Origin: Xiashengella succiniciproducens
Lineage (GTDB): Bacteria > Bacteroidota > Bacteroidia > Bacteroidales > Marinilabiliaceae
Direction of reading: 5' to 3'
Assembly (NCBI RefSeq): GCF_023674465.1
Contig: NZ_CP098400.1
Coordinates: forward strand, 1,240,001-1,304,000
Length of the DNA: 64,000 nt
A model generated the notes under the pieces. The model ran no database searches and was not told where the DNA came from. It saw only the letters and a program-made list of their open reading frames with translations. Shown here piece after piece: positions 1 to 64,000 of the stretch (positions are counted from its first letter, which is position 1; each line of letters starts with the position of its first letter). The translations under genes and the position numbers were made by a program.

Positions 1-1
1 A

Positions 2-1672
2 GTATATGCAATACTGATGCTGATCCTGCTTATCATATTCAGGAAGTACTCAGTAATTGCAGTAAAGAAGAAGAACCAGCTTATAATCGAGAGTATTAAA
101 CATAAGAAAGAGACTGAGCTTTCCGAGGCCAAGATGAGGTTCTTTACCAATGTCTCACACGAGATTCGTACCCCGCTTACCCTTATCCATTCACCATTAA
201 AGCAATTGCTTGACAGGGGAGATCTGGACTGGGAAATAAAGAGGAGCCTGTTACTGATATACAGGAATGTAAAACGACTTATGGTTCAGGTCAATCAGTT
301 GTTGGATCTCAGGAAAATGGACAAGGGTGAGTTCACTGTCCGCAAGTCTGTTTTTGCTTTGGATACCCTTATCAGGGAGGCTATTGTGGACTTTGAATCA
401 TTAATTACTAAGAACCATATTAAGATAGATTTCAGGAATAACGTGGCAGACAGCAGGATTAAATCAGACAGGAACCTTGTTGAAACCATTGTTCACAATC
501 TGGTATCAAATGCGCTTAAATTTTCTCCGGTCAACTCAACTGTAACCATCTCCATTGAAAGACAGGAAAAGGAGAGCGGAGATGATGTCCTGATTCTGAA
601 GGTCAGGGATGAAGGCCCCGGTATTCCTGAGGATACAATCAATAGTGTGTTTGATCGCTTCTACCAGGTCAAGAGGGATGCCTTTGAGCATCTTGGCGGC
701 TCAGGACTGGGACTGGCAATTGTCAAGGAGTTTGTTGAAAAACTTGGAGGGGAAGTTATGGTGCAGAACCAGGTGGATAAAGGCTGTTGCTTTACAGTGG
801 TTCTTCCTCCAGGGGATCTGTCAGAAGCGGAGAAATTGACTGCTGATGAACCAGTAGTCAGGGAAGAGTTTGATGCTGTAGTCCTTGATGAGAACTACTC
901 TGTTTCAGGTGGCAATCAGGTGCTTATGATAGTTGAGGATGACGCAGATCTTGCCGCATATCTGAGCTCCGTGTTCAGCAGGAAATTTAAGGTTCACGTC
1001 TTTGATGACGGAGACAAGGCCGCCGCCGAAGTGAGGGATCTCATTCCTGACCTGATAATCTGTGATATTATGCTTCCCGGTATGAATGGTATTGACTTAA
1101 CCAAACTTGTGAAAATCAATCAGGAAACCTCCCACATACCTGTAGTCATGCTAACCGCAAGAGCCGGAGATGAGGATAAGTTCGCCGGCTTCCAGGTAGG
1201 AGCGGATGCCTACATTGTAAAACCATTCAGTATCAATGTACTGGAAGCCCAGGTTGCTTCGATCCTGAAGTCCCGCCAGGCCTTCAGAACCAAATTCAGC
1301 AAGCAGCTCACTCTTGAACCGGGACATGAAGTTATTACTCCCAGCGATGAGAAATTCCTTCGCAGACTCCTTGAGATCACTGAAGAGTATATGTCAGACC
1401 CATCGTTTGACGTCGCCATCCTCGTTGATGAGATGGGCATGAGCCATTCCAAGATACTCAAAAAGATTAAGGCTCTCACCGGACTATCTCTTGTCGAATT
1501 TATAAGGTCCATGAGGATCAAAAAAGCAGTTCAAATCTTCAGTCAGGATAAGCTATCAGTCTCAGAAGTCGCATTTATGGTAGGATTCTCCGATCCCAAG
1601 TATTTCGGTAAGTGCTTTGCAAAAGAGATAGGGATGAAGCCCACCGATTTTATCAAGCAGTATCACGAATAG
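2..1672 (+). CDS. Hybrid two-component system regulator (HTCS), 5' truncated by the window edge
   Basis: C-terminal half of a one-protein two-component system that senses oligosaccharide in the periplasm and activates a neighbouring utilisation locus. The frame is open to the left edge and starts inside a membrane helix, so the sensor domain lies outside the window. Counting from the first in-frame ATG (position 17): histidine-kinase dimerisation box with H48 (SHEIRTPL), HATPase with the DEGPGIP and GLGLAIVKEF motifs around 200-235, a receiver domain whose phospho-acceptor is D350 (ICDIMLPG), and an AraC-type helix-turn-helix over the last 110 residues. The SusC/SusD genes begin about 270 bp downstream on the same strand, so these are its likely targets. 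The family and architecture are clear; the ligand is inferred only from the GH67 gene further on. Confidence 0.93.
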   Translation, partial: VYAILMLILLIIFRKYSVIAVKKKNQLIIESIKHKKETELSEAKMRFFTNVSHEIRTPLTLIHSPLKQLLDRGDLDWEIKRSLLLIYRNVKRLMVQVNQLLDLRKMDKGEFTVRKSVFALDTLIREAIVDFESLITKNHIKIDFRNNVADSRIKSDRNLVETIVHNLVSNALKFSPVNSTVTISIERQEKESGDDVLILKVRDEGPGIPEDTINSVFDRFYQVKRDAFEHLGGSGLGLAIVKEFVEKLGGEVMVQNQVDKGCCFTVVLPPGDLSEAEKLTADEPVVREEFDAVVLDENYSVSGGNQVLMIVEDDADLAAYLSSVFSRKFKVHVFDDGDKAAAEVRDLIPDLIICDIMLPGMNGIDLTKLVKINQETSHIPVVMLTARAGDEDKFAGFQVGADAYIVKPFSINVLEAQVASILKSRQAFRTKFSKQLTLEPGHEVITPSDEKFLRRLLEITEEYMSDPSFDVAILVDEMGMSHSKILKKIKALTGLSLVEFIRSMRIKKAVQIFSQDKLSVSEVAFMVGFSDPKYFGKCFAKEIGMKPTDFIKQYHE

Positions 1673-1696
1673 CACAATAGTCTGGTAGCCAATATA

Positions 1697-1746
1697 AAAG
1701 CACCCCGGCAGTAAAGCTCGCAGAAGCTTTACTGCCGGGGTGCTTT
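1697..1746 (+). terminator. Strong intrinsic terminator after the hybrid regulator
   Basis: Perfect 22-bp inverted repeat (arms 1697-1718 and 1725-1746) around a 6-nt loop, GC-rich in the middle and followed by a short T-rich stretch. It separates the regulator transcript from the SusC/SusD transcript. Confidence 0.85.
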
Positions 1747-1884
1747 GTTTGGAAATCTTAACATTTCAGGAGTAAAATTTTCACTTGCAAAAAATTTACA
1801 CCGTTTATGCAGATTTTTCCTCCTTCCTGCAATTTCATCTACCACTATCACAGGAATTTACCCTTCACCCACATAGCGTAGTTC

Positions 1885-1920
1885 TAATTTTGATTACACA
1901 GGCAATCACTGCTAATCACT
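1885..1920 (+). promoter_or_regulatory. Candidate susC promoter and regulator-binding repeats
   Basis: TAATTTTG at 1885-1892 matches the Bacteroidota -7 element TAnnTTTG, 52 bp before the SusC start. No TTG lies at the usual -33 distance, which fits a promoter that depends on an activator. Downstream is a direct repeat AATCACT at 1904-1910 and 1914-1920 (10-bp period), which could be an operator half-site pair. The motif match is seen; the regulatory role is inferred. Confidence 0.4.
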
Positions 1921-1943
1921 AGTCAAAATCAAATTCAATATTT

Positions 1944-4900
1944 ATGAAAAAAGAAATCTATGCATTGTTGAAGCGGGCTTTTGTCACAGTCTTGCTTCTG
2001 ACTGGCGTTCATTATGGGTTGGGCGCTCAGAACATAACTGTCTCAGGACAGGTGATGGGTCCTGATGGGCTTGGCCTGCCCGGGGTCAGTATTATTATCC
2101 AGGGAACAGCTAGTGGTACCGTGAGTAATGTTGACGGTACTTATAGTCTTGGTAATGTTCCTTCTGATGCCATTCTGGTCTTCAACTTTGTAGGATTCCA
2201 GACTCAGGAAGTGGCTGTCAATGGTCGTACACTTATTAATGTAGCCCTGGAAGAGGAACTGATGGGTCTAAATGAAGTTGTAGTAATCGGTTATGGTACC
2301 CAAAGACGTGAAGCTGTTACCGGTTCGGTTTCAACAGTTGCCGGTGACCGTTTGAGGGAAGTTCCTTCAGCCAATATCACCCAGGCACTACAAGGCAGGG
2401 TAGCCGGTGTTGAATTGTCTCAGGTATCTTCTAAGCCTGGAGCAGAAATGCAGATTCGTATCAGGGGTACACGTTCACTTAATGCAACCAACGATCCTTT
2501 GATTGTACTCGACGGAATTCCATTTGCAGGTAAGCTTAGTGATATTAGTCCAAGTGATATCAAGAGCATCGATATTCTGAAAGATGCATCTGCTTCTGCT
2601 ATCTATGGTTCACGTGGTGCCAACGGTGTAATTATTATCACTACCCACAAGGGTATGAAGGGACAGGCTGCCAGGATTTCCTACAATGGTTATGTTGGTG
2701 TAAGGACTCTGTTTAACAGGTATCCTATGATGAATGGTCCTGAGTTTGTTCAATTGCGTAAGGACATAGCTGAGCATGGAACAAGCGGAACCAGGTTTGA
2801 AAACAGTCTGGAAGAGTCCAACGACATCAATACAGACTGGCAGGATCTGATGTATGAAAACGGTCTTGTTACAAATCATGATATCAGTGTGACAGGTGGT
2901 ACTGAGACTGCAAACTATAATGTGGGTATTGGCTACTACAATGATGAATCGTTGCTTCCTGGTCAGGACTTTGAACGTTACTCACTGAGAGCTTCTGTTG
3001 AGCAAAAGATTGGTAATTATGTAAGCGTTGGCTTGACTACCAACTCCAACTACTCAGTAAGAAATGGTGATAATGTACCTATGTACTCAGTACTTAGTGC
3101 TTCACCATTGATCAGTCCTTATGATGATGAAGGAAATCTAAAGAGGATTATCCGTATGTCAATCGACAACCAGTGGAACGCAACCCGTGAGACCATGGAA
3201 AGTCTTGGTGATCAGTGGGCTAACAGAACACGCGGATTCGGTACATACAACTCAGTATATGGAGAAGTTGAAGCTCCATGGGTAAAGGGACTAAAGTACA
3301 GGATTAATGTTGGTTTGAACTACCGTCAGGAACACTTTGGACAATATACCGGACAGGCTGTATTTAGTGCTGACGAGACTACATTATCATCTGCAACTGT
3401 ATCCAACAGCCATACATTCAACTGGGCAATAGATAACCTTCTGACTTTTGATCGTCAGTTTGGTAAACACAATCTTAACCTCACTGGTCTGTACTCAGCT
3501 GAAAAGAACACATACTTCAGATCTCGTTTTGACGGTCGAGGAATCACCTCAGATCACCTTCAATATTATAACCTTGGATTCGCTGAGGTTGAGTTAAGTG
3601 CTAATCCCGGCAATCAGAATTATGAGGAAAGTGGTCTTATGTCATGGATGGGTCGTGTAATCTATTCATATGACAACAAGTACATGGCTCAGATTTCAGT
3701 TCGTTCAGACGGTTCTTCACGCCTTGCTGAAGGACACAAGTGGCATTCTTATCCTTCCATTTCATTGGGATGGAATATCAACAGAGAAAGCTTCCTATCT
3801 GATGTAATGTGGATGAATCAATTGAAGCTGCGTGCAGGTTACGGACAAACATCCAACCAGGCAATTCCACCTTATTACACAATGGGTACACTTGCATCAC
3901 GTCCATACAACTTCGGTAATACAAATGCAACAGGTTTCTACGTTAGAGACCTACCAAATGTAAATTTGGGTTGGGAGTTTACCGAGTCATATAATGTTGC
4001 ACTTGATTTCACTGTATTAAACAGCCGTCTGAGCGGATCGTTCGAGTACTATCATCAATATACAAGCGACCTTCTCTTCCTGGTTAAGTTACCTGAAACC
4101 TCAGGAGCTAGCAGTGTAATGGCAAATATTGGAAAATCTGAAAACAGGGGATGGGAGTTGAATCTTAATGGTACCATTATCGATAACAGGGGTGGATGGA
4201 CCTGGGATGCTGGTTTCAACTTCTACACAAACAAGAACCAGATTACGGAACTTGCTTCAGGACTGGATAGGGATGAAGCCAACTCATGGTTTGTTGGTAG
4301 CCCGATCAACGTTATATATGACTATAAAAAAATAGGTCTGTGGCAGGAAGGTGATCCTTACCTCGATATTCTTGAGCCGGGTGGTAATGTTGGTATGATC
4401 AAGGTTGAGTATACAGGTGAGTATAATGAAGATGGTACACCTGTAAGAGCTATCGGTGCTGATGACCGTCAGATACTGGAAGTTGATCCGAAATTTCAGG
4501 GAGGTTTCAACACAAGAGTTGCATACAATAACTGGGATCTTTCTGTTGTAGGTGCTTTCAGACATGGAGGTATCCTTATCAGTACCCTTCACTCTGCCAA
4601 TGGTTATCTGAATATGCTCAGCGGCCGTCGTAACAATGTAAAGGTTGACTACTGGACACCTGATAATACAGATGCTAAGTATCCTCGTCCGGGTGGTGTC
4701 ACAAGTGGAGATAACCCAAAATATGGTTCAACCATGGGTTACTTCGATGGTGGATATTTGAAGATCAGGACTATCACACTGGGTTATAACTTCAACAAGA
4801 AAGCTCTGGATAATATAGGTATTTCAAACCTCCGAGTATATGCTACTGTACAGAATCCTTTTGTACTGTTTAGTCCTTTCAATGACGAAACTGGTATGGA

Positions 4901-5027
4901 TCCTGAAACAAACTCATACGGTAATGAAAACTCTGCTGTAGTAGGATATCCAAGTCGTTTGCTGACCATCGGTACGAACACACCGGCAACAAGGAACTAC
5001 CTCGTTGGTGTTAGCCTGAGCTTCTAA
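1944..5027 (+). CDS. SusC/RagA-family TonB-dependent outer-membrane transporter
   Basis: Outer-membrane beta-barrel that imports oligosaccharides using TonB energy together with its SusD lipoprotein lid. The 1027-residue protein has a cleavable signal peptide, an N-terminal carboxypeptidase-regulatory-like domain (about 30-115, starting VSGQVMGPDG), the SusC signature LNEVVVIGYGTQ near 112, a plug domain with the DPLIVLDGIPF and SAIYGSRGANGVI motifs, and a long C-terminal barrel ending in F (VGVSLSF), typical of outer-membrane barrels. SusD follows after 24 bp, so the two are co-transcribed. Length and order are normal for the family. The glucuronoxylan-derived substrate is inferred from the downstream GH67 gene. 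Confidence 0.95.
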   Translation: MKKEIYALLKRAFVTVLLLTGVHYGLGAQNITVSGQVMGPDGLGLPGVSIIIQGTASGTVSNVDGTYSLGNVPSDAILVFNFVGFQTQEVAVNGRTLINVALEEELMGLNEVVVIGYGTQRREAVTGSVSTVAGDRLREVPSANITQALQGRVAGVELSQVSSKPGAEMQIRIRGTRSLNATNDPLIVLDGIPFAGKLSDISPSDIKSIDILKDASASAIYGSRGANGVIIITTHKGMKGQAARISYNGYVGVRTLFNRYPMMNGPEFVQLRKDIAEHGTSGTRFENSLEESNDINTDWQDLMYENGLVTNHDISVTGGTETANYNVGIGYYNDESLLPGQDFERYSLRASVEQKIGNYVSVGLTTNSNYSVRNGDNVPMYSVLSASPLISPYDDEGNLKRIIRMSIDNQWNATRETMESLGDQWANRTRGFGTYNSVYGEVEAPWVKGLKYRINVGLNYRQEHFGQYTGQAVFSADETTLSSATVSNSHTFNWAIDNLLTFDRQFGKHNLNLTGLYSAEKNTYFRSRFDGRGITSDHLQYYNLGFAEVELSANPGNQNYEESGLMSWMGRVIYSYDNKYMAQISVRSDGSSRLAEGHKWHSYPSISLGWNINRESFLSDVMWMNQLKLRAGYGQTSNQAIPPYYTMGTLASRPYNFGNTNATGFYVRDLPNVNLGWEFTESYNVALDFTVLNSRLSGSFEYYHQYTSDLLFLVKLPETSGASSVMANIGKSENRGWELNLNGTIIDNRGGWTWDAGFNFYTNKNQITELASGLDRDEANSWFVGSPINVIYDYKKIGLWQEGDPYLDILEPGGNVGMIKVEYTGEYNEDGTPVRAIGADDRQILEVDPKFQGGFNTRVAYNNWDLSVVGAFRHGGILISTLHSANGYLNMLSGRRNNVKVDYWTPDNTDAKYPRPGGVTSGDNPKYGSTMGYFDGGYLKIRTITLGYNFNKKALDNIGISNLRVYATVQNPFVLFSPFNDETGMDPETNSYGNENSAVVGYPSRLLTIGTNTPATRNYLVGVSLSF

Positions 5028-5051
5028 TTACAACTAAATAACTGAAAGTTT

Positions 5052-7025
5052 ATGAACAGATCAAGAATATTATCATATATCGGAATTGCACTGATTGCAT
5101 TTTCCGTAGCGGCTTGTTCAGATGATTTGCTGGATGAACAGCCCAGATCGAAGTTTGGACCCGACTTTTTCTCAACTGAGAAAGGTCTGAATGCAGGTAT
5201 TACGTCACTGTATGCCCACATGAGGTGGATTTACGGACAGGCATATTATTACAATGCGTGTCTTACAGGTACTGATGAATATACATGGGCACAAAGTGCT
5301 GATGGTAACTTCAGGGATATGGACCTATCGGGTGTTGGACAGCTTACACCTAGTACCAGCCGTTCTGACGCAATTTGGGGTGTCTGCTTTACCAACATCA
5401 ACACTGCCAATGCAATCATTGAGAATGGAGAAGGTCTGGGTCTGGCCCCCGCTCTTATTGCCGAAGCTCGCTTCTTCAGGGCATTTGACTACTTCCTGCT
5501 TACCCAGACTTTTGGTGGTGTGCCCCTTGACCTGGGTTCTGGTGAACTGAAGTTTAATATCAGTCCATTGCGTACATCTGTCAGGAATACAGTAGCTGAT
5601 GTATATACTAGAGCTATTTTCCCTGACCTGTTAAAGGCGATCAATGATCTGCCTGAAAACCCAAGAGTAACAGGTGGTGTAACCAAGAATGTTGCCCGTT
5701 TGTACCTGGCCAAGGCATATCTGACCTATGGATGGTGGCTTGAAAATCCAAACGGTATTCCCACATATCCAGAAACTCAAAGGCAGGATGCTGACGGACA
5801 TAATGCTGCATGGTACTTCCAGGAAGCTTATGACGTAGCTCTTGAAGGTATCAAGAACCCTGGTCCTTACAGGCTTATGGATACATTCTACGAATTGCAT
5901 CTAGGAGATAACGAACGTAATGCTGAGATGATGTTGTGGGCAGACCACACTGAAGAAAGTGAATACTACAATGGTGGTAGCCTGTCATACGGTAGTGGTG
6001 GTGCTCCGGATAACTTTGCAGTCTGGATGGTAACCTGCAACTATACCCTTGTAAGAAGTGCCAAAGATGCCGCAAGAACAGTAGATGAAAGTTCGGTACA
6101 TCGTGAAGCTTCTCAAGCCTATGGTCGTCCATGGACCCGTATGGCGCCTCCTGTAGAAGTCTTTACAAACACCTTTGCTGACAAGACCTATGACTCACGT
6201 TATGACGGTACTTTTGTTACGACCTATCGTGCTAACTGGTTCAAAGGTGGAGTAACTCAGGAAGTACTTTACAATGCCAACGGTATGGAAGTTAGAAATG
6301 GTGATGCCATCCTGACCTTCCTTGACGAAGATGATCCAAACATTGTATTTCCGACTCAGGCTAATGACAAGAGTCAACCGGGATATGACTACAGCAACCT
6401 TGGTGCCGGTGAATTGCCAGGTCGTGCAGACTATGTAGTAGGCCCAGGCAATATCAGTCGTCTTCGTTATCCGGGACTGTGGAAGCTCGGTACCTATCGT
6501 AAGGATACTGGTGACGGACTTGGTCAGCCCAATGCTGGTCTAACCCGTCCATACTATGTTGCCAAGTTCTCTGAATTCTACTTCATAGCTGCTGAAGCCG
6601 CTGTCAAAGGAGCTCAGACAGAGAGCGGTTATACTGCCAAGGATCTGATTAACGTGATACGAGCTCGTGCAGGTAAGTGGATATGGGACAATAACGGAAA
6701 TCAGGAGAAGGTTGCTGATTACAGTGCTGAAATGCTGGATGGTACTCCCGATGAAATAACTATCGATTTTATTCTTGCAGAGCGTTCACGTGAGTATTTT
6801 GGGGAAGGTTATCGCTGGTATGACCTTGTTCGTACCCAAAAGTGGCAACAATATGCGGCTACCTATTCAATTGCAGGACCTGGACGTCTAGACTGGCAGG
6901 CTCAGACATTTACAAGAACTATCGAAAAGTTCCATTATCTGAGGCCTATACCACAAGGTCAGATTGATGCCCTTGATATGAGCGAAGAAGAAAAGGACGC
7001 ATATCAAAACCCTGGTTATAATTAA
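5052..7025 (+). CDS. SusD/RagB-family surface glycan-binding lipoprotein
   Basis: Partner of the upstream SusC: a lipid-anchored outer-membrane protein of alpha-helical TPR-like fold that captures oligosaccharides and caps the transporter. The N-terminus has a lipoprotein signal with lipobox VAAC (Cys 22), followed by the usual acidic D/E stretch. The end carries the family features RSREYFGEGYRWYDLVR and LRPIPQGQIDA with a closing NPGYN, typical of SusD C-termini. At 657 residues it is on the long side. It lies 24 bp behind SusC. Family assignment is secure; the ligand is inferred. Confidence 0.93.
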   Translation: MNRSRILSYIGIALIAFSVAACSDDLLDEQPRSKFGPDFFSTEKGLNAGITSLYAHMRWIYGQAYYYNACLTGTDEYTWAQSADGNFRDMDLSGVGQLTPSTSRSDAIWGVCFTNINTANAIIENGEGLGLAPALIAEARFFRAFDYFLLTQTFGGVPLDLGSGELKFNISPLRTSVRNTVADVYTRAIFPDLLKAINDLPENPRVTGGVTKNVARLYLAKAYLTYGWWLENPNGIPTYPETQRQDADGHNAAWYFQEAYDVALEGIKNPGPYRLMDTFYELHLGDNERNAEMMLWADHTEESEYYNGGSLSYGSGGAPDNFAVWMVTCNYTLVRSAKDAARTVDESSVHREASQAYGRPWTRMAPPVEVFTNTFADKTYDSRYDGTFVTTYRANWFKGGVTQEVLYNANGMEVRNGDAILTFLDEDDPNIVFPTQANDKSQPGYDYSNLGAGELPGRADYVVGPGNISRLRYPGLWKLGTYRKDTGDGLGQPNAGLTRPYYVAKFSEFYFIAAEAAVKGAQTESGYTAKDLINVIRARAGKWIWDNNGNQEKVADYSAEMLDGTPDEITIDFILAERSREYFGEGYRWYDLVRTQKWQQYAATYSIAGPGRLDWQAQTFTRTIEKFHYLRPIPQGQIDALDMSEEEKDAYQNPGYN

Positions 7026-7065
7026 CAATGAAAGTGTTTGAACTAAAGTAGAAGGTTAGACAGGG

Positions 7066-7103
7066 AAAGGAGGCTGTTCGGTTTGATTTGGACGGCCTCC
7101 TTT
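7066..7103 (+). terminator. Hairpin between susD and the GH67 gene
   Basis: Inverted repeat AAAGGAGGC (7066-7074) with GCCTCCTTT (7095-7103), then TTTTATTT-like sequence. It could terminate or attenuate the susCD transcript before the glucuronidase gene 89 bp on. Confidence 0.55.
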
Positions 7104-7191
7104 TATTTGCTATTCTAGCCGGGATGTTATATCTTCCGCACCCCAAATTAAACGGAATTGAGTTTTTGCGGTTATAGATTACTATAGTATT

Positions 7192-9348
7192 ATGAAGATG
7201 AAGTACGGAAGATTGATGGCAGTTGTAGCTGCCCTGATGTTTTTGCCTATGTTGGTTGGAGCCGAGACAGGTGCTGACCTGTGGCTTCGATACAGTAAGC
7301 TGCCTGAGTCTATGGCAACCGGGTATAGGAAGGAGGCTAAGAGTCTGGTGGTTACAGGTAATGATGCAACACAACAGGCTGCTGCCGGAGAGATCCGTAT
7401 GGCTTTGAGGAGTTTGTTGGGCACAACACCCACACTAAGCAAGGGTGTTGCTGACGGTAGCATAGTTCTGGCCACTAGTTCTGATAAAATAGTAAAAGAC
7501 CTGATTCCTGGCGGACTGGAGTTATCCGATGATGAAGCTTATGTGATCAGGACTGTCAGCGTGAAGAAAGGCAAGGCCATCCTTATTGCCGGCCGTACCA
7601 CGACCGGAATCCTGTACGGTACTTTTGACCTTCTGCGCAGGATGCAAAACGGAGAAGATATAAGTAATCTAGATATAAATGAGCAGCCTGCTTACAAACT
7701 AAGACTGCTCAACCACTGGGACAATCTGAATGGCACAGTGGAACGTGGTTATGCCGGACACTCAATATTCTGGAACCGTGAGGAGAGTTTTGAACAACTC
7801 AAAGATCAGTATCTTACCTATGCACGAGCCAACGCTTCAGTTGGTATTAACGGAACTGTACTTAACAATGTAAATGCAAGCCCTGAAGTGTTGAATACTG
7901 AGAATCTGGAAAGGGTAAAGCAACTGGCAGATCTGTTCCGTCCATACAATATTAAAGTTTACCTGGCGGTAAACTTTGCATCACCTGCAGTTCTTGGAGG
8001 ACTTGACACAGCCGATCCACTTGATGAGAATGTACAGCAATGGTGGAGGGACAAAGCTGCTGAGATTTACAAGATGATACCCGACTTTGGGGGCTTCCTT
8101 GTAAAGGCCAATTCCGAAGGTCAGCCCGGTCCGATGGACTTCGGTCGTACCCATCAGGATGGTGCCAATATGCTTGCAGGCGTGCTCAAACCCCACAATG
8201 GAGTGGTCATGTGGAGGGCCTTCGTTTATGAGCCCACCAACAGCGACCGGGCCATGCAGGCATACAATGAGTTTATGCCCTTCGACGGCAAGTTTGCCGA
8301 TAACGTAATAGTCCAGGTGAAGAATGGTCCTGTAGATTTCCAGCCCCGTGAACCATTTAGTCCGCTCTTTGGTGCAATGCAAAAGACTCCCCTGATGGTC
8401 GAATTTCAGATTACACTGGAATATCTGGGACATTCAAATCAACTGGCCTACCTGGCAACAATGTGGAAGGAAGTGCTGGATGCCGATACCTGGGCTTTGG
8501 GCGCAGGATCATCGGTGGCACGTGCCACCGATGGCAGCCTGTTTGGCAATGAACTTACTGCCATAGCTGGGGTTGCAAATATCGGCAGGGATATCAACTG
8601 GTGCGGACATGATTTGCTGCAAAGCAACTGGTACGCCTTTGGCAGGCTGGCATGGAATCATCAATTAAGCAGCGAGCAGATAGCCGAAGAATGGATCAGG
8701 ATGACCTTTACAAATGACGACAGCTTTGTTTCAACCCTTGAGGAAGTTATGATGCGTTCTCGTGAGGCAGTAGTGAGTTATATGACACCTATGGGACTGC
8801 ATCACCTTATGGGATGGGATCATCACTACGGTCCGGAGCCATGGACTGACCTTAGCTGGGCAAGAGCTGACTGGCTACCTAGGTATTACCACCGTGCGGG
8901 CGAAGACGGTATTGGCTTTGACCGCAGCTCTAAAGGCAGCAATGCTGTAAGTCAGTACTTTAGTCCCTTGAGGGAGATGTATGATAATCCTGCTACCTGT
9001 CCCGAGAATTTGTTGCTGTGGTTTCACCACCTGCCCTGGGATTACAGGCTTGCAAGCGGTAAGACACTTTGGGATGCCTTGGTGTACAAGTATTACGAAG
9101 GCGTTGAACAAGCCCGCTTCTTCCAGAAAGAATGGGATAAGTTGGAGGGAAAGATAGATCAGGAAAGATTTGAGGCCATCAGGTATAAGTTCAAGCAACA
9201 GACTAAGGAAGCTATTTGGTGGAGAGATGCCTGTGTGCTGTACTTTCAGACTTTCTCGAAAAGGCCGATACCGGCCGAACTCGAAAGACCGGTACATGAC
9301 CTGGATGAGCTTAAGTCACTGAAGTTTGATTTGAAGCATCATAATTGA
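7192..9348 (+). CDS. aguA: GH67 alpha-glucuronidase, exported
   Basis: Removes (4-O-methyl)-D-glucuronic acid from the non-reducing end of aldouronic acids released from glucuronoxylan. The 718-residue protein has an N-terminal signal peptide ending near VGAETG, so it probably works in the periplasm. GH67 hallmarks: the acid catalyst in KANSEGQPGP (E309), and the paired carboxylates in NGPVDFQPREPFSP (D382) and MVEFQITLEYLG (E410). The spacings E309-D382 (73) and D382-E410 (28) equal those I recall for the characterised Cellvibrio enzyme. It is 166 bp behind SusD in the same direction and converges on the SUI1-like gene with only 3 bp between the stops. No xylanase accompanies it in the window. 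Confidence 0.94.
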   Translation: MKMKYGRLMAVVAALMFLPMLVGAETGADLWLRYSKLPESMATGYRKEAKSLVVTGNDATQQAAAGEIRMALRSLLGTTPTLSKGVADGSIVLATSSDKIVKDLIPGGLELSDDEAYVIRTVSVKKGKAILIAGRTTTGILYGTFDLLRRMQNGEDISNLDINEQPAYKLRLLNHWDNLNGTVERGYAGHSIFWNREESFEQLKDQYLTYARANASVGINGTVLNNVNASPEVLNTENLERVKQLADLFRPYNIKVYLAVNFASPAVLGGLDTADPLDENVQQWWRDKAAEIYKMIPDFGGFLVKANSEGQPGPMDFGRTHQDGANMLAGVLKPHNGVVMWRAFVYEPTNSDRAMQAYNEFMPFDGKFADNVIVQVKNGPVDFQPREPFSPLFGAMQKTPLMVEFQITLEYLGHSNQLAYLATMWKEVLDADTWALGAGSSVARATDGSLFGNELTAIAGVANIGRDINWCGHDLLQSNWYAFGRLAWNHQLSSEQIAEEWIRMTFTNDDSFVSTLEEVMMRSREAVVSYMTPMGLHHLMGWDHHYGPEPWTDLSWARADWLPRYYHRAGEDGIGFDRSSKGSNAVSQYFSPLREMYDNPATCPENLLLWFHHLPWDYRLASGKTLWDALVYKYYEGVEQARFFQKEWDKLEGKIDQERFEAIRYKFKQQTKEAIWWRDACVLYFQTFSKRPIPAELERPVHDLDELKSLKFDLKHHN

Positions 9349-9351
9349 TGC

Positions 9352-9690
9352 TCAACCCCCAGCCTTCTTGGCCTTGTAGCCGTTTGCCGTGAGCCAGTTT
9401 ACTATCTTGTCGCGGTGATCGCCCTGGATAAGTATTTCGCCGTCTTTCGAACTGCCTCCCGTTCCGCAGAGGTTTTTAAGTTTCTTCTCAAGATCCTTGA
9501 GGTCACTGCCACTTCCGATAAAGTCGGTGACCAGAGTAACGACCTTTCCGTTACGGTTTTTCTTATCCAGCCACACCTTCAGGTTTTGCTGAGACGGTGG
9601 CAGAGTTGCAGCATCATCCTGCACCTCTTCATAGCTGAAGTCGGGGTTGGTGCTGAAAACTATTCCGCCTTTGTTATTCTTCTTTGACAT
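9352..9690 (-). CDS. SUI1/YciH-family translation initiation factor-like protein
   Basis: Small (112-residue) eIF1/SUI1-fold protein related to E. coli YciH, thought to influence start-codon selection. The fold signature is the conserved C-terminal half: basic stretch KKNRNGKVVTLVTDF, LKDLEKKLKNLCGTGGSSKDGEI with the usual CGTGG turn, then IQGDHRDKIVNWLTANGYKAKKAG. I start it at ATG 9690 (MSKKNNKGGIVFSTNPDF, the usual start for the family); a longer frame reaches 9792 but runs through a good promoter. It is convergent with the GH67 gene. Confidence 0.88.
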   Translation of the reverse strand: MSKKNNKGGIVFSTNPDFSYEEVQDDAATLPPSQQNLKVWLDKKNRNGKVVTLVTDFIGSGSDLKDLEKKLKNLCGTGGSSKDGEILIQGDHRDKIVNWLTANGYKAKKAGG

Positions 9691-10096
9691 GTCTGTATTG
9701 CTGCTTTTGGGGTTAATACTTAACTCCTGATGGCTCAAAAATACTAAAACAGTATTTATTGCAACAACAATATTCTGTAGTTGTATGGACAAATGCGACC
9801 AGTAATTATATCTGGGATTTTACTAAGGTTGGTGATGAAAATATGTAGCGGCCATTACTTGGGTTAAATAATTTAGAATTAGTGTAAATAGGGTTCTTGA
9901 CGATATCACAGAGTAAAATGCAGTTCTTTTATCACTATTTTTGTGCGATTATGAAAATTGTCATTGATTTTACGCTTTTGCTTATTAGATGACAGCAAAA
10001 GTCCGACAATTGTAATAATCTAAATAAACTCCCATGGATGGCGGGGAGCCGGGAGTCTCTTATCTCACGTAGTAATCGCAGCAAACAAGAGTTATA
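9691..10096. other. Divergent intergenic region, about 400 bp
   Basis: No gene seen. It separates the leftward SUI1-like gene from the rightward NfnAB operon. It holds a good leftward promoter (9736-9767), a lone TATTTTTG at 9936-9943 facing right, and a hairpin ACTCCC/GGGAGT (10028-10033 and 10051-10056) in the likely NfnA leader. Confidence 0.6.
9736..9767 (-). promoter_or_regulatory. Bacteroidota-type promoter of the SUI1-like gene
   Basis: On the minus strand, TATTTTTG (plus 9736-9743) lies 18 or 21 bp downstream of TTG (plus 9762-9764 or 9765-9767). This matches the housekeeping consensus TTG-N19-21-TAnnTTTG. Transcription would start about 40 bp before the ATG at 9690. Confidence 0.6.
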
Positions 10097-10930
10097 ATGA
10101 ACAAAATTGTAGGAAAGAAGATTTTCTCTGAGAATGTGGTAGGCCTCGACATTGAGGCGCCGCGTATAGCAAAGGCCCGCAAGGCAGGCCACTTCGTTAT
10201 AGTCCGCGTGGACGAAAAAGGAGAACGCATCCCACTAACCATTTCCTCGGCCGACTCAGTCAAAGGTACCATCACCTTGGTTATCCAAAAGGTTGGCGTC
10301 AGCTCTCGCAAGCTGACGTCTCTGGAGCCCGGCGACACCGTTCTCGACATAGTAGGACCCCTTGGTCAGGCCACTCATGTTGAGAACTTCGGAACAGTTC
10401 TCGCCTGTGGTGGTGGAGTAGGAGTTGCCCCTCTGCTTCCCATTGTTGAGGCAATGAAGAAAGCCGGCAACAAGGTAATATCGGTTATCGCTGCACGCAA
10501 CAAAGAACTTCTGATACTCGAGGATCAGATACGTGAGTATTCCGATGAGGTTATTGTATTGACCGACGACGGTTCCTATGGTCGCAAAGGTCTTATCACG
10601 GAAGGTATGGAAGAAGTCATTGCCCGTGAAAAGATAGATCATGCAGTTATCATTGGTCCGGGCATTATGATGAAGTTTGCCTCAATGGTAACTAAAAAGC
10701 ATAATATCCCATCGATAGCAAGTCTCAACACAATAATGGTTGACGGAACGGGTATGTGCGGCGCCTGCCGTGTGACGGTTGGTGGTCGCACCAGGTTTGT
10801 CTGCGTTGACGGACCCGAGTTTGATGCTGCCGAAGTTGACTTCGATGAGATGCTGATGCGACTTAACGGTTACAAAGCCGAGGAGCTAAAGGCAGCAGAG
10901 GAATATTCATGTAAAGTAGCAAACAAGTAG
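10097..10930 (+). CDS. nfnA: NfnA-type ferredoxin-NADP+ reductase subunit (FAD/NAD, [2Fe-2S])
   Basis: Small subunit of an NADH-dependent reduced ferredoxin:NADP+ oxidoreductase. Electron-bifurcating NfnAB couples NADH and ferredoxin to NADPH formation in the cytoplasm of anaerobes. The 277-residue protein has an N-terminal FAD-binding barrel (RIPLTISSAD near 44-53), an NAD-binding fold with CGGGVGVAPLLP (104-115), and a C-terminal [2Fe-2S] site with C221, C224 and C236 (MCGACRV and FVCVDGPEFD). This is the PyrK-like family, also seen in SudB. The large subunit follows after 3 bp and a DHOD-like gene follows that, so the three form one operon. Confidence 0.88.
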   Translation: MNKIVGKKIFSENVVGLDIEAPRIAKARKAGHFVIVRVDEKGERIPLTISSADSVKGTITLVIQKVGVSSRKLTSLEPGDTVLDIVGPLGQATHVENFGTVLACGGGVGVAPLLPIVEAMKKAGNKVISVIAARNKELLILEDQIREYSDEVIVLTDDGSYGRKGLITEGMEEVIAREKIDHAVIIGPGIMMKFASMVTKKHNIPSIASLNTIMVDGTGMCGACRVTVGGRTRFVCVDGPEFDAAEVDFDEMLMRLNGYKAEELKAAEEYSCKVANK

Positions 10931-10933
10931 ATT

Positions 10934-12424
10934 ATGGCCAGTATAAATACAGACAGGACAGAATATCTGAGGCAGGAAAGAAGTGCTCCATGGCGTGAGG
11001 AGCTCAGAAAGAGCAAAAAGAACAAAGAGCGCACTGATATTCACCGTGTTGAGATGCCCTCAGCCCCCCCTATGGAAAGGGCCCGTTCCTATGTTGAAGT
11101 AAACATGGGACTTACAGTCGAAGAGGCTGTGGTAGAGGCATCAAGGTGTATTGACTGTCCCGATCCAACATGTGTACAGGGTTGTCCGGTAGGAGTCAAC
11201 ATTCCCAAGTTTATCAAGAATATCGAGAGAGGTGAATTCCTCGAAGCCGCCAAAACCCTGAAGGACACAAACACCCTTCCTGCAGTATGCGGTCGTGTAT
11301 GTCCCCAGGAAAAGCAATGTGAATCCAACTGTTTTTACAAAATAAAAATGAACCGCGAGCCGGTTGCAATCGGTTACCTTGAAAGGTTTGCTGCTGACTA
11401 TGAACAGAACAGCGGAAATATTTCAGTACCCGAAGTAGCGCCCTCAAACGGTCGCAAAGTTGCCGTTATCGGTTCAGGACCTGCAGGACTGGCCTTTGCA
11501 GGCGACATGGCCAAGCTGGGTTATGAAGTTCACATCCTCGAAGCCCTTCACGAGATTGGTGGAGTGTTGAAGTACGGTATCCCCGAGTTCCGTCTGCCCA
11601 ACAAAGTTGTGGATGTAGAGATAGAAAACCTCCGCAAGATGGGCGTAAAGTTTGAAACAAACTTCATCGTAGGTAAGACAGCAACAATCGATGACCTCCG
11701 CGAAGAAGGTTTTGAAGGCTTTTTCGTTGCCAGCGGTGCAGGCTTGCCGCGCTTTATGAATATCCCCGGTGAAAACCTCGTTGGAATCCTTAGCAGTAAC
11801 GAGTACCTGACCCGTGTCAACCTGATGGGAGCTTCCCACTCAGGTATGGATACACCCGTTGTCAAAGGCAAGAGAGTAGTCGTCGTTGGAGGAGGTAACA
11901 CAGCAATGGACTCAGTGCGCACGGCACTGCGCCTAGGTGCTGAAAAGGCCACCATCGTTTACCGCCGCTCACTTGAAGAAATGCCTGCAAGGGTAGAAGA
12001 GGTAAAGCACGCCATGGAAGAAGGTGTTGAATTCCTTACCCTGTGCAATCCGGTTGAATATATTGGTAATGAAAATGGAAGGGTAAAACAGGTTCGTCTG
12101 CAAAAGATGGAACTAGGTGAGCCCGACGCCGACGGGCGTCGTTCCCCTGTTGTAGTGGAAGGTTCAGAATTCCTGATCGATGCTGACACAGTAGTTGTAA
12201 GTATCGGTGTTTCACCCAACCCGCTTATTCCACAGTCATTACCCAACCTGAAGGTGACAAGGTGGAAGACCCTGGACGTTGATCCCGACACTCTCCAGAC
12301 ATCCATCCCGGATATCTTTGCCGGAGGTGATATAGTACGTGGTGGAGCTACTGTAATCCTTGCCATGGGGGACGGCCGCAAGGCAGCAGCATCCATGCAT
12401 GAGTACCTGCAAAACAAACAATAA
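10934..12424 (+). CDS. nfnB: NfnB / GltD-like NADPH-dependent flavoprotein subunit
   Basis: Large subunit partner of NfnA, with FAD, two [4Fe-4S] clusters and an NADPH site, homologous to the glutamate synthase small subunit. Of 496 residues, the N-terminal cluster cysteines are C72, C75, C80, C84 and C119, C123, C129, C133. An FAD Rossmann motif VAVIGSGPAGLAFAG follows near 174, then a second Rossmann motif VVVVGGGNTAMDSVRTALRLG and YRRS for NADPH, and the closing GGDIVRGGATVILAMGDGRKAA. NfnA lies 3 bp upstream, which favours NfnB over a stand-alone glutamate synthase subunit (no gltB nearby). Confidence 0.88.
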   Translation: MASINTDRTEYLRQERSAPWREELRKSKKNKERTDIHRVEMPSAPPMERARSYVEVNMGLTVEEAVVEASRCIDCPDPTCVQGCPVGVNIPKFIKNIERGEFLEAAKTLKDTNTLPAVCGRVCPQEKQCESNCFYKIKMNREPVAIGYLERFAADYEQNSGNISVPEVAPSNGRKVAVIGSGPAGLAFAGDMAKLGYEVHILEALHEIGGVLKYGIPEFRLPNKVVDVEIENLRKMGVKFETNFIVGKTATIDDLREEGFEGFFVASGAGLPRFMNIPGENLVGILSSNEYLTRVNLMGASHSGMDTPVVKGKRVVVVGGGNTAMDSVRTALRLGAEKATIVYRRSLEEMPARVEEVKHAMEEGVEFLTLCNPVEYIGNENGRVKQVRLQKMELGEPDADGRRSPVVVEGSEFLIDADTVVVSIGVSPNPLIPQSLPNLKVTRWKTLDVDPDTLQTSIPDIFAGGDIVRGGATVILAMGDGRKAAASMHEYLQNKQ

Positions 12425-12435
12425 AACAAAGAGAC

Positions 12436-13428
12436 ATGGTCGATCTTAAAACCAAATATCTGGGCCTTGAACTCAAGAACCCCATCATAGTGGGAAGTTC
12501 GGGTCTTACCGGCAACTTCGAATCAATAGAGCGACTAGCAGCCAATGGAGCTGCCGCTGTTGTTATCAAATCCCTCTTTGAGGAAGAGATCAGGATGGAA
12601 TATCGTCATTCGCTGTCCAAAGGCCTTGCTGATCAGGATAGCAATCTCGACTTCCTGGATTACTTTGACTATGAGCTGAAGCATGATATGCTGACAAGGT
12701 GCTCGGCACTTATCAGGGATGTCAAGTCACGTCTAGGTATCAAGGTTATTGCAAGCATCAACTGCAGTTCGGCTGGCGAATGGTTTTCCTATGCCGCAAA
12801 ACTAGAGGAGGCTGGTGCAGATGCTATCGAACTCAATATTTACCGGCTCGAGACAGATGTAAATATGAGTGCTGCTTCAATCAGTGAGCGTTATCTCAAC
12901 ATAGTAAAGAAGGTGTTGGATCACGTAAGCATTCCGGTAGCTGTAAAACTACCGCCCTACATGACCGACACAGCCTATATGGCTGGTCAGTTGGCTGCCC
13001 TTGGAGTTAAGGGTCTGGTACTGTTCAACCGCTTTTACAATCCCGATATAGACCTTGAAAGTAACCGCATAGTTTCCGGTCAGGTATATTCCAACCCATC
13101 CGACTATGCATGGCCACTAAGGTGGATCTCAGTATTGTCGGGCAAGGTTGATGTCGACCTTGCAGCATCCAATGGTATTCATAATGCTGAGACAGCTGTC
13201 AAGATGATTGTCGCTGGAGCCGATGCAGTTCAGCTTGTTTCAGCAATATACAAGAACGGAGCTGGCTATCTGCTGGACATCCTCACTGGTTTTGAAAAGT
13301 GGATGAAGGCCAGGGATTTCAAAGATCTGGAAGCTGTAAGATCGTATGGTCGCAGTCTGAAGCCTGCCGATCCGGGTCTGTTTGAACGTGTTCAGTTTAT
13401 GAAATACTTTGGAGATTATTCAATATAG
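12436..13428 (+). CDS. Dihydroorotate-dehydrogenase-like FMN protein
   Basis: TIM-barrel flavoprotein of the dihydroorotate dehydrogenase-like family, 330 residues. The visible family features are the N-terminal KYLGLELKNPIIVGSSGLT, the strand IKVIASINCSS, VAVKLPPY, GLVLFNRFYNPDID and the phosphate-binding end GADAVQLVSAIYKNG. This subgroup is distinct from genuine PyrD and often lies beside ferredoxin-linked enzymes. Here it sits 11 bp after NfnB in an operon whose NfnA is PyrK-like, so a redox rather than a pyrimidine role is plausible. The operon ends at the terminator at 13501. Its substrate cannot be told from sequence. Confidence 0.8.
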   Translation: MVDLKTKYLGLELKNPIIVGSSGLTGNFESIERLAANGAAAVVIKSLFEEEIRMEYRHSLSKGLADQDSNLDFLDYFDYELKHDMLTRCSALIRDVKSRLGIKVIASINCSSAGEWFSYAAKLEEAGADAIELNIYRLETDVNMSAASISERYLNIVKKVLDHVSIPVAVKLPPYMTDTAYMAGQLAALGVKGLVLFNRFYNPDIDLESNRIVSGQVYSNPSDYAWPLRWISVLSGKVDVDLAASNGIHNAETAVKMIVAGADAVQLVSAIYKNGAGYLLDILTGFEKWMKARDFKDLEAVRSYGRSLKPADPGLFERVQFMKYFGDYSI

Positions 13429-13500
13429 CAACAACGCATTGAAGTACTGCATTATAAAAAATTGTTCGGAAATTCTTCGGAAACCTTGAAACCACGGGAG

Positions 13501-13530
13501 AAACAGGGGCGTACAAGCCCCTGTTTTTTT
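13501..13530 (+). terminator. Intrinsic terminator of the NfnAB operon
   Basis: AAACAGGGGC (13501-13510), a 6-nt loop, GCCCCTGTTT (13517-13526), running into a tract of eight T. Confidence 0.9.
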
Positions 13531-13580
13531 TATTCAGAAATATTAAATCTTAAGTTAACATGAAGAATCTGTAGAAATTA

Positions 13581-14126
13581 ATGTGCCTGAGCCTGGTTTT
13601 AAGTCTGGGCGTTGCTGCTTGCAGTGAAGATGAAAAGGATACAGTACCAGCAAACTATCTGCAAGTTGGAAGCAAGTATTATGCCCTTAAGAAGGGCTTT
13701 GTTGTCAAGTATAGCGAAAGTAATCTTGGTAAAGATCTGTATGATCTTGAGCTGGACCTGATGGGATCCGGACTGAATTATGACAACGACGAAGGAGTGT
13801 TTAAGGGTAAGGGGCCAGTCTTCTATCTTACAGCTGATACAACTTCTGGTACAGAGATAGTTTCAGGAGAGTATGACTTTACAGATGATTATGATAATTA
13901 TCCTGAAGTAAACAAGGCCTATGGTGCAAGCTACTGGACCTCCTTTGAGCCTGAAAATATGGGCTATGATGGTAGGGTATTGCTTGAGGGCTCAGTCAGT
14001 ATTGAAGTTGATGAGAATGGAGTTTACGAAGTAAGCTATGAAGGTAAAGATGAACTTGACAACAGCATCAAGGTGTATTACAAGGGGGTGATAAACTTCA
14101 TTGACGCTTCAGGCGAAGAAGATTAG
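13581..14126 (+). CDS. Small lipoprotein of unknown function; amber codon in its signal peptide
   Basis: Not recognised. The 181-residue frame starts LSLVLSLGVAAC, a lipobox followed by acidic SEDEKD, then an Asp/Tyr/Glu-rich beta-type domain (YYALKKGFVVKYSES, VYEVSYEGKDELDNS). The start at 13581 gives a signal peptide without the usual basic end. In the same frame, 21 bp upstream, is a natural-looking start ATG AAG AAT CTG at 13560, followed by TAG (13572-13574) and AAA TTA ATG. Replacing that TAG with a sense codon gives a normal lipoprotein leader (MKNLxKLM...). Either the gene is newly broken, or translation restarts at 13581. It has its own terminators on both sides, so it is monocistronic. 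Confidence 0.65.
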   Translation: MCLSLVLSLGVAACSEDEKDTVPANYLQVGSKYYALKKGFVVKYSESNLGKDLYDLELDLMGSGLNYDNDEGVFKGKGPVFYLTADTTSGTEIVSGEYDFTDDYDNYPEVNKAYGASYWTSFEPENMGYDGRVLLEGSVSIEVDENGVYEVSYEGKDELDNSIKVYYKGVINFIDASGEED

Positions 14127-14150
14127 GAATAATCAGTTTTAATAGTACCA

Positions 14151-14176
14151 GCGCAGCCTCGTGGCTGCGCTTTTTT
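14151..14176 (+). terminator. Intrinsic terminator after the small lipoprotein gene
   Basis: GCGCAGCC (14151-14158), loop TCGT, GGCTGCGC (14163-14170), six T. Confidence 0.9.
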
Positions 14177-14222
14177 GTTGGTTGATGGTCAGGATTTTTG
14201 TGAAAGCTTTATGTTGATTCTG

Positions 14223-14253
14223 TTGTATGATAAATTATTTTGTACTACTTTTG
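14223..14253 (+). promoter_or_regulatory. Bacteroidota housekeeping promoter of rpsF-rpsR-rplI
   Basis: TTG at 14223-14225, a 20-bp spacer, and TACTTTTG at 14246-14253 exactly fit TTG-N20-TAnnTTTG. Start of transcription is expected around 14260, leaving a leader of about 30 nt. Confidence 0.75.
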
Positions 14254-14289
14254 CGCCGCTAATCAATTAATAAACAAAAAATCGTTTCT

Positions 14290-14640
14290 ATGTTGAACAG
14301 TTATGAAACCGTTTTCATTTTAACTCCCGTTTTGTCTGATGCTCAGATGAAGGAAGCGGTAGAAAAGTTCAGGAATATGATCCTGGAGAATGGAGGCGAA
14401 GTTGTCCATGAGGAGAACTGGGGCCTTCGCAAACTGGCTTATCCTATCGACAAGAAGTCAACAGGTTTTTATCGCCTGATTGAGTTCAAGGCAGCCCCTT
14501 CTTTTGTCGAAACTTTGGAAGTAAACTATCGCCGTGATGAGCGTGTGATTCGCTTCCTGACAGTTAAACTTGACAAGTATGCGCTGCAGTATGCTGAAAA
14601 GAGAAGAAGTAACAAAAAAGAAGAAGTAAAGGAGAACTAA
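14290..14640 (+). CDS. rpsF: 30S ribosomal protein S6
   Basis: Binds the central domain of 16S rRNA as a heterodimer with S18. The 116-residue protein begins [17 protein letters not shown] and carries the S6 core GWG-like [20 protein letters not shown] and the [19 protein letters not shown] strand. The tail is Lys/Glu-rich ([13 protein letters not shown]). It is first in the conserved rpsF-rpsR-rplI operon, with the stop 3 bp before rpsR. Confidence 0.98.
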
Positions 14641-14643
14641 GCC

Positions 14644-14913
14644 ATGGCACAAAATCAAAGTGAGATCAGATATCTTACACCTCCGTCAGTAGAGATTAAG
14701 AAAAAGAAATACTGCCGATTCAAAAAGAACAGGATTAAGTATGTTGACTTCAAGGATCCTGAATTCCTCAAGAAATTTCTGAATGAACAGGGCAAGATTC
14801 TTCCACGTCGTTTGACAGGAACTTCATTGAAGTACCAAAGGAAGGTAGCTCGTGCAGTAAAGAGAGCTCGTCATTTGGCCTTGCTGCCTTTTGTAACTGA
14901 CTTGTTGAAATAA
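14644..14913 (+). CDS. rpsR: 30S ribosomal protein S18
   Basis: Partner of S6 on the 30S platform. The 89-residue sequence shows the S18 core: [39 protein letters not shown] (near 45-65) and the basic helix [18 protein letters not shown]. The start is ATG GCA, 3 bp after rpsF; rplI follows after 19 bp. Confidence 0.98.
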
Positions 14914-14932
14914 TATTAGGAGGAAAAGGACC

Positions 14933-15379
14933 ATGATGGAGATTATCTTAAAAGAAGACGTGGCTCAACTGGGCCAAAAAGGTGATATAGTCAAGGTAAA
15001 GCCCGGCTACGGCAGGAATTACCTGATCCCCCAGGGTTTGGCAGTATTGGCAACACCTTCAGCACTTAAAGTACATGCTGAAAATAAGAAGCAAAGGGCT
15101 CACAAGGAAGAAAAGCTGAAACAAGAAGCTCTTGTTCTGGCTGGTAAACTTGAAGGCAAGAAGCTTACTATCGGTGCCAAGGCTAGTGCAAGCGGCAAGA
15201 TCTTCGGATCAGTTAACAATATCCAGATCGCTGAAGTTCTTGAAACCCAAGGTTTCAAACTTGAGCGTAAGAATATTGAGATTCCGGAAGCCGTTAAGGA
15301 ACTTGGAAACTACAAGGCTACTATCAAGTTACATCGCGAGGTAAAAGTCGAAATTGAATTTGAAGTTGTAGCAGAATAA
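14933..15379 (+). CDS. rplI: 50S ribosomal protein L9
   Basis: Elongated 50S protein bound to domain V of 23S rRNA near the L1 stalk. The 148-residue protein has the N-terminal rRNA-binding domain (MEIILKEDVAQLGQKGDIV, then VKPGYGRNYLIPQGLAV), a long connecting helix rich in Lys, Glu and Ala (65-85), and the C-terminal domain with GSVNNIQIAE. Two ATGs are adjacent (14933 and 14936). The Shine-Dalgarno AGGAGG at 14918-14923 suits either; most L9 proteins start at the second (MEIIL). Confidence 0.97.
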   Translation: MMEIILKEDVAQLGQKGDIVKVKPGYGRNYLIPQGLAVLATPSALKVHAENKKQRAHKEEKLKQEALVLAGKLEGKKLTIGAKASASGKIFGSVNNIQIAEVLETQGFKLERKNIEIPEAVKELGNYKATIKLHREVKVEIEFEVVAE

Positions 15380-15413
15380 GGTATTAACTACACTACGTTT
15401 TTCAAACAAACAA

Positions 15414-15448
15414 CAAAGCGGGCGTTTCCTTCGGGAATGCCCGCTTTG
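15414..15448 (+). terminator. Terminator of the rpsF operon, probably bidirectional
   Basis: CAAAGCGGGC (15414-15423) pairs with GCCCGCTTTG (15439-15448); the inner part continues to pair around a TTCG-type loop. A-rich sequence lies to the left and T-rich to the right, so it may also end the leftward ridA transcript. Confidence 0.8.
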
Positions 15449-15546
15449 CGTTTCTTGTGTGGGAGAGCTGCTTTGGACTCTGTAATGCAGTTCCCGTTTT
15501 TTCAGCGTTGCGGTCGGACCCTTGTCGCTTGTCTAAGATCTGACGC

Positions 15547-15924
15547 TTACTTTACGGCGACTGTCTCAATCTCTACAAGTACACCAAGTGGAAGGGCCTT
15601 GACTGCAAAAGCGGCCCTTGCAGGGTGCTCCTCTGTATAATAAGTAGCATAGACCTCGTTCATTGCCTTGAAGTCCTCGATATTTGCCAGGAGACAGGTT
15701 GACTTGACTACATCCTTGTAGCTGCATCCAGCCGCCTTAAGGATGGCTCCGATGTTCTTCATTACCTGGTGAGTCTGTTCGGTAATTCCACCTTCTACAA
15801 CCTTGCCAGTTGCAGGATCTACAGGTATCTGACCTGAGATATACAGGGTGCCGTTAATTTCTATTGCCTGGCTGTAAGGGCCAATTGCTGCCGGGGCATC
15901 CGGGGTACTAATTATTCTTTTCAT
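15547..15924 (-). CDS. ridA: RidA-family reactive imine/enamine deaminase
   Basis: Hydrolyses 2-aminoacrylate and related enamines made by PLP enzymes, protecting cytoplasmic enzymes. The 125-residue protein from ATG 15924 has the family pattern APAAIGPYSQAI, YISGQIPVDPATG, and HPARAAFAVKALPLGVLVEIE with R103 and E118 at the active-site positions (same 15-residue spacing as in E. coli RidA). An upstream in-frame ATG at 15957 would add 11 residues not typical of the family. Confidence 0.93.
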   Translation of the reverse strand: MKRIISTPDAPAAIGPYSQAIEINGTLYISGQIPVDPATGKVVEGGITEQTHQVMKNIGAILKAAGCSYKDVVKSTCLLANIEDFKAMNEVYATYYTEEHPARAAFAVKALPLGVLVEIETVAVK

Positions 15925-16033
15925 ACTGCTCGTCTTTGTTTCCTGCAAATGTATCATTCCTTTCAGTTGCAGACAAGGCTCTTTCCTTTTTTACCACCCG
16001 TGTGGCAATATCCAACTGTACAGAAAACTCACT

Positions 16034-16672
16034 ATGAAGCTGCCTTAAGAAATTTGCGTAAAGAAAATCCGATTTGGAGCCGTCAAGAAATTCAGGCTGT
16101 CTGAGCGAAGCGAGTTTCCTGAATTTTAGGCGAGGGGCCGGATTCTTTGCATGATTTATTTCATTAGATGGGGGAGCAGCTGGCAAATCGTGGCATACTG
16201 CACATGAAGCAGCCTTAAGAAATCTGCGTAAAGAAAATCCGATTTGGAGCCGTTAAGAAATTCAGGCTGTCTGAGCGAAGCGAGTTTCCTGAATTTTAGG
16301 CGAGGGGCCGGATTCTTGGCATGATTTATTTCATTAGATGGGGGAGCAGTTGGCAAATCGTGGCATACTGCACATGAAGCAACCTTAAGAAATCTGCGTA
16401 AAGAAAATCCGATTTGGAGCCGTCAAGAAATTCAGGCTGTCTGAGCGAAGCGAGTTTCCTGAATTTTAGGCGAGAGGCCGGATTCTTGGTATGATTTATT
16501 TCTTCAGATGGGGGAGCAGTTGGCAAATCGAGGCATACTGCACATGAAGCTGCCTTAAGAAATTTGCGTAAAGAAAATCCGATTTGGAGCCGTTAAGAAA
16601 TTCAGGCTGTCTGAGCGAAGCGAGTTTCCTGAATTTTAGGCGCAAAGGAGGATTTTTAGCAAATTTATTTCA
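16034..16672. repeat. Tandem array of a 170-bp palindromic intergenic repeat (3.75 copies)
   Basis: Copies start at 16034, 16204, 16374 and 16544, exactly 170 bp apart. The first three are complete and differ by only a few bases; the fourth diverges after about 16642. Each holds a hairpin core with arms AAATTCAGG and CCTGAATTT (16088-16096 and 16118-16126 in copy 1) around a GAGCGAAGCGAG palindrome-like centre, nested in a looser outer pairing AAAATCCG/CGGATTCT. This resembles REP-type elements. The region 15958-16726 has no convincing gene: minus-strand frames of 66-92 codons exist in each copy, overlap end to end, lack ribosome sites and simply mirror the repeat. Confidence 0.9.
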
Positions 16673-16726
16673 GTGGCTGAATGTGCAGTATGCCTTTACA
16701 AAACGACAGTAGAAATAAAGCAGCTT

Positions 16727-19504
16727 CTAGAACCAGTTTGGATTGTCGCGCGGGTGGCTCCTCTTCTCGTACTTCAGGTCACGAAGCATAGTGCTGTTGA
16801 TAGCGATTGAGAAGAAGAACGACTTGTAAGCACCGAAGGGCACCATGTTGAAGTTCATGTTCCAGCAGTGCAGGTTACGGCTAATGCTCAGGTTGGTGTG
16901 AGAGATCTCCTTACGCTCCAGGTTGTAACCGGTAGACATATTGATACTCCACTTCTTGGTAAGCGATACATTACCCGAAAGGCTCACATCAGCAGTAAAC
17001 TTGTAGTCAAACTTCCTGGCAACCGGGTCAAACTTGGCAGTATTGGGTATGACCCGCATATTGTAGTTGACGCTGATATTCCAAGGCATCTCAAACTTGG
17101 CATAGCCTTCATCACCTTCCTCCAGAGGTTCAACATCCAGGACAGGCAATACAGCCTCCTCCAAAGCATCAGGATCATCCAGAGGATTGGCCTCAGGCAA
17201 CTGATTGCTCTGATCGTCGCTCTGGTTGCCTGCATCATCCGACTTCTTCTTTTTGAAGGTATCAGCCCCAAAGTTGAAGCCGAAGCTCAGGTTTGCTGTT
17301 TCCAACCTGGCAAGCCTGTTGTTGGCCGACCACTCAAAACTGTTGATACGTTGTACAGACTTGGTAGTAGGAGATACCTGTACTGAATCCAGAGCATAGG
17401 GATCAAAAACAGCTCCGAAACTGATATTGGTACCAAAGATCTTGGTACGGCCATTCATGTTAATTCTGCTAAGAGCAAACTCATCAGCAAGCATGTTGTA
17501 TGAAGTACTAAAGTTTAGTGCTTCAAGAATTGCAACCTTCTTAAATCCGGTTGAATCCCTGTCGCTCTTAAGCTTCATCTCAAGTGTGTTGCCAAGGTTA
17601 AAACCGATTGAACCCGACTCACGGCTTGAAGGATAACCATAGATACTACCTTCATAGATTGAGTAGTCCTGCTTGACGATTCTATCGCTCCTTACATCAT
17701 AGTACTCCAGATGATCAAAATAGCCGTATTTGGGGTCGGTAAAGTTGGGAGTATAGCCCACGCTAACACTTGGGGTCATCACGTGTCGTATGACGTTAAT
17801 CTTGTCACCAAACAAAGCTCTGATGGGTCTGTAATACGTATAAATCTTTGTGCTGGTACCTACACCAAAGCTATAGTCGTATGCCCTCTGAAAGCCTCCT
17901 ACTGTGTCTGTAACTACCACCTTCTGGGCTTCCTCATCCCAGCTCTTTCTGATTGACTTCAGGTACCATCTTTCATTATAGTTAAAACTTGGAGTCAGAG
18001 TGAAATACTTCAGCAGCTTGAGGTTCATCGACACCGGAATAGAGTGTTTTGCACCGTTTCTCCAGTCATTGCTAAGGCTCTTGGCTGTAAAGCTCAGATC
18101 CCTTTCATGTGTTTTGACCTCGTTCTTGAAGTTACCCTTATATGAAATACTTACAGTCTCATACCACCTTTCCTTAGTACCTATCTTGTTCTTGCTCTTG
18201 AATGGGTAGATCCGGCTCATAGTAAGGGTAAAGTCGGGTATAGTAAGGTTGATAGAAGTATCCCTACTGTTTTGTGAGTGCAGGAGGTTGACCGACAGGT
18301 TGAATGGTGAGCCCGGGAAGCGTTTGGTATAGGAAATACTTGAACGCTTCTGGTTTTGTGCCAGAATCTCAGGATTGATGATACTACCTACATTGTTACG
18401 GTCGAATGAGCTTGTTGAGTAGTTTACACTGGCTGACAGCGAACTGTTTGGATTGGCCTTTGCATCCTGACGGTGAGACCATGTTATAGAAAAGTCCTTT
18501 GATTTGCTGTAATCGGGAAGATCCTTCTCACTGGTTACGTTTGTTATAGTCTGCAGGTTAAAAGCACCACTGTATTTATATCTCTTCCTGTAATTCGAAG
18601 CAGTTTTCAAGCCCCATGATCCGTTAGCATAGATATCTCCGGTCAGTGAGAGGTCAAAATACTGACCTGCAGCCCAGTAATAACCACCATCCCTGAGGAA
18701 GAAGCCACGGTTGCTTTCCTCACCGTAGGAAGGCATCAGGATCCCCGAACTGTAGCTGCTTGTCGATGGCACAAAGGCAAAGGGGATGAACAGCGGGAAA
18801 ATCTTAACATCCTCCACAACAAGGTAGGCCGGTCCGGTAACAATCTTATTACCCGGGATAACCTTGGCCTTTGTCATATTAATATAAAAGTGAGGATGGT
18901 CAAGGTGGTCGCAGGTGGTATAGCGTCCGTCCTTGAGGAAGTACGAGTTGTCATCATTCTTCTTGGCCCATTCACTCACCACATAGCCTTCGCCCTGGGT
19001 TGTAACGACGTGCTCTATTATCGCCTTTTCAGTTTCGAAGTTGTACTTCATCCGGCGCATCGTGTACTCGCCACTCTTATCCTTAAATACCGGCAGTCCC
19101 TTTTCCTCACCGTTCTCATCAATATATCCCTCGGCAAAAGCCAGCGTACTGTCAATATCGAGTTCGATATAATACGCCTTCAGTTCAACGTCAAGGTAAC
19201 TGACCCTTGCATCACCGTAGAGGTGAACCTTGCCACGGTCAAAGATTACCGAGTCCTTTGCACCATATTGAATCTCGGCCTCAAACATAGGTCTGGCCTT
19301 CTTCGTCGTATCGGTACCTGCAGCAAGAGAGTCAGATGTTTCAACCGCTGACGGCAGGGCCAGCTCGTCAAAAGCTGGGACACTGGATTGCGGGATAGTA
19401 TCTTGTACCTGGGCATTGGATATTTCGGCTGTAGTAGCAGCCGACAGGGCAGCAAACAAAAAGGATGAAAAGCAGCTCAACAGCACGGAACGTTTGCTTA
19501 ACAT
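16727..19504 (-). CDS. lptD: LptD-like LPS assembly outer-membrane protein (Bacteroidota type)
   Basis: Outer-membrane barrel that, with LptE, inserts lipopolysaccharide into the outer leaflet. From ATG 19504 (MLSKRSVLLSCFSS, a signal peptide) it has 925 residues. The N-terminal OstA-like beta-jellyroll part (about 70-260) includes the repeated strand YGDARVSYLDVELKAYYIELD, the EKAIIEHVVTTQGEGYV stretch and GRYTTCDHLDHPHFYI. The rest is a long barrel with many Y/F-rich strands. An acidic insert (EEGDEGYAKFE and nearby D/E/Q-rich sequence) lies near residue 780. The frame extends to 19576, but the added 24 residues are not signal-like. Divergent from the amidase gene. Confidence 0.85.
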   Translation of the reverse strand: MLSKRSVLLSCFSSFLFAALSAATTAEISNAQVQDTIPQSSVPAFDELALPSAVETSDSLAAGTDTTKKARPMFEAEIQYGAKDSVIFDRGKVHLYGDARVSYLDVELKAYYIELDIDSTLAFAEGYIDENGEEKGLPVFKDKSGEYTMRRMKYNFETEKAIIEHVVTTQGEGYVVSEWAKKNDDNSYFLKDGRYTTCDHLDHPHFYINMTKAKVIPGNKIVTGPAYLVVEDVKIFPLFIPFAFVPSTSSYSSGILMPSYGEESNRGFFLRDGGYYWAAGQYFDLSLTGDIYANGSWGLKTASNYRKRYKYSGAFNLQTITNVTSEKDLPDYSKSKDFSITWSHRQDAKANPNSSLSASVNYSTSSFDRNNVGSIINPEILAQNQKRSSISYTKRFPGSPFNLSVNLLHSQNSRDTSINLTIPDFTLTMSRIYPFKSKNKIGTKERWYETVSISYKGNFKNEVKTHERDLSFTAKSLSNDWRNGAKHSIPVSMNLKLLKYFTLTPSFNYNERWYLKSIRKSWDEEAQKVVVTDTVGGFQRAYDYSFGVGTSTKIYTYYRPIRALFGDKINVIRHVMTPSVSVGYTPNFTDPKYGYFDHLEYYDVRSDRIVKQDYSIYEGSIYGYPSSRESGSIGFNLGNTLEMKLKSDRDSTGFKKVAILEALNFSTSYNMLADEFALSRINMNGRTKIFGTNISFGAVFDPYALDSVQVSPTTKSVQRINSFEWSANNRLARLETANLSFGFNFGADTFKKKKSDDAGNQSDDQSNQLPEANPLDDPDALEEAVLPVLDVEPLEEGDEGYAKFEMPWNISVNYNMRVIPNTAKFDPVARKFDYKFTADVSLSGNVSLTKKWSINMSTGYNLERKEISHTNLSISRNLHCWNMNFNMVPFGAYKSFFFSIAINSTMLRDLKYEKRSHPRDNPNWF

Positions 19505-19677
19505 CCTGAACCTTATTATGATATTAAATGTCTTGCTACTCAAGATATCACCTGCTTTGTTTTTGATATGGCACAAAAATAAGGTAAAAAATGGTCTTCC
19601 GGCATTTAGCCATATAAAAAAAGCCTAAGCATAGCTTAATCCTCTTTAAGCGGCCATAATTACCTTTCGGCCTCATT

Positions 19678-19711
19678 TTTGCCCTATAGTCTTAGATATT
19701 TATTATTTTTG
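19678..19711 (+). promoter_or_regulatory. Candidate promoter of the amidase gene
   Basis: TTTG at 19678-19681, a 22-bp spacer, TATTTTTG at 19704-19711, 30 bp before the ATG. The spacer is slightly long. A TATTTTTG facing left at 19573-19580 could serve lptD, but no -33 TTG is visible there. Confidence 0.45.
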
Positions 19712-19740
19712 GCCTGGATTTCATTCCAAACAAGCTTGAT

Positions 19741-21036
19741 ATGCAGTTTAGTTTCAATTCTATATTCTCACGCCTGGCATATCTGGGCGCTGTACTTTTG
19801 ATAGGCATTGGTGCGGTATCGGATGCCGCTGCACAGAAGGAGAGCAGGGGGAGTTTCCGAACGGTGGTGCTGGACCCAGGACACGGCGGCAAGGACCCCG
19901 GAGCACTGGGCAAGACTGCAAAGGAGAAGGACATAGTACTGGCGGTGGCGCTTAAGGTCGGTGAATATCTCAAGAAAGAGATGCCCGACCTCAACCTGGT
20001 TTACACCCGCAACACTGACGTCTTCGTGCCCCTTGATGAAAGGGCCGAGATAGCAAATAAGGCAAAGGCCGACCTTTTCGTATCCATACATGCCAACTGG
20101 ATCAGTAACCCAAAGATTCAGGGTACAGAAACCTTTGTGCTGGGTCTTCACAGATCTGAAGAAAACTTAGAGGTAGCAAAGAAGGAAAACTCAGTAATCA
20201 TCCTCGAGGATGATTACTCCACCAAGTATGAGGGCTTCGATCCCAACCAGACGGAGTCATATATAATCTTCGAGCTGATGCAGAATGTATATCTAGATCA
20301 GAGCATCGAGGCTGCATCGGCAATTCAGCAACAGTTTGAGAAAAGGGTAGGACGCCATAACAGAGGTGTCAAGCAGGCCGGATTTCTTGTGCTTCGCAAG
20401 ACTGCGATGCCGGGGATACTTGTTGAACTGGGCTTTCTGAGCAATCAGGACGAGGAGAAGTTTATGATGTCGGAAGAGGGACAGACCTATCTGGCATCGG
20501 CTATTTTCCGTGCTATACGTGATTATAAAAACCGCTTCGAGGCAAGGAGTAATGTTAATGTCAACGGTGTGGATTCCGGCAAGGGACAGAGTGCAAAGGG
20601 ACAGGACAGGGCTCAGCAGGGCAAAGGACAAGACAAAGGCCAGACAGCCTCAGGTAAGGAGCAGACTTCGACCTCAACTCAGTCACAGGCAACAGGCCAG
20701 CCTCTGACTTCGGCCGGGGCTCAGTCAGCGGATAAGGGAAAGGCTGAGTCGGCCACGACAGCCACAGTTCAGGCCCCTTCCACTGATAAGATAGAATTCA
20801 GGATCCAGGTCGCAGCATCAACCACCCGTATCAAGGAAGGTACTGGCCCATACAAACTCTTTAAGGAGGTATGGGAATACAAGGAAGGTAACATATATAA
20901 GTACACGACGGGGTACTCCACCACTTATGATCAGATTGCTGCGCAGTTGCCCGAGGTACGCAAGGTAGTGCCCGACAGTTTTATAATTGGCTTTAAGAAT
21001 GGCGAGAAGGTTCCGGTTTCGTCCCTCCGCCAGTAA
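19741..21036 (+). CDS. N-acetylmuramoyl-L-alanine amidase (Amidase_3) with C-terminal SPOR-like domain
   Basis: Zinc amidase that cuts the amide bond between MurNAc and the stem peptide during daughter-cell separation, in the periplasm. The 431-residue protein has a signal peptide (to about 31), then Amidase_3 with zinc ligands H48 (LDPGHGGKDPG), E62 and H117 (VSIHAN), and catalytic E229 (GILVELGFLSN). A low-complexity linker rich in Gly, Gln, Lys, Ser and Thr (about 273-350) is followed by an 80-residue domain starting FRIQVAAST, like the SPOR-type modules that bind denuded septal glycan. MlaD-like gene 26 bp downstream: same operon. Confidence 0.92.
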   Translation: MQFSFNSIFSRLAYLGAVLLIGIGAVSDAAAQKESRGSFRTVVLDPGHGGKDPGALGKTAKEKDIVLAVALKVGEYLKKEMPDLNLVYTRNTDVFVPLDERAEIANKAKADLFVSIHANWISNPKIQGTETFVLGLHRSEENLEVAKKENSVIILEDDYSTKYEGFDPNQTESYIIFELMQNVYLDQSIEAASAIQQQFEKRVGRHNRGVKQAGFLVLRKTAMPGILVELGFLSNQDEEKFMMSEEGQTYLASAIFRAIRDYKNRFEARSNVNVNGVDSGKGQSAKGQDRAQQGKGQDKGQTASGKEQTSTSTQSQATGQPLTSAGAQSADKGKAESATTATVQAPSTDKIEFRIQVAASTTRIKEGTGPYKLFKEVWEYKEGNIYKYTTGYSTTYDQIAAQLPEVRKVVPDSFIIGFKNGEKVPVSSLRQ

Positions 21037-21062
21037 TCTTTTTATCATCTTAAATTTTAAAC

Positions 21063-22331
21063 ATGCAGATTAATATTCGACGTGAATTCAAGATTGCCAT
21101 ACTTGTCCTGATAGCAGGTTTCATTCTTATATGGGGACTCAACTTTCTTAGAGGAGCTTCTATTTTCACAAGTGGTACCATTTACTCGGGCGTTTTCCCG
21201 AGTGTCGAGGAGATTAACTCAGGTGGACCGGTCAACTACAAAGGCTTCAAGGTGGGATATGTCAAGTCCATCAGCCTTTACAAGGAAGAGCCCGGTATGT
21301 TTCTCGTCACCTTTGTAATCACCGAGGATCTGCCTATCACCGAGGGTACTGTTGCCGAGCTCTACACAGTTGACATACTGGGAGCCAAGGCCATCAGGAT
21401 ACTGCAAGGCGAGAGCGACAAGGTTCTCCCTGCAGGTTCCATCCTTCAGACCGCTATATCTAGTTCGCTTACCGAACAGGTATCCGTCGAGATTGTTCCG
21501 CTGAAAAACAAAGCAGAAAACATGATCGTGAGACTCGATACCCTGTTGAGGAATCTCAACGATGTTTTCTCCGAAGAAAATAAAGAAGGAATCAGCCATG
21601 CAATAAAAGATCTGTATCAAACAATGGACAACCTCAACCGCACAAGCATGGCACTCAATAGTGCCATGCAGGATGGAGGCTCCATGGGCTCTGCTCTCAA
21701 CAACCTTGAAAACTTCACAGGTGCACTCAACAGTCAGTCTGAAAACCTTGCCGGTGCTATTGAGAATATCCATGGACTTACCGGACATATTGCCGAAGCT
21801 GATGTTGCAGGTATGCTTGCCAGGCTGGATTCATCACTTCTCAGCCTTTCAACTATCCTTGCCCAAATGGAACAGGGTGAGGGCTCCATGGGTCTTCTGC
21901 TTAAGGACGAGACCCTCTATCTCAACCTTACCGATGCTACGGCCAATCTTGACCGTCTGCTGGCCGACGTAAGGCAGAATCCTGGTCGCTACGTAAAAGT
22001 CTCAGCAATCGACCTTGGTCGTAACATTTATATCACCGATGATGAAAGCATAGCCCGTGAAAAAGGCATCGTTTTCAAGGTTAAAATCGCTGAAAGCAAA
22101 GAACCCCTTCCGATAAGGAACCAACTTGTTCTTGATGGAGTTCCCGTGTCAGAAACTCTTGACGGCAAAACTTTTATCTACACGGTAGGAGAGAGCTCTT
22201 CGTACAGGGAAGCCCTGAGCATTCTGGACCGTATCAAGGCGCAATATCCTGGAGCAGAGATATATGCACTTGAGAACAATAAGCCTATAAGTCTTAAAAA
22301 AGCCCTTCGTAAGCTGGAAATTAAGGACTGA
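21063..22331 (+). CDS. mlaD: MCE/MlaD-family lipid-transport protein
   Basis: Inner-membrane-anchored periplasmic MCE protein that moves phospholipids between membranes with an MlaFE ABC transporter. The 422-residue protein has one N-terminal membrane helix (about 9-28), the MCE domain at 35-125 (GVFPSVEEINSGGPVNYKGF, VGYVKSI, LGAKAIRILQG), and a long helical C-terminal part (160-310) rich in leucine and asparagine that would form a tunnel or coiled segment. No mlaEF genes are in the window. It follows the amidase by 26 bp. Confidence 0.88.
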   Translation: MQINIRREFKIAILVLIAGFILIWGLNFLRGASIFTSGTIYSGVFPSVEEINSGGPVNYKGFKVGYVKSISLYKEEPGMFLVTFVITEDLPITEGTVAELYTVDILGAKAIRILQGESDKVLPAGSILQTAISSSLTEQVSVEIVPLKNKAENMIVRLDTLLRNLNDVFSEENKEGISHAIKDLYQTMDNLNRTSMALNSAMQDGGSMGSALNNLENFTGALNSQSENLAGAIENIHGLTGHIAEADVAGMLARLDSSLLSLSTILAQMEQGEGSMGLLLKDETLYLNLTDATANLDRLLADVRQNPGRYVKVSAIDLGRNIYITDDESIAREKGIVFKVKIAESKEPLPIRNQLVLDGVPVSETLDGKTFIYTVGESSSYREALSILDRIKAQYPGAEIYALENNKPISLKKALRKLEIKD

Positions 22332-22684
22332 CTTTGCTGTCAAATTGACAGTATTTCGTTGTCAGAATTTATTTGACGAAAGGATGAATTTTTTGTGAGA
22401 GGGGGTAGCAATCCTCTTGCATACAGGGGGTTTAGCCGTCTCAGTGAAAGTTTCACTTCGCCCGCAAGTACTTGATAATCAACACTTCAACCCTAAGAAA
22501 TTTAATTCTTTGAGTATTAGGGAACTAAGGATTTTTAGAAAAATGCAAGTCGAAAATGATTTTTTTATCAAGATATTTTTCGCAAATTTTGTCTTAAAGC
22601 AACACTGAAATAGCGACTTTTTCACTCGAAAATACCTATATATCAGCATATTAACTCAAAATTTTTAATGGAAGGCCGAATAAA
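22332..22684. other. Intergenic region before dnaA, 353 bp
   Basis: AT-rich and without a credible gene (a 63-codon frame at 22417-22608 has no support). It holds two perfect small palindromes, CTGTCAA/TTGACAG (about 22336-22350) just after the mlaD stop and AGTGAAA/TTTCACT (about 22443-22457). No cluster of TTATCCACA-type DnaA boxes was found, so I do not call it an origin. The palindromes could be dnaA operator sites. Confidence 0.5.
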
Positions 22685-24109
22685 ATGAAATTGGATCACA
22701 AAGGAGTCTGGAGCTCGTGTCTTGAATTTATTAAGCAGTCGATCGACCCCGTGGCTTTTCAAACCTGGTTTGAACCTATTGTGCCATTAAAGCTGAAGAA
22801 CGACGTACTCACCATCCAGGTGCCGAGCCTGTATTTCTATGAAATTATAGAAGAGCAGTACATCAGTCCCCTGCGTAGTGCGCTGCGCAACTACATTGGA
22901 GACAATGCCAAACTTGAGTACAGTGTTGTAATGGCCAAAGGCCGTAAGAAGGAGGCCGGTGTGACCTTAAATTTCCCTACATCCAATAAAACGGATGTTC
23001 GCAACAAGGCCGTCGATCCTGTTCAAAACCATCAACCTTCCATTAAGAACCCTTTTGTAATACCCGGAATCAAGAAACTGGATGTTGATCCTCAGTTGAA
23101 TTTACAATATACATTTGAGAATTTTGTAGAAGGTGACTGCAACCGTCTGGCTCGTGCAGCCAGTCTGACCGTAGCCAAGAACCCCGGCAAGACCGCCTTC
23201 AACCCCTTGTTCCTTTACGGTTCATCGGGCATAGGCAAGACCCACCTGGCTCAGGCCATCGGTATCGAGGTCAAGGAGCGGTCGCCCGATAAGACTGTTC
23301 TCTACGTTAGTGCAAACAAATTTCAAACCCAGTATACAGATTCTATCAGGAGCAATTCACTAAACGATTTTCTGAATTTTTATCAGATGATCGACGTCCT
23401 GATACTTGACGATATTCAGGAGTTTGCTGGAAAGACAGGTACGCAAAACACTTTTTTCCACATCTTCAATCACCTGCATCAGAGCGGAAAACAGCTTGTG
23501 CTGACTTCCGACCAGGCACCGGCCGACCTGCAGGGTATGGAAGACAGACTGCTATCGCGTTTTAAGTGGGGACTCTCTGCCGATATCAAGGCACCCGACT
23601 TTGAAACAAGGATAGACATACTGACCCACAAGACAAGGAAGGACGGAATCAAGGTAACTCAGGATGTTATCCACTACCTTGCCAGCCATATCAACACCAA
23701 CGTACGTGAACTTGAAGGAGCACTTATCTCCTTGCTCTTCCTTTCGACAGTCAACAAGGATGAAATCACACTTGAGACTGCCCGCAACGTGGTTGAGAAA
23801 CTGGTTCGCACCCAGCAAAGGGAAATGTCGGTCGACTTTATCAAACAGACCGTGTGCAATTATTACGGCCTTGACGTTGAGTCGCTACAGTCCAAGACCC
23901 GTAAGCGTGAAATTGTTCAGGCCCGTCAGATTGCGATGTATTTCTCAAAGAGTTTAACAAACAACTCTCTGTCGGCAATCGGTTCCAAGATTGGTAAGAA
24001 AGATCATGCCACCGTGCTGCATGCCTGCAAGACTATATCCAATCTGATCGAGACAGACAAGGAATTTAAGAGCCAGATCAGGGAAATTGAAGCACAGCTA
24101 AAGCAATAA
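22685..24109 (+). CDS. dnaA: Chromosomal replication initiator DnaA
   Basis: AAA+ ATPase that binds DnaA boxes and melts oriC. All four domains are present in 474 residues: domain I (1-80, WSSCLEFIKQ, FQTWFEPI), a short linker (85-135), the AAA+ core with Walker A GSSGIGKT (179-186) and Walker B LILDDIQ (D242, D243), and domain IV with a DnaA-box recognition helix (IGKKDHATVLHACKTI, near 440-455). The Walker A wording (GSSGIGKT in place of GGVGLGKT) is usual in Bacteroidota. It stands alone, not beside dnaN or recF. Confidence 0.98.
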   Translation: MKLDHKGVWSSCLEFIKQSIDPVAFQTWFEPIVPLKLKNDVLTIQVPSLYFYEIIEEQYISPLRSALRNYIGDNAKLEYSVVMAKGRKKEAGVTLNFPTSNKTDVRNKAVDPVQNHQPSIKNPFVIPGIKKLDVDPQLNLQYTFENFVEGDCNRLARAASLTVAKNPGKTAFNPLFLYGSSGIGKTHLAQAIGIEVKERSPDKTVLYVSANKFQTQYTDSIRSNSLNDFLNFYQMIDVLILDDIQEFAGKTGTQNTFFHIFNHLHQSGKQLVLTSDQAPADLQGMEDRLLSRFKWGLSADIKAPDFETRIDILTHKTRKDGIKVTQDVIHYLASHINTNVRELEGALISLLFLSTVNKDEITLETARNVVEKLVRTQQREMSVDFIKQTVCNYYGLDVESLQSKTRKREIVQARQIAMYFSKSLTNNSLSAIGSKIGKKDHATVLHACKTISNLIETDKEFKSQIREIEAQLKQ

Positions 24110-24144
24110 TTTTCCTGTTAATATAGGAAAGCAACTATAGAAAG

Positions 24145-24175
24145 ACGGCCGGATTGCGAAATCCCGGCCGTTTTT
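24145..24175 (+). terminator. Intrinsic terminator of dnaA
   Basis: ACGGCCGG (24145-24152) pairs with CCGGCCGT (24164-24171), with one bulged G in the inner extension, followed by a T run. Confidence 0.85.
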
Positions 24176-24220
24176 GCTTAGCCTAAATGATACGACAATC
24201 GGTGATTTGTATATATTTAC

Positions 24221-24228
24221 TATCTTTG
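24221..24228 (+). promoter_or_regulatory. Candidate -7 element for the LysM protein gene
   Basis: TATCTTTG fits TAnnTTTG and is 37 bp before the ATG. No TTG stands at the -33 distance, so this is tentative. Confidence 0.35.
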
Positions 24229-24265
24229 GTACCTAATTTGCGATGTATTATCAAAAAGGCTGTTA

Positions 24266-26755
24266 ATGAAATTCACGAGGCGCACTATATCAGTAATTTT
24301 TCTTTTTTCGGTACTGTTAACCGGACTAAATGGGCAGAACCTAACAGGTGAGCTGCCCCAAAAGATGGTGATCAATGGCAAGCAGTACTACCTTCACGTA
24401 ATTCAGAAGGGTGAAGGACTCTACCGCATCAGCGTTAACTACGGTGTACCGATGCAGGCAATTATCGAGGCCAATCCCGATATCGAAGGCACCCTCAAGA
24501 TAGGTCAGATACTTCGCATTCCGGTTTCCACTGCGACCCCGGGCACAGCCACATCCACAAGTTTTATCTATCATACGGTCGAGGCCGGACAGACAGCATA
24601 TTCTCTGTCGAGGAAGTACAATGTAAGCCTTGACGAGCTTTACAAATACAATCCCGGTACCGAAAAAGGTCTGATAGTCGGTGCCATATTGCAGATCCCT
24701 GCAAAGCCGGAGCTGCCGGCCCAGGGTGTTGCAGGTCAGGCTGCTGGCCAGGGACAGGTTTCAAGGCCTTTGGGCCAGGCTGCTCAGACGCAGCCTGTTC
24801 AGCCACAGGTTCAGACCACACCGGGACAAGCAGCTCAGTCTGCCCAGACCAGGTCTGCTGCTGTTGATATTATGCCCGAGCTGAGCCAGAGGGATGAGCG
24901 CTATATCTACCATATTGTTGAAGCGGGTGAGACTATGTACAGCCTTAGCCGCAAGTACAATATTTCCATGGATCAGTTGCTCGAGTACAACCCGGCCCTT
25001 CGTTCCGGAGTCCTTGTTTCCGGCAGCGAGATCCGAATACTCAAATCCACGCTGGCCAACAACCTGAGCATTGCCGAGGAGGAGGTTAGTAATCAGGGTG
25101 TTGTTGAGGATGACAGGTATCTGTATCATACAATCCAGCCAGGACAGACTCTTTACTCAATAGGACGTATGTATCAGGCCGATCTGGCTGCCATCAAGGC
25201 ACTAAACCCGGGTCTGAATGAGAACGACCTAAAGGTTGGTTCCGTTATTCGCGTGCCCAAGCCCAAGGTTGATATGAGTCTTGCCGACCTTGACCAGAAC
25301 GACAGAAGTCTGTACAGAATCCACAAGGTAAAGCGTAAAGAGACCCTGTACGGTATTTCACGCATGTACAATGTTGATGTTGAGACGATAAAACAGATCA
25401 ATCCACGTATTGACTTCCAGAACCTGCAGACCAGGGATGAGATTCGCATCCCCACAGATGCATGGTTTGCCCGTCAGACAGCCCTTTCAATGAGGAAGGA
25501 TGAGGCTGAACCCGTCAAGGCTCCCGATATGTCCATTTATGATGTCACGGTGGGGTGTGAAAAAAATTACACACTTGGGTATAAAGAACCCATCAGGGTA
25601 GCCCTGATGTTACCTTTTGCGGCAGCTCAGCATCAGTCATATTCTGAGTCAATACAGGTAAGTCGTGAGTCAAGGACCTCAAGCAACCGCAACAAGATGT
25701 TTACCGAGTTTTACAGCGGAGTACTGCTGGCTCTCGATACACTCAAGAAGCAAGGTATTTCGGTAGAACTCTCGGTTTACGACATTGCACCCGACACCAA
25801 TGCTGTCAGGCGTGCACTGCGTGATCCCTCACTTAGCAGGCAGCACCTGATAATTGGTCCAGCACTGGCAGGCGAATTGCCGCTTGTGTCCGAGTTCAGC
25901 CGTGCTCATGGTATTCCGTTAGTTTACCCGATGTCGAATACCAACCCGCAGCTGGACAACAATCCTTACCTCTTTCATATCAATACACCCGACTACCTTG
26001 TATTTGACAAGATTGCCGAGGATATTGTGAAGCAGGCATCAGGAGGCAAACTGATAGTGATCAGACCGACTGAAAAGGATGATAATGCAGGGCACTTTAT
26101 CCAATTGCTAAGGCAGAAGGTTGCAGCCACAGAGGGCCGCTGGAATGCAGTCAGAATGGTTGAGTACCTGCCAACTGCCAACGAGATGAACGATTTGATC
26201 AACCTTGTTGCCCGTGACAGTGCCAACCACGTCGTAGTACCTTCAACAAAACTATCGGAAGTTTCCCGTCTGGTACCCATTCTTTTTGGTGTAAGGGAGC
26301 AGACCAAGGCAAATATCAACTTCTACGGTCTGTCGGATGTGTTGAGGTTTCAGACAGTGGAACCCGAGCAGATTCATGCCCTCAACGGTACCTTCTACCG
26401 TCACTTTGGCCTTGACTACAACGACAGTCACACAAAGGCTTTTATTTCGAAATACAGGCAGTGGTATCACACCGAACCCCATGCCATATCACCATTCTTT
26501 CAGAGCTCTGATGCCACTTCAGGCTTTTCACGCTATGGAATCTGGGGCTATGATGTAGCCAATTACTTTATCTCGGCGATTGCAAGCTATGGTGAGGACT
26601 TTGAACTCTGCCTGGATAAGTTCAGACACGACCAGGTGCAGTTTAACTTCAGGTTTGAGCGGACATCCAACTGGGGCGGCTTCTATAATGCAGGCCTTTA
26701 CAAGTTCCGCTTCCGTTCTGATCTGAAGATGGAGAGGGTCGCGCTGGACAAATAA
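24266..26755 (+). CDS. Five-LysM peptidoglycan-binding protein with periplasmic-binding-protein-like domain
   Basis: Exported 829-residue protein (signal peptide about 1-23). Five LysM repeats of about 45 residues lie at 42-86, 100-145, 213-258, 285-331 and 350-396, each with the pattern YHxVxxGxTxYSxSRxYNV...NP...IRIP. A Gln/Pro/Ala-rich linker (146-205) separates repeats 2 and 3. The C-terminal part (about 437-820) resembles a type-1 periplasmic binding fold (IRVALMLPFAA, LIIGPALAGELPLVSEF, IPLVYPMSNTNP). A wall-anchored sensor or scaffold role is inferred; the ligand is unknown. Confidence 0.88.
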   Translation: MKFTRRTISVIFLFSVLLTGLNGQNLTGELPQKMVINGKQYYLHVIQKGEGLYRISVNYGVPMQAIIEANPDIEGTLKIGQILRIPVSTATPGTATSTSFIYHTVEAGQTAYSLSRKYNVSLDELYKYNPGTEKGLIVGAILQIPAKPELPAQGVAGQAAGQGQVSRPLGQAAQTQPVQPQVQTTPGQAAQSAQTRSAAVDIMPELSQRDERYIYHIVEAGETMYSLSRKYNISMDQLLEYNPALRSGVLVSGSEIRILKSTLANNLSIAEEEVSNQGVVEDDRYLYHTIQPGQTLYSIGRMYQADLAAIKALNPGLNENDLKVGSVIRVPKPKVDMSLADLDQNDRSLYRIHKVKRKETLYGISRMYNVDVETIKQINPRIDFQNLQTRDEIRIPTDAWFARQTALSMRKDEAEPVKAPDMSIYDVTVGCEKNYTLGYKEPIRVALMLPFAAAQHQSYSESIQVSRESRTSSNRNKMFTEFYSGVLLALDTLKKQGISVELSVYDIAPDTNAVRRALRDPSLSRQHLIIGPALAGELPLVSEFSRAHGIPLVYPMSNTNPQLDNNPYLFHINTPDYLVFDKIAEDIVKQASGGKLIVIRPTEKDDNAGHFIQLLRQKVAATEGRWNAVRMVEYLPTANEMNDLINLVARDSANHVVVPSTKLSEVSRLVPILFGVREQTKANINFYGLSDVLRFQTVEPEQIHALNGTFYRHFGLDYNDSHTKAFISKYRQWYHTEPHAISPFFQSSDATSGFSRYGIWGYDVANYFISAIASYGEDFELCLDKFRHDQVQFNFRFERTSNWGGFYNAGLYKFRFRSDLKMERVALDK

Positions 26756-26819
26756 ACCTATCTTCCGGGGCCGCCTACGTTGTGCGACAGCCGGAAACAA
26801 AATTATGTCATAAAGTTTC

Positions 26820-28766
26820 ATGGTATCAGTTAATCAGTTAGTTGTTGATTTCGGAGGATTCAGATTATTCGACGACGTTACTTTCCTTATAAATTCCAGG
26901 GATCGCATAGGACTTGTCGGACGCAACGGCGCAGGTAAGTCAACATTGCTCAAGATTATTGCAGGACAGATGGTTCCTACTTCTGGCAATGTTTCGATGC
27001 CCAAAGAACTTACTATCGGCTATTTGCCGCAGCATATCCACTACAGCGACACCCGTACGGTTGTAGATGAAGCAGAGACTGCCTTTGAAGAGATCATCGG
27101 CCTCGAGGCCGAGATTGCAAGGCTCAACGAGGAGATATCACAGAGGGAGGATTATGAGAGCGAGTCCTATATGGACCTTATTTCCCGCCTTACCGAGTGT
27201 ACCGAGCGTTACGACATGGCAGGAGGCCATTCCTACAAGAGGGATGTCGAACTCACCCTCAAGGGTCTTGGATTCAAGCGTGAGGACTTTGACCGTCCCA
27301 CCGTTGAGTTCAGCGGCGGCTGGCGTATGCGTATCGAGCTTGCCAAGATCCTGCTCAGAAAGCCCGATCTATTCCTGCTCGATGAGCCTACCAACCACCT
27401 TGACATCGAGTCAATACAGTGGCTTGAGGATTACCTAAAGAACTACCAGGGCGCGCTTGTGCTTATCTCGCACGACAGGGCCTTTCTTGACAATATAACA
27501 AACCGCACGGTAGAGATATCCCTTGGAAAAGTCTATGATTACAGGGTGCCATATTCGCGTTATGTAGTGCTAAGAGCTGAGAGGCGGGAGCAGCAGCTCG
27601 CCGCCTATCGTAATCAGCAGAAGCTGATTGATGACACCGAAGCCTTTATAGAGCGTTTTCGCTACAAATCATCAAAGGCAGTGCAGGTACAAAGTCGCAT
27701 CAAGCAATTGGAGAAGCTTGACCGTATAGAGGTAGATGAGTTGGACAACAGTGCCCTGCGCATCAAGTTTCCCAAGGCACCTCACTCAGGAGCCATTACC
27801 GTCAAGGGAACCGGCGTAAGCAAGTTCTATGGCAGCCATCACGTGTTAGACGATGTCAACTTTGCAATAGCACGTGGTGAGAAAGTTGCCTTTGTAGGCA
27901 AGAACGGTGAGGGTAAGACAACCATGGTGAGGATTATCCTCAATGAACTGGAGCATCAGGGCAAGGTCGAACTGGGTCACCAGGTCAAGATCGGATATTT
28001 CGCGCAAAACCAGGCCGACAAGCTGGATCCCAGTCTGACAGTGCTCGAGAGTGTAGATCATGTGGCAGTGGGAGATATCAGGACCAGGATACGCGACCTG
28101 CTCGGAGCCTTCCTTTTCGGGGGCGAGGCTGTTGACAAGAAGGTTGCTGTACTGTCGGGAGGAGAGAGGACAAGGCTTGCAATGGTTATGCTCCTGCTTG
28201 AGCCTGTCAACTTCCTGATCCTCGATGAGCCGACCAACCACCTTGACATGAGGTCGAAGGACATCCTCAAGCAGGCCCTCAAGGACTTTGAAGGAACAGT
28301 GCTTGTCGTATCCCACGACCGGGACTTCCTCGACGGGCTTGTAAACAAGATGTATGAGTTTGGCAACAAAAAGATCCGCGAGCACCTCGGAGGCGTATAT
28401 GAGTTCCTTGCAGCCAAGAAGATGGAGTCGCTTAGCGAACTCGAACTCAATCCCGCGGTTCAGGCCCGTCGGGAGGAGAAAAAGGAAAGTGCCGAACCAG
28501 TTGACGGAAAGCAGAGATTTGAAGAACTTAGGGAGTACAACCGCAAGGTCAGGCGAGTTGCAAACAAGATAGAGGACAAGGAAAAGCTGATTGCCAAACT
28601 AGAGGCAAGGATTGCAGAGATGAGCCAGAGGTTGGCTGAGCCTGCCGAAGGTGATGATGTGGCCATCCTTGTCAAGGAGTATGACAAGATGAATGTTGAG
28701 CTGGAGAAGGCCATGCAGGAATGGGAAGCACTCCAGAATGAGTTAAGTGAACTGGAAGGAAAATAA
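26820..28766 (+). CDS. ABC-F family ATPase (Uup/YdiF-like)
   Basis: Soluble tandem ABC ATPase of the ABC-F group, which acts on ribosomes (translation rescue or antibiotic protection) and is not a transporter. The 648-residue protein has nucleotide-binding domain 1 with Walker A GLVGRNGAGKST near 34-45, signature FSGGWRMR and Walker B LFLLDEPTNHLD. The linker has the Arg/Lys-rich arm RFRYKSSKAVQVQSRIKQ. Domain 2 has FVGKNGEGKTT, LSGGERTRLAM and FLILDEPTNHLDM. A C-terminal Glu/Lys-rich coiled coil (about 555-648) is as in Uup/YdiF. No membrane segments. RlmB follows after 17 bp. Confidence 0.95.
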   Translation: MVSVNQLVVDFGGFRLFDDVTFLINSRDRIGLVGRNGAGKSTLLKIIAGQMVPTSGNVSMPKELTIGYLPQHIHYSDTRTVVDEAETAFEEIIGLEAEIARLNEEISQREDYESESYMDLISRLTECTERYDMAGGHSYKRDVELTLKGLGFKREDFDRPTVEFSGGWRMRIELAKILLRKPDLFLLDEPTNHLDIESIQWLEDYLKNYQGALVLISHDRAFLDNITNRTVEISLGKVYDYRVPYSRYVVLRAERREQQLAAYRNQQKLIDDTEAFIERFRYKSSKAVQVQSRIKQLEKLDRIEVDELDNSALRIKFPKAPHSGAITVKGTGVSKFYGSHHVLDDVNFAIARGEKVAFVGKNGEGKTTMVRIILNELEHQGKVELGHQVKIGYFAQNQADKLDPSLTVLESVDHVAVGDIRTRIRDLLGAFLFGGEAVDKKVAVLSGGERTRLAMVMLLLEPVNFLILDEPTNHLDMRSKDILKQALKDFEGTVLVVSHDRDFLDGLVNKMYEFGNKKIREHLGGVYEFLAAKKMESLSELELNPAVQARREEKKESAEPVDGKQRFEELREYNRKVRRVANKIEDKEKLIAKLEARIAEMSQRLAEPAEGDDVAILVKEYDKMNVELEKAMQEWEALQNELSELEGK

Positions 28767-28783
28767 GCGCTTAAGGCATATAT

Positions 28784-29521
28784 ATGAAAGAGAAAAATAT
28801 AGTATTCGGTATAAGAGCCGTAATTGAGGCTGTCGAGAGTGGCAAGAGCCTTGAGAAGGTGTACATACGTGCAGGACTGCAGGGAGACCTCAGCCATCAG
28901 TTGTTCAATGTACTCAAGGAAAATCATATAGTGTGGCAGACAGTGCCCGCTGAGCGCTTGGCCAGATTGACCACAGGCAACCACCAGGGAGTAGTTGCCG
29001 TGATGTCGCCCATCGAGTACCATGACATCAGGGAGGTTGTGGAAAACAGCCTTGCCATAGGCAAGGTGCCTTTGGTACTGCTACTCGATGGAATCACCGA
29101 CGTAAGGAATTTTGGAGCAATAGCCCGTAGCGCTGCCTGTGCCGGAGCCGATGCGATAGTATTGCCCGAGAAAGGCAGTGTTCAGGTCAATGCGGATGCC
29201 ATTAAGACCTCGGCTGGAGGTCTCTTCAATATCCCTGTTTGTAGGTCCAAAAACCTTTGGTTTGTTTTGAAATTCCTCAAGGAAAAGGGCTTTACAATCC
29301 TTGGAGCTTCGGAAAAGAGCGACTATCCTTATTACAAGGCAGACCTTAGAGGTCCGGTCGCCATCGTGATGGGATCGGAGGACAAGGGTATCTCCTCTCA
29401 GGTGCACAAGATGATAGATAGCTATGTATCAATACCTTTGAAGGGTGAGATAGAGTCGTTGAACGTATCTGTAGCAGCAGGAATTCTGATCTTCGAGGTG
29501 CTGCGTCAGCGTGCTCAGTAG
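28784..29521 (+). CDS. rlmB: 23S rRNA (guanosine-2'-O)-methyltransferase RlmB
   Basis: SpoU-class SAM-dependent ribose methyltransferase, expected to modify G2251 in the P loop of 23S rRNA. The 245-residue protein has the N-terminal substrate-binding domain (IVFGIRAVIEAVESGKSLEK) and the three SPOUT knot motifs: LLDGITDVRNFGAIARSA, VAIVMGSEDKGIS and IPLKGEIESLNVSVAAGI. The short spacing from the ABC-F gene suggests one transcript. Confidence 0.95.
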   Translation: MKEKNIVFGIRAVIEAVESGKSLEKVYIRAGLQGDLSHQLFNVLKENHIVWQTVPAERLARLTTGNHQGVVAVMSPIEYHDIREVVENSLAIGKVPLVLLLDGITDVRNFGAIARSAACAGADAIVLPEKGSVQVNADAIKTSAGGLFNIPVCRSKNLWFVLKFLKEKGFTILGASEKSDYPYYKADLRGPVAIVMGSEDKGISSQVHKMIDSYVSIPLKGEIESLNVSVAAGILIFEVLRQRAQ

Positions 29522-29847
29522 TCAGCTTTAACATTGGTAATCAATCAGTTGCCGGGACAGACCCTCTGAACCCCGCTAAAAAATTCATGCAAAAGGCAAA
29601 AGATTAAAATACGTAAACATCACTTAAAAATAGCTTAACAAGAGGATGGGCGAGTCTTTATTGTATCAGCCGATGGATCAATAATTTCAGGCTTATTTTG
29701 TGGGTTTTGCAATTTAAACAGAACGTTCGAAAATTTGAAAAGCTATTTTTGAGTCAATCTTATTTGCAAATCTTTTTGTTTTTTCTCTAAATTCGGTTTC
29801 CTAATCCTAACCGGTGAAACATTAATTATTCACTTAATCGTTTCTTC
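29522..29847. other. Intergenic region, 326 bp
   Basis: No gene recognised. A TATTTTTG (-7-like) at 29744-29751 lies about 100 bp before the next ATG but without a TTG at -33. A palindrome GAACGTTC is at 29721-29728. I see no riboswitch consensus. Confidence 0.5.
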
Positions 29848-30915
29848 ATGAATAACAAGGAAAGAGTTTTAAAGACTCTAAGCCACGAGCAGCCCGACCG
29901 TGTACCGTTCTTTTACTGGGGCGTACCTGAGTTCACCAGCAGAATGATGGCTCATCTCGGGTTTTCAAGCAGGGACGAAATGATGGATTATTTGGATGTG
30001 GATTTCAGGTGGGTGGAGCCTGCTTATGTTGGACCGGAACTAATCACCGGACAAAACGGTGACGCTGTAAAGAAAGACATCTGGGGAGTTAAGTACAGGC
30101 TGGCAGGCAAGGAAGGTTTTCATTATTGGGATGTAGCTGAATATCCATTGAAGGGAGTGACTGATCCTGCAATTTTGGCTGATTATCCCTGGCCGGATGT
30201 TAGCCTGTTTGATTTTAAAGTCCTTGATGCGCAGTTGAAAAAGTACAAGGACTATGCTATTATGACTGCACCGGGTTTCTCATCACCCGGACTGTTCCGT
30301 ATCATCCAGCGCCTTATTGGACGAGAGGAGTTCCTCGATGTGATGATGTATCATCCCAGGTTTTTCCACACCCTTGTTGAGAAGGTTGCCGGATTCTATA
30401 ATGAGTTTATTGAGAAGTTTTTCGAGGTAGCAGGCAACAGGGTTGACTTTATCCGCATAGCCGATGACTTCGGATCACAAAGCGGACTAATCGTCAGCAA
30501 TGAGATCTGGGAAGAGATAGTTCGCCCTGTGTTTCAGAAGTACTATGAAGTACCCCGAAAGCATGGCTGCCGTCTCTACATGCACAGTTGCGGCGGAGTG
30601 CGCAAGCTGATTCCCGAGTTTGTTATGGTTGGAGCAGAAGTACTGGATCCCATCCAGACCCGTGCAGCAGGAATGAATCCCGAAGGATTAAAGAAGGACT
30701 ACGGTCACTTTATTACATTCTGCGGGGCTTTGGACGAAGAACTACTTTTACGCCATGGTACACCTGAAAAGGTAAGAGAAGGTGTAAAAGAACTGCTGGA
30801 TGTGATGGCACCAGGAGGAGGATTTATACTTGGTCCTTCACACAAGATTAAAGTTGAAACCCCAATTGAAAACGTGCTGGCCATGTATGAGGCCGCCCGT
30901 GAGTGGCACTACTAA
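29848..30915 (+). CDS. Uroporphyrinogen-decarboxylase-family protein (probable corrinoid-type methyltransferase)
   Basis: TIM-barrel protein of the UroD/MtaA/CmuA superfamily, 355 residues. It begins MNNKERVLKTLSHEQPDRVPFF, the usual start for the catabolic branch rather than for HemE. Visible features are FIRIADDFGSQSGLIVSNEIW, the zinc-type region MHSCGGVRKLIPEFVMVGAEVLDPIQ and the end GFILGPSHKIKVETPIENV. Members of this branch move methyl groups to or from corrinoids or thiols; no corrinoid protein lies beside it, so the substrate is unknown. It is monocistronic and closed by a strong terminator. Confidence 0.82.
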   Translation: MNNKERVLKTLSHEQPDRVPFFYWGVPEFTSRMMAHLGFSSRDEMMDYLDVDFRWVEPAYVGPELITGQNGDAVKKDIWGVKYRLAGKEGFHYWDVAEYPLKGVTDPAILADYPWPDVSLFDFKVLDAQLKKYKDYAIMTAPGFSSPGLFRIIQRLIGREEFLDVMMYHPRFFHTLVEKVAGFYNEFIEKFFEVAGNRVDFIRIADDFGSQSGLIVSNEIWEEIVRPVFQKYYEVPRKHGCRLYMHSCGGVRKLIPEFVMVGAEVLDPIQTRAAGMNPEGLKKDYGHFITFCGALDEELLLRHGTPEKVREGVKELLDVMAPGGGFILGPSHKIKVETPIENVLAMYEAAREWHY

Positions 30916-30968
30916 AGGACTATACTATATCGCGTTTATAAATAGTGTAGGATTCTCCGCACAAAAGC

Positions 30969-31003
30969 AGCGGCTGTCGTGAATGCACGACAGCCGCTTT
31001 TTT
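30969..31003 (+). terminator. Strong intrinsic terminator
   Basis: 13-bp perfect stem (30969-30981 with 30986-30998), loop AATG, then T run. Confidence 0.92.
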
Positions 31004-31107
31004 AATTCAAATGATTTTAGGCAGGATTCCTGGTAAAAATTTGATAAAAGCTAGAAAAATTAGTATAATTGTAAGCATCTTGGCGTAGGATAGTAAAAAA
31101 TTATTAC

Positions 31108-31365
31108 ATGAACGAGAATATAGAACTTGCACTTTTACTGTTACTTGTAGGGATGGTAACTGTGTTTTTGGTGTTGATACTAGTTTATTCACTTGGAAAT
31201 GCGATAGTCAGGTTTGTCAACCGTTTCTTTCCTGAAGGTGAACAAGCAATAGTTGCCAGTCAGGCTACGGGAGTTAACCAGAAACATCTTGCAGTTATTG
31301 CGGCAGCGGTAGCTACAGTTACAGGAGGCAGCGGTAAGGTATTAAAAGTCGAGAAGGAGAGTTAG
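31108..31365 (+). CDS. oadG: Oxaloacetate decarboxylase gamma subunit (Na+ pump)
   Basis: Small membrane subunit that holds the decarboxylase complex together. The 85-residue protein has one N-terminal helix (LALLLLLVGMVTVFLVLILVY is the hydrophobic stretch, about 7-30) and then a short cytoplasmic tail. Identity rests on size, topology and position immediately before oadA and oadB. The VTGGSGKVLKVEKES tail is not diagnostic. Confidence 0.85.
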   Translation: MNENIELALLLLLVGMVTVFLVLILVYSLGNAIVRFVNRFFPEGEQAIVASQATGVNQKHLAVIAAAVATVTGGSGKVLKVEKES

Positions 31366-31457
31366 CACTTCGCGGGACTATTCCCAAAGCAAAAAAGCGG
31401 AAAATCAAATGAAGTTTGCCCTTCAGGGCAGATTAACAGGACTTATTATATGATGTT

Positions 31458-33308
31458 ATGGGTAGGAAAATAAAATTCTCCCTGTTGTACAGGGATATGT
31501 GGCAATCGGCGGGCAAGTATGTGCCTCGTCTGGATCAGCTTGAAGAAGTAGCTCCCCACATCGTTGAGATGGGATGCTTTGCACGTGTCGAGACCAATGG
31601 CGGTGGCTTCGAGCAGATCAATCTTTTGTTTGGTGAGAACCCCAACAAGGCCGTTAGGGCCTGGACCAAGCCTTTCAAGGAAGCCGGTATCCAGACCCAC
31701 ATGCTTGAGCGTGCCCTCAATGGTATCAGGATGACCCCGGTACCTTCCGATGTGCGCAAGCTTATGTTTAAGGTCAAGAAACTACAGGGAACAGATATAG
31801 CCCGTTCATTCTGCGGACTCAACGACCCGCGCAATATCATCGATTCTATTAGATATGCCAGGGAAGGCGGAATGATTGCCCAGGCTGCCATGAGTATATC
31901 ATACTCAAAGGTTCACACGGTAGAATACTTTGTTGACCTTGCCGACCAGCTTATCCAGGCGGGAGCTGACGAACTCTGTCTTAAGGATATGGCAGGCGTT
32001 GCCCGTCCTGCATGGCTTGCCGAGATCGTAAAGCAGATCAGGGTCAAGTATCCGGAGATCCCGCTTACATATCACGGTCATGCCGGTCCAGGTTTTCAGG
32101 TTGCAACAATACTCGAAGTGTGCCGTGCCGGAGTTGACTATATCGACGTAGGTATGGAGCCCCTGTCATGGGGAACAGGTCATGCCGACCTGCTCACAGT
32201 ACAGGCTATGCTTAAAGATGCAGGCTTCGATGTGCCCGATATCAATATGAATGCCTATATGAAGGTTCGCAGCCTCACCCAGTCATATATGGACGACTTC
32301 CTGGGCTATTTTATCAGTCCGAAGAACCGTCTGATGAACTCCCTGCTTATCGGACCAGGACTTCCCGGTGGTATGATGGGATCGCTAATGGCCGACCTGC
32401 AAAACAACCTTGCAAGCCTCAACAAGTGGAAGGTCAAAAACGGTCAGCCCGAACTAACCGAGGACGACCTGCTTGTCAAGCTCTTCAACGAGGTAGAATA
32501 TGTATGGCCTGAACTTGGCTACCCACCACTTGTAACACCATTCAGTCAGTATGTCAAGAACGTTGCGTTGATGAACGTAATCCAGATGGAGAAGGGTGCA
32601 GGGCGTTGGTCAATGATAGCCGACAATATCTGGGATATGATAGTAGGCAAGAGCGGCCGCTTGCCCGGTCCACTTGGCGAAGAGATCATTGCCCTTGCAA
32701 AGAAGGAAGGTCGTGAGTTTTACAACGGCCATCCGCAGGCTCTGTATCCCGATGCCCTTGATACCTTCCGCAAGGAGATGAACGACAATGGCTGGGACTA
32801 TGGTCAGGATGACGAGGAACTTTTCGAACTGGCAATGCACCCTGAGCAGTACCGACGTTACAAGTCTGGACAGGCCAAGGCCGACTTCGAAAAGGAAATT
32901 GCAGAAGCCAAGGCCGAGGCAGCCAAGGAAGCAGCCGGTGGTGCGGTTGCCCAGCCCACAACGATGTATATCGAAGTTGAAGGACAAAAGTACAAAGTCA
33001 ATATCAGCTATGACGGCAGCTCAGCAGCTTCAGCTGAACCCCAATCCGGCAGTCCGGCTCCTGCAGCTTCGGGTAATGCCGAAGCCATTGTCTCCCCACT
33101 CGAAGGCAAGTTTTACTTTACCAAGGACAGCAGTGAGACTGCGATTAAGGTGGGCGACCACGTTGAGAAGGGCGATTTGCTTGGTTATATCGAGGCAATG
33201 AAGACATACAACAGGATCAGTGCCGACAAGCCGGGTGTAATTACCGAGATAAAAGTCAGCAACGGAGCTTCGGTTGACGAGGATGACGTATTGATGATGA
33301 TCTCATAA
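31458..33308 (+). CDS. oadA: Oxaloacetate decarboxylase alpha subunit: carboxyltransferase plus biotin carrier
   Basis: Transfers CO2 from oxaloacetate to biotin in the cytoplasm; the beta subunit then releases CO2 and exports Na+. The 616-residue protein has an HMGL-like carboxyltransferase domain (QSAGKYVPRLDQLEEVAPHI, ELCLKDMAGVARP, and metal-binding LTYHGHAGPG), a PYC_OADA conserved domain, an Ala/Glu-rich linker with a Ser/Pro/Ala hinge (about 475-545) and a biotinyl domain with K582 in EAMKTYN, 35 residues from the end as expected. The motif reads AMKT rather than the common AMKM. In the oadGAB operon; oadB follows after 11 bp. Confidence 0.93.
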   Translation: MGRKIKFSLLYRDMWQSAGKYVPRLDQLEEVAPHIVEMGCFARVETNGGGFEQINLLFGENPNKAVRAWTKPFKEAGIQTHMLERALNGIRMTPVPSDVRKLMFKVKKLQGTDIARSFCGLNDPRNIIDSIRYAREGGMIAQAAMSISYSKVHTVEYFVDLADQLIQAGADELCLKDMAGVARPAWLAEIVKQIRVKYPEIPLTYHGHAGPGFQVATILEVCRAGVDYIDVGMEPLSWGTGHADLLTVQAMLKDAGFDVPDINMNAYMKVRSLTQSYMDDFLGYFISPKNRLMNSLLIGPGLPGGMMGSLMADLQNNLASLNKWKVKNGQPELTEDDLLVKLFNEVEYVWPELGYPPLVTPFSQYVKNVALMNVIQMEKGAGRWSMIADNIWDMIVGKSGRLPGPLGEEIIALAKKEGREFYNGHPQALYPDALDTFRKEMNDNGWDYGQDDEELFELAMHPEQYRRYKSGQAKADFEKEIAEAKAEAAKEAAGGAVAQPTTMYIEVEGQKYKVNISYDGSSAASAEPQSGSPAPAASGNAEAIVSPLEGKFYFTKDSSETAIKVGDHVEKGDLLGYIEAMKTYNRISADKPGVITEIKVSNGASVDEDDVLMMIS

Positions 33309-33319
33309 ATCCGGATACC

Positions 33320-34531
33320 ATGGAAGTATTAGAACAATTATATAAGATGACGGCCTTCAGCTCCCTGTTTTCGGAGCCGGGAATCATTATAATGCTGATA
33401 ATAGGCTGTGTACTGCTCTATCTGGGTATTGCCAAAAAGTTTGAACCACTGTTGCTGGTACCCATAGGCTTTGGAGTGGTGCTTGCCAACCTCCCCGGTG
33501 GAGGAATGGGCGTGGTGGATCCCAAGTTGATCGAGCTGGAGAACGGCCATTATATGAATCTCTTTGAGATAGCGCATGAGTATGGGATAATGAACTTCCT
33601 GTATTATTCGCTTATCAAGACTGGGTTTTTGCCACCGATAATCTTTATGGGTGTAGGAGCGCTGACCGACTTTGGTCCAATGTTGCGCAATCTGAAGCTT
33701 GCTTTCTTTGGAGCAGCAGCCCAGATAGGAATCTTTGCCGTCCTGTTAGCGGCCATATTCCTGGGATTCACACCACAGGAAGCCGGTTCATTGGGAATTA
33801 TCGGAGGAGCTGACGGTCCGACAGCTATTTACACAACTATCAAACTGGCTCCGCACCTCTTGGGGCCAATTGCTATTGCAGCTTATTCATATATGGCATT
33901 GGTGCCGGTGATTATTCCGTTGGTTTCCAAACTCCTTATGACCAAGAAGGAGTTTCTTATAAATATGAAGGAGCAGGACAAGCTCTATCCTTCAAAGTAT
34001 GAGATCAAGAACCTGAAGTTGGTCAAGATTATCTTCCCGATAGCCCTGGGTATAGTAACTGCCATTGTTGTTCCTTCTTCGGTGCCTTTGCTTGGTATGT
34101 TACTCTTTGGTAACCTTGTCAAGGAGCTGGGAACCCTTACAAGCCGTCTGGCAGATGCAGCAAGCGGTCCGATAATGAATACCGCCACCATCTTTCTTGG
34201 ATTGTCTGTAGGAGCCACCATGACCCATGATGTATTCCTTAAAGGTCAGACCCTGGGTATAGTAGTTGGCGGATTTCTGGCCTTTGCAATAAGCATAGCC
34301 GGTGGAATCCTTGCTACAAAGGTTTACAATATGTTTAGCAAGAAAAAGATCAATCCCCTTGTAGGAGCTTGCGGTCTGAGTGCAGTCCCAATGGCTTCCA
34401 GGGTTGCAAATGAAATCGCATTGAAATATGACAAGAACAATCACATTTTGATGTATTGTATGGCGCCCAATATCTCGGGTGTAATCGGTTCGGCAGTAGC
34501 AGCCGGAGTGCTGATTTCAATGCTTCAGTAA
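33320..34531 (+). CDS. oadB: Oxaloacetate decarboxylase beta subunit (Na+-translocating)
   Basis: Integral membrane carboxybiotin decarboxylase that couples CO2 release to Na+ export. The 403-residue protein has about nine to eleven membrane helices, the family motif GIIGGADGPTAIYTT with the Na+-site aspartate D165, and the conserved end PLVGACGLSAVPMASRVANE then NISGVIGSAVAAGVLI. Partner genes lie directly upstream. The pump gives this anaerobe a sodium-motive force. Confidence 0.95.
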   Translation: MEVLEQLYKMTAFSSLFSEPGIIIMLIIGCVLLYLGIAKKFEPLLLVPIGFGVVLANLPGGGMGVVDPKLIELENGHYMNLFEIAHEYGIMNFLYYSLIKTGFLPPIIFMGVGALTDFGPMLRNLKLAFFGAAAQIGIFAVLLAAIFLGFTPQEAGSLGIIGGADGPTAIYTTIKLAPHLLGPIAIAAYSYMALVPVIIPLVSKLLMTKKEFLINMKEQDKLYPSKYEIKNLKLVKIIFPIALGIVTAIVVPSSVPLLGMLLFGNLVKELGTLTSRLADAASGPIMNTATIFLGLSVGATMTHDVFLKGQTLGIVVGGFLAFAISIAGGILATKVYNMFSKKKINPLVGACGLSAVPMASRVANEIALKYDKNNHILMYCMAPNISGVIGSAVAAGVLISMLQ

Positions 34532-34562
34532 CATTGTGTTCGTTTGAGTTTTCTTCATAGAC

Positions 34563-34592
34563 AGCGCTCCACTTGCGGGAGCGCTTTCTTTT
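34563..34592 (+). terminator. Terminator of the oadGAB operon
   Basis: AGCGCTCC (34563-34570) and GGAGCGCT (34578-34585), 7-nt loop, then TTCTTTTT. The next gene's promoter starts inside its loop. Confidence 0.85.
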
Positions 34593-34602
34593 TGTAGCTT
34601 TG
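34573..34602 (+). promoter_or_regulatory. Promoter overlapping the oadB terminator
   Basis: TTG (34573-34575), 19-bp spacer, TAGCTTTG (34595-34602): a close consensus match. The -33 element lies in the terminator loop. Transcription would begin around 34608, about 10 nt before the next gene's TTG start, so the message would be nearly leaderless. Confidence 0.6.
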
Positions 34603-34618
34603 TGAAAAATGCTGCAAT

Positions 34619-35719
34619 TTGAGACAGAAACACTTTGAAGCGATAAAGGCCCTTGCCTCTGAGGAAGCATTCAATCCCGGGGCATACGACATCAATTGGC
34701 AGGATCCTGCGGAGCTTGATGCCTTCGTACTGCTTGCCGAGCAGGGTGGGGTGGTATCCTGGTGTTTCCATCGTCTGATGCAGCAAGGGCAGGGCGAACA
34801 ACTTCCCTTTCTTGTAGCCCGTCTTAAAAAGCGCTATCTGGCAATTTTGGTAGATAATCAGCAGCGACTCCAACTATATAAGCATCTTAAGCAGCTGTTT
34901 GGCGACAATAACATTCCCTTTGCACTTTTGAAGGGCATGGCCCTTGCCTTTACTGTTTATCCCCATGAAGCCCTGCGGCCCATGGGTGACCTTGACATCC
35001 TTGTTCCCGCTGACAAAGTGTTGCAGGCCCGTGACCTTCTGATACATAATGGAGCGCGCAGCACCCATGTTCCTATCAGCGCCTGGCATGAAATGCACAA
35101 CGCTCATGTAAGACCAGTGGTACTGCCCCCTTACAGGTATATGATAGAGCTGCACTCCAGGCTATATGCAGACGGCAGTTACCTCCTGCCCAAAACAGCG
35201 AGGTGGGAAGACATGGTTTGTCAGAAGGCAGGTTCACTTGGCACCTTTAGCGTGATGAGCGATCCGTGGCTGCTGTATCACCTGTGTACCCACCTTTATT
35301 ATGGTTATGAGATGGGCGGACTGCGCCTTGGCTGGCTGATAGATATAGCGAGGGTGTTGGAGCAGTCGGATGATGTAGCAGCCTTAGTAAGAGCCACACT
35401 GGCAATACACAAGCCCGGGCGTAAGGCCGTGTTGAGAGCCTTGGGGTGGTCAGCACAATTTACAGGATATAGAGTAAGAGAAAGTCTTAAAGAGTGGAGC
35501 AGCAGTTTTATACAGGAACCTTCAATCAAGCTCTATATGTCGGCAAAAGGTGAAGAAGCCCTTCACCGTCGCATAGTGTTTAAGCAACTGCTGCACTCGG
35601 GGGGGCTCCGCAACAAAGTAGCAGGATTGTGGCATCAGGTCTTTCCGTCGCGCGAGTATATGCGGCATTACTTCGGGGAAGGTCCCTTGTGGAAGCAGCA
35701 CCTCCGCCGCCTGCTTTGA
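34619..35719 (+). CDS. Nucleotidyltransferase-fold family protein (NTP_transf_5-like)
   Basis: The 366-residue protein resembles the uncharacterised nucleotidyltransferase family often found near polysaccharide or peptide-modification genes. The motif evidence is LLKGMALAFTVYPHEALRPMGDLDILVP (positions about 104-130), with D124 and D126 as the metal-binding pair of the Pol-beta fold; no third carboxylate was assigned. The substrate is unknown. The frame has a TTG start; the first in-frame ATG is residue 54, after the frame is already well conserved in style, so TTG is likelier. An out-of-frame ATG at 34609 gives only nine codons. It is not in an operon. Confidence 0.75.
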   Translation: MRQKHFEAIKALASEEAFNPGAYDINWQDPAELDAFVLLAEQGGVVSWCFHRLMQQGQGEQLPFLVARLKKRYLAILVDNQQRLQLYKHLKQLFGDNNIPFALLKGMALAFTVYPHEALRPMGDLDILVPADKVLQARDLLIHNGARSTHVPISAWHEMHNAHVRPVVLPPYRYMIELHSRLYADGSYLLPKTARWEDMVCQKAGSLGTFSVMSDPWLLYHLCTHLYYGYEMGGLRLGWLIDIARVLEQSDDVAALVRATLAIHKPGRKAVLRALGWSAQFTGYRVRESLKEWSSSFIQEPSIKLYMSAKGEEALHRRIVFKQLLHSGGLRNKVAGLWHQVFPSREYMRHYFGEGPLWKQHLRRLL

Positions 35720-35772
35720 TTGAGGGCTTGATTAGCAGCAATGTGAATGCTCTAATACTTGAAGCTACCTTT

Positions 35773-36327
35773 TCATTTCTTAGTAATAAACTCAATAATC
35801 TCCGGATCATCGGGAGTAGTACGGGGCGATATAACGCTCACCAGAGAGCCATTCTCGTCGATAAGAAACTTCTGGAAGTTCCATTGCACCTTTGAGTCGC
35901 TCACCCCGTTGAGGCTCTTTTCGGTGAGCCACTGATAGACCGGATGGATATCTTTGCCCTTTACAGAAATCTTATCCATCATAGGGAAGGAGACCCCGTA
36001 GTTAAGCTTGCAGAATTCAGCGATTTCCTCTGCTGAGCCCGGTTCCTGATTCAGGAAGTTGTTTGCCGGGAATCCCAGGATCACAAAGTTCTCACCACCG
36101 TATGTTTCCCACAGTTGCTGCAACTGCTCATATTGGCTGGTAAACCCGCATTTGCTGGCCGTGTTTACAATCAGTACCTTTTTACCCTTTAGTTGGGCAA
36201 AATCAAATTCTTCACCTTGCAGCGTTTGAACCTTAAAACTGTAAAAGTCGCTCTGTCCAAAGGCGACTGGCAATGAAAATCCTATCATTGCTGCTATTGC
36301 TCCGAAAATCTTAGCTATTGATCCCAT
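35773..36327 (-). CDS. Glutathione-peroxidase-family thiol peroxidase, exported
   Basis: Reduces hydroperoxides, in bacteria usually with thioredoxin as donor. From ATG 36327 it has 184 residues: a signal peptide (MGSIAKIFGAIAAMIGFSLP, to about 25), the peroxidatic Cys C60 in NTASKCGFT (Cys rather than Sec), then LGFPANNFLNQEPG with the active-site Gln, and VQWNFQKFLID with the Trp. A longer frame to 36360 is less likely. Convergent with the upstream nucleotidyltransferase gene. Confidence 0.92.
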   Translation of the reverse strand: MGSIAKIFGAIAAMIGFSLPVAFGQSDFYSFKVQTLQGEEFDFAQLKGKKVLIVNTASKCGFTSQYEQLQQLWETYGGENFVILGFPANNFLNQEPGSAEEIAEFCKLNYGVSFPMMDKISVKGKDIHPVYQWLTEKSLNGVSDSKVQWNFQKFLIDENGSLVSVISPRTTPDDPEIIEFITKK

Positions 36328-36384
36328 AGTAAAATATTTAGATAAGATATGAACAGTCAATAAATAATATTGTTCAAATGCTTA

Positions 36385-36413
36385 TTGGTCAATGAGCTTG
36401 TCGAAGTGACCAA
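36385..36413. repeat. REP-like palindrome
   Basis: Perfect arms TTGGTCA (36385-36391) and TGACCAA (36407-36413) around GAGCTTGTCGAAG, a core common in dispersed Bacteroidota intergenic palindromes. It is 40 bp before the chimeric gene. Confidence 0.6.
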
Positions 36414-36453
36414 AAGTTTGAACCAAAAGATTATCTTTCAGGTTTAAAGAAGT

Positions 36454-39400
36454 ATGAAGAAGCGTTACAGGAATACAGCCTTTTATGTAGGAGTTACAGG
36501 AGGCTTTGCCTTTTTGGTGTATTGCCTGATTATAGCAGGCAGCAAACTGGAGGACGGGGGCTCAGTTGTATCGGTCGCTTCAGGCAATACTCCGTGGGCT
36601 GACTTTGTGCATTCTATCGCTTCTAATCTTGGGCATCCCCTTGCCCTTCTGCTTGCCCAGATAGTAACAATTATCCTGACAGCCCGTCTTTTGGGGTGGC
36701 TATGCAACAGGATAGGACAGCCTGCTGTAATCGGAGAGATAATAGCCGGTATCGTACTCGGTCCTTCACTTATAGGCTATTACTTCCCGGCCTTTAGTGA
36801 AGCCCTCTTTCCTGTTGAGTCGCTTGGCAACCTGCAATTTATAAGTCAGATAGGTCTGATCCTGTTTATGTTTATAATAGGCATGGAGCTGGACCTTAAG
36901 ATTTTGAAAAAGAAGGCAGGCGATGCTGTAATAGTTAGTCATGCAAGTATAGTAATACCCTTTGCCCTGGGTATGGCCTTGTCGTACTTTCTGTACGCCA
37001 ACTTTGCCCCTGAGGGAGTACGATTTTCATCCTTCGGACTGTTTCTGGGCATCTCGATGAGCGTAACAGCCCTTGACCTAAGTGGAAATGTGCTTTTTAA
37101 GAAGGATGGAAACTCCGACATTGCAACCTTTAGATACGGTTATGAATGTGCTGCCCCCTCAGCCGCAATTTCAAAAGTATCCCACAACAGCGTTTCCGTA
37201 TCGTGGAACAGCAACAGCAGTATTAGAGAGTATATTGTAAGTTACAGAAAAGAGAACGATTCAGAGTGGCAAGAAGTAACTACCAGCAACGTTGGCCTCA
37301 CCATCGATAATTTAGAACACAGCGTTCAATACGAATTATATGTCAGAGCATCTTGTGGCGACGCAAGCAGTAGTAATGAGCGCTTACTTCGGTTTAAAAC
37401 CGATCGTTTTGTAGATTACAGTTGTGGAGCAGGAGCTCCGAGGATAAGCTTCGAGAATCAAGATCCCTTACCTGCCCTACATCGCTTCGACGAGTTTAAA
37501 GCAGCCGATTTCTATATTGAAGTCACCGAGGTGAGTGGCACCCAAGGCGTTTTCTCAGGTCGCGGACTGGCCTCCATCCCCTTTCTCGAATTTCTTAAGT
37601 TTGAAGTATCTTTTAACGACATTACCATCAACACCGATCGGCAGATGATTGATGGGCACGTAGTATTTCTTCACGAAGAAGAAACCGGCAAAATCCCCGG
37701 TCGTAATATGGGTGTTGGAGGTTCGCAAGGAGCGGAGGGTTCACAAGAATTAAGTTTTGAAGAAGCCCTTAATGAGATTGCAGACCAGAAGGTGACAATT
37801 GATGAAGAAGTTGCTGACGTTAGCGTCAGCAACGGCAATGTAACTGTTGTTACCGAAAGCGGGCAGACCCAAAGTTATTTGGTAGGCGAGAATCAGACCC
37901 TCGCCATAGTAACCCCCGAGAGCATCGTTGTTGTTGATCAAGCCTCAGGGCAAGTATTCCAGGCACCTAACACCCCTCCCGGCAGTTCATCCAACGTGCG
38001 CACCCCATCTCAATCAGGCATTCATGGCTGTTTGGTAACCTTTAGGCCCTCCGCCACCCAACGCTTAGGTTTCGATGCCGTAGGCAACGGTGTAGTTAAG
38101 CCCAATAGCTACTTTTTGCGCGACCGCAATGGAGATACCGTTCCTTGGAAATCGCTCGAAGCAGGCAATACCGACTATGTTGCAATGTTAACCAATGGCG
38201 ATTGTCAGGCAGATAGTCTGCGCTTTATTCGTGAAAGCGGACTTTTAACCCCCACAACCCCGGGCCGCAACAACTCCCTTGAACTACTGCTTACCGGAGG
38301 TTTTCAAGGTCAGGAAGAGCGTCTGACCGTAGCAAGGGCCACTACAAATCATATAAATGACAGTACAAGTGAAGAAATTCTCACCGAAGCCGGAGTGTTG
38401 GGGCTGGTAAGCTACCAACGCATAACCCGTGATGTCTTTCTTATTCCCGTTAACGGAGCTTCCTTTCCAACGGCTTCCACGCAATTGTCCGATATCGAAA
38501 AGCGCCTCAATGAAATATACGGATCCGCTGTAATCAACTGGAATGTACATTTTGACGAGCCAATAGAAGTAGGCCGCATAAACGAGGCCGAATTTAAGGT
38601 AGAGGGTACCGCCATGCTGAGCAAGTACACCTCCGATATGAACAGAGTTATTCGCACCTACAAACGCAACCGCCCATCTGACGATAACAGCCTGTACCTG
38701 TTCTTTGTAGAGTTATCCGATTTGGGCACCAGTCGCAAAGGATTCATGCCCTTAGCGGGTAATTTCGGCTTTATATTTAACTTTAGTGCTTCTGACTTTG
38801 ACCTGTTGGCCCACGAGTTGGCTCATGGCGCCTTCAACCTTCGCCACACCTTCAGCGATAAAGCCCAGCACTATTTCCCAGTGCAACAAACCGCCAATCT
38901 TATGGACTATGCCGGCGGCACCGATCTGTGGAAATACCAATGGGATTTGATTCATAACCCGGAAAGCATACTCTTTAGCTGGGCGCAGGATGAGGAGGAG
39001 GGGGCTTATAGCCTACCTTGTTTAGGATGGTTTGATGATTGTGATGATGTACTGAAGATTTTAGAAACTTTCCGTAATGCCCGTATAAAAGGCAATCAGG
39101 TAAAAATAAACGGGCAAACGAAAATTGAGGAACGGATATTGATAGCAAATTCCATAAAAGTTGGAGATACAGACTATAAACGGATACGATTAATTTATAA
39201 GCCTAAGACAGAAGATTATACATTTAATCCGACCAAATATAGCTTTTATGACCAACAGTTTTTTGTGACAGATGGCTCTGTGGATTGGCAGCGAGGATTT
39301 GTTTACTATAAAGATAGTGAAGAGCTATTTAAAATACTGGTGGATGATGAAACATCCAAAATTGGGAAGCTGAAGGAATATTTGTTTGGCAAAGAGTACG

Positions 39401-40113
39401 ATGAAATAATACAAATATTTACAAATAATACAGTTTTAACCCCGGATGAAATTAGAGATGTGAGGGAACAAATTGCAATGTTAAAGGATGAAGACCAGAA
39501 GAAAGAACTCTTTTTGGAGTTGCAAACTAAGGTTCCTTATCACAATCAACGCAACAACGACCAAACGCAATATCTTGCAGACAGGATGTGCAATTTGACC
39601 TCGCAAGCCATGTGCCTTGAATACCTTGGTATTGCTTGCCCTGATGCCAATATGCAGTTTGAAGATTATTTGGAGCAGATACGGGAAAACAATAATTTCG
39701 GAGATAGAACTACACCGGATGCAAGACAGAAGATAACAGAGCACTTAGGAGCATGTTATCAATATAAAGAATTTAAAGGTACCTTTTCTGATAATAAAGA
39801 AAAAATTAAAGAAGTATTATTACCAAAATTAGAAACAGGTTGTTCGATAATGTTATCAGTTTGGCCTGGTTGCAAAGGACACCTTATCAGATTGCAAAGC
39901 ATAACCAACGAAGGCCTGATTGTTGATGATCCATATGGAAAAGTAAAGGGGAAAACCGATGGTTTTGATTGGAGGGAGGCTTGTAATAGTGGTGGTTATG
40001 ATACCAATTCAAATACATTTGAAGATACTAAGGGCAGCGATAATCTTTGGAAATGGTCGGATATACAGGATGTAACCCTTAAATATGTAGAAATTTATTG
40101 TACATGTAAATAA
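36454..40113 (+). CDS. Chimera: CPA2 antiporter N-terminus fused to a polymorphic-toxin-like protein
   Basis: A single open frame of 1219 codons made of two unrelated parts. Residues 1-206 are the start of a KefB-type cation/proton antiporter (helices, GQPAVIGEIIAGIVLGPSL, FIIGMELDLK), cut after MSVTA where such proteins continue FPVLARI. From L207 the sequence is a secreted effector-like protein: an FN3 domain (about 235-320), a long beta-rich region, a zincin-like block with HELAHGAFNLRH (H787, E788, H791, H798), and a lower-GC tip. The tip (from about 850) ends in a C39/papain-like domain with C1046 (RMCNLTSQAMCLEYLG), H1143 (KGHLI) and D1158/D1159. The toxin's own N-terminus and secretion signal are missing. 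A candidate immunity lipoprotein follows after 11 bp. Toxicity is inferred from architecture. Confidence 0.7.
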   Translation: MKKRYRNTAFYVGVTGGFAFLVYCLIIAGSKLEDGGSVVSVASGNTPWADFVHSIASNLGHPLALLLAQIVTIILTARLLGWLCNRIGQPAVIGEIIAGIVLGPSLIGYYFPAFSEALFPVESLGNLQFISQIGLILFMFIIGMELDLKILKKKAGDAVIVSHASIVIPFALGMALSYFLYANFAPEGVRFSSFGLFLGISMSVTALDLSGNVLFKKDGNSDIATFRYGYECAAPSAAISKVSHNSVSVSWNSNSSIREYIVSYRKENDSEWQEVTTSNVGLTIDNLEHSVQYELYVRASCGDASSSNERLLRFKTDRFVDYSCGAGAPRISFENQDPLPALHRFDEFKAADFYIEVTEVSGTQGVFSGRGLASIPFLEFLKFEVSFNDITINTDRQMIDGHVVFLHEEETGKIPGRNMGVGGSQGAEGSQELSFEEALNEIADQKVTIDEEVADVSVSNGNVTVVTESGQTQSYLVGENQTLAIVTPESIVVVDQASGQVFQAPNTPPGSSSNVRTPSQSGIHGCLVTFRPSATQRLGFDAVGNGVVKPNSYFLRDRNGDTVPWKSLEAGNTDYVAMLTNGDCQADSLRFIRESGLLTPTTPGRNNSLELLLTGGFQGQEERLTVARATTNHINDSTSEEILTEAGVLGLVSYQRITRDVFLIPVNGASFPTASTQLSDIEKRLNEIYGSAVINWNVHFDEPIEVGRINEAEFKVEGTAMLSKYTSDMNRVIRTYKRNRPSDDNSLYLFFVELSDLGTSRKGFMPLAGNFGFIFNFSASDFDLLAHELAHGAFNLRHTFSDKAQHYFPVQQTANLMDYAGGTDLWKYQWDLIHNPESILFSWAQDEEEGAYSLPCLGWFDDCDDVLKILETFRNARIKGNQVKINGQTKIEERILIANSIKVGDTDYKRIRLIYKPKTEDYTFNPTKYSFYDQQFFVTDGSVDWQRGFVYYKDSEELFKILVDDETSKIGKLKEYLFGKEYDEIIQIFTNNTVLTPDEIRDVREQIAMLKDEDQKKELFLELQTKVPYHNQRNNDQTQYLADRMCNLTSQAMCLEYLGIACPDANMQFEDYLEQIRENNNFGDRTTPDARQKITEHLGACYQYKEFKGTFSDNKEKIKEVLLPKLETGCSIMLSVWPGCKGHLIRLQSITNEGLIVDDPYGKVKGKTDGFDWREACNSGGYDTNSNTFEDTKGSDNLWKWSDIQDVTLKYVEIYCTCK
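38633..38945 (+). repeat. Direct repeat copy 1 of the zincin-block cassette (313 bp)
   Basis: Identical base for base to 40852-41164. It encodes about residues 727-831 of the chimera, including HELAHGAFNLRH. Similarity continues with scattered changes for about 60 bp to the right and then stops where the two tips diverge. Confidence 0.95.
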
Positions 40114-40124
40114 AACATATAGTC

Positions 40125-40793
40125 ATGAAAAATGTAATTCTTTCACTTTTAATGCTTGCATGCTGTAATGCATGTTCCTCACAGGTAAAATTCAGGGAGT
40201 TTACAAATAATTTTAAACCACTTGAATTACCATTAGACAATATTCTGAACCTTACAAACAGAGATACTCTGGATGGAAAATTCACAAACGATATTATAAT
40301 CCGCAGCCAGGATAAAAGGCCTCAGTATGTTGATAAAGATGGTACTCTTAAAACCATCAGGCAGTATTATGGGCTATATCCTGAAGAGCCTTTTAAGTAT
40401 ACATCTGATGAGAAAAAAAACGGTAAATGGATTGAAATTAATCATACTTTTTACAACAAAATTATCCCTATAGGACGGATCAATCTAAATGATAATTATG
40501 AATCATTAATCATAAAAGTAGTTGCTATTGAAACAACCTTTTATGATTTGTGGAATTTTTCAAAAGACGGGAAGGCATTATCGGTTATATGCCTATTTTG
40601 GGGCATGAGGGATGCAGGTCCGCAGGATGAAAAAGTGACCTTTACCATAATAGACTCCAACATCACAAAAGAAGGAAATATTGTTTGGTATGAAAACGCC
40701 GATGGGCTGGAAACCTTTAGGACTTATAAACTTAATGACGAAGGGCATTTTCAGATAATAAAAGAAGAACAGAAAGGCGAAGCGGAATTTTAA
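40125..40793 (+). CDS. Lipoprotein, candidate immunity protein for the C39-like tip
   Basis: Not recognised by family. The 222-residue protein has a short signal peptide MKNVILSLLMLACCNACSS with possible lipobox cysteines at 13 and 17, then a soluble domain (YGLYPEEPFKYTSDEKKNG, IGRINLNDNYESLIIKVVAIE, FWGMRDAGPQDEK). It starts 11 bp after the toxin-like gene, has the same low GC as the adjacent tip, and would sit in the periplasm or outer membrane. Immunity to a periplasm-acting or incoming peptidase is inferred only from position, size and the matching arrangement at the second cassette. Confidence 0.6.
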   Translation: MKNVILSLLMLACCNACSSQVKFREFTNNFKPLELPLDNILNLTNRDTLDGKFTNDIIIRSQDKRPQYVDKDGTLKTIRQYYGLYPEEPFKYTSDEKKNGKWIEINHTFYNKIIPIGRINLNDNYESLIIKVVAIETTFYDLWNFSKDGKALSVICLFWGMRDAGPQDEKVTFTIIDSNITKEGNIVWYENADGLETFRTYKLNDEGHFQIIKEEQKGEAEF

Positions 40794-40851
40794 ATTGCTG
40801 GATATCTGACTTCAGGGAGGAAGGCAATCTCCTTTCTGAGCAAATATATCA

Positions 40852-41164
40852 CCGATATGAACAGAGTTATTCGCACCTACAAACGCAACCGCCCATCTGA
40901 CGATAACAGCCTGTACCTGTTCTTTGTAGAGTTATCCGATTTGGGCACCAGTCGCAAAGGATTCATGCCCTTAGCGGGTAATTTCGGCTTTATATTTAAC
41001 TTTAGTGCTTCTGACTTTGACCTGTTGGCCCACGAGTTGGCTCATGGCGCCTTCAACCTTCGCCACACCTTCAGCGATAAAGCCCAGCACTATTTCCCAG
41101 TGCAACAAACCGCCAATCTTATGGACTATGCCGGCGGCACCGATCTGTGGAAATACCAATGGGA
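40852..41164 (+). repeat. Direct repeat copy 2 of the zincin-block cassette (313 bp)
   Basis: Perfect copy of 38633-38945, 2219 bp downstream. The first mismatch is C at 41165 against T at 38946. It starts the orphan cassette. Confidence 0.95.
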
Positions 41165-42782
41165 CTTGATTCATAACCCGGAAAGTATACTGTTTGCTTG
41201 GGCGCAAGATGAGGATGAGGGGGAATTTAAAGGAAACACACCGATAGAAAAAGTTGTTAATACCATAGAAATGTTAAGGTGTGGTTTTGTTTCAAACAGA
41301 AAAGTGAAATTTGAGAAAAACGTTTTCTTTTCGTGGCTAAAAGAATCTGTTACTGTCAGGGATTTCGATGGTTTATATGATGGCAATACATACAAGTATA
41401 TTCATATTCAACTATTAGATGACAGTAAACTCATAGAGTATCCTGCAGATTTACAATTAGCAGAGTCAGATAGTTATTTTAATTCTTTATTGAAATTGCC
41501 CAGAGGTGAAGTGCTAAAACTTGATTTTGGAGGATTAATAATTTTAGTAGATAAAGACAATGCCCAAAACTTATTGGAATATTTAACACCTACTGAGCAT
41601 CAGTATAAATTGCAACAGCGGCAATTTGTACAATCAATTGCTGATTTTTTTGATAAACAGTTTTATACAAGAGAAAAAGTTATAAATATTTTAAAAGTAT
41701 CTCCACAATGCCTGTATGAATCATTAACACAAGACCAACGATTAAGTTTATTATCACTGATCAATAACAACAGCAATATTCCTGAAACCGTTGAGAATAT
41801 TGTTATTGATATAATCCGGACAACCCCGGAAGACCAAATCGAATATCTTTTCAATAATTTATATTCCACCGGATTGTTGGCGTATTTTGATAGAGTAATG
41901 AATAACGTTGGGAGTAGTAATGATAATTACACAAGGTTTATCTATGAACTTTTAAAGCTATATTTAGCACGGTTTTCTGATAATTTAGATTGTTTTGAAG
42001 CGACGCCATGGGGGCAGTTGAATGTTGATAATCAGGTTCGGAGTTTTGGGAATTTAAATTATGTGTACGAAACGCCATTTTACTGGTGGCAAAAAGGGTG
42101 CAAAGTACCAACATGGCGATACGGAACCAGGGGGGTGTTTATTTCTGACCACAACACTTGTGGATATTTTAATAAAGAAAATGTTGAGATAGATCCTTTT
42201 GAGCCTGTTGTTATTTATTTTGAGGAGGATTTGTCATTTTATGAATTACCGCCTGAGCTGGAAAGCCGAATCGTGTCAATGCCAGCCTTTGTTTTACCTT
42301 GGTTGCGAAACGAGGCATCAAAAAAGGAAGGGATTCGATTAGCAGGTAATGCTATCACAATTGTGTCATCATTTGCAACACTAGGCTCCACTGGCGCAGT
42401 AGCTTCAGGAATGCGAGGGACTTTGATTAAAGCCCTAATATATATCAACAAAGTTGATGCGACTATAAAAATACTTCTAACCAACGAGGCCGTAAAAGAA
42501 AGTATTAGTAAGATTGGAGATGGGAAAGGTGTAGAGTTTCTTATATTATATGAAGATATTAGTGCTGGGTTGGGTCTTTTTTCACCTACCGTACATGGAC
42601 TTTTGGAAAAGAAATCTGCAGGAGATATTGCTGCCGATTATGTCTCATTGAGCAATGCATGGGAGTTAATAAAGAATGCTCCTGAAGTGAAGTCTAATTT
42701 ATCTTCGAAAGAGATTGAAAGCATAACAATGGATATTAATTCAATTTTAGAAATTTTAGAATATGAAGACATTGTTGAATAA
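40857..42782 (+). CDS. Orphan toxin cassette: repeated zincin block plus a different C-terminal tip
   Basis: A 641-codon frame that begins in the middle of the toxin-like protein: residues 1-105 repeat the HELAHGAFNLRH block (H59, E60, H63, H70), then an unrelated AT-rich sequence. The new part includes YWWQKGCKVPTWRYGTRG, ISDHNTCGYF, DPFEPVVIYF and a hydrophobic stretch AITIVSSFATLGSTGAVASG (near 500-520), a possible membrane-insertion segment; no toxin catalytic motif was recognised. There is no signal peptide and no good ribosome site. The frame is open back to the codon after the upstream TAA (40791-40793). This fits a silent reserve tip for recombination. Its last 20 bp overlap the next gene. 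Confidence 0.65.
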   Translation: MNRVIRTYKRNRPSDDNSLYLFFVELSDLGTSRKGFMPLAGNFGFIFNFSASDFDLLAHELAHGAFNLRHTFSDKAQHYFPVQQTANLMDYAGGTDLWKYQWDLIHNPESILFAWAQDEDEGEFKGNTPIEKVVNTIEMLRCGFVSNRKVKFEKNVFFSWLKESVTVRDFDGLYDGNTYKYIHIQLLDDSKLIEYPADLQLAESDSYFNSLLKLPRGEVLKLDFGGLIILVDKDNAQNLLEYLTPTEHQYKLQQRQFVQSIADFFDKQFYTREKVINILKVSPQCLYESLTQDQRLSLLSLINNNSNIPETVENIVIDIIRTTPEDQIEYLFNNLYSTGLLAYFDRVMNNVGSSNDNYTRFIYELLKLYLARFSDNLDCFEATPWGQLNVDNQVRSFGNLNYVYETPFYWWQKGCKVPTWRYGTRGVFISDHNTCGYFNKENVEIDPFEPVVIYFEEDLSFYELPPELESRIVSMPAFVLPWLRNEASKKEGIRLAGNAITIVSSFATLGSTGAVASGMRGTLIKALIYINKVDATIKILLTNEAVKESISKIGDGKGVEFLILYEDISAGLGLFSPTVHGLLEKKSAGDIAADYVSLSNAWELIKNAPEVKSNLSSKEIESITMDINSILEILEYEDIVE

Positions 42783-43164
42783 GATAGATGTAAAAAGCGC
42801 TTTCTGGGATAATGTTTTTCTCTTTGCGAGAATTATTTTAGTTTTAATAATTGGTGCTCATGTTGTTTTAGGAATTAGAATATTGCCTCTTTTTAAAATT
42901 GCACAAGGAGAGGTGATTGATGTCGCAAATGAGAAGTATATGCAAACCGTTATTGGTGGTAATGATAGGGCTTATGATTGTATGGCTCTCAGGATTGATT
43001 CGTTTAAGCGAAGGATTATTTACAGAAAACCTGAATATGCAGATTTATTTAAATCAGGAGATGAAGTGAAGTTATGGTATTATAGAATGCATGGCGAATA
43101 TATAATTGTTCAAGCAAAAAGAGGAGACGAAATATTAATAAAACCTAAATTGAGCGATTCGTAA
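42763..43164 (+). CDS. Single-pass membrane protein, candidate immunity protein for the orphan tip
   Basis: Not recognised. The 133-residue protein has one strong membrane helix (about 19-40, FARIILVLIIGAHVVLG) and a 90-residue soluble part with basic patches (SFKRRIIYRKPEYADLF) and a KSGDEVKLWYY turn. It overlaps the toxin-like frame by 20 bp, the tight coupling typical of toxin-immunity pairs. The immunity role is inferred. Confidence 0.6.
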   Translation: MKTLLNKIDVKSAFWDNVFLFARIILVLIIGAHVVLGIRILPLFKIAQGEVIDVANEKYMQTVIGGNDRAYDCMALRIDSFKRRIIYRKPEYADLFKSGDEVKLWYYRMHGEYIIVQAKRGDEILIKPKLSDS

Positions 43165-43363
43165 TTTCACCTGCCCCCGTCGTCTCACTTGATTTCAAAA
43201 AAACGGAAATTTTCTCAGAGGTAGGCTTCTTTCGTGTACTTTTTCAACGAAAATTCAGTTCTGTTTTTCACTCAAACCGAACTTTATCGCATTTTCTATG
43301 GGTCTGGACATAAGTCTCCCATTACCACTACGGGTTTACAATCCTGAGGTATGTTGTTCTGCC

Positions 43364-44749
43364 TTATGCAAACTGAATTTTCGGCGGTGACTGACACCGT
43401 TCCCATAACTCTTCAATATTTATCGTTTCATAAATTACTCTGGTGACATTCAGGACAATACTCCTTGCCCTTGAGGTTATCTTGACAGCAAAATCAATAA
43501 GCTTTCTTCTGAATGTATTAGGATATACGGTTACCGGAATAACCTCTGCGGTAACATCTTGTTTGTATGCTTCGAAAATAAAGTGTGTAACTACCAGCAT
43601 AAAATAATAGGCTCTGTTCATTCCAAAGGATTTAAAAGGAAGTTGTTCTCTGGTAGCAAGCTCTTTAATGCTACGATGTATCAACTCGTCGGCTCCTCTT
43701 TGGTGTGATTTTCGTATGATGGTATCAGCTTTAAACCACTCATCTCCACCGGATGCCCGAAGCCTTTTGTCAGCGACAGGACAGTTCCCGATATTGGTAT
43801 AGATGACGCTGTCAGGCTTACCAAATTCCATTACGTACTGCCCGGTATCATCCCGGTGCAATCTGGTAAAAAAGCAACGACGAAACTTGGACCAGGATTT
43901 CAACTTGCTGGCAAATTCCGCAAATTGCCAGACTGCTTTATTTTTAGTGATTTTGCCCAAAGTGTCAATGGGTAAAGCCTTTACATATTCAGTAACATCA
44001 TTGTACAATTTTCCTGTTGTAATGTAATGTATATTAAGCTCTTGCTCGAATATCTCGTACGCTTTCTGATCCGCAAACCCACTATCGGCGCACACCACAA
44101 TAGGGACTTCTTTGGAGTATCTCTTGCGTATCAGATTTACTATAGAGCGTACCCTGTCGGTGTAATCTGATCCATGATTGGAATGAGCACTTCCTTTTCT
44201 AAAGGTCACGTCTATCAGAAACGAGCCCCAGCATATATGAAGTGGCTGAAACCCTTTCTTACGCTTGTAAGTGACCTCGCAACCTTCGCGTTTCGCAGCA
44301 TCGTCATTATCCAAAACCATGGTGTCAATGCCCAGTTCTATAACTTTGGGTTTGGATATGTGAAGCCTCCAGATAAACAGTTCATTAAGTATCTTATTGA
44401 ATACCGAGTTTGAAATAACGGACAGCTTCCCAAAAAAACGTTTGACCTGGTGAGAAGAGGCCAATTGGTCGGTCTTGCATTCAAGCAAACATGCATATCC
44501 TTCATCCTTTTTACTTTGATCAAAACTGCTTATGGCCATATTTGTGCCATCTATAAAAAATGCAACAATCTGTTTTACAAACTGTTGAAGCTGCAAGCCT
44601 TTGCTGTTTCCAGTAAGCAGAGAAGAAACATTACGCGATATTAGCCCATATAAGCCAATTTGCTCAGTGTAGCGAAGAAATAAAGGGAGCCCTCCACGAC
44701 CAGAAATTTTATTGGTTGTAATGCCGATTTTTGTTATCTTCGTACTCAT
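43364..44749 (-). mobile_element. IS1380-family transposase gene (insertion sequence ends not resolved)
   Basis: Complete 461-residue DDE transposase of the IS1380 type. Motifs: LGIDTMVLDNDDA (first Asp region), VCADSGFADQKAYE (second Asp), and the end HQRGADELIHRSIKELATREQLPF then MNRAYYFMLVVTHFIFEAYKQD. The start ATG at 44749 is preceded (in its own direction) by a long imperfect hairpin, arms at 44750-44763 and 44834-44846, which may block read-through transcription into the gene. I could not identify matching terminal inverted repeats in 43165-43363 or 44850-44991, so the limits of the element are open. Confidence 0.85.
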
Positions 44750-44991
44750 AAAAGATAGTCTTGTGCACCTAAATGGTGAAGTGTTGTTTTTTTATTTTAA
44801 TACCTCTAAAATACACATTATCAAGGTTATAAGCAAGCTATCTTTTATTTTTTTTTGTATAAATCGCTCAATATAGGTAAAACATAATAGCATTTTGGCC
44901 AATATTGTTTTTGTATTAATGGTCGGTAGCTTTATCGTTGTTCTGTTGGAGTTACTTGTAAAAAAGGTTTTACCAAAACGAGACTGATTAT

Positions 44992-45234
44992 TTATTTTCC
45001 AAAAGCCAATTTAGTTCTGACGTTTTGTAACAATCCGTCAAGAGCGTATAATATGTGCTTCTTATCTTCATCCGGAAGGCTCTGAATCTCCACTACTCGT
45101 TTAATAATGGAATTATCCAGTTCGACGTTTGTTTTCCCGGTAAGATAGTCAAGAGAAACGCCCAAAGCATCCGCAATTTTGGTTGCAATGTCGATTGAAG
45201 GCTTTATCTCATCACGTTCATTGGGTAAAACGGT
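44992..45234 (-). pseudogene. C-terminal fragment of an XRE-family regulator
   Basis: An open minus-strand frame of 80 codons ends at TTA 44992. It reads like the second half of an HTH_3 regulator: NERDEIKPSIDIATKIADAL, GVSLDYLTGKTNVELDN, then IIKRVVEIQSLPDEDKKHIL. The first helix-turn-helix half is absent; homology stops just beside the IS21-type left end at 45241. The missing half is not on the far side of that element, so the insertion was accompanied by a deletion or an older truncation. Confidence 0.7.
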
Positions 45235-45458
45235 TCAAAATGTGCCACTAATTTCGGCCAAAATGTGCCACGAACCAAGGCCAGATTTTGGAAAAATCGC
45301 AACAGTAATGCCCCTTTCTGTTTCGGTTCGAACTGTGCCAATTATTTCGGTTCGAATTGTGCCATTTTGGAGAGCCGCTTAAGGCTCACGATTACGGTTT
45401 GATTTGTGCCAGTTTGAGAGATCAAGTTTAATTTTCTATATCGCCATAAAAAAGCGAT

Positions 45459-47006
45459 ATGGCACACATTCTTGATCTAATGGAACTAAAGCAAATTTTA
45501 AGGTTGCACATGGATGGCTTAAGTAATCGTCGTATATCTGATACTCTTGGCATTCATCGCAACACTATTAACAGTTATGTAAGTCAGTTTAAGGCTAGTA
45601 AGCATGGCATAGAAGAACTCCTAAAGCTATCGGATTATGAACTTGCCCAGTTGTTCCCGGGCCACACCACCATAAAGAATCCTCGCTTTGATGAACTGAT
45701 GCAGTTCTTCACCAATATGCATGCAGAACCAAATCATCCTGGATTTACGCTACTACATCATTACTCTGAATATAAGTCGTCAGCTAAAGAGCCATACAGT
45801 TACACTCAATTTGTCGAGCACTACCGAAGGAAGTACTCTAAAGAGAAGGGCTCGATGAAACTTCCCCATAAGCCCGGTCATGAACTCTACATTGACTTCG
45901 CCGGCAAGAAGCTTAAAATAGTTGATAAGCATACCGGGGAAATCCAGGCAGTAGAGGTGTTTGTGGCTATTTTGCCCTGCAGTCAGTACACTTACGTTGA
46001 GGCCTGTCCCGACCAAACCATGGAATCCTTAATAAAGTGCACTGCCAATGCCTTGTCATACTTTGGGGGCGTACCCCAGGCCATTGTATCATATAATCTA
46101 AAGTCAGCAGTTACTAAAGCCAGTAAATACGAGCCTCGTATCAATCGCTCATTTTTAGATTTTGCGAGTCATTACAACAGCGTAGTAAATCCGGCTCGTG
46201 GATATGCCCCGCAGGATAAAGCATTGGTGGAAAATGCCGTAAACTTATCCTACCGGCGAATTTATTCCCCCATACGCAACATGACCTTCTTTTCTCTGGA
46301 TGACCTCAATAAAGAGATCCAAAAACACCTTGTAGGCTATAATAACATGTTGTAGCAACGACGCTCCTGCAGTAGACGTGAGCTCTTCCAAACATTAGAG
46401 CGGCAGCACCTTAAGCCGCTTCCTCCAACGCGATATGAAATAAAAGGATATCGCCGGGCTAAGGTCCAAAAAACTGGATATGTTTATTTCTCTCCGGACA
46501 ACAATTACTACAGCGTTCCCTATCGTTATATCGGTAAAAGCACTCAAATCCACTATACCGGCTCGAGTGTTGAGGTCTTTTACAATCAACAGCGTATTGC
46601 TTCCCACCAAAGAAACCCTTCTCCAGGCGAGTACAACACCGATAAAAGCCACTTGAGTAGCACACACAAAGCCTATCTTGAGTGGAGCCCTGAATTTTTT
46701 AAGAACAAGGCACTAAAGCATGGAGTTAACGTCCATGATTTTGTATCCAGTTTGTTTGATAATCAATCTTATCCCGAAGTTATTTACAAGAGAGCCATGG
46801 GCGTAATCCAATTGCATCGGATCTATGGTACCGAAAGACTCAACAACGCTTGTAAATTGGCTCTTGATGTCGGCATACACTCCTATGGACGACTTAAAAA
46901 CATCCTTAAGAATAAACGGGACGTTTTTGTTGAGGAGCCGGATAATCAAAGAGCATCCCATATACCCACTCATAGCAACTTAAGAGGGGCAACTAACTAT
47001 AAATAA
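45459..47006 (+). pseudogene. istA: IS21 transposase IstA, interrupted by an in-frame amber codon
   Basis: Two open segments, 45459-46352 and 46356-47006, are in one frame and separated only by TAG at 46353-46355. Together they make about 515 codons, the normal IstA length. The N-terminal helix-turn-helix (LRLHMDGLSNRRISDTLGIH), the DDE core start (GHELYIDFAGKKLKIVD, VFVAILPCSQYTYVEA), and the C-terminal part QRRSCSRRELFQ, RYEIKGYRRAKVQ, FSPDNNYYSVPYRYIG are all present. The stop falls after NNML, between the catalytic core and the C-terminal domain. No frameshift is needed. Likely an inactive copy unless the amber is suppressed. Confidence 0.85.
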
Positions 47007-47016
47007 ACCAATAAAC

Positions 47017-47754
47017 ATGAACAACAATCAAACAGTAGAAAAACTTCGCCATATGCGAATCAATGCTATGGCAGACCTGCATTTACAGCACGTCAAGAAT
47101 AATCAGTTAGGCACTTTGACTGCGGATGAATACCTGGCCTTACTTACCGATCATGAATGGGAAGAGCGTCAGAATAAGAAAATCAACAGACTTATTAAAC
47201 ATGCCGGGTTCAGACAAAAAGCCACACTCGCAGACATCGATTACAGTGCCACCAGAACGCTTGATAAAAACATGTTCCAACGGCTGGCCACACTTGATTT
47301 TATTAAGAGAAACGAGAACGTTATAATAACCGGGTTAACAGGGGTTGGAAAGAGCTTCCTTGCTCAGGCTATTGGCCATCAAGCCTGCATGATGGAATAC
47401 AAGGTTCTTTACTCAATTACGTCCAGATTATTTAAGCGCCTTAAATTATCAAGGATGGATGGAACATATATGAATGATATTAATAAATTAGCCAAAACGG
47501 ATGTCCTTATACTAGATGATTTTGGGCTACAAGCTTTTGACAAGCAGGACCGTGAGTCGCTTATGGATATAATAGAAGACAGACACAGTAAGAAAACAAC
47601 TATTGTGGCTTCACAAATACCAGTCTCGGTTTGGTACGACATTATTGGAGAAGGAACGATTGCAGATGCAATACTCGACCGACTGGTAAACGCCTCTCAT
47701 CGAATCGACCTAAATGGACCCTCATTAAGAAAGGGGATTTTAGCAAGCGAATAG
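47017..47754 (+). CDS. istB: IS21 helper ATPase IstB
   Basis: AAA+ ATPase related to DnaC/DnaA that helps IstA choose targets. The 245-residue protein has Walker A GLTGVGKSFLAQAIG (near 108-118), Walker B VLILDDFGLQ (near 165) and the sensor-type ending TIADAILDRLVNASHRIDL. It starts 11 bp after istA, as usual for the family. Confidence 0.93.
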   Translation: MNNNQTVEKLRHMRINAMADLHLQHVKNNQLGTLTADEYLALLTDHEWEERQNKKINRLIKHAGFRQKATLADIDYSATRTLDKNMFQRLATLDFIKRNENVIITGLTGVGKSFLAQAIGHQACMMEYKVLYSITSRLFKRLKLSRMDGTYMNDINKLAKTDVLILDDFGLQAFDKQDRESLMDIIEDRHSKKTTIVASQIPVSVWYDIIGEGTIADAILDRLVNASHRIDLNGPSLRKGILASE

Positions 47755-47981
47755 CATTTTTTTTTGTACTATTGCACCATCTCTCAGACTGGCACATTTT
47801 GGCCGAAATGCCTGGCACAAATAACACCGAAATACTCACTCTATTTTGATTTGTGCTGATAACTGGTTGATAAGTACTTGATTAATTGGTCATATTTAGT
47901 TAGTTTTCCATTACTCTCGAATTGAATATACGTATTTGAAATAGTGGTATGATACTCTTGTAAATGTTAAAAATGTTAAAT

Positions 47982-48015
47982 GGTTAGCATCTAGTTAACC
48001 TATAGCTTAATTTTG
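47982..48015 (+). promoter_or_regulatory. Candidate operator and -7 element of the XRE/SecB-like operon
   Basis: GGTTA (47982-47986) and TAACC (47996-48000) form an interrupted palindrome just before TAATTTTG (48008-48015), a TAnnTTTG match. Such a site would suit autoregulation by the downstream XRE protein. No TTG stands at -33. Confidence 0.35.
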
Positions 48016-48016
48016 C

Positions 48017-48124
48017 ATGAAAAGAAAAGCAGAAGTAATTCTTTCCTCAAAAGATGGCAGACGTAACATTGCGATCGATCAAGATAATCATGAATCAATC
48101 ATGAAATTTCTGAAAGAAGATTGA
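48017..48124 (+). CDS. Very small ORF (35 codons) before the XRE gene
   Basis: Reads MKRKAEVILSSKDGRRNIAI and ends FLKED, highly charged, 18 bp before the XRE gene. It sits where a toxin gene would be in a toxin-antitoxin-chaperone operon but is too short and matches no toxin I know. Its ATG lies only 2 nt past the candidate -7 element, so a transcript from that promoter would not include it. Confidence 0.3.
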   Translation: MKRKAEVILSSKDGRRNIAIDQDNHESIMKFLKED

Positions 48125-48142
48125 TTAAAAAAGTGGCAGGTT

Positions 48143-48580
48143 ATGAGTACGAAATTGAATAAGCCTAATAATCTAAAGGAGAAGTTTGATGCACTCTTTA
48201 ACAGTATCCCTGAAAAGGACAAACTTGATATTGATGCTAAGGTGTTGATGTTCCGCTTTTTAGAAATAGTAGAAGAGGAACGTGAGAAGAGGGACATGAA
48301 CAGAAAGGATCTGGCTGATATTTTGGGAGTTAGACCTGCTTTTGTCTCACAGCTTTTTAATGGGAACAAACTTCTGAACCTTGTTCATATGGCAAAACTT
48401 CAAAAGGCATTTGGATTTGAATTTGAAGTTAGAAATGGAAATGCGAAAGTTCAGATAGATGACTTCATTCCAAAAGGAGATGGTAAGGGTGTTTGGGTAT
48501 ATAAACCATTTGCTAAACCTGACTATGAGAAAAAAGAGGTGTTGCCTGAGACAGGAGAGTGTTTTAACATAGTTGCATAA
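48143..48580 (+). CDS. XRE-family HTH protein, HigA-like antitoxin with aromatic C-terminal extension
   Basis: A 145-residue protein: a helical N-terminus, a lambda-repressor-type HTH at about 51-80 (MNRKDLADILGVRPAFVSQL), and a 45-residue tail with GKGVWVYKPFAKPDYEKK. The SecB-like gene follows after 12 bp. In toxin-antitoxin-chaperone systems the antitoxin carries a C-terminal chaperone-addiction segment rich in aromatic residues that SecB-like partners bind; this tail is of that kind. No toxin gene is beside it. The DNA-binding fold is clear; the antitoxin role is inferred. Confidence 0.7.
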   Translation: MSTKLNKPNNLKEKFDALFNSIPEKDKLDIDAKVLMFRFLEIVEEEREKRDMNRKDLADILGVRPAFVSQLFNGNKLLNLVHMAKLQKAFGFEFEVRNGNAKVQIDDFIPKGDGKGVWVYKPFAKPDYEKKEVLPETGECFNIVA

Positions 48581-48592
48581 GATTTTATGTAG

Positions 48593-49057
48593 TTGAGTAT
48601 GGAAGCGAAAGAATCTCCAATTAAGCTTTTAAGGTTTGTTGTTTTGGGCATGGAATTTAGGTTTATTCCTCCTTCAAAGCAGAATAAATCTAAATCACCT
48701 GATTTTTTCTTTCAAGACTATGCAATTGACATCGATTTCTCACATAGTGCAGTGGATGAGGAGCAATTCTTCGTATTTGCAAAGATTGGGGTGAATAATT
48801 CTAGTAGACCAAAACACGGTTACAAAATATTTATTGAGGGAGGAGCATCATTTTCAATTCCAAAACAAGCAGATCTGGATGAAAACATTACTAAAAACCT
48901 TAAGTATTTTTCTTCAGTTAATATAGTAATAGGTTATTTGAGGGCAGCAATCAACACTCTGACTGCCTCTGCACCTTTGGGGCCATATTTATTACCACCA
49001 ATAGATATGCAGGATTTGATCAAGCGTAAATCTCAGAGCCCATCTGAAAGAGAATAG
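48593..49057 (+). CDS. SecB-like chaperone
   Basis: A 154-residue protein of SecB-like fold: beta strands DFFFQDYAIDIDFSHS and EQFFVFAKIGVNN, then the characteristic helical and loop end YLRAAINTLTASAPLGPYLLPPIDMQDLI, which parallels the ISNLTxxGGFPPLxLPPINF region of SecB. It lies 12 bp after the XRE gene in the same operon, away from any secretion genes, as in SecB-type chaperones dedicated to toxin-antitoxin pairs. Confidence 0.7.
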   Translation: MSMEAKESPIKLLRFVVLGMEFRFIPPSKQNKSKSPDFFFQDYAIDIDFSHSAVDEEQFFVFAKIGVNNSSRPKHGYKIFIEGGASFSIPKQADLDENITKNLKYFSSVNIVIGYLRAAINTLTASAPLGPYLLPPIDMQDLIKRKSQSPSERE

Positions 49058-49074
49058 TTAGTATTGTTTGTTTT

Positions 49075-49104
49075 CACCTGAAGGATAAGTCTTCCTTAGG
49101 TGTT
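49075..49104 (+). terminator. Hairpin between the SecB-like gene and the convergent polysaccharide operon
   Basis: CACCTGAAGGA (49075-49085) pairs with TTCCTTAGGTG (49092-49102), one mismatch/bulge, followed by TTTAAC. Fits a rightward terminator. Confidence 0.5.
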
Positions 49105-49137
49105 TAACTAATTCATACGAAATTCTCTGCAAAGAAA

Positions 49138-50085
49138 TTATAGTGCAAGCCAATAATCTTTCAATAATTTAATCAACTCCCGGTTGAAGGCCTCCACGCC
49201 GAGTTGATTCAGGTGGTGTGCGTCGTAAAAATGGAGGGAATCGTTGAGTAACATAAGGTCGTTGAAGTTGTAATAGCGACCATGGTTCTGCATCAGACTG
49301 TCGAAGACTGCCGTGTTTTTATAATTGCGGTAATGCCCCGGAGGAATCGGAGCCATAACCAAAAGCACTTCGGCGCCCGCATCCTTCAGCATTTCCAGAT
49401 TTTGTGCAAAGGCACGCAACTGTTTGGACCGCCAGGTCCACTCGCGGGATGAGGTGTCCCGCACCGTTTTGTAATGCTGTAGTTCCATCTCTACGTAGCC
49501 CCTTGGCACATAGGTGTCCGGCCCCTTTACCGCTTCTTCAATATAAGTCGATTTTTGACCAGTCCAGTCGGACCACAAAGCCGGCACCAGTGTGTTGAAG
49601 ACTTTCAAACCCGGTGTTTTTAGTACCATTGTCCAGGCGTAGCGATCCACCACATCGTTCGACAAGATATCTGTTGAGGATTCCACGCCATCCGTAGCAA
49701 AAGTACCGGGATACACCTCATAAATTACCAGCTTGGGACGGAGTGATTGCAGGTAGCGTTGTAACAGCACCTGCGTTTGCAGGTGCGATTGAGAACTTGA
49801 GCCCAAATTGAAAACCCTCCAGCCTTCCGCCTCAAACAGACGGGTGTCAAATCCGCGGTAGGTATGCGAAGAACCCAAAAAAAGCAATTCCACCTGCCCG
49901 CTTTCACGAACCTCCTTTAAGCGTGAATGCATGTGGCCGTAAGAGCCCATCCTGAAATTTATGTTGCGCTTTAAAGGATCAGGTGCCCAGTTGGCTGTAA
50001 TAAGCAGCAGGACCAAGTAGGCCGGAATGGCAAAAGCTGCAAACAGCAAACCCTTTTTAAGCAAATTCAGTATTTCTTTGTTCAT
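49138..50085 (-). CDS. SGNH-hydrolase-like membrane protein, partner of the MBOAT O-acyltransferase
   Basis: Resembles the AlgJ/DltD/PatB type partner that takes acyl groups from an MBOAT protein and places them on extracytoplasmic polysaccharide. The 315-residue protein has an N-terminal membrane helix (about 10-29), block I LLFLGSSHTYRGFD with the nucleophile Ser, and the C-terminal block YDAHHLNQLG with Asp-x-x-His. Start 5 bp after the MBOAT stop. It ends the leftward operon. Confidence 0.82.
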   Translation of the reverse strand: MNKEILNLLKKGLLFAAFAIPAYLVLLLITANWAPDPLKRNINFRMGSYGHMHSRLKEVRESGQVELLFLGSSHTYRGFDTRLFEAEGWRVFNLGSSSQSHLQTQVLLQRYLQSLRPKLVIYEVYPGTFATDGVESSTDILSNDVVDRYAWTMVLKTPGLKVFNTLVPALWSDWTGQKSTYIEEAVKGPDTYVPRGYVEMELQHYKTVRDTSSREWTWRSKQLRAFAQNLEMLKDAGAEVLLVMAPIPPGHYRNYKNTAVFDSLMQNHGRYYNFNDLMLLNDSLHFYDAHHLNQLGVEAFNRELIKLLKDYWLAL

Positions 50086-50090
50086 GGCTC

Positions 50091-51554
50091 CTAAAACTGA
50101 AAGTAAATGAACGGCGTTTCATTGGTTTGGGCAAACACGCCCAACATAAAAATAAGTAAGGCATAAAAGAGCCAGCGCAAAAAGCGGGGTTGGCTGCTTA
50201 GAGTTGCCCCAATGGCATATTGTTCCTTGCGCCCGAACCACTCAATCAAGATAAAAAAGCCCAATAGAAAGAATAAGACAAAGGGATGCATGGCCGAGCC
50301 CAGAAAATGCGCGCCCTTTGGCACTGTAAACAGCGAGGTGGAAAAAATCCCCTTTAGGTAGGCCATGGCATGCGCCATGTCCTCTGCCCGGAAAAAAACC
50401 CAGGCCAATACCGTAAGGGCAAAAGTGCTGGCCATTTGCCAGATTTCTCTTAAGGAAGGCAGGATGCGGTTTTCTGCTACCGGACCCAAGTGTGTGCGGT
50501 TTTTACGCGCCAGTAATAAAGGCAAAAAGTACAGCGCGTTGAGCGCACCCCATACGATGAAAGTCCAGTTGGCCCCATGCCAAAAGCCGCTCACCACAAA
50601 AATGATGAAGGTGTTGCGCACCTTCATAGCCAGACTGCCCCTGCTGCCGCCCAAGGGAATGTACAGGTAGTCGCGGAACCAGGTGCTCAACGAAATGTGC
50701 CAGCGCCGCCAAAATTCCGCCATGTCGCGCGAGAAGTAGGGGAAGGCAAAGTTCTGCATCAAGGAAAAGCCAAACAAGCGCGCCGTACCAATGGCAATGT
50801 CCGAGTAGCCCGAGAAATCCCCGTAGATTTGAAAGGCAAAGAACACCGCACCCAAAAACAGCACACTGCCCGGGTAGTCGGCCGGAGTGTTGAAAAACAT
50901 ATTGGCAAACTCGGCAGCGTTGTCGGCAATCACCACCTTTTTGAATAAGCCCCAAAGAATCTGTCGCAAGCCATCTACCGCCTTGCTGTACTCGAAAGTG
51001 CGCCTGGCATAAAACTGCGGCAGCAAATTGCTGGCCCGCTCAATAGGACCCGCCACCAGCTGCGGAAAAAAGCTCACAAAGGCAGCAAAGGCAATAAAGT
51101 CGCGTGTAGGCTCCAGCTTCCGCTTGTACACATCAATGGAATAGCTCAAGGTCTGGAAGGTGTAAAAACTGATGCCCACCGGCAGGATAATGTTCAGGGA
51201 GTTGGGACTGATGTCCCTGCCAAAGAAAGAAAAGGCCTCAATAAAGTTGTCCAGAAAAAAGTTGTAGTACTTAAAAAAGCCCAGGAAGCCCAGGTTAACC
51301 CCGATGCTGGTCCACAACAATACCCGCCGCTTCAACAGATTTTCCTGCTTGCTCAGGCCCAGGCCCACCAAATAGTCGACCAGCGTACTGAACAGGATCA
51401 GCGACAGAAAGCGCCAGTCCCACCATCCATAAAACACATAGCTGGCCACCACAATCAGCAAGTTCTGCAGTTTTAAATTACGTGCCGTAACAAACCAATA
51501 GAGTACAAACACTATGGGTAGAAAGAGGGCGAAGTCGAGGGAGTTGAAGAGCAT
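50091..51554 (-). CDS. MBOAT-family O-acyltransferase (AlgI-like)
   Basis: Membrane-bound O-acyltransferase that passes acetyl or another acyl group across the inner membrane. The 487-residue protein has many helices, the MBOAT motifs FQIYGDFSGYSDIAIG, FWRRWHISLSTWFRDYLYIPLGG and the catalytic His H326 in VSGFWHGANWT. The SGNH partner follows after 5 bp; the pair probably O-acetylates the polysaccharide made by the upstream genes. Confidence 0.92.
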   Translation of the reverse strand: MLFNSLDFALFLPIVFVLYWFVTARNLKLQNLLIVVASYVFYGWWDWRFLSLILFSTLVDYLVGLGLSKQENLLKRRVLLWTSIGVNLGFLGFFKYYNFFLDNFIEAFSFFGRDISPNSLNIILPVGISFYTFQTLSYSIDVYKRKLEPTRDFIAFAAFVSFFPQLVAGPIERASNLLPQFYARRTFEYSKAVDGLRQILWGLFKKVVIADNAAEFANMFFNTPADYPGSVLFLGAVFFAFQIYGDFSGYSDIAIGTARLFGFSLMQNFAFPYFSRDMAEFWRRWHISLSTWFRDYLYIPLGGSRGSLAMKVRNTFIIFVVSGFWHGANWTFIVWGALNALYFLPLLLARKNRTHLGPVAENRILPSLREIWQMASTFALTVLAWVFFRAEDMAHAMAYLKGIFSTSLFTVPKGAHFLGSAMHPFVLFFLLGFFILIEWFGRKEQYAIGATLSSQPRFLRWLFYALLIFMLGVFAQTNETPFIYFQF

Positions 51555-51563
51555 AAGTTCTTG

Positions 51564-52652
51564 TTATTTCTCCAACATGGCTCTGTAGAGCTTGTATTGC
51601 AATTCGGCAATGTGGTTGAGGTTGTAATTCTGATTTACAAAGGCAGCCGCTTTTTGGCCCCAGTTATTAAGGTCCCCCGAGGATAGTTTTGCAGCCTGAT
51701 TGAGCCCCTTTAGAATGGTGGCCTCTTCAGGCGTTATGGCAATGGCCAATTCTGCTTGCAGGGCTTCCGGAAAATTGCAGCCCGGAGTCATCAGAGGAAT
51801 CAGTCCATATTGCATGGCTTCGAGTAGACTGGTGGGGAAGCCTTCGCTGAAGCTGGGCAACAGGTAAAAGTGGCTGCGTTGCAACAGGACTTCTTTATCT
51901 TCGCCATAGACTGCACCAACATATTGGATGTTGGTCGCTCCGGAGGAGGCAAGCAGAGCTTTTAATTCGGGTAGTTCGCCATCGTCGGGACCCGCAATTG
52001 TGAGTAGGTAAAGGTTGTTGTTTGCGAGGCTGCTCTTGAGCCAGGCTTGCACCATGGGTAAGAGGCCCTTTTTGTGGTGTAGGCGTGCCATAAAAAGGAA
52101 ATGGCGTGGACTGGTGGGTTTTTCAAGGAGTGGTTGATGAAGCGACGGAATGCCGTTGGGAATCAATGCTACTTTGGCGGAGAGCATTTTTTGGAGGTTG
52201 TTAAATTCTGGGGTGCCTACCGCCCTAATGACATCTGCCTTAGCAAGCAAGCGCCGCTCTAGCAACGAAAAGTAGAGCCACTTTTTAAACCGCTTTTGCT
52301 GCATGCTCCAGGGTTCCAGCATGCCGTGCGGAACCATTATCCATTTGTAACCCATTCTGTGCAGGGCATGGCCCCAGCGGGTGGGGAACTGCCAGCAACC
52401 GTGACTCACTATAAGGGTGTTGGCAGGGGAGAAATTCCCTTCCAATAGTGCCTGCTTCAAACTGGTGGGAGAGAGGATGCTGAAAGCACGTTTTTGTACC
52501 GAAGGCAATTCCGGTTCTTTTTCCAAGGCCGGATACCATACATAGGAAAGACAGTTGTATTGTTCTTCCAGCGTAGGAGCCGTTGCCAGCGCCGCATTCC
52601 AGATACCAAAGTTGACCGGACTCAGATTGTCGATTAGGTTTATGATGCGCAT
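51564..52652 (-). CDS. GT4-family glycosyltransferase
   Basis: GT-B fold retaining glycosyltransferase of 362 residues, adding one sugar of the surface polysaccharide in the cytoplasm. Visible: HGMLEPWSM in the acceptor half, the donor-binding HHKKGLLPMVQAW and the E-x7-E type motif SEGFPTSLLEAMQYGLIPL. The next gene, MBOAT, follows after 9 bp. Sugar specificity unknown. Confidence 0.88.
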   Translation of the reverse strand: MRIINLIDNLSPVNFGIWNAALATAPTLEEQYNCLSYVWYPALEKEPELPSVQKRAFSILSPTSLKQALLEGNFSPANTLIVSHGCWQFPTRWGHALHRMGYKWIMVPHGMLEPWSMQQKRFKKWLYFSLLERRLLAKADVIRAVGTPEFNNLQKMLSAKVALIPNGIPSLHQPLLEKPTSPRHFLFMARLHHKKGLLPMVQAWLKSSLANNNLYLLTIAGPDDGELPELKALLASSGATNIQYVGAVYGEDKEVLLQRSHFYLLPSFSEGFPTSLLEAMQYGLIPLMTPGCNFPEALQAELAIAITPEEATILKGLNQAAKLSSGDLNNWGQKAAAFVNQNYNLNHIAELQYKLYRAMLEK

Positions 52653-52669
52653 GGAGCAGAGAATAAGGG

Positions 52670-53923
52670 TTATATCAAATCTTCACGAAGTAACATGGCT
52701 TCCAGTCGCTGACTGTAAGTCTGCCATGAATAGTTTTCAGCCGCTTTGCGTGCTGCCTTGCGCATCTGCATATAGCTGTCGCTATCCATATTGCGTATTT
52801 TTATTATTGCCTTTTCAATAGCTCTGGCATCTCTGATGGGAATAATAAAGCCATTTGATCCATTATTGATGAGTTCCGGACCAATAGAGTGCGGGGTTGT
52901 TATCACCGGCAGGCCGGCTGCCATTGCTTCCACAATAACCAAACCGAAACCCTCAAAGATAGTCGGCAGCAACAAAACATCGTACTGGTTGTATCTTTTG
53001 AATAACTCGGTCTGTGAAATAGGATTGTGGTAGTGCATCAATCTAAGGTAAGGTTGTATTAAACTTGTATTACCCTGTATTCCACCTATGAAATGAAATT
53101 CTACTTCTTTGGCTAACACATGTTGCTTTAGCGCGACCATAGCTTCCAACAAATAGCTGAGTCCTTTGCGCTGCGTAAGTGTTCCAGCATAAAGTACCCG
53201 TAAAGGCCTTTGCGGAAAGTCTGATACATCAGATTCCAAATATGGGACATGCTCAATGTCGCAGCCCAGGGGCAGGATATCAATCTTCTCAGCAGCAATA
53301 CCGACCTCAAGTAATGTATTTTTGGTAAACTCCGAGGCTGCCAAAACCTTGGTAGCTAAATGCGGTTCCTCCTCCAAGCGTTTTTGATATGCAGCCGGAA
53401 ATATCAGATTATCAATGGTCTCTGCCCACTTTGGTTGAAGACGGGCTTCCTCACCCAAAATCCGTTGAGCTGCAGTAACGTGAGCCGTGGCCAATTCGCA
53501 CCAAGCCTCCATGCCCAGTACATGGGCTGTCTTTAAGCTGGAGTGACAGCTTCCCTGAAAACCCCAAAAGACTTTGGCTCCATGATGTCGTTTTAATCGT
53601 GCAGCCACATACGCATCAAACTGTTCGTCCCTACGGTAAACGGCACGTTGCGCCCGTGGTGATTTGCCTTCTTTCAATCGCCAAAACACCTCTGGCAGCT
53701 CAAAACGCCAGTTGGCACTTACTTTACTGCCCCCTAAACCCTTTACAAATCGACGTGTCCAATATTGGTCGTTGCGGCTGATCAGCCATTGTTGTAACTT
53801 TTTGTTGGTAATGTAGCTGCTGGTGTAAAAGCGATCGAGCATACCCAGTGCATCCAAGGCCCGGGCCACCTGATAGCTGTGCTGCTTGCCGCTGTGCGAT
53901 AAAACAATCTTAGCCTTGCACAT
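52670..53923 (-). CDS. GT4-family glycosyltransferase
   Basis: 417 residues. The start IVLSHSGKQHSYQVARAL is the usual GT4 opening; the donor half has LYAGTLTQRKGLSYLLEAM and the E-x7-E motif FEGFGLVIVEAMAAGLPVI. A small gap of 2 bp from the UGM-like gene upstream shows translational coupling. Sugar specificity unknown. Confidence 0.9.
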   Translation of the reverse strand: MCKAKIVLSHSGKQHSYQVARALDALGMLDRFYTSSYITNKKLQQWLISRNDQYWTRRFVKGLGGSKVSANWRFELPEVFWRLKEGKSPRAQRAVYRRDEQFDAYVAARLKRHHGAKVFWGFQGSCHSSLKTAHVLGMEAWCELATAHVTAAQRILGEEARLQPKWAETIDNLIFPAAYQKRLEEEPHLATKVLAASEFTKNTLLEVGIAAEKIDILPLGCDIEHVPYLESDVSDFPQRPLRVLYAGTLTQRKGLSYLLEAMVALKQHVLAKEVEFHFIGGIQGNTSLIQPYLRLMHYHNPISQTELFKRYNQYDVLLLPTIFEGFGLVIVEAMAAGLPVITTPHSIGPELINNGSNGFIIPIRDARAIEKAIIKIRNMDSDSYMQMRKAARKAAENYSWQTYSQRLEAMLLREDLI

Positions 53924-53925
53924 GT

Positions 53926-55200
53926 CTAAGCCTTTTGCTGAATGTCGGCCACCACTTCCATAGCCCGTTCCATGGCCTTATCCATATTGTAGTATTCCCA
54001 TTCGGCAAACCTGCCGGCAAGGTGAAGATTCTCCTCGCGCAGCCCATCCCTTACCGCTGCAATTCGTTGACGGTCGCCCCGGTACTGAATCACATAAGAA
54101 TTAGGCTCAAAGTTGTGGTCGATTACTTTCATATTTCCCGGCAGGCGTTTCAATGTCGCCTTCATTGACTCAAGGCTGGTCTTTCCTGAAAACTCAACTG
54201 TGCAAGATGGACGACTTCCTACAGGGTGGTTGGTGGGACTGAAATTGCCGGTGTAAATAATGCGGTGGGCCGGAAGGTCGCCATCAGGTAAGTATATCCA
54301 GGAATGTTCTGTTGGGTCAGTTTCGCACAACAGGTTACTGGTACCGTTAGAGCGCAAGTCTTTTAATGCTTCCACGCCCGAAAGCAGACCAGCATCCAGC
54401 CCCTGAAGCATAGCGTGGAGCTTACGCAGATCACCTGTAAAAACCACCTGCTGCGCCATCCATTGACCATTGACCACCCAGCTATCGGAGAAACGCTCCA
54501 GTGTCTCGACCTGCACACCTGTATTCAGTTGCAAGCCTTCAGCCAGACGGTCGACAATAAACTGAGAGCCCCTATTGCGCGGATAATAAAAGCTGCTGTG
54601 CACCATATTCGCCTCCTCCTTACGCAGAATGTTGCTCATAATAATCTCCCGACTGTTGGGCATCGGCAACTTGCCCTCCAGCCACGGCAAATCCACCCGA
54701 CTCAAGTCGGTCTTCCAAATCTTGTGGTTGTATGGCTTAAAATACAGCTCGTACAAAGTCGGACCAAAATTCCCCAACAGAAAAGCCTCAAAGTTGGGGT
54801 AGGACATGGGCTCCCGTTTCCCTTGCTGCTCCAGATTGAGCAGCTCCCCAAATATCTTACGGATGGTGGCTTCATCCAGCAGGTAGAGATAATTCTCGAT
54901 GGGATAGCCCAGCAACTGGTCCCTTAAAAAAATGCCCGACTTGCGGCGGGCACTCAAAAACTCCTCATCGCGCACAAACTGGTCCCAAAACCAGTCGGCC
55001 ACCCCCTGCACCTTGGTATTAAAAACGTGGCCCCCTACACGGTGAAACAAGTGACCATCAACCACGTCACATTTTACCAGTCCCCCCGGTTTGGACGCCC
55101 GCTCCAAAACAATGTTGTCGATGCCTTTTTGTGTAAGCATACGGGCCACCGAAAGGCCACTGATGCCTGCACCAATTATCAGCGTGTGCGTATTCTGCAT
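53926..55200 (-). CDS. UDP-galactopyranose-mutase-like FAD protein
   Basis: A 424-residue flavoprotein with an N-terminal FAD Rossmann motif LIIGAGISGLSVARML, then KPGGLVKCDVVDGHLF and HRVGGHVFNTK, which parallels the substrate-side motif of UDP-galactopyranose mutases, and LYFKPYNHKIWKTDLSRVDL. Likely a nucleotide-sugar mutase or related amine-oxidase-fold enzyme that makes a furanose or modified sugar for this polysaccharide. True Glf enzymes are shorter and better conserved, so the exact reaction is uncertain. Confidence 0.75.
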   Translation of the reverse strand: MQNTHTLIIGAGISGLSVARMLTQKGIDNIVLERASKPGGLVKCDVVDGHLFHRVGGHVFNTKVQGVADWFWDQFVRDEEFLSARRKSGIFLRDQLLGYPIENYLYLLDEATIRKIFGELLNLEQQGKREPMSYPNFEAFLLGNFGPTLYELYFKPYNHKIWKTDLSRVDLPWLEGKLPMPNSREIIMSNILRKEEANMVHSSFYYPRNRGSQFIVDRLAEGLQLNTGVQVETLERFSDSWVVNGQWMAQQVVFTGDLRKLHAMLQGLDAGLLSGVEALKDLRSNGTSNLLCETDPTEHSWIYLPDGDLPAHRIIYTGNFSPTNHPVGSRPSCTVEFSGKTSLESMKATLKRLPGNMKVIDHNFEPNSYVIQYRGDRQRIAAVRDGLREENLHLAGRFAEWEYYNMDKAMERAMEVVADIQQKA

Positions 55201-55217
55201 AGGTTTTATCTGAACAA

Positions 55218-56324
55218 TTACTTTGCGCTAAGATAAGAAAAATAGGAGAGGTAAACCTTGTCGGCCCACGTTGCGGGTGTAAATGCCTGGATGATTTGTC
55301 GGGACGAAGCGCCCATTTGAGAAAGCTGGTCGGGAGAAGTGGCAGCTAACAGGTTTAAACAGCGCACACAATCGGCCACGCTGTTGTGGTTGAAAGACCA
55401 GCCGTTTTCAGGAGTAAGTAAGTCGGGCAAAGCACCGACCGCGTCGGACAGAATAATGGGCAACCCTGCGGCCATGGCCTCATTGACCACCAAGCCCCAA
55501 GGCTCAAAACTGCTGGGAAGAATGAAACAAGTGGCCGCTGCATACATGTCCGGTAAGTCACCATAGGGCAACCAGTCGTCCAGCAACACATCGCTGTCCC
55601 CAATTTGTTGACTTAAGTTTTCTTTAAGTGGACCGCCCCCTACAATACGCAGTTGCCAGGTGTAGGCCAGGTGCGACTGCTTAAAGGCATCGATCAGTAA
55701 GCCCAGATTTTTCTCCGGTGCATGCCGCGCCACACACAAAAGTTGCGGCTTGGCGCTGGCTGCAGCCTCTGATTTTCTATGGGCAAAATGCTGATTGTCC
55801 ACCACACTGTAGCCCTCGATGATGCGCTTGGCAGGAAATCCTAAGCGCTGCGAAAAATGAGCGGCCGCCCTTTTCCCCGATACAAAGCAGACATCTGCCG
55901 TTGCGCTAATCAGTAAACCCTTAGCCCAATCTACCAGTCTGTTGCCCGCATACCACGATTCAGCAAACATCAATACCTGAAGTCCCTTCAGTCGGGCCCA
56001 GAGCAACATCAGTATATAGGCCGGCCGACCATAACCGGGAATACAAACGTGCGTTATGTTTTGCTCCTTCACCAGTTGCCGAAAAGCAGAAAAGGCCTCC
56101 CAGGCCCCTACCTCTTCCACCGGCTTAGCTACCAGGCAAAAGTACTTATCGCTCTGCCTGGTATTTTCCCATTGGTAAAGTCCATCACCCATGCCGTAGT
56201 CCGCCGCCAGACAGTTGTCCGCACCAACCAGTTGACTCAGCGCCTGCCAGCGGGCGCGGTGATAGTCGCCCATGCGGTCCCAAAGGAGGAGGAGATTATT
56301 ACCTGAATGGCTTTGCATAATCAT
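55218..56324 (-). CDS. GT4-family glycosyltransferase
   Basis: About 368 residues from ATG 56324 (MIMQSHSGNNLLLLWDRMGD; a second ATG is two codons later; the frame itself extends to 56372). The donor half shows CVARHAPEKNLGLLIDAF and the E-x7-E motif FEPWGLVVNEAMAAGLPII. Sugar specificity unknown. Confidence 0.88.
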   Translation of the reverse strand: MIMQSHSGNNLLLLWDRMGDYHRARWQALSQLVGADNCLAADYGMGDGLYQWENTRQSDKYFCLVAKPVEEVGAWEAFSAFRQLVKEQNITHVCIPGYGRPAYILMLLWARLKGLQVLMFAESWYAGNRLVDWAKGLLISATADVCFVSGKRAAAHFSQRLGFPAKRIIEGYSVVDNQHFAHRKSEAAASAKPQLLCVARHAPEKNLGLLIDAFKQSHLAYTWQLRIVGGGPLKENLSQQIGDSDVLLDDWLPYGDLPDMYAAATCFILPSSFEPWGLVVNEAMAAGLPIILSDAVGALPDLLTPENGWSFNHNSVADCVRCLNLLAATSPDQLSQMGASSRQIIQAFTPATWADKVYLSYFSYLSAK

Positions 56325-56379
56325 TAATTTTCTGATAGCTTTAAATGGTAATGAGCAATAGGAAATATACACTTATTTC

Positions 56380-57660
56380 CTATTGTAGACCTAACTTCTT
56401 CAAATGCCTGTTATACAAATAAATCATAATGAAAACAGGCCAGTAGCTCATGCCAATAAAGGCAACAATACCGGGTAAGTCACCGCCTCTAAGAATTGGA
56501 ATGAAGGACGCCAAGATAATACCTTTTATCAACCAATAGAGGTCAGAATTGTAGCGTGCTGCCATTCGAAACAATTTAACGAAAAGCCAGCCATAAAGTA
56601 CTGAAAATATAATAATTCCCCAAAAGCCACCTTCACCATAAAAGGTTCCATAAATAGTCTGGGAAATCCCGACAGTTCCTTTCTCTAATTGGTTTAGCCC
56701 CAGTTTGTTTGCGTATCCGCCCAGTGGCTTACCCGGCCAGATTGCTCGTGGAATAGGCCGCATCAGTATTTCAAGGTGCTCGCCACCATAATGATAGTTA
56801 AGATGTTCCGGATAAACATCCAATACCATCATAAAGCCGTCCAGCATATTTTGGTCTTCGCGACTCTCTGTCCGTGCAGAAGCCAATTCCCATTGTTGAC
56901 TTATTGAGAGATTGCTGACATCCGTTTTTCGCATCACCCCGGCTAACGAAAAGAAGAAAAGAACCAGCATTCCACCTGCAATGTAGTACTTTATCTTTCG
57001 TTTGGTGTTATAGTCTTTCGTTACTAATACACCAATGGAGACCATCCAGGATAAAAATTGAAAACGCTGACCGGGGTGATATGATTGTATGATGGCATAT
57101 ATCATCAAACCCAGATATAAAAGTTTTACACCAGTATCTTCTTGCCAGGTGTAGGAACGAAAAACTAAGTAAGCCAATAAAACAAATCCACCTACAGCCA
57201 TTGGTAGTAATAAAAAATAGCTTTGACCAAGTGCAATTGAGCCTCCTATCAAAGGACGAGTAATGGTATATAGAAATATGTAGAAAATAAACAGGCCAAG
57301 GATTAGGCTTTTGTGCTGTTTAATAAATGCGGTAAAAACCTCATTATTATCTACCTGCCAGCGGGGCCATTGCACTTTCCTGTTGAAGATGCGGTAACTG
57401 AGCACAAGGATAACTGTCCCCATGGCAAAAAGGAACATCGCCTCCATGGCCTTCTCGTCGGTCATTGGAGAAAAAATGTTTCTTGTGTAGGCCACCCGCA
57501 CCCATTCTGCCTTGCCTTCAGCTACGGCTAAGTACCTCTGGATGCCTGTGAAATAGAAAAAGGCTACCGGCAGCAACAAAAACTCATCGTTGTATTTGAA
57601 GTAGTGCCAAACGGCAACGGCCAGCAAGATCCAGAAGGCGATTTGGTAATATTGAATCAT
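56380..57660 (-). CDS. O-antigen polymerase-like membrane protein (Wzy-type)
   Basis: A 426-residue polytopic membrane protein with about ten helices and one large periplasmic loop (about 290-370, containing MRPIPRAIWPGKPLGG and YGTFYGEGGFWG), the layout of oligosaccharide-repeat polymerases. I start it at ATG 57660, which overlaps the upstream gene's TGA as ATGA; the frame continues to 57714 but that extension overlaps the previous gene. Only the topology and the setting support the call. No Wzx flippase lies in the window. Confidence 0.75.
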   Translation of the reverse strand: MIQYYQIAFWILLAVAVWHYFKYNDEFLLLPVAFFYFTGIQRYLAVAEGKAEWVRVAYTRNIFSPMTDEKAMEAMFLFAMGTVILVLSYRIFNRKVQWPRWQVDNNEVFTAFIKQHKSLILGLFIFYIFLYTITRPLIGGSIALGQSYFLLLPMAVGGFVLLAYLVFRSYTWQEDTGVKLLYLGLMIYAIIQSYHPGQRFQFLSWMVSIGVLVTKDYNTKRKIKYYIAGGMLVLFFFSLAGVMRKTDVSNLSISQQWELASARTESREDQNMLDGFMMVLDVYPEHLNYHYGGEHLEILMRPIPRAIWPGKPLGGYANKLGLNQLEKGTVGISQTIYGTFYGEGGFWGIIIFSVLYGWLFVKLFRMAARYNSDLYWLIKGIILASFIPILRGGDLPGIVAFIGMSYWPVFIMIYLYNRHLKKLGLQ

Positions 57661-58820
57661 TGCAGGGGCAAAGTTTTTATTAAAGATGTAACCAAAGCCG
57701 TTTGATTCTCCCAAGCAGCAGAAGCGAAATAGCCCTCCCAGTCTGCCTGGATGTCCTGCGGGTGAATTTTATTTAGTAACTCAGATAGTGCACTGGCACT
57801 ATCTGCGGGAATGGTCCAGCCCAAATTGTATTGTTCCACTGTCTGGGTAAGTGCATTCTCCAATTTCCCTGTGATAACAGGGGTTTTTAAAGGGGCAACC
57901 TGATTTAAAATTCCGCTTTGGGCATGAAAGCTGGCTGCATAATAGAGCAACACAATGTCAGCACTCTGTAATGCTGCTGTCATTTCTTCTTCGGTAAGGT
58001 ACTTTTCAATCCAAAGCAGCTGTTTATCAACGCCCCATTTTGTGGCAAGTTCTTTTAACGCACGCACGGAATAGGTGCTGTTGGCCGGACTCCCGGCTAT
58101 AATCAAACCTATATTTGTTTTTCCCTTAAGGGCTTCAAATGCCAGCTCGTAATTTTTTTCCGCTCTGATGTGTCCGGGAATTATAAGAATAGGTCCGCCG
58201 AATGCCTGTTTCCAAGTGGATAGTTGGTTCCTTAGTATCTCATCGGGTTTTGCCGGAGCATACAGTCCATGTTCCACCTTCTGGAAAAGTGTTTTGGTGT
58301 TTTTGTAGTAAGTCCGCTCGGGTAAGCTGCCATGGTAAAGGCCAATGTGCATAAGGCGCATCATATTTTTCATGCACCAGGCAGAAAATTGCGGTGAGGG
58401 TGGATAGCCATCCCGATCTGCATCGTGCAGGAAAACACCAAACCAATACTTTTTTAAAAATAAGCGAAAGAGTGGGGCCCACAATGGAGCGCTGGTCTGT
58501 TCAAAATCATTGAGCAGGACAAAAGTCCTGCTCATGTTGTCGGTGTTGTGCCTTTTCAGGTATTGGAACAGAAGCCAGGGATTGACGAACTGGCGCCAAA
58601 GAAAATGCCATTTCTTTCCTTGTTTGTTGTCGGGCAGTAGTATTTTTTCTACTCCATCCTTTGAACTTCCATATTCCGCATTTCTTGGGAGTAGAAGTGA
58701 AACTTTATTTACGCCTTTGGTTTGCCGATAGGCTTTAAATAACTCAATGGCATATTTGTAGCATCCTCCGTGTGCGGAGGACTCATAGATGACGATGTTT
58801 ACTTGCTTATGGCGGCCCAT
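57657..58820 (-). CDS. Glycosyltransferase, GT-B type, divergent
   Basis: 387 residues. The start NIVIYESSAHGGCYKYAIEL and the donor half IPGHIRAEKNYELAFEAL fit a GT4-like fold, but the usual E-x7-E motif is replaced by FHAQSGILNQVAPLKTPVI, so catalysis may differ. It shares a TAATG overlap with the upstream GT2 and an ATGA overlap with the polymerase. Confidence 0.75.
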   Translation of the reverse strand: MGRHKQVNIVIYESSAHGGCYKYAIELFKAYRQTKGVNKVSLLLPRNAEYGSSKDGVEKILLPDNKQGKKWHFLWRQFVNPWLLFQYLKRHNTDNMSRTFVLLNDFEQTSAPLWAPLFRLFLKKYWFGVFLHDADRDGYPPSPQFSAWCMKNMMRLMHIGLYHGSLPERTYYKNTKTLFQKVEHGLYAPAKPDEILRNQLSTWKQAFGGPILIIPGHIRAEKNYELAFEALKGKTNIGLIIAGSPANSTYSVRALKELATKWGVDKQLLWIEKYLTEEEMTAALQSADIVLLYYAASFHAQSGILNQVAPLKTPVITGKLENALTQTVEQYNLGWTIPADSASALSELLNKIHPQDIQADWEGYFASAAWENQTALVTSLIKTLPLQ

Positions 58821-59863
58821 TAGTTGTCTGATTCAGGTCTATGGAGTGTTTGCCATAAAGCGACTCGTCCTGCAATCTTCGCGGGGTCTTTTGTGCTTAA
58901 GCCTTTGATGTAGCCTTTTAGGTACTGAATACGGCTTAATTCGAGTTGCCACAAGGCATTTAAAAACACTTTGAAATTGTATTTGGTCGATTTGAGTTGT
59001 GACCAGTTTTTAAAGGCATTTTTATAGGAGCGAAGTCCTGGAAATAGCAGGATGATGGTAAATAGGATGTACCAGGGAGCAAAACCCAAAACAATCAGCG
59101 ATAATAAGAGGATAAGAAGGACAAACATACTATAGCGAAGTACCGTTTCTATTAGATTGCTCCAGAAATTTCGATAGTTGATTTTACTTTCTCCATCGCC
59201 CAGCCCGTAGCGATAAGCTTCTTTTGCGAAGGCTTTATTTGACTTATGCCTGCCCCAATACACATAAGGCTTTTCAACGAGAGCATATCTGTATTTCTTG
59301 CGTTTAATCAGCTTCCAGAAAATGGTGTCGTCGGCAGCCAGTGTGAGCCATTCGGGATAACCACCAATTTCTTCCCAGACCTGCTTTTTGTAGGCAATGG
59401 AACGACTTGAAACGGAAAAAAAATCGTCCAAAACAATGGGGTAGCCGTTCTGAAGAATGAAATCCGACTTTGCCGGGAGTGAAGTCACATTTTTTTCAAT
59501 GACACTAAAGGCCCCGCCCACAACTTGAAGGGTTTTGTCCTCCTCAAAAGGTCGAATCAAACTTTGAAGCCATTCCGGATGAAACCTACAGCCAAAATCG
59601 GTGCTGACAATGAGATCATATTTTGCTGCCTTTATCGCTATATTTCTGCCTCTTGCAACATTACAGCCTTCTTCTTTCAGCAGTACAATGGGGACTGCTG
59701 ATTGCTGCTGCCATTCGGTTAGTATTTCCCAAGAATTGTCACTACTACCTGCATCGGTTATTATGATTTCAGCTGGCTTAATGGTTTGTGCCTCCAGGTC
59801 AGCAATAGTTTGCCGTAGGCGTTTAGCTTCGTTGAAAATGGTGGAGACTAAGGAGAAGTGCAT
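58820..59863 (-). CDS. GT2-family glycosyltransferase with membrane segments
   Basis: 347 residues. GT-A fold opening FSLVSTIFNEAKRLRQTI, then LIVSTDFGCRFHPEWL where a DxD-like motif is expected, and LTLAADDTIFWKLIKR. Two hydrophobic helices near 240-275 (MFVLLILLLSLIVLGFAPWY) anchor it to the membrane. A 68-bp gap separates it from the gene upstream. Confidence 0.87.
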   Translation of the reverse strand: MHFSLVSTIFNEAKRLRQTIADLEAQTIKPAEIIITDAGSSDNSWEILTEWQQQSAVPIVLLKEEGCNVARGRNIAIKAAKYDLIVSTDFGCRFHPEWLQSLIRPFEEDKTLQVVGGAFSVIEKNVTSLPAKSDFILQNGYPIVLDDFFSVSSRSIAYKKQVWEEIGGYPEWLTLAADDTIFWKLIKRKKYRYALVEKPYVYWGRHKSNKAFAKEAYRYGLGDGESKINYRNFWSNLIETVLRYSMFVLLILLLSLIVLGFAPWYILFTIILLFPGLRSYKNAFKNWSQLKSTKYNFKVFLNALWQLELSRIQYLKGYIKGLSTKDPAKIAGRVALWQTLHRPESDN

Positions 59864-59931
59864 GACTTTAACTCAATAATATAAATGCTTGATTATAAAT
59901 TTCCTTTTTTGAGTTTAGCGGGGAATCATTT

Positions 59932-60885
59932 TTAAAGCTTTGTTCTTTTGATTTCCTCAACTCCATGCATCGGTTGCCAATCGGTCTTGGTTTTAACGCG
60001 TCCTATCTTCATCTTAGTCCTGTAGTATTGCCATATAAGAGATTGGCCGGGACCTGCAGCATGGAGCAGTTCCTTTCGAAAGACCGGGTCTTTTGTTACT
60101 CGTGCTATCTGGTAGAATTTGTTACGAAACAGGGCTTTTTGCCAAAGGGTAAAGTTGCCATGTTTTACATCGTGTTGATATATTTCATTGAGGATTTGAA
60201 ATTTTTCCTTATCCCTTTTCTGGTCGTCTAAGTTGCTTCCGGTGCTTTGGGCTTCGTGTACGCGGTATATGAAGTAGCATTTATTGGTATGGGCCGGGTA
60301 TGGCTCCCGAAGAGCCATACGCCAAAGGTATGCCCAGTCTTCACTGGTGATGCATTCTTCGGGCCAGGGGCCAACTTCTTCTAAAAAACTATGTTTGAAC
60401 AACATTCCTGGTATGGGAATGAAGAGTCCCCAAATCATCCAATGATAGAGGGGCTTGCTTTTTGGAAAGCCGTGGTAGTTTATCAGGAGCTTGTTGGTCG
60501 ATTGCCATTGGGCGTTTATTTGTTGCCCGTAGGTGTAGGGTCCGGTGACAAATTGTTTCTGACTGGCCTGAAGTGCGTGTAATTGTTCCTCAAGGGTGTT
60601 GTGGGTCATTACATCGTCGGAATCGAAAAATTTGATGTAGTTGCCTGTGGATGCCTGAAAACCGGTGTTACGTGCAGCGCCCGGTCCCTTGCCTTTATTG
60701 GTGAGCACTATTAGTTTATTGCCATAAGTTGTTTTGAGCCATTCGACCGTGCCGTCGGTGCTGTGATCGTCTACCACTATGATTTCGTGCGCAGGGTGGG
60801 TTTGTTGCAGCAGGTTATCGATGGTAGTGCCGATGAGGTGCCGCCGGTTATAGGTGGGGATGATTATGGAGATGGTGGTGGGCAT
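59932..60885 (-). CDS. GT2-family glycosyltransferase
   Basis: 317 residues, GT-A fold. ISIIIPTYNRRHLIGTTIDN at the start, VVDDHSTDGTVEWL, GPGAARNTGFQASTGNYIKF and the DxD region FFDSDDVMT are typical. It lies 6 bp after the gene upstream. Confidence 0.93.
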   Translation of the reverse strand: MPTTISIIIPTYNRRHLIGTTIDNLLQQTHPAHEIIVVDDHSTDGTVEWLKTTYGNKLIVLTNKGKGPGAARNTGFQASTGNYIKFFDSDDVMTHNTLEEQLHALQASQKQFVTGPYTYGQQINAQWQSTNKLLINYHGFPKSKPLYHWMIWGLFIPIPGMLFKHSFLEEVGPWPEECITSEDWAYLWRMALREPYPAHTNKCYFIYRVHEAQSTGSNLDDQKRDKEKFQILNEIYQHDVKHGNFTLWQKALFRNKFYQIARVTKDPVFRKELLHAAGPGQSLIWQYYRTKMKIGRVKTKTDWQPMHGVEEIKRTKL

Positions 60886-60891
60886 TTTGTA

Positions 60892-61647
60892 TTACTTAAG
60901 CAGTTTAATTAATCGCAACTTCAGTTGCTGATTAAGGCTTAGTGCAGAAATATGATGAGCTGCTATGGCTTTGTTTTCTTTCTTGAAAATCTTGGCAGAT
61001 GTTGATGTTTTACTTTGGCTGTGAATTCTGAACGCTGCTAGGGGCTGGTTAATATACAGCGGTGAACCATAGTGCTTGAATAGTCTAAAAAAGAATTCAT
61101 GGTCAAAGGAGTAATGCCATTTTTCGTTGAGCAAACCTACATTGTCAAGTGCTTCGCGGGTCCAAAAAGTGGCTGGCTGAATGATGCTGTAGCTGAAACC
61201 TCTAGCAAACAGATTCAGCCAATCGTAGAGGGTGTTGGGTAGTTCAGTGGTATATCTCCCAGTCTCTACTGAGTGCTCATTTATTTCGATGCAATCACCA
61301 GTAATCCAAGCGGGATTGTGGTCGATGAATAGCTTTGCAATGGTGTTTAGAGTATTGGGCAATAATAGATCGTCACTATTAATCCATCCAATAATATCAC
61401 CTGTTGCTTTTTGGAACCCTTTATTTATTGCATGACTTTGCCCATTGTCTGGCTCGGAGACCCAAAACGAAAGCCTGGTAGCGTATCTTTCTATTATAGG
61501 AATCGACTGGTCTTTGCTGCCACCGTCGATGATAATATATTCTAAGTTTGGATAATCTTGCTTCAGAATGGATAAAATGGTTTGTTCCAAAAAATGGCCC
61601 TGATTAAAGCTTGGGGTTATTATGGATATTTTGGGTGGATTGGTCAT
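60892..61647 (-). CDS. GT2-family glycosyltransferase
   Basis: 251 residues. ISIITPSFNQGHFLEQTILS, IIIDGGSKDQSIPII and the metal-binding region WINSDDLLLPNT. The start overlaps the upstream stop by one base (TAATG). Confidence 0.93.
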   Translation of the reverse strand: MTNPPKISIITPSFNQGHFLEQTILSILKQDYPNLEYIIIDGGSKDQSIPIIERYATRLSFWVSEPDNGQSHAINKGFQKATGDIIGWINSDDLLLPNTLNTIAKLFIDHNPAWITGDCIEINEHSVETGRYTTELPNTLYDWLNLFARGFSYSIIQPATFWTREALDNVGLLNEKWHYSFDHEFFFRLFKHYGSPLYINQPLAAFRIHSQSKTSTSAKIFKKENKAIAAHHISALSLNQQLKLRLIKLLK

Positions 61648-62966
61648 TATGAGTTTATAACGGCATTATAAAGAGTGTTGTATTTTTCAATTTCATTATT
61701 TGATGAGAAATGAGTACTCACGTATGCGGAACAGTTTATGGATGTTTTTTTTACTTCATTGGAATTTCTGGTCAACCAGATAGTTTTCGCCGCTAAATTT
61801 TGACTGTTACCTGCTTCAACCAGCCATCCTGTTTCTCCTTCTTTTACGGAGTCGGGAATGCCTCCGGTATTAAAGCCGATGACCGGGGTTCCACATGCCA
61901 TTGCTTCAATGGCGGTTAAGCCAAAAGCTTCGTGCAGGGATGGAATGACAAAGATGTCAGAGGCCCCGTAAACCTCAGCAAGCTCTTTAGGGGTCAGGTG
62001 ACCGGTTAGGTGTATTGGGGGCAGATTGGTTTGGTTAAGTACTAGACTACCCGCACCAAAAACCAAACAGTGGACATTGGTTGCGTCCTTATTAATTTGT
62101 TCGAGCGCCTGGATCAATTCATTAAACCCTTTACGGCGGTTGGTAAAGTCAGCAGCGCCAAAACAAAGCACAAAGGCGTTTTCGGGAATGTTGTGTTTTT
62201 TTCGGGTTTGCTGCTTGGCTATTGTCGGTTTGAATATATTAAAGTCTATGCTGTAATGGATGGTTTGGAAACTCTTTGCATGCATTAGTATGGTGGATTT
62301 TTCTGCTTCACGTGTTATCCATTCACTATCCCCTACAATGTGAAGCTTCTTTTCTTTAAGCGCATTTGCTTTAATTTTATGACTGATGCGGGCTAAATCT
62401 GGTTTGTCTTTTGGTCCCAATTGTGGGCACTGATTACATTGCTTCAAATACTTTTGGCATTCCCAACTGTAATGACAACCTGCAGTCATTGGATTCTGAT
62501 CATGTAGGGTCCAAATTATTGGGATATGATTGGGAATTGAGTTGAAGAAACTTTCATAATCTATCCACTCGGCAATCCAATTTAGATGAATGATATCTGG
62601 CAGTTGCTTAGCAAACCAATTGTAAGGGGTTGAGTAGTATTGATGGGGTGTGCTGAATTGCTCGTAATACTTTGGGCGATGCTTAAGGCTTTTTTGAATG
62701 TTTTTGTAATGCTTGCGTGCCTTTATTGAGTGTAATAGCCGTTTAGCAATAGAGGTGTTTAAAGATAAAGGATGTCGTTGGGCGTATTTTTCTTTTGCGA
62801 GTTTTTGAAGTTTTTGACCGTTGCTGAGGTCTTGCATATAAAAGAAAGTCCCGTCAATTTCAGGGTAAGTACTAATTAAGTTTTCGAAGGTGTTTATGGC
62901 ACCGTAGGCTGCTCCTCCCTGTAGGTAGGTGTTAAAAGTATGTAGTTTTATGTTACCCCTTTTCAT
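61647..62966 (-). CDS. GT4-family glycosyltransferase with cysteine-rich insert
   Basis: 439 residues from ATG 62966 (MKRGNIKLHTFNTYLQGGAA). The N-half has a Cys cluster (GCHYSWECQKY then QCNQCPQ), a zinc-finger-like feature known in a GT4 subgroup. The C-half has FGAADFTNRRKGFNELIQAL and the E-x7-E motif HEAFGLTAIEAMACGTPVI. It overlaps the upstream gene by 14 bp. Confidence 0.92.
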   Translation of the reverse strand: MKRGNIKLHTFNTYLQGGAAYGAINTFENLISTYPEIDGTFFYMQDLSNGQKLQKLAKEKYAQRHPLSLNTSIAKRLLHSIKARKHYKNIQKSLKHRPKYYEQFSTPHQYYSTPYNWFAKQLPDIIHLNWIAEWIDYESFFNSIPNHIPIIWTLHDQNPMTAGCHYSWECQKYLKQCNQCPQLGPKDKPDLARISHKIKANALKEKKLHIVGDSEWITREAEKSTILMHAKSFQTIHYSIDFNIFKPTIAKQQTRKKHNIPENAFVLCFGAADFTNRRKGFNELIQALEQINKDATNVHCLVFGAGSLVLNQTNLPPIHLTGHLTPKELAEVYGASDIFVIPSLHEAFGLTAIEAMACGTPVIGFNTGGIPDSVKEGETGWLVEAGNSQNLAAKTIWLTRNSNEVKKTSINCSAYVSTHFSSNNEIEKYNTLYNAVINS

Positions 62967-63744
62967 ATTTCCAATTAGCCCCAAATATGTTTAGGCCAGC
63001 TTTTACAAAGTTCCTAAGTCTTTTTGAAAATGAGTAGGTTTTGGGGTCGTGGCCTTCAAGGCTGTGGCCCCAACCAATGTGAAGTACGGCGTCGTTCTCT
63101 AATACAACCATATAATAGCCTCTTTTTTTATACCAAGAAGAAATTTCGGCCTCACTTTCTGCAATGTTCTTATAGCCCTTGGTGGCAGCATAGTCCTTGA
63201 GCCTGACAACACCTGGATTAAACGAAAAGCAGGACCAGTCCAACTCATGCAGTGGGAGTTGAGTTTTTATGCCTGATTTGTCGAAGTTTTCTGGCATTCT
63301 TACCTTATAGCAAGTCGTCCCAGCTATTTCAAGTCTTTCTTTTTCAATGTCGAGGGGGTGGTTCTTAATATAATCGTGATGAATGCTGCGCAGGTTTACC
63401 TGCTTAAGTTTTGGGTCAGCCTCCAGCATCGCTATTGACTCTTCTATAAAACCCGGCCGGTAAAAAACCCAATCGTCTTCGCAATGGAATATATAGGGGG
63501 TTTTCACATAGCTATAGGCTTTATCTACTGAGGCCAAGAGGCCAATATTCTTTTCATTGAAAATTACTGTAGCTTTTTGTCCATAAATAGATTGAAGTTC
63601 GGTTGCTACAGCCTTGTTGGCAGAGTCTTCTATGATGATAAAGCGATCTTTGGGAAATTGATAGTATTGCCAAAGTGAGTCAATGGTGCGTTGAAGCAGA
63701 TCCAGCCGGCCACAACTTGTTATGACGAGGGTAATGTTGGTCAT
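62953..63744 (-). CDS. GT2-like glycosyltransferase
   Basis: 263 residues. TLVITSCGRLDLLQRTIDSL, VIFNEKNIGLLASVDKAY and IFHCEDDWVFYRPGF (DxD-like EDD) mark a GT-A fold. Its ATG directly follows the upstream stop. Confidence 0.88.
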   Translation of the reverse strand: MTNITLVITSCGRLDLLQRTIDSLWQYYQFPKDRFIIIEDSANKAVATELQSIYGQKATVIFNEKNIGLLASVDKAYSYVKTPYIFHCEDDWVFYRPGFIEESIAMLEADPKLKQVNLRSIHHDYIKNHPLDIEKERLEIAGTTCYKVRMPENFDKSGIKTQLPLHELDWSCFSFNPGVVRLKDYAATKGYKNIAESEAEISSWYKKRGYYMVVLENDAVLHIGWGHSLEGHDPKTYSFSKRLRNFVKAGLNIFGANWKYEKG

Positions 63745-64000
63745 TTAATGAAAGTCTTTCAGTGCGTTGTATAAATATTGTTGAAATCGATTTGTTAAAA
63801 GGAAAAGAGCTCCAAACAATGATAATTTTATAAAATTTGACTTTTTTGTTCTGTATAGATTGCTTTTAAATAGGTCTGCAAATGTTGTCAGGAATAGCTC
63901 GATACGTTTTGTTTTGATAATAGTATAAAAGTTAAATGCTACTATTTTTTGAAGATGCGCTATTGCGTCTTCTTTAATTAGACTGTTGCCGGAAATTTGT
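63745..64000 (-). CDS. C-terminal end of a polysaccharide-cluster gene, cut by the window edge
   Basis: The minus frame is open from the right edge to TTA 63745-63747, about 84 codons. It reads SLIKEDAIAHLQKIVAFNFY, ELFLTTFADLFKSNLYR and ends NRFQQYLYNALKDFH. Abuts the next gene's ATG with no gap, so it belongs to the same operon. It looks like the helical tail of a glycosyltransferase, but the product cannot be named. Confidence 0.6.
   Translation of the reverse strand, partial: QISGNSLIKEDAIAHLQKIVAFNFYTIIKTKRIELFLTTFADLFKSNLYRTKKSNFIKLSLFGALFLLTNRFQQYLYNALKDFH

Follow-up and report, generated by a model that had tools for sequence, protein, structure and literature searches.

Organization of the locus

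The window analysed here is a 64,000-nucleotide stretch of a 3.1-Mb genome (single contig, completeness 99.99). On its forward strand, between positions 48017 and 49057, it carries a 35-codon frame followed by a gene for an XRE/HigA-like protein and then by a gene for a SecB-like protein. The features assigned to this locus and its immediate surroundings are listed below.

45222–47838, + strand: adjacent IS21-type element, outside the operon (PF01695 IstB, E 2.4e-57; inverted repeats 76% complementary)
47995–48010, + strand: near-palindromic element TTAACCTATAGCTTAA, putative XRE autoregulatory operator (recurrence upstream of the relatives' toxins)
48008–48015, + strand: TAATTTTG, resembling the Bacteroidota -7 promoter element (weak evidence; in some, not all relatives)
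48017–48124, + strand: N-terminal toxin remnant, codons 1–34, plus one codon and a stop (tblastn, toxin profile)
48121–48162, + strand: C-terminal toxin remnant LIKKVAGYEYEIE-stop, in another frame and overlapping the antitoxin start (register as in relatives)
48143–48580, + strand: XRE/HigA-like antitoxin, 145 aa (HTH_3, E 1.1e-7)
48467–48532, + strand: putative chaperone-addiction (ChAD) segment, antitoxin residues 109–130 (conserved island)
48599–49057, + strand: SecB-like chaperone, 152 aa from ATG (PF02556, E 1.4e-5; predicted fold)

A first-pass annotation of the sequence had read the second and third genes as the antitoxin–chaperone half of a toxin–antitoxin–chaperone (TAC) system, and profile matches of both products at these positions bear this out. 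The XRE protein matches HTH_3 (PF01381) with 32.3 bits against a cut-off of 23, while the SecB-like protein matches PF02556 with 25.5 bits, just under the cut-off of 26. The AlphaFold2 model of the latter (pLDDT 85.3) is matched by Foldseek to E. coli SecB (E 3.6e-8) and to the M. tuberculosis Rv1957–ChAD complex (E 6.3e-6). Its gene had been placed 12 bp behind the antitoxin, a distance that holds when it is counted from the TTG at 48593; the likelier start, however, is the ATG at 48599, 18 bp behind, since this codon aligns with the starts in the two closest relatives. Likewise, the IS21 element previously described as ending 200 bp upstream does adjoin the locus, but, with its terminal inverted repeat finishing around 47838, it stays about 156 bp clear of TTAACCTATAGCTTAA and thus leaves the operon uninterrupted. 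The IS21 element itself looks broken, with istA (45459–47006) split in two frames (298 and 117 aa) and istB intact.

The genome belongs to one genus with three others, whose inferred identities are Geofilum rhodophaeum HF401 (G021), G. rubicundum JCM 15548 (G022) and the Marinilabiliaceae metagenome-assembled genome UBA5488 (G023). The window antitoxin shares 71% identity with that of G. rhodophaeum and 55% with that of UBA5488, and the SecB-like proteins of the window and UBA5488 are 56% identical. Conservation of the antitoxin is high in an island of its C-terminal tail, where 18 of the 22 residues at positions 109–130 are invariant among the window, G. rhodophaeum and UBA5488, as against 35 of 67 at positions 31–97 and 1 of 11 at positions 98–108. 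Of 12 antitoxins accompanied by SecB, 8 have a tryptophan in the tail, as against 1 of 9 antitoxins without SecB (Fisher p 0.024, kinship uncorrected). Both observations support assignment of this aromatic island as a putative chaperone-binding segment. In the M. tuberculosis TAC system, the ChAD peptide is described as contacting the chaperone through W108, R110 and Y114 (PMC6377645).

That system, HigB1-HigA1-SecB-TA (Rv1955–Rv1957), is a close parallel in its organization, having the same order of toxin, XRE antitoxin and SecB-like gene. It also resembles the present locus in the predicted fold of the relatives' toxin (Z 9.5), in that of the window chaperone (E 6.3e-6) and in an antitoxin C-terminal tail with tryptophan and tyrosine. 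It differs in that the window is without a toxin, in that the sequences are far apart and in the tail motif, the M. tuberculosis ChAD peptide being given as EVPTWHRLSSYRG (PMC6377645). The E. coli systems HigBAC, described as an anti-phage TAC (PMC11980606), and CmdTAC, also an anti-phage TAC, have a SecB-like third gene in common with the window. CmdT is reported to be an ADP-ribosyltransferase (PMC11618068), whereas the toxin slot of UBA5488 holds a protein with a predicted RelE/HigB fold. The window SecB-like protein also matches the PADLOC profile PD-T4-9_C (E 6.4e-6); we take PD-T4-9 to be CmdTAC. Antitoxin–chaperone loci in which SecB adjoins an antitoxin alone, without a toxin, were noted by Sala and co-workers (PMC4257090); to these the window adds a lost toxin, its remnants and an operator-like element, all traced in the DNA. 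No report on Geofilum together with toxin–antitoxin systems was found in the literature searched.

The SecB-like gene is the sole SecB-family match found in its own genome. Queried with the UBA5488 chaperone, 7 of 295 genomes of the order gave a match at E <= 1e-6, and most of these relatives therefore do without a close version. SecB-like loci without an XRE gene among the listed frames occur in three genomes (G339, G250 and G147). SecB-like genes without XRE were seen at loci L029, L030 and L031, from three genomes of one genus, with a glutaminyl-tRNA synthetase-like gene (by eye) nearby and a small conserved gene (about 80 aa) ahead of them.

The toxin of related loci and its remnants in the window

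In UBA5488, a complete toxin gene of 131 aa precedes the orthologous XRE and SecB-like genes, and the order toxin-XRE-SecB is also found in other genera. The search for the gene upstream of such pairs, proposed with the first annotation, thus leads to a complete toxin in UBA5488 and beyond the genus; a toxin is far from absent among homologous loci, being complete in six of the nine loci of this antitoxin family found outside the genus in the order sample. The 35-codon frame of the window is 56% identical to the UBA5488 toxin over 34 aa (tblastn), and it is matched by a toxin profile at E 2e-8 (a value for a small ORF set) over profile positions 1–35 of 133. This profile was made from 17 rows, two of them identical and 16 distinct, all of which are full-length toxins of other loci. 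Judged by its sequence, the frame is homologous to the toxin N-terminus and is not a chance reading frame.

The short frame is indeed present in the toxin slot, as first described, but it is not alone there, for the C-terminal end of the toxin follows it up to 48162. By itself this second remnant, LIKKVAGYEYEIE-stop, gives a weak match (E 2.1); the window antitoxin, however, starts at an ATG within the Y-x-Y codons of the toxin, and its register there agrees with that of the relatives. From the start codon of the toxin to that of the antitoxin, the distance measures 373 nt in UBA5488, 209 nt in G. rhodophaeum and 126 nt in the window, which corresponds to a net loss relative to UBA5488 of 164 nt in G. 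rhodophaeum and 247 nt in the window, both of them frame-shifting. The difference in spacing between UBA5488 and the window indicates that a frame-shifting deletion took out the middle of the toxin gene, leaving the first two strands and the first helix of the toxin model and removing the strands at residues 70–104. Short direct repeats within the gene could in principle have bounded this deletion, a course compatible with the UBA5488 sequence, though that sequence may differ from the true ancestral one. An HTH antitoxin adjoining a SecB-like gene is present in the window, while a toxin gene in the operon is present in UBA5488 and other relatives and missing here. Since only the two toxin ends remain, the window locus is classed as a toxin-deleted derivative rather than a working TAC, and of the possibilities raised at the outset, loss of the toxin is the one that both the remnants and the complete toxin before orthologous XRE-SecB pairs support.

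The fold of the UBA5488 toxin was predicted from an alignment of three rows from related loci, and the best model has a pLDDT of 85.6 and a pTM of 0.81 (the other four models range from 74.2 down to 35.0). Foldseek alone gave nothing significant for this model (best E 0.11, HigB2). When the top Foldseek chains were realigned with VIA-align, the best Z values were 9.7, 9.5 and 9.4, with 11 chains at Z >= 8, and toxins of the RelE/HigB/YoeB/YafQ/ParE type make up nearly all of the rows listed, to about 41. A toxin–antitoxin module of S. pneumoniae, presumably HigBA, scored 9.7, HigB1 of M. tuberculosis, the toxin of the model TAC, 9.5 and RelE 7.6. According to the aligner, models that lack a clear match typically reach a best Z of 7–8, and so the support for a toxin fold is good but not overwhelming; at that strength, the predicted fold places the UBA5488 toxin in the RelE/ParE (BECR-fold) superfamily, in the HigB group.

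Profile searches largely pass this toxin family by. Gp49 (PF05973), a Pfam family of HigB/RelE-type toxins with which the superfamily is shared by predicted fold, is matched, weakly, by 4 of the 17 toxin rows at E <= 1 (best 4.2e-5), whereas the other 13, the closest toxin included, have no Gp49 match at that threshold. There were no NCBIfam toxin models among the matches of the 17 rows, no match of the toxin in sequence searches of solved structures and none of the UBA5488 toxin to PADLOC profiles at E <= 1. A toxin family of Bacteroidota TAC and TA modules that is mostly missed by the curated profiles searched should be useful for finding such modules. Beyond cellular genomes, a tblastn search of plasmids and phages with the UBA5488 toxin gave no match, and a scan of viral contigs gave two partial relatives (L065 and L066).

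A partner toxin elsewhere in the window's own genome was considered and set aside, as the family profile matched the remnant only and the two Gp49 toxins of that genome are already paired, each with an HTH-type partner (by eye). Some related modules differ in composition. At loci L045, L046 and L048 the family is represented by a two-gene toxin-XRE pair without a SecB-like frame and without the tryptophan of the antitoxin tail, and these pairs offer a natural comparison for chaperone addiction gained or lost. At three other loci (L047 2257–2643, L052 2311–2700 and L053 640–1029), a gene of 128–129 aa follows related toxin-XRE pairs; it is unlike SecB by eye and is possibly a different third component.

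The operator-like element and the recurrence of toxin loss

Upstream of the 35-codon frame, the element TTAACCTATAGCTTAA begins 22 bp and stops 7 bp from the ATG. It is exact in the window and in G. rhodophaeum and has one mismatch in UBA5488. With up to three mismatches, 17 of 19 loci have it in the 150 bp that precede the toxin or toxin remnant, the two in which it was not found upstream at this threshold being L052 and L053. Among 500 shuffles per locus, none was as good in 14 of the 17 loci, and 1, 2 and 6 were as good in the other three. Because the motif was chosen after the window and loci L008, L009 and L044 had been viewed, the independent part of this count is 13 of the 15 other loci.

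Within its own genome, the element is found once at 0–1 mismatches, at its own operon, and at two mismatches it is found at one further place, as against one for a backwards control pattern. As a probe of the order, a degenerate form matched 17 of 393 genomes, compared with 20 matches for the backwards control by a count of those listed, so that the element is no probe by itself. The four exact-consensus sites (in G000, which is the genome of the window, G083, G316 and G387) nevertheless all lie at loci of this family, and among ten previously unknown sites, one (G179) precedes an XRE gene of the family. An operator-like sequence kept across genera is useful for finding such modules. The overlapping segment TAATTTTG may be likened to what we take to be the Bacteroidota -7 promoter element, TAnnTTTG. 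Neither sigma-70 promoters (4 against a shuffle mean of 4.7) nor terminators (0 against 0.9) were found above shuffles in scans for these signals.

A first scan of genome contigs with the window antitoxin as query gave no match. The antitoxin query later identified 5 of 71 genomes of the taxonomic family, the window's own included, and an antitoxin profile, which is independent of the toxin, identified 12 of 393 genomes of the order. Two weak antitoxin matches (G120 and G271) were left out of the count; in G120, the XRE gene and a weak SecB-like gene (E 0.0014) lie behind a 183-aa gene without a toxin-profile match. In the ten remaining loci of the order sample, the toxin is complete in six (G426, G076, G387, G136, G239 and G125) and broken in four (G000, G316, G083 and G179). 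The toxin of G316 has one in-frame stop, that of G083 has lost its N-terminal half and that of G179 is reduced to a 23-codon frame seen by eye, the profile giving no detection. Several of these genomes are drafts or metagenome-assembled, and so the single stop of G316 could be an error. As G316, G083 and G179 belong to other families, their losses are separate from that in the window.

The search of the taxonomic family adds the complete UBA5488 locus and three broken ones. In G. rhodophaeum, 65 codons of the toxin frame are left. In G. rubicundum, the toxin N-terminus is gone and a further deletion, out of frame, removed the tail of the antitoxin together with the first half of SecB. In G053, only the C-terminal end of the toxin is found, behind the element; its antitoxin gene lies in two pieces at the ends of two contigs, separated by an insertion or by the assembly, and the second contig carries an apparently whole SecB-like gene. 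Overall, the toxin is broken in 7 of the 14 antitoxin loci sampled, and the element is kept in 6 of these 7, G. rubicundum being without it. The remnant frames measure 35, 65 and 23 codons, and no N-terminal remnant was found in G. rubicundum or G053. The window keeps 34 N-terminal toxin codons and G. rhodophaeum 64; the window deletion could have grown from one like that of G. rhodophaeum, a course that the sequences would fit as they would independent deletions. G. rhodophaeum has a second, separate HigB/HigA-like pair (L008 5170–5827, by eye), which lies about 2 kb upstream of its toxin-less locus.

When the window is compared with G. rhodophaeum, the antitoxin has a pN of 0.150 and the chaperone one of 0.148, at a saturated pS of about 0.71. 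The 34 remnant codons give a pN of 0.231 and a pS of 0.709, which implies that most of the divergence of the remnant arose under constraint and, in turn, that loss of the toxin followed the split of the window's lineage from that of G. rhodophaeum or that the leader frame itself is constrained. Synonymous sites are saturated for dating of the loss by dN/dS, and the relative-rate comparison covers 33–34 codons. In that comparison, the window remnant is closer than the UBA5488 toxin to four relatives (identities of 0.53 and 0.41 to G426, 0.47 and 0.35 to G076, 0.41 and 0.32 to GH45, 0.50 and 0.38 to G716), equally close to two (0.29 for both to G239, 0.15 for both to G387) and further from two (0.27 and 0.30 to G125, 0.18 and 0.24 to G136). 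Between the window and G. rhodophaeum, identity is 0.59 in the remnant, 0.71 in the antitoxin and 0.70 in the chaperone, whereas in three close complete pairs (G426, G076 and GH45) the same toxin codons reach 0.62–0.68 and the antitoxin 0.37–0.47. The low value of the remnant could reflect a relaxed remnant beside a constrained antitoxin and chaperone. This evidence on age, from 34 codons, is mixed; it fits a fairly recent loss, after the split from G. rhodophaeum, which would mean that retention of the other genes need not imply selection.

Probable decay of a TAC module and the alternatives

In the complete module, the XRE antitoxin would bind the 16-bp element shortly before the toxin's start codon and repress the operon. 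By way of its aromatic C-terminal tail, it would depend on the SecB-like protein for folding and for protection from proteases, and the antitoxin so stabilized would block a toxin that presumably cuts translated mRNA as an RNase. In such addictive arrangements, loss of the antitoxin or the chaperone first would free the toxin, and decay must therefore pass through a toxin-less antitoxin–chaperone stage. Given the homology of the remnants, the structure of the deletion, the conservation of the element and the predicted folds, the window locus is very probably a TAC module that lost its toxin by an internal, frame-shifting deletion while its element, antitoxin and chaperone stayed intact. The best reading is that of a decaying TAC at the toxin-first stage imposed by addiction, and mainly one of ordinary decay, though toxin loss recurs in several related lineages. 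The genus would then display successive stages, with UBA5488 complete, the window and G. rhodophaeum toxin-less and G. rubicundum further broken: a compact decay series of a chaperone-linked TA module in which the toxin goes first, as addiction predicts. Natural toxin-less pairs of this kind also make the antitoxin's dependence on its chaperone testable without toxicity.

The strong constraint on antitoxin and chaperone, together with the exact element, would also fit continued use. Selection could be retaining the toxin-less pair as an antidote to toxins of this family that arrive with other DNA or are released from related modules, a form of anti-addiction that we consider unlikely here. It would account for the intact antitoxin, chaperone and element in the window and G. 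rhodophaeum, with their low pN/pS, for the persistence of the element in all but one of the toxin-broken loci and for a remnant that has diverged more than the antitoxin and chaperone, the reverse of what is seen in the three close complete pairs. An anti-addiction model has been described as established for ccd (PMC2654758), and orphan antitoxins are reported to be common in Klebsiella (PMC7192599). Yet pS is saturated, and measured against the four closer outgroups the remnant has diverged no further than the complete UBA5488 toxin, so that the loss may have come too late for retention to be demonstrated. The plasmid and phage search gave no relative of the UBA5488 toxin and hence revealed no carrier for such a threat, and G. 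rubicundum went on to lose its antitoxin tail and half of SecB.

Conceivably, though this seems quite unlikely, the toxin gene has repeatedly been cut to a short leader frame (35, 65 and 23 codons in three genomes) between a conserved operator and the antitoxin start because the operator, the leader start and the toxin–antitoxin overlap are needed to express an antitoxin, with or without the chaperone, that is retained as a stand-alone antidote. If true, this would amount to a convergent turning of toxins into translational leaders and to a new evolutionary end state for such modules.

It is very unlikely that the SecB-like gene is kept as a general export chaperone with the antitoxin hitch-hiking. 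Its standing as the only SecB match found in its genome would suit such a role, as would the account that four TAC chaperones, when overexpressed, can replace E. coli SecB (PMC5105189); the gene is, however, still tied to an antitoxin that has a conserved tail island. Repurposing of the XRE protein as a transcription regulator of other genes is highly improbable: its HTH and the element are intact, but the only site at 0–1 mismatches in the 3.1-Mb genome is at its own operon. The proposal that the 35-codon frame is a new small toxin, to which its ATG, its place behind the operator-like element and the 65-codon relative in G. rhodophaeum lend some color, is scarcely credible, as its match to the 131-aa toxin stops after the N-terminal strands and first helix, its length is not conserved between genomes and the toxin C-terminus follows directly behind it, out of frame.

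Signs of rearrangement and repetition were also observed elsewhere in the window. The frame at 36454–40113 (+ strand) begins as a Na+/H+ exchanger (profile positions 1–137 of 375 only) and then turns into fibronectin III and C39-like peptidase sequence, so that it looks like a rearrangement chimera; a portion of its later sequence recurs at the start of 40857–42782. Between two minus-strand genes, positions 16034–16642 hold a tandem array with a 170-bp unit in 3.6 copies (96% matches).
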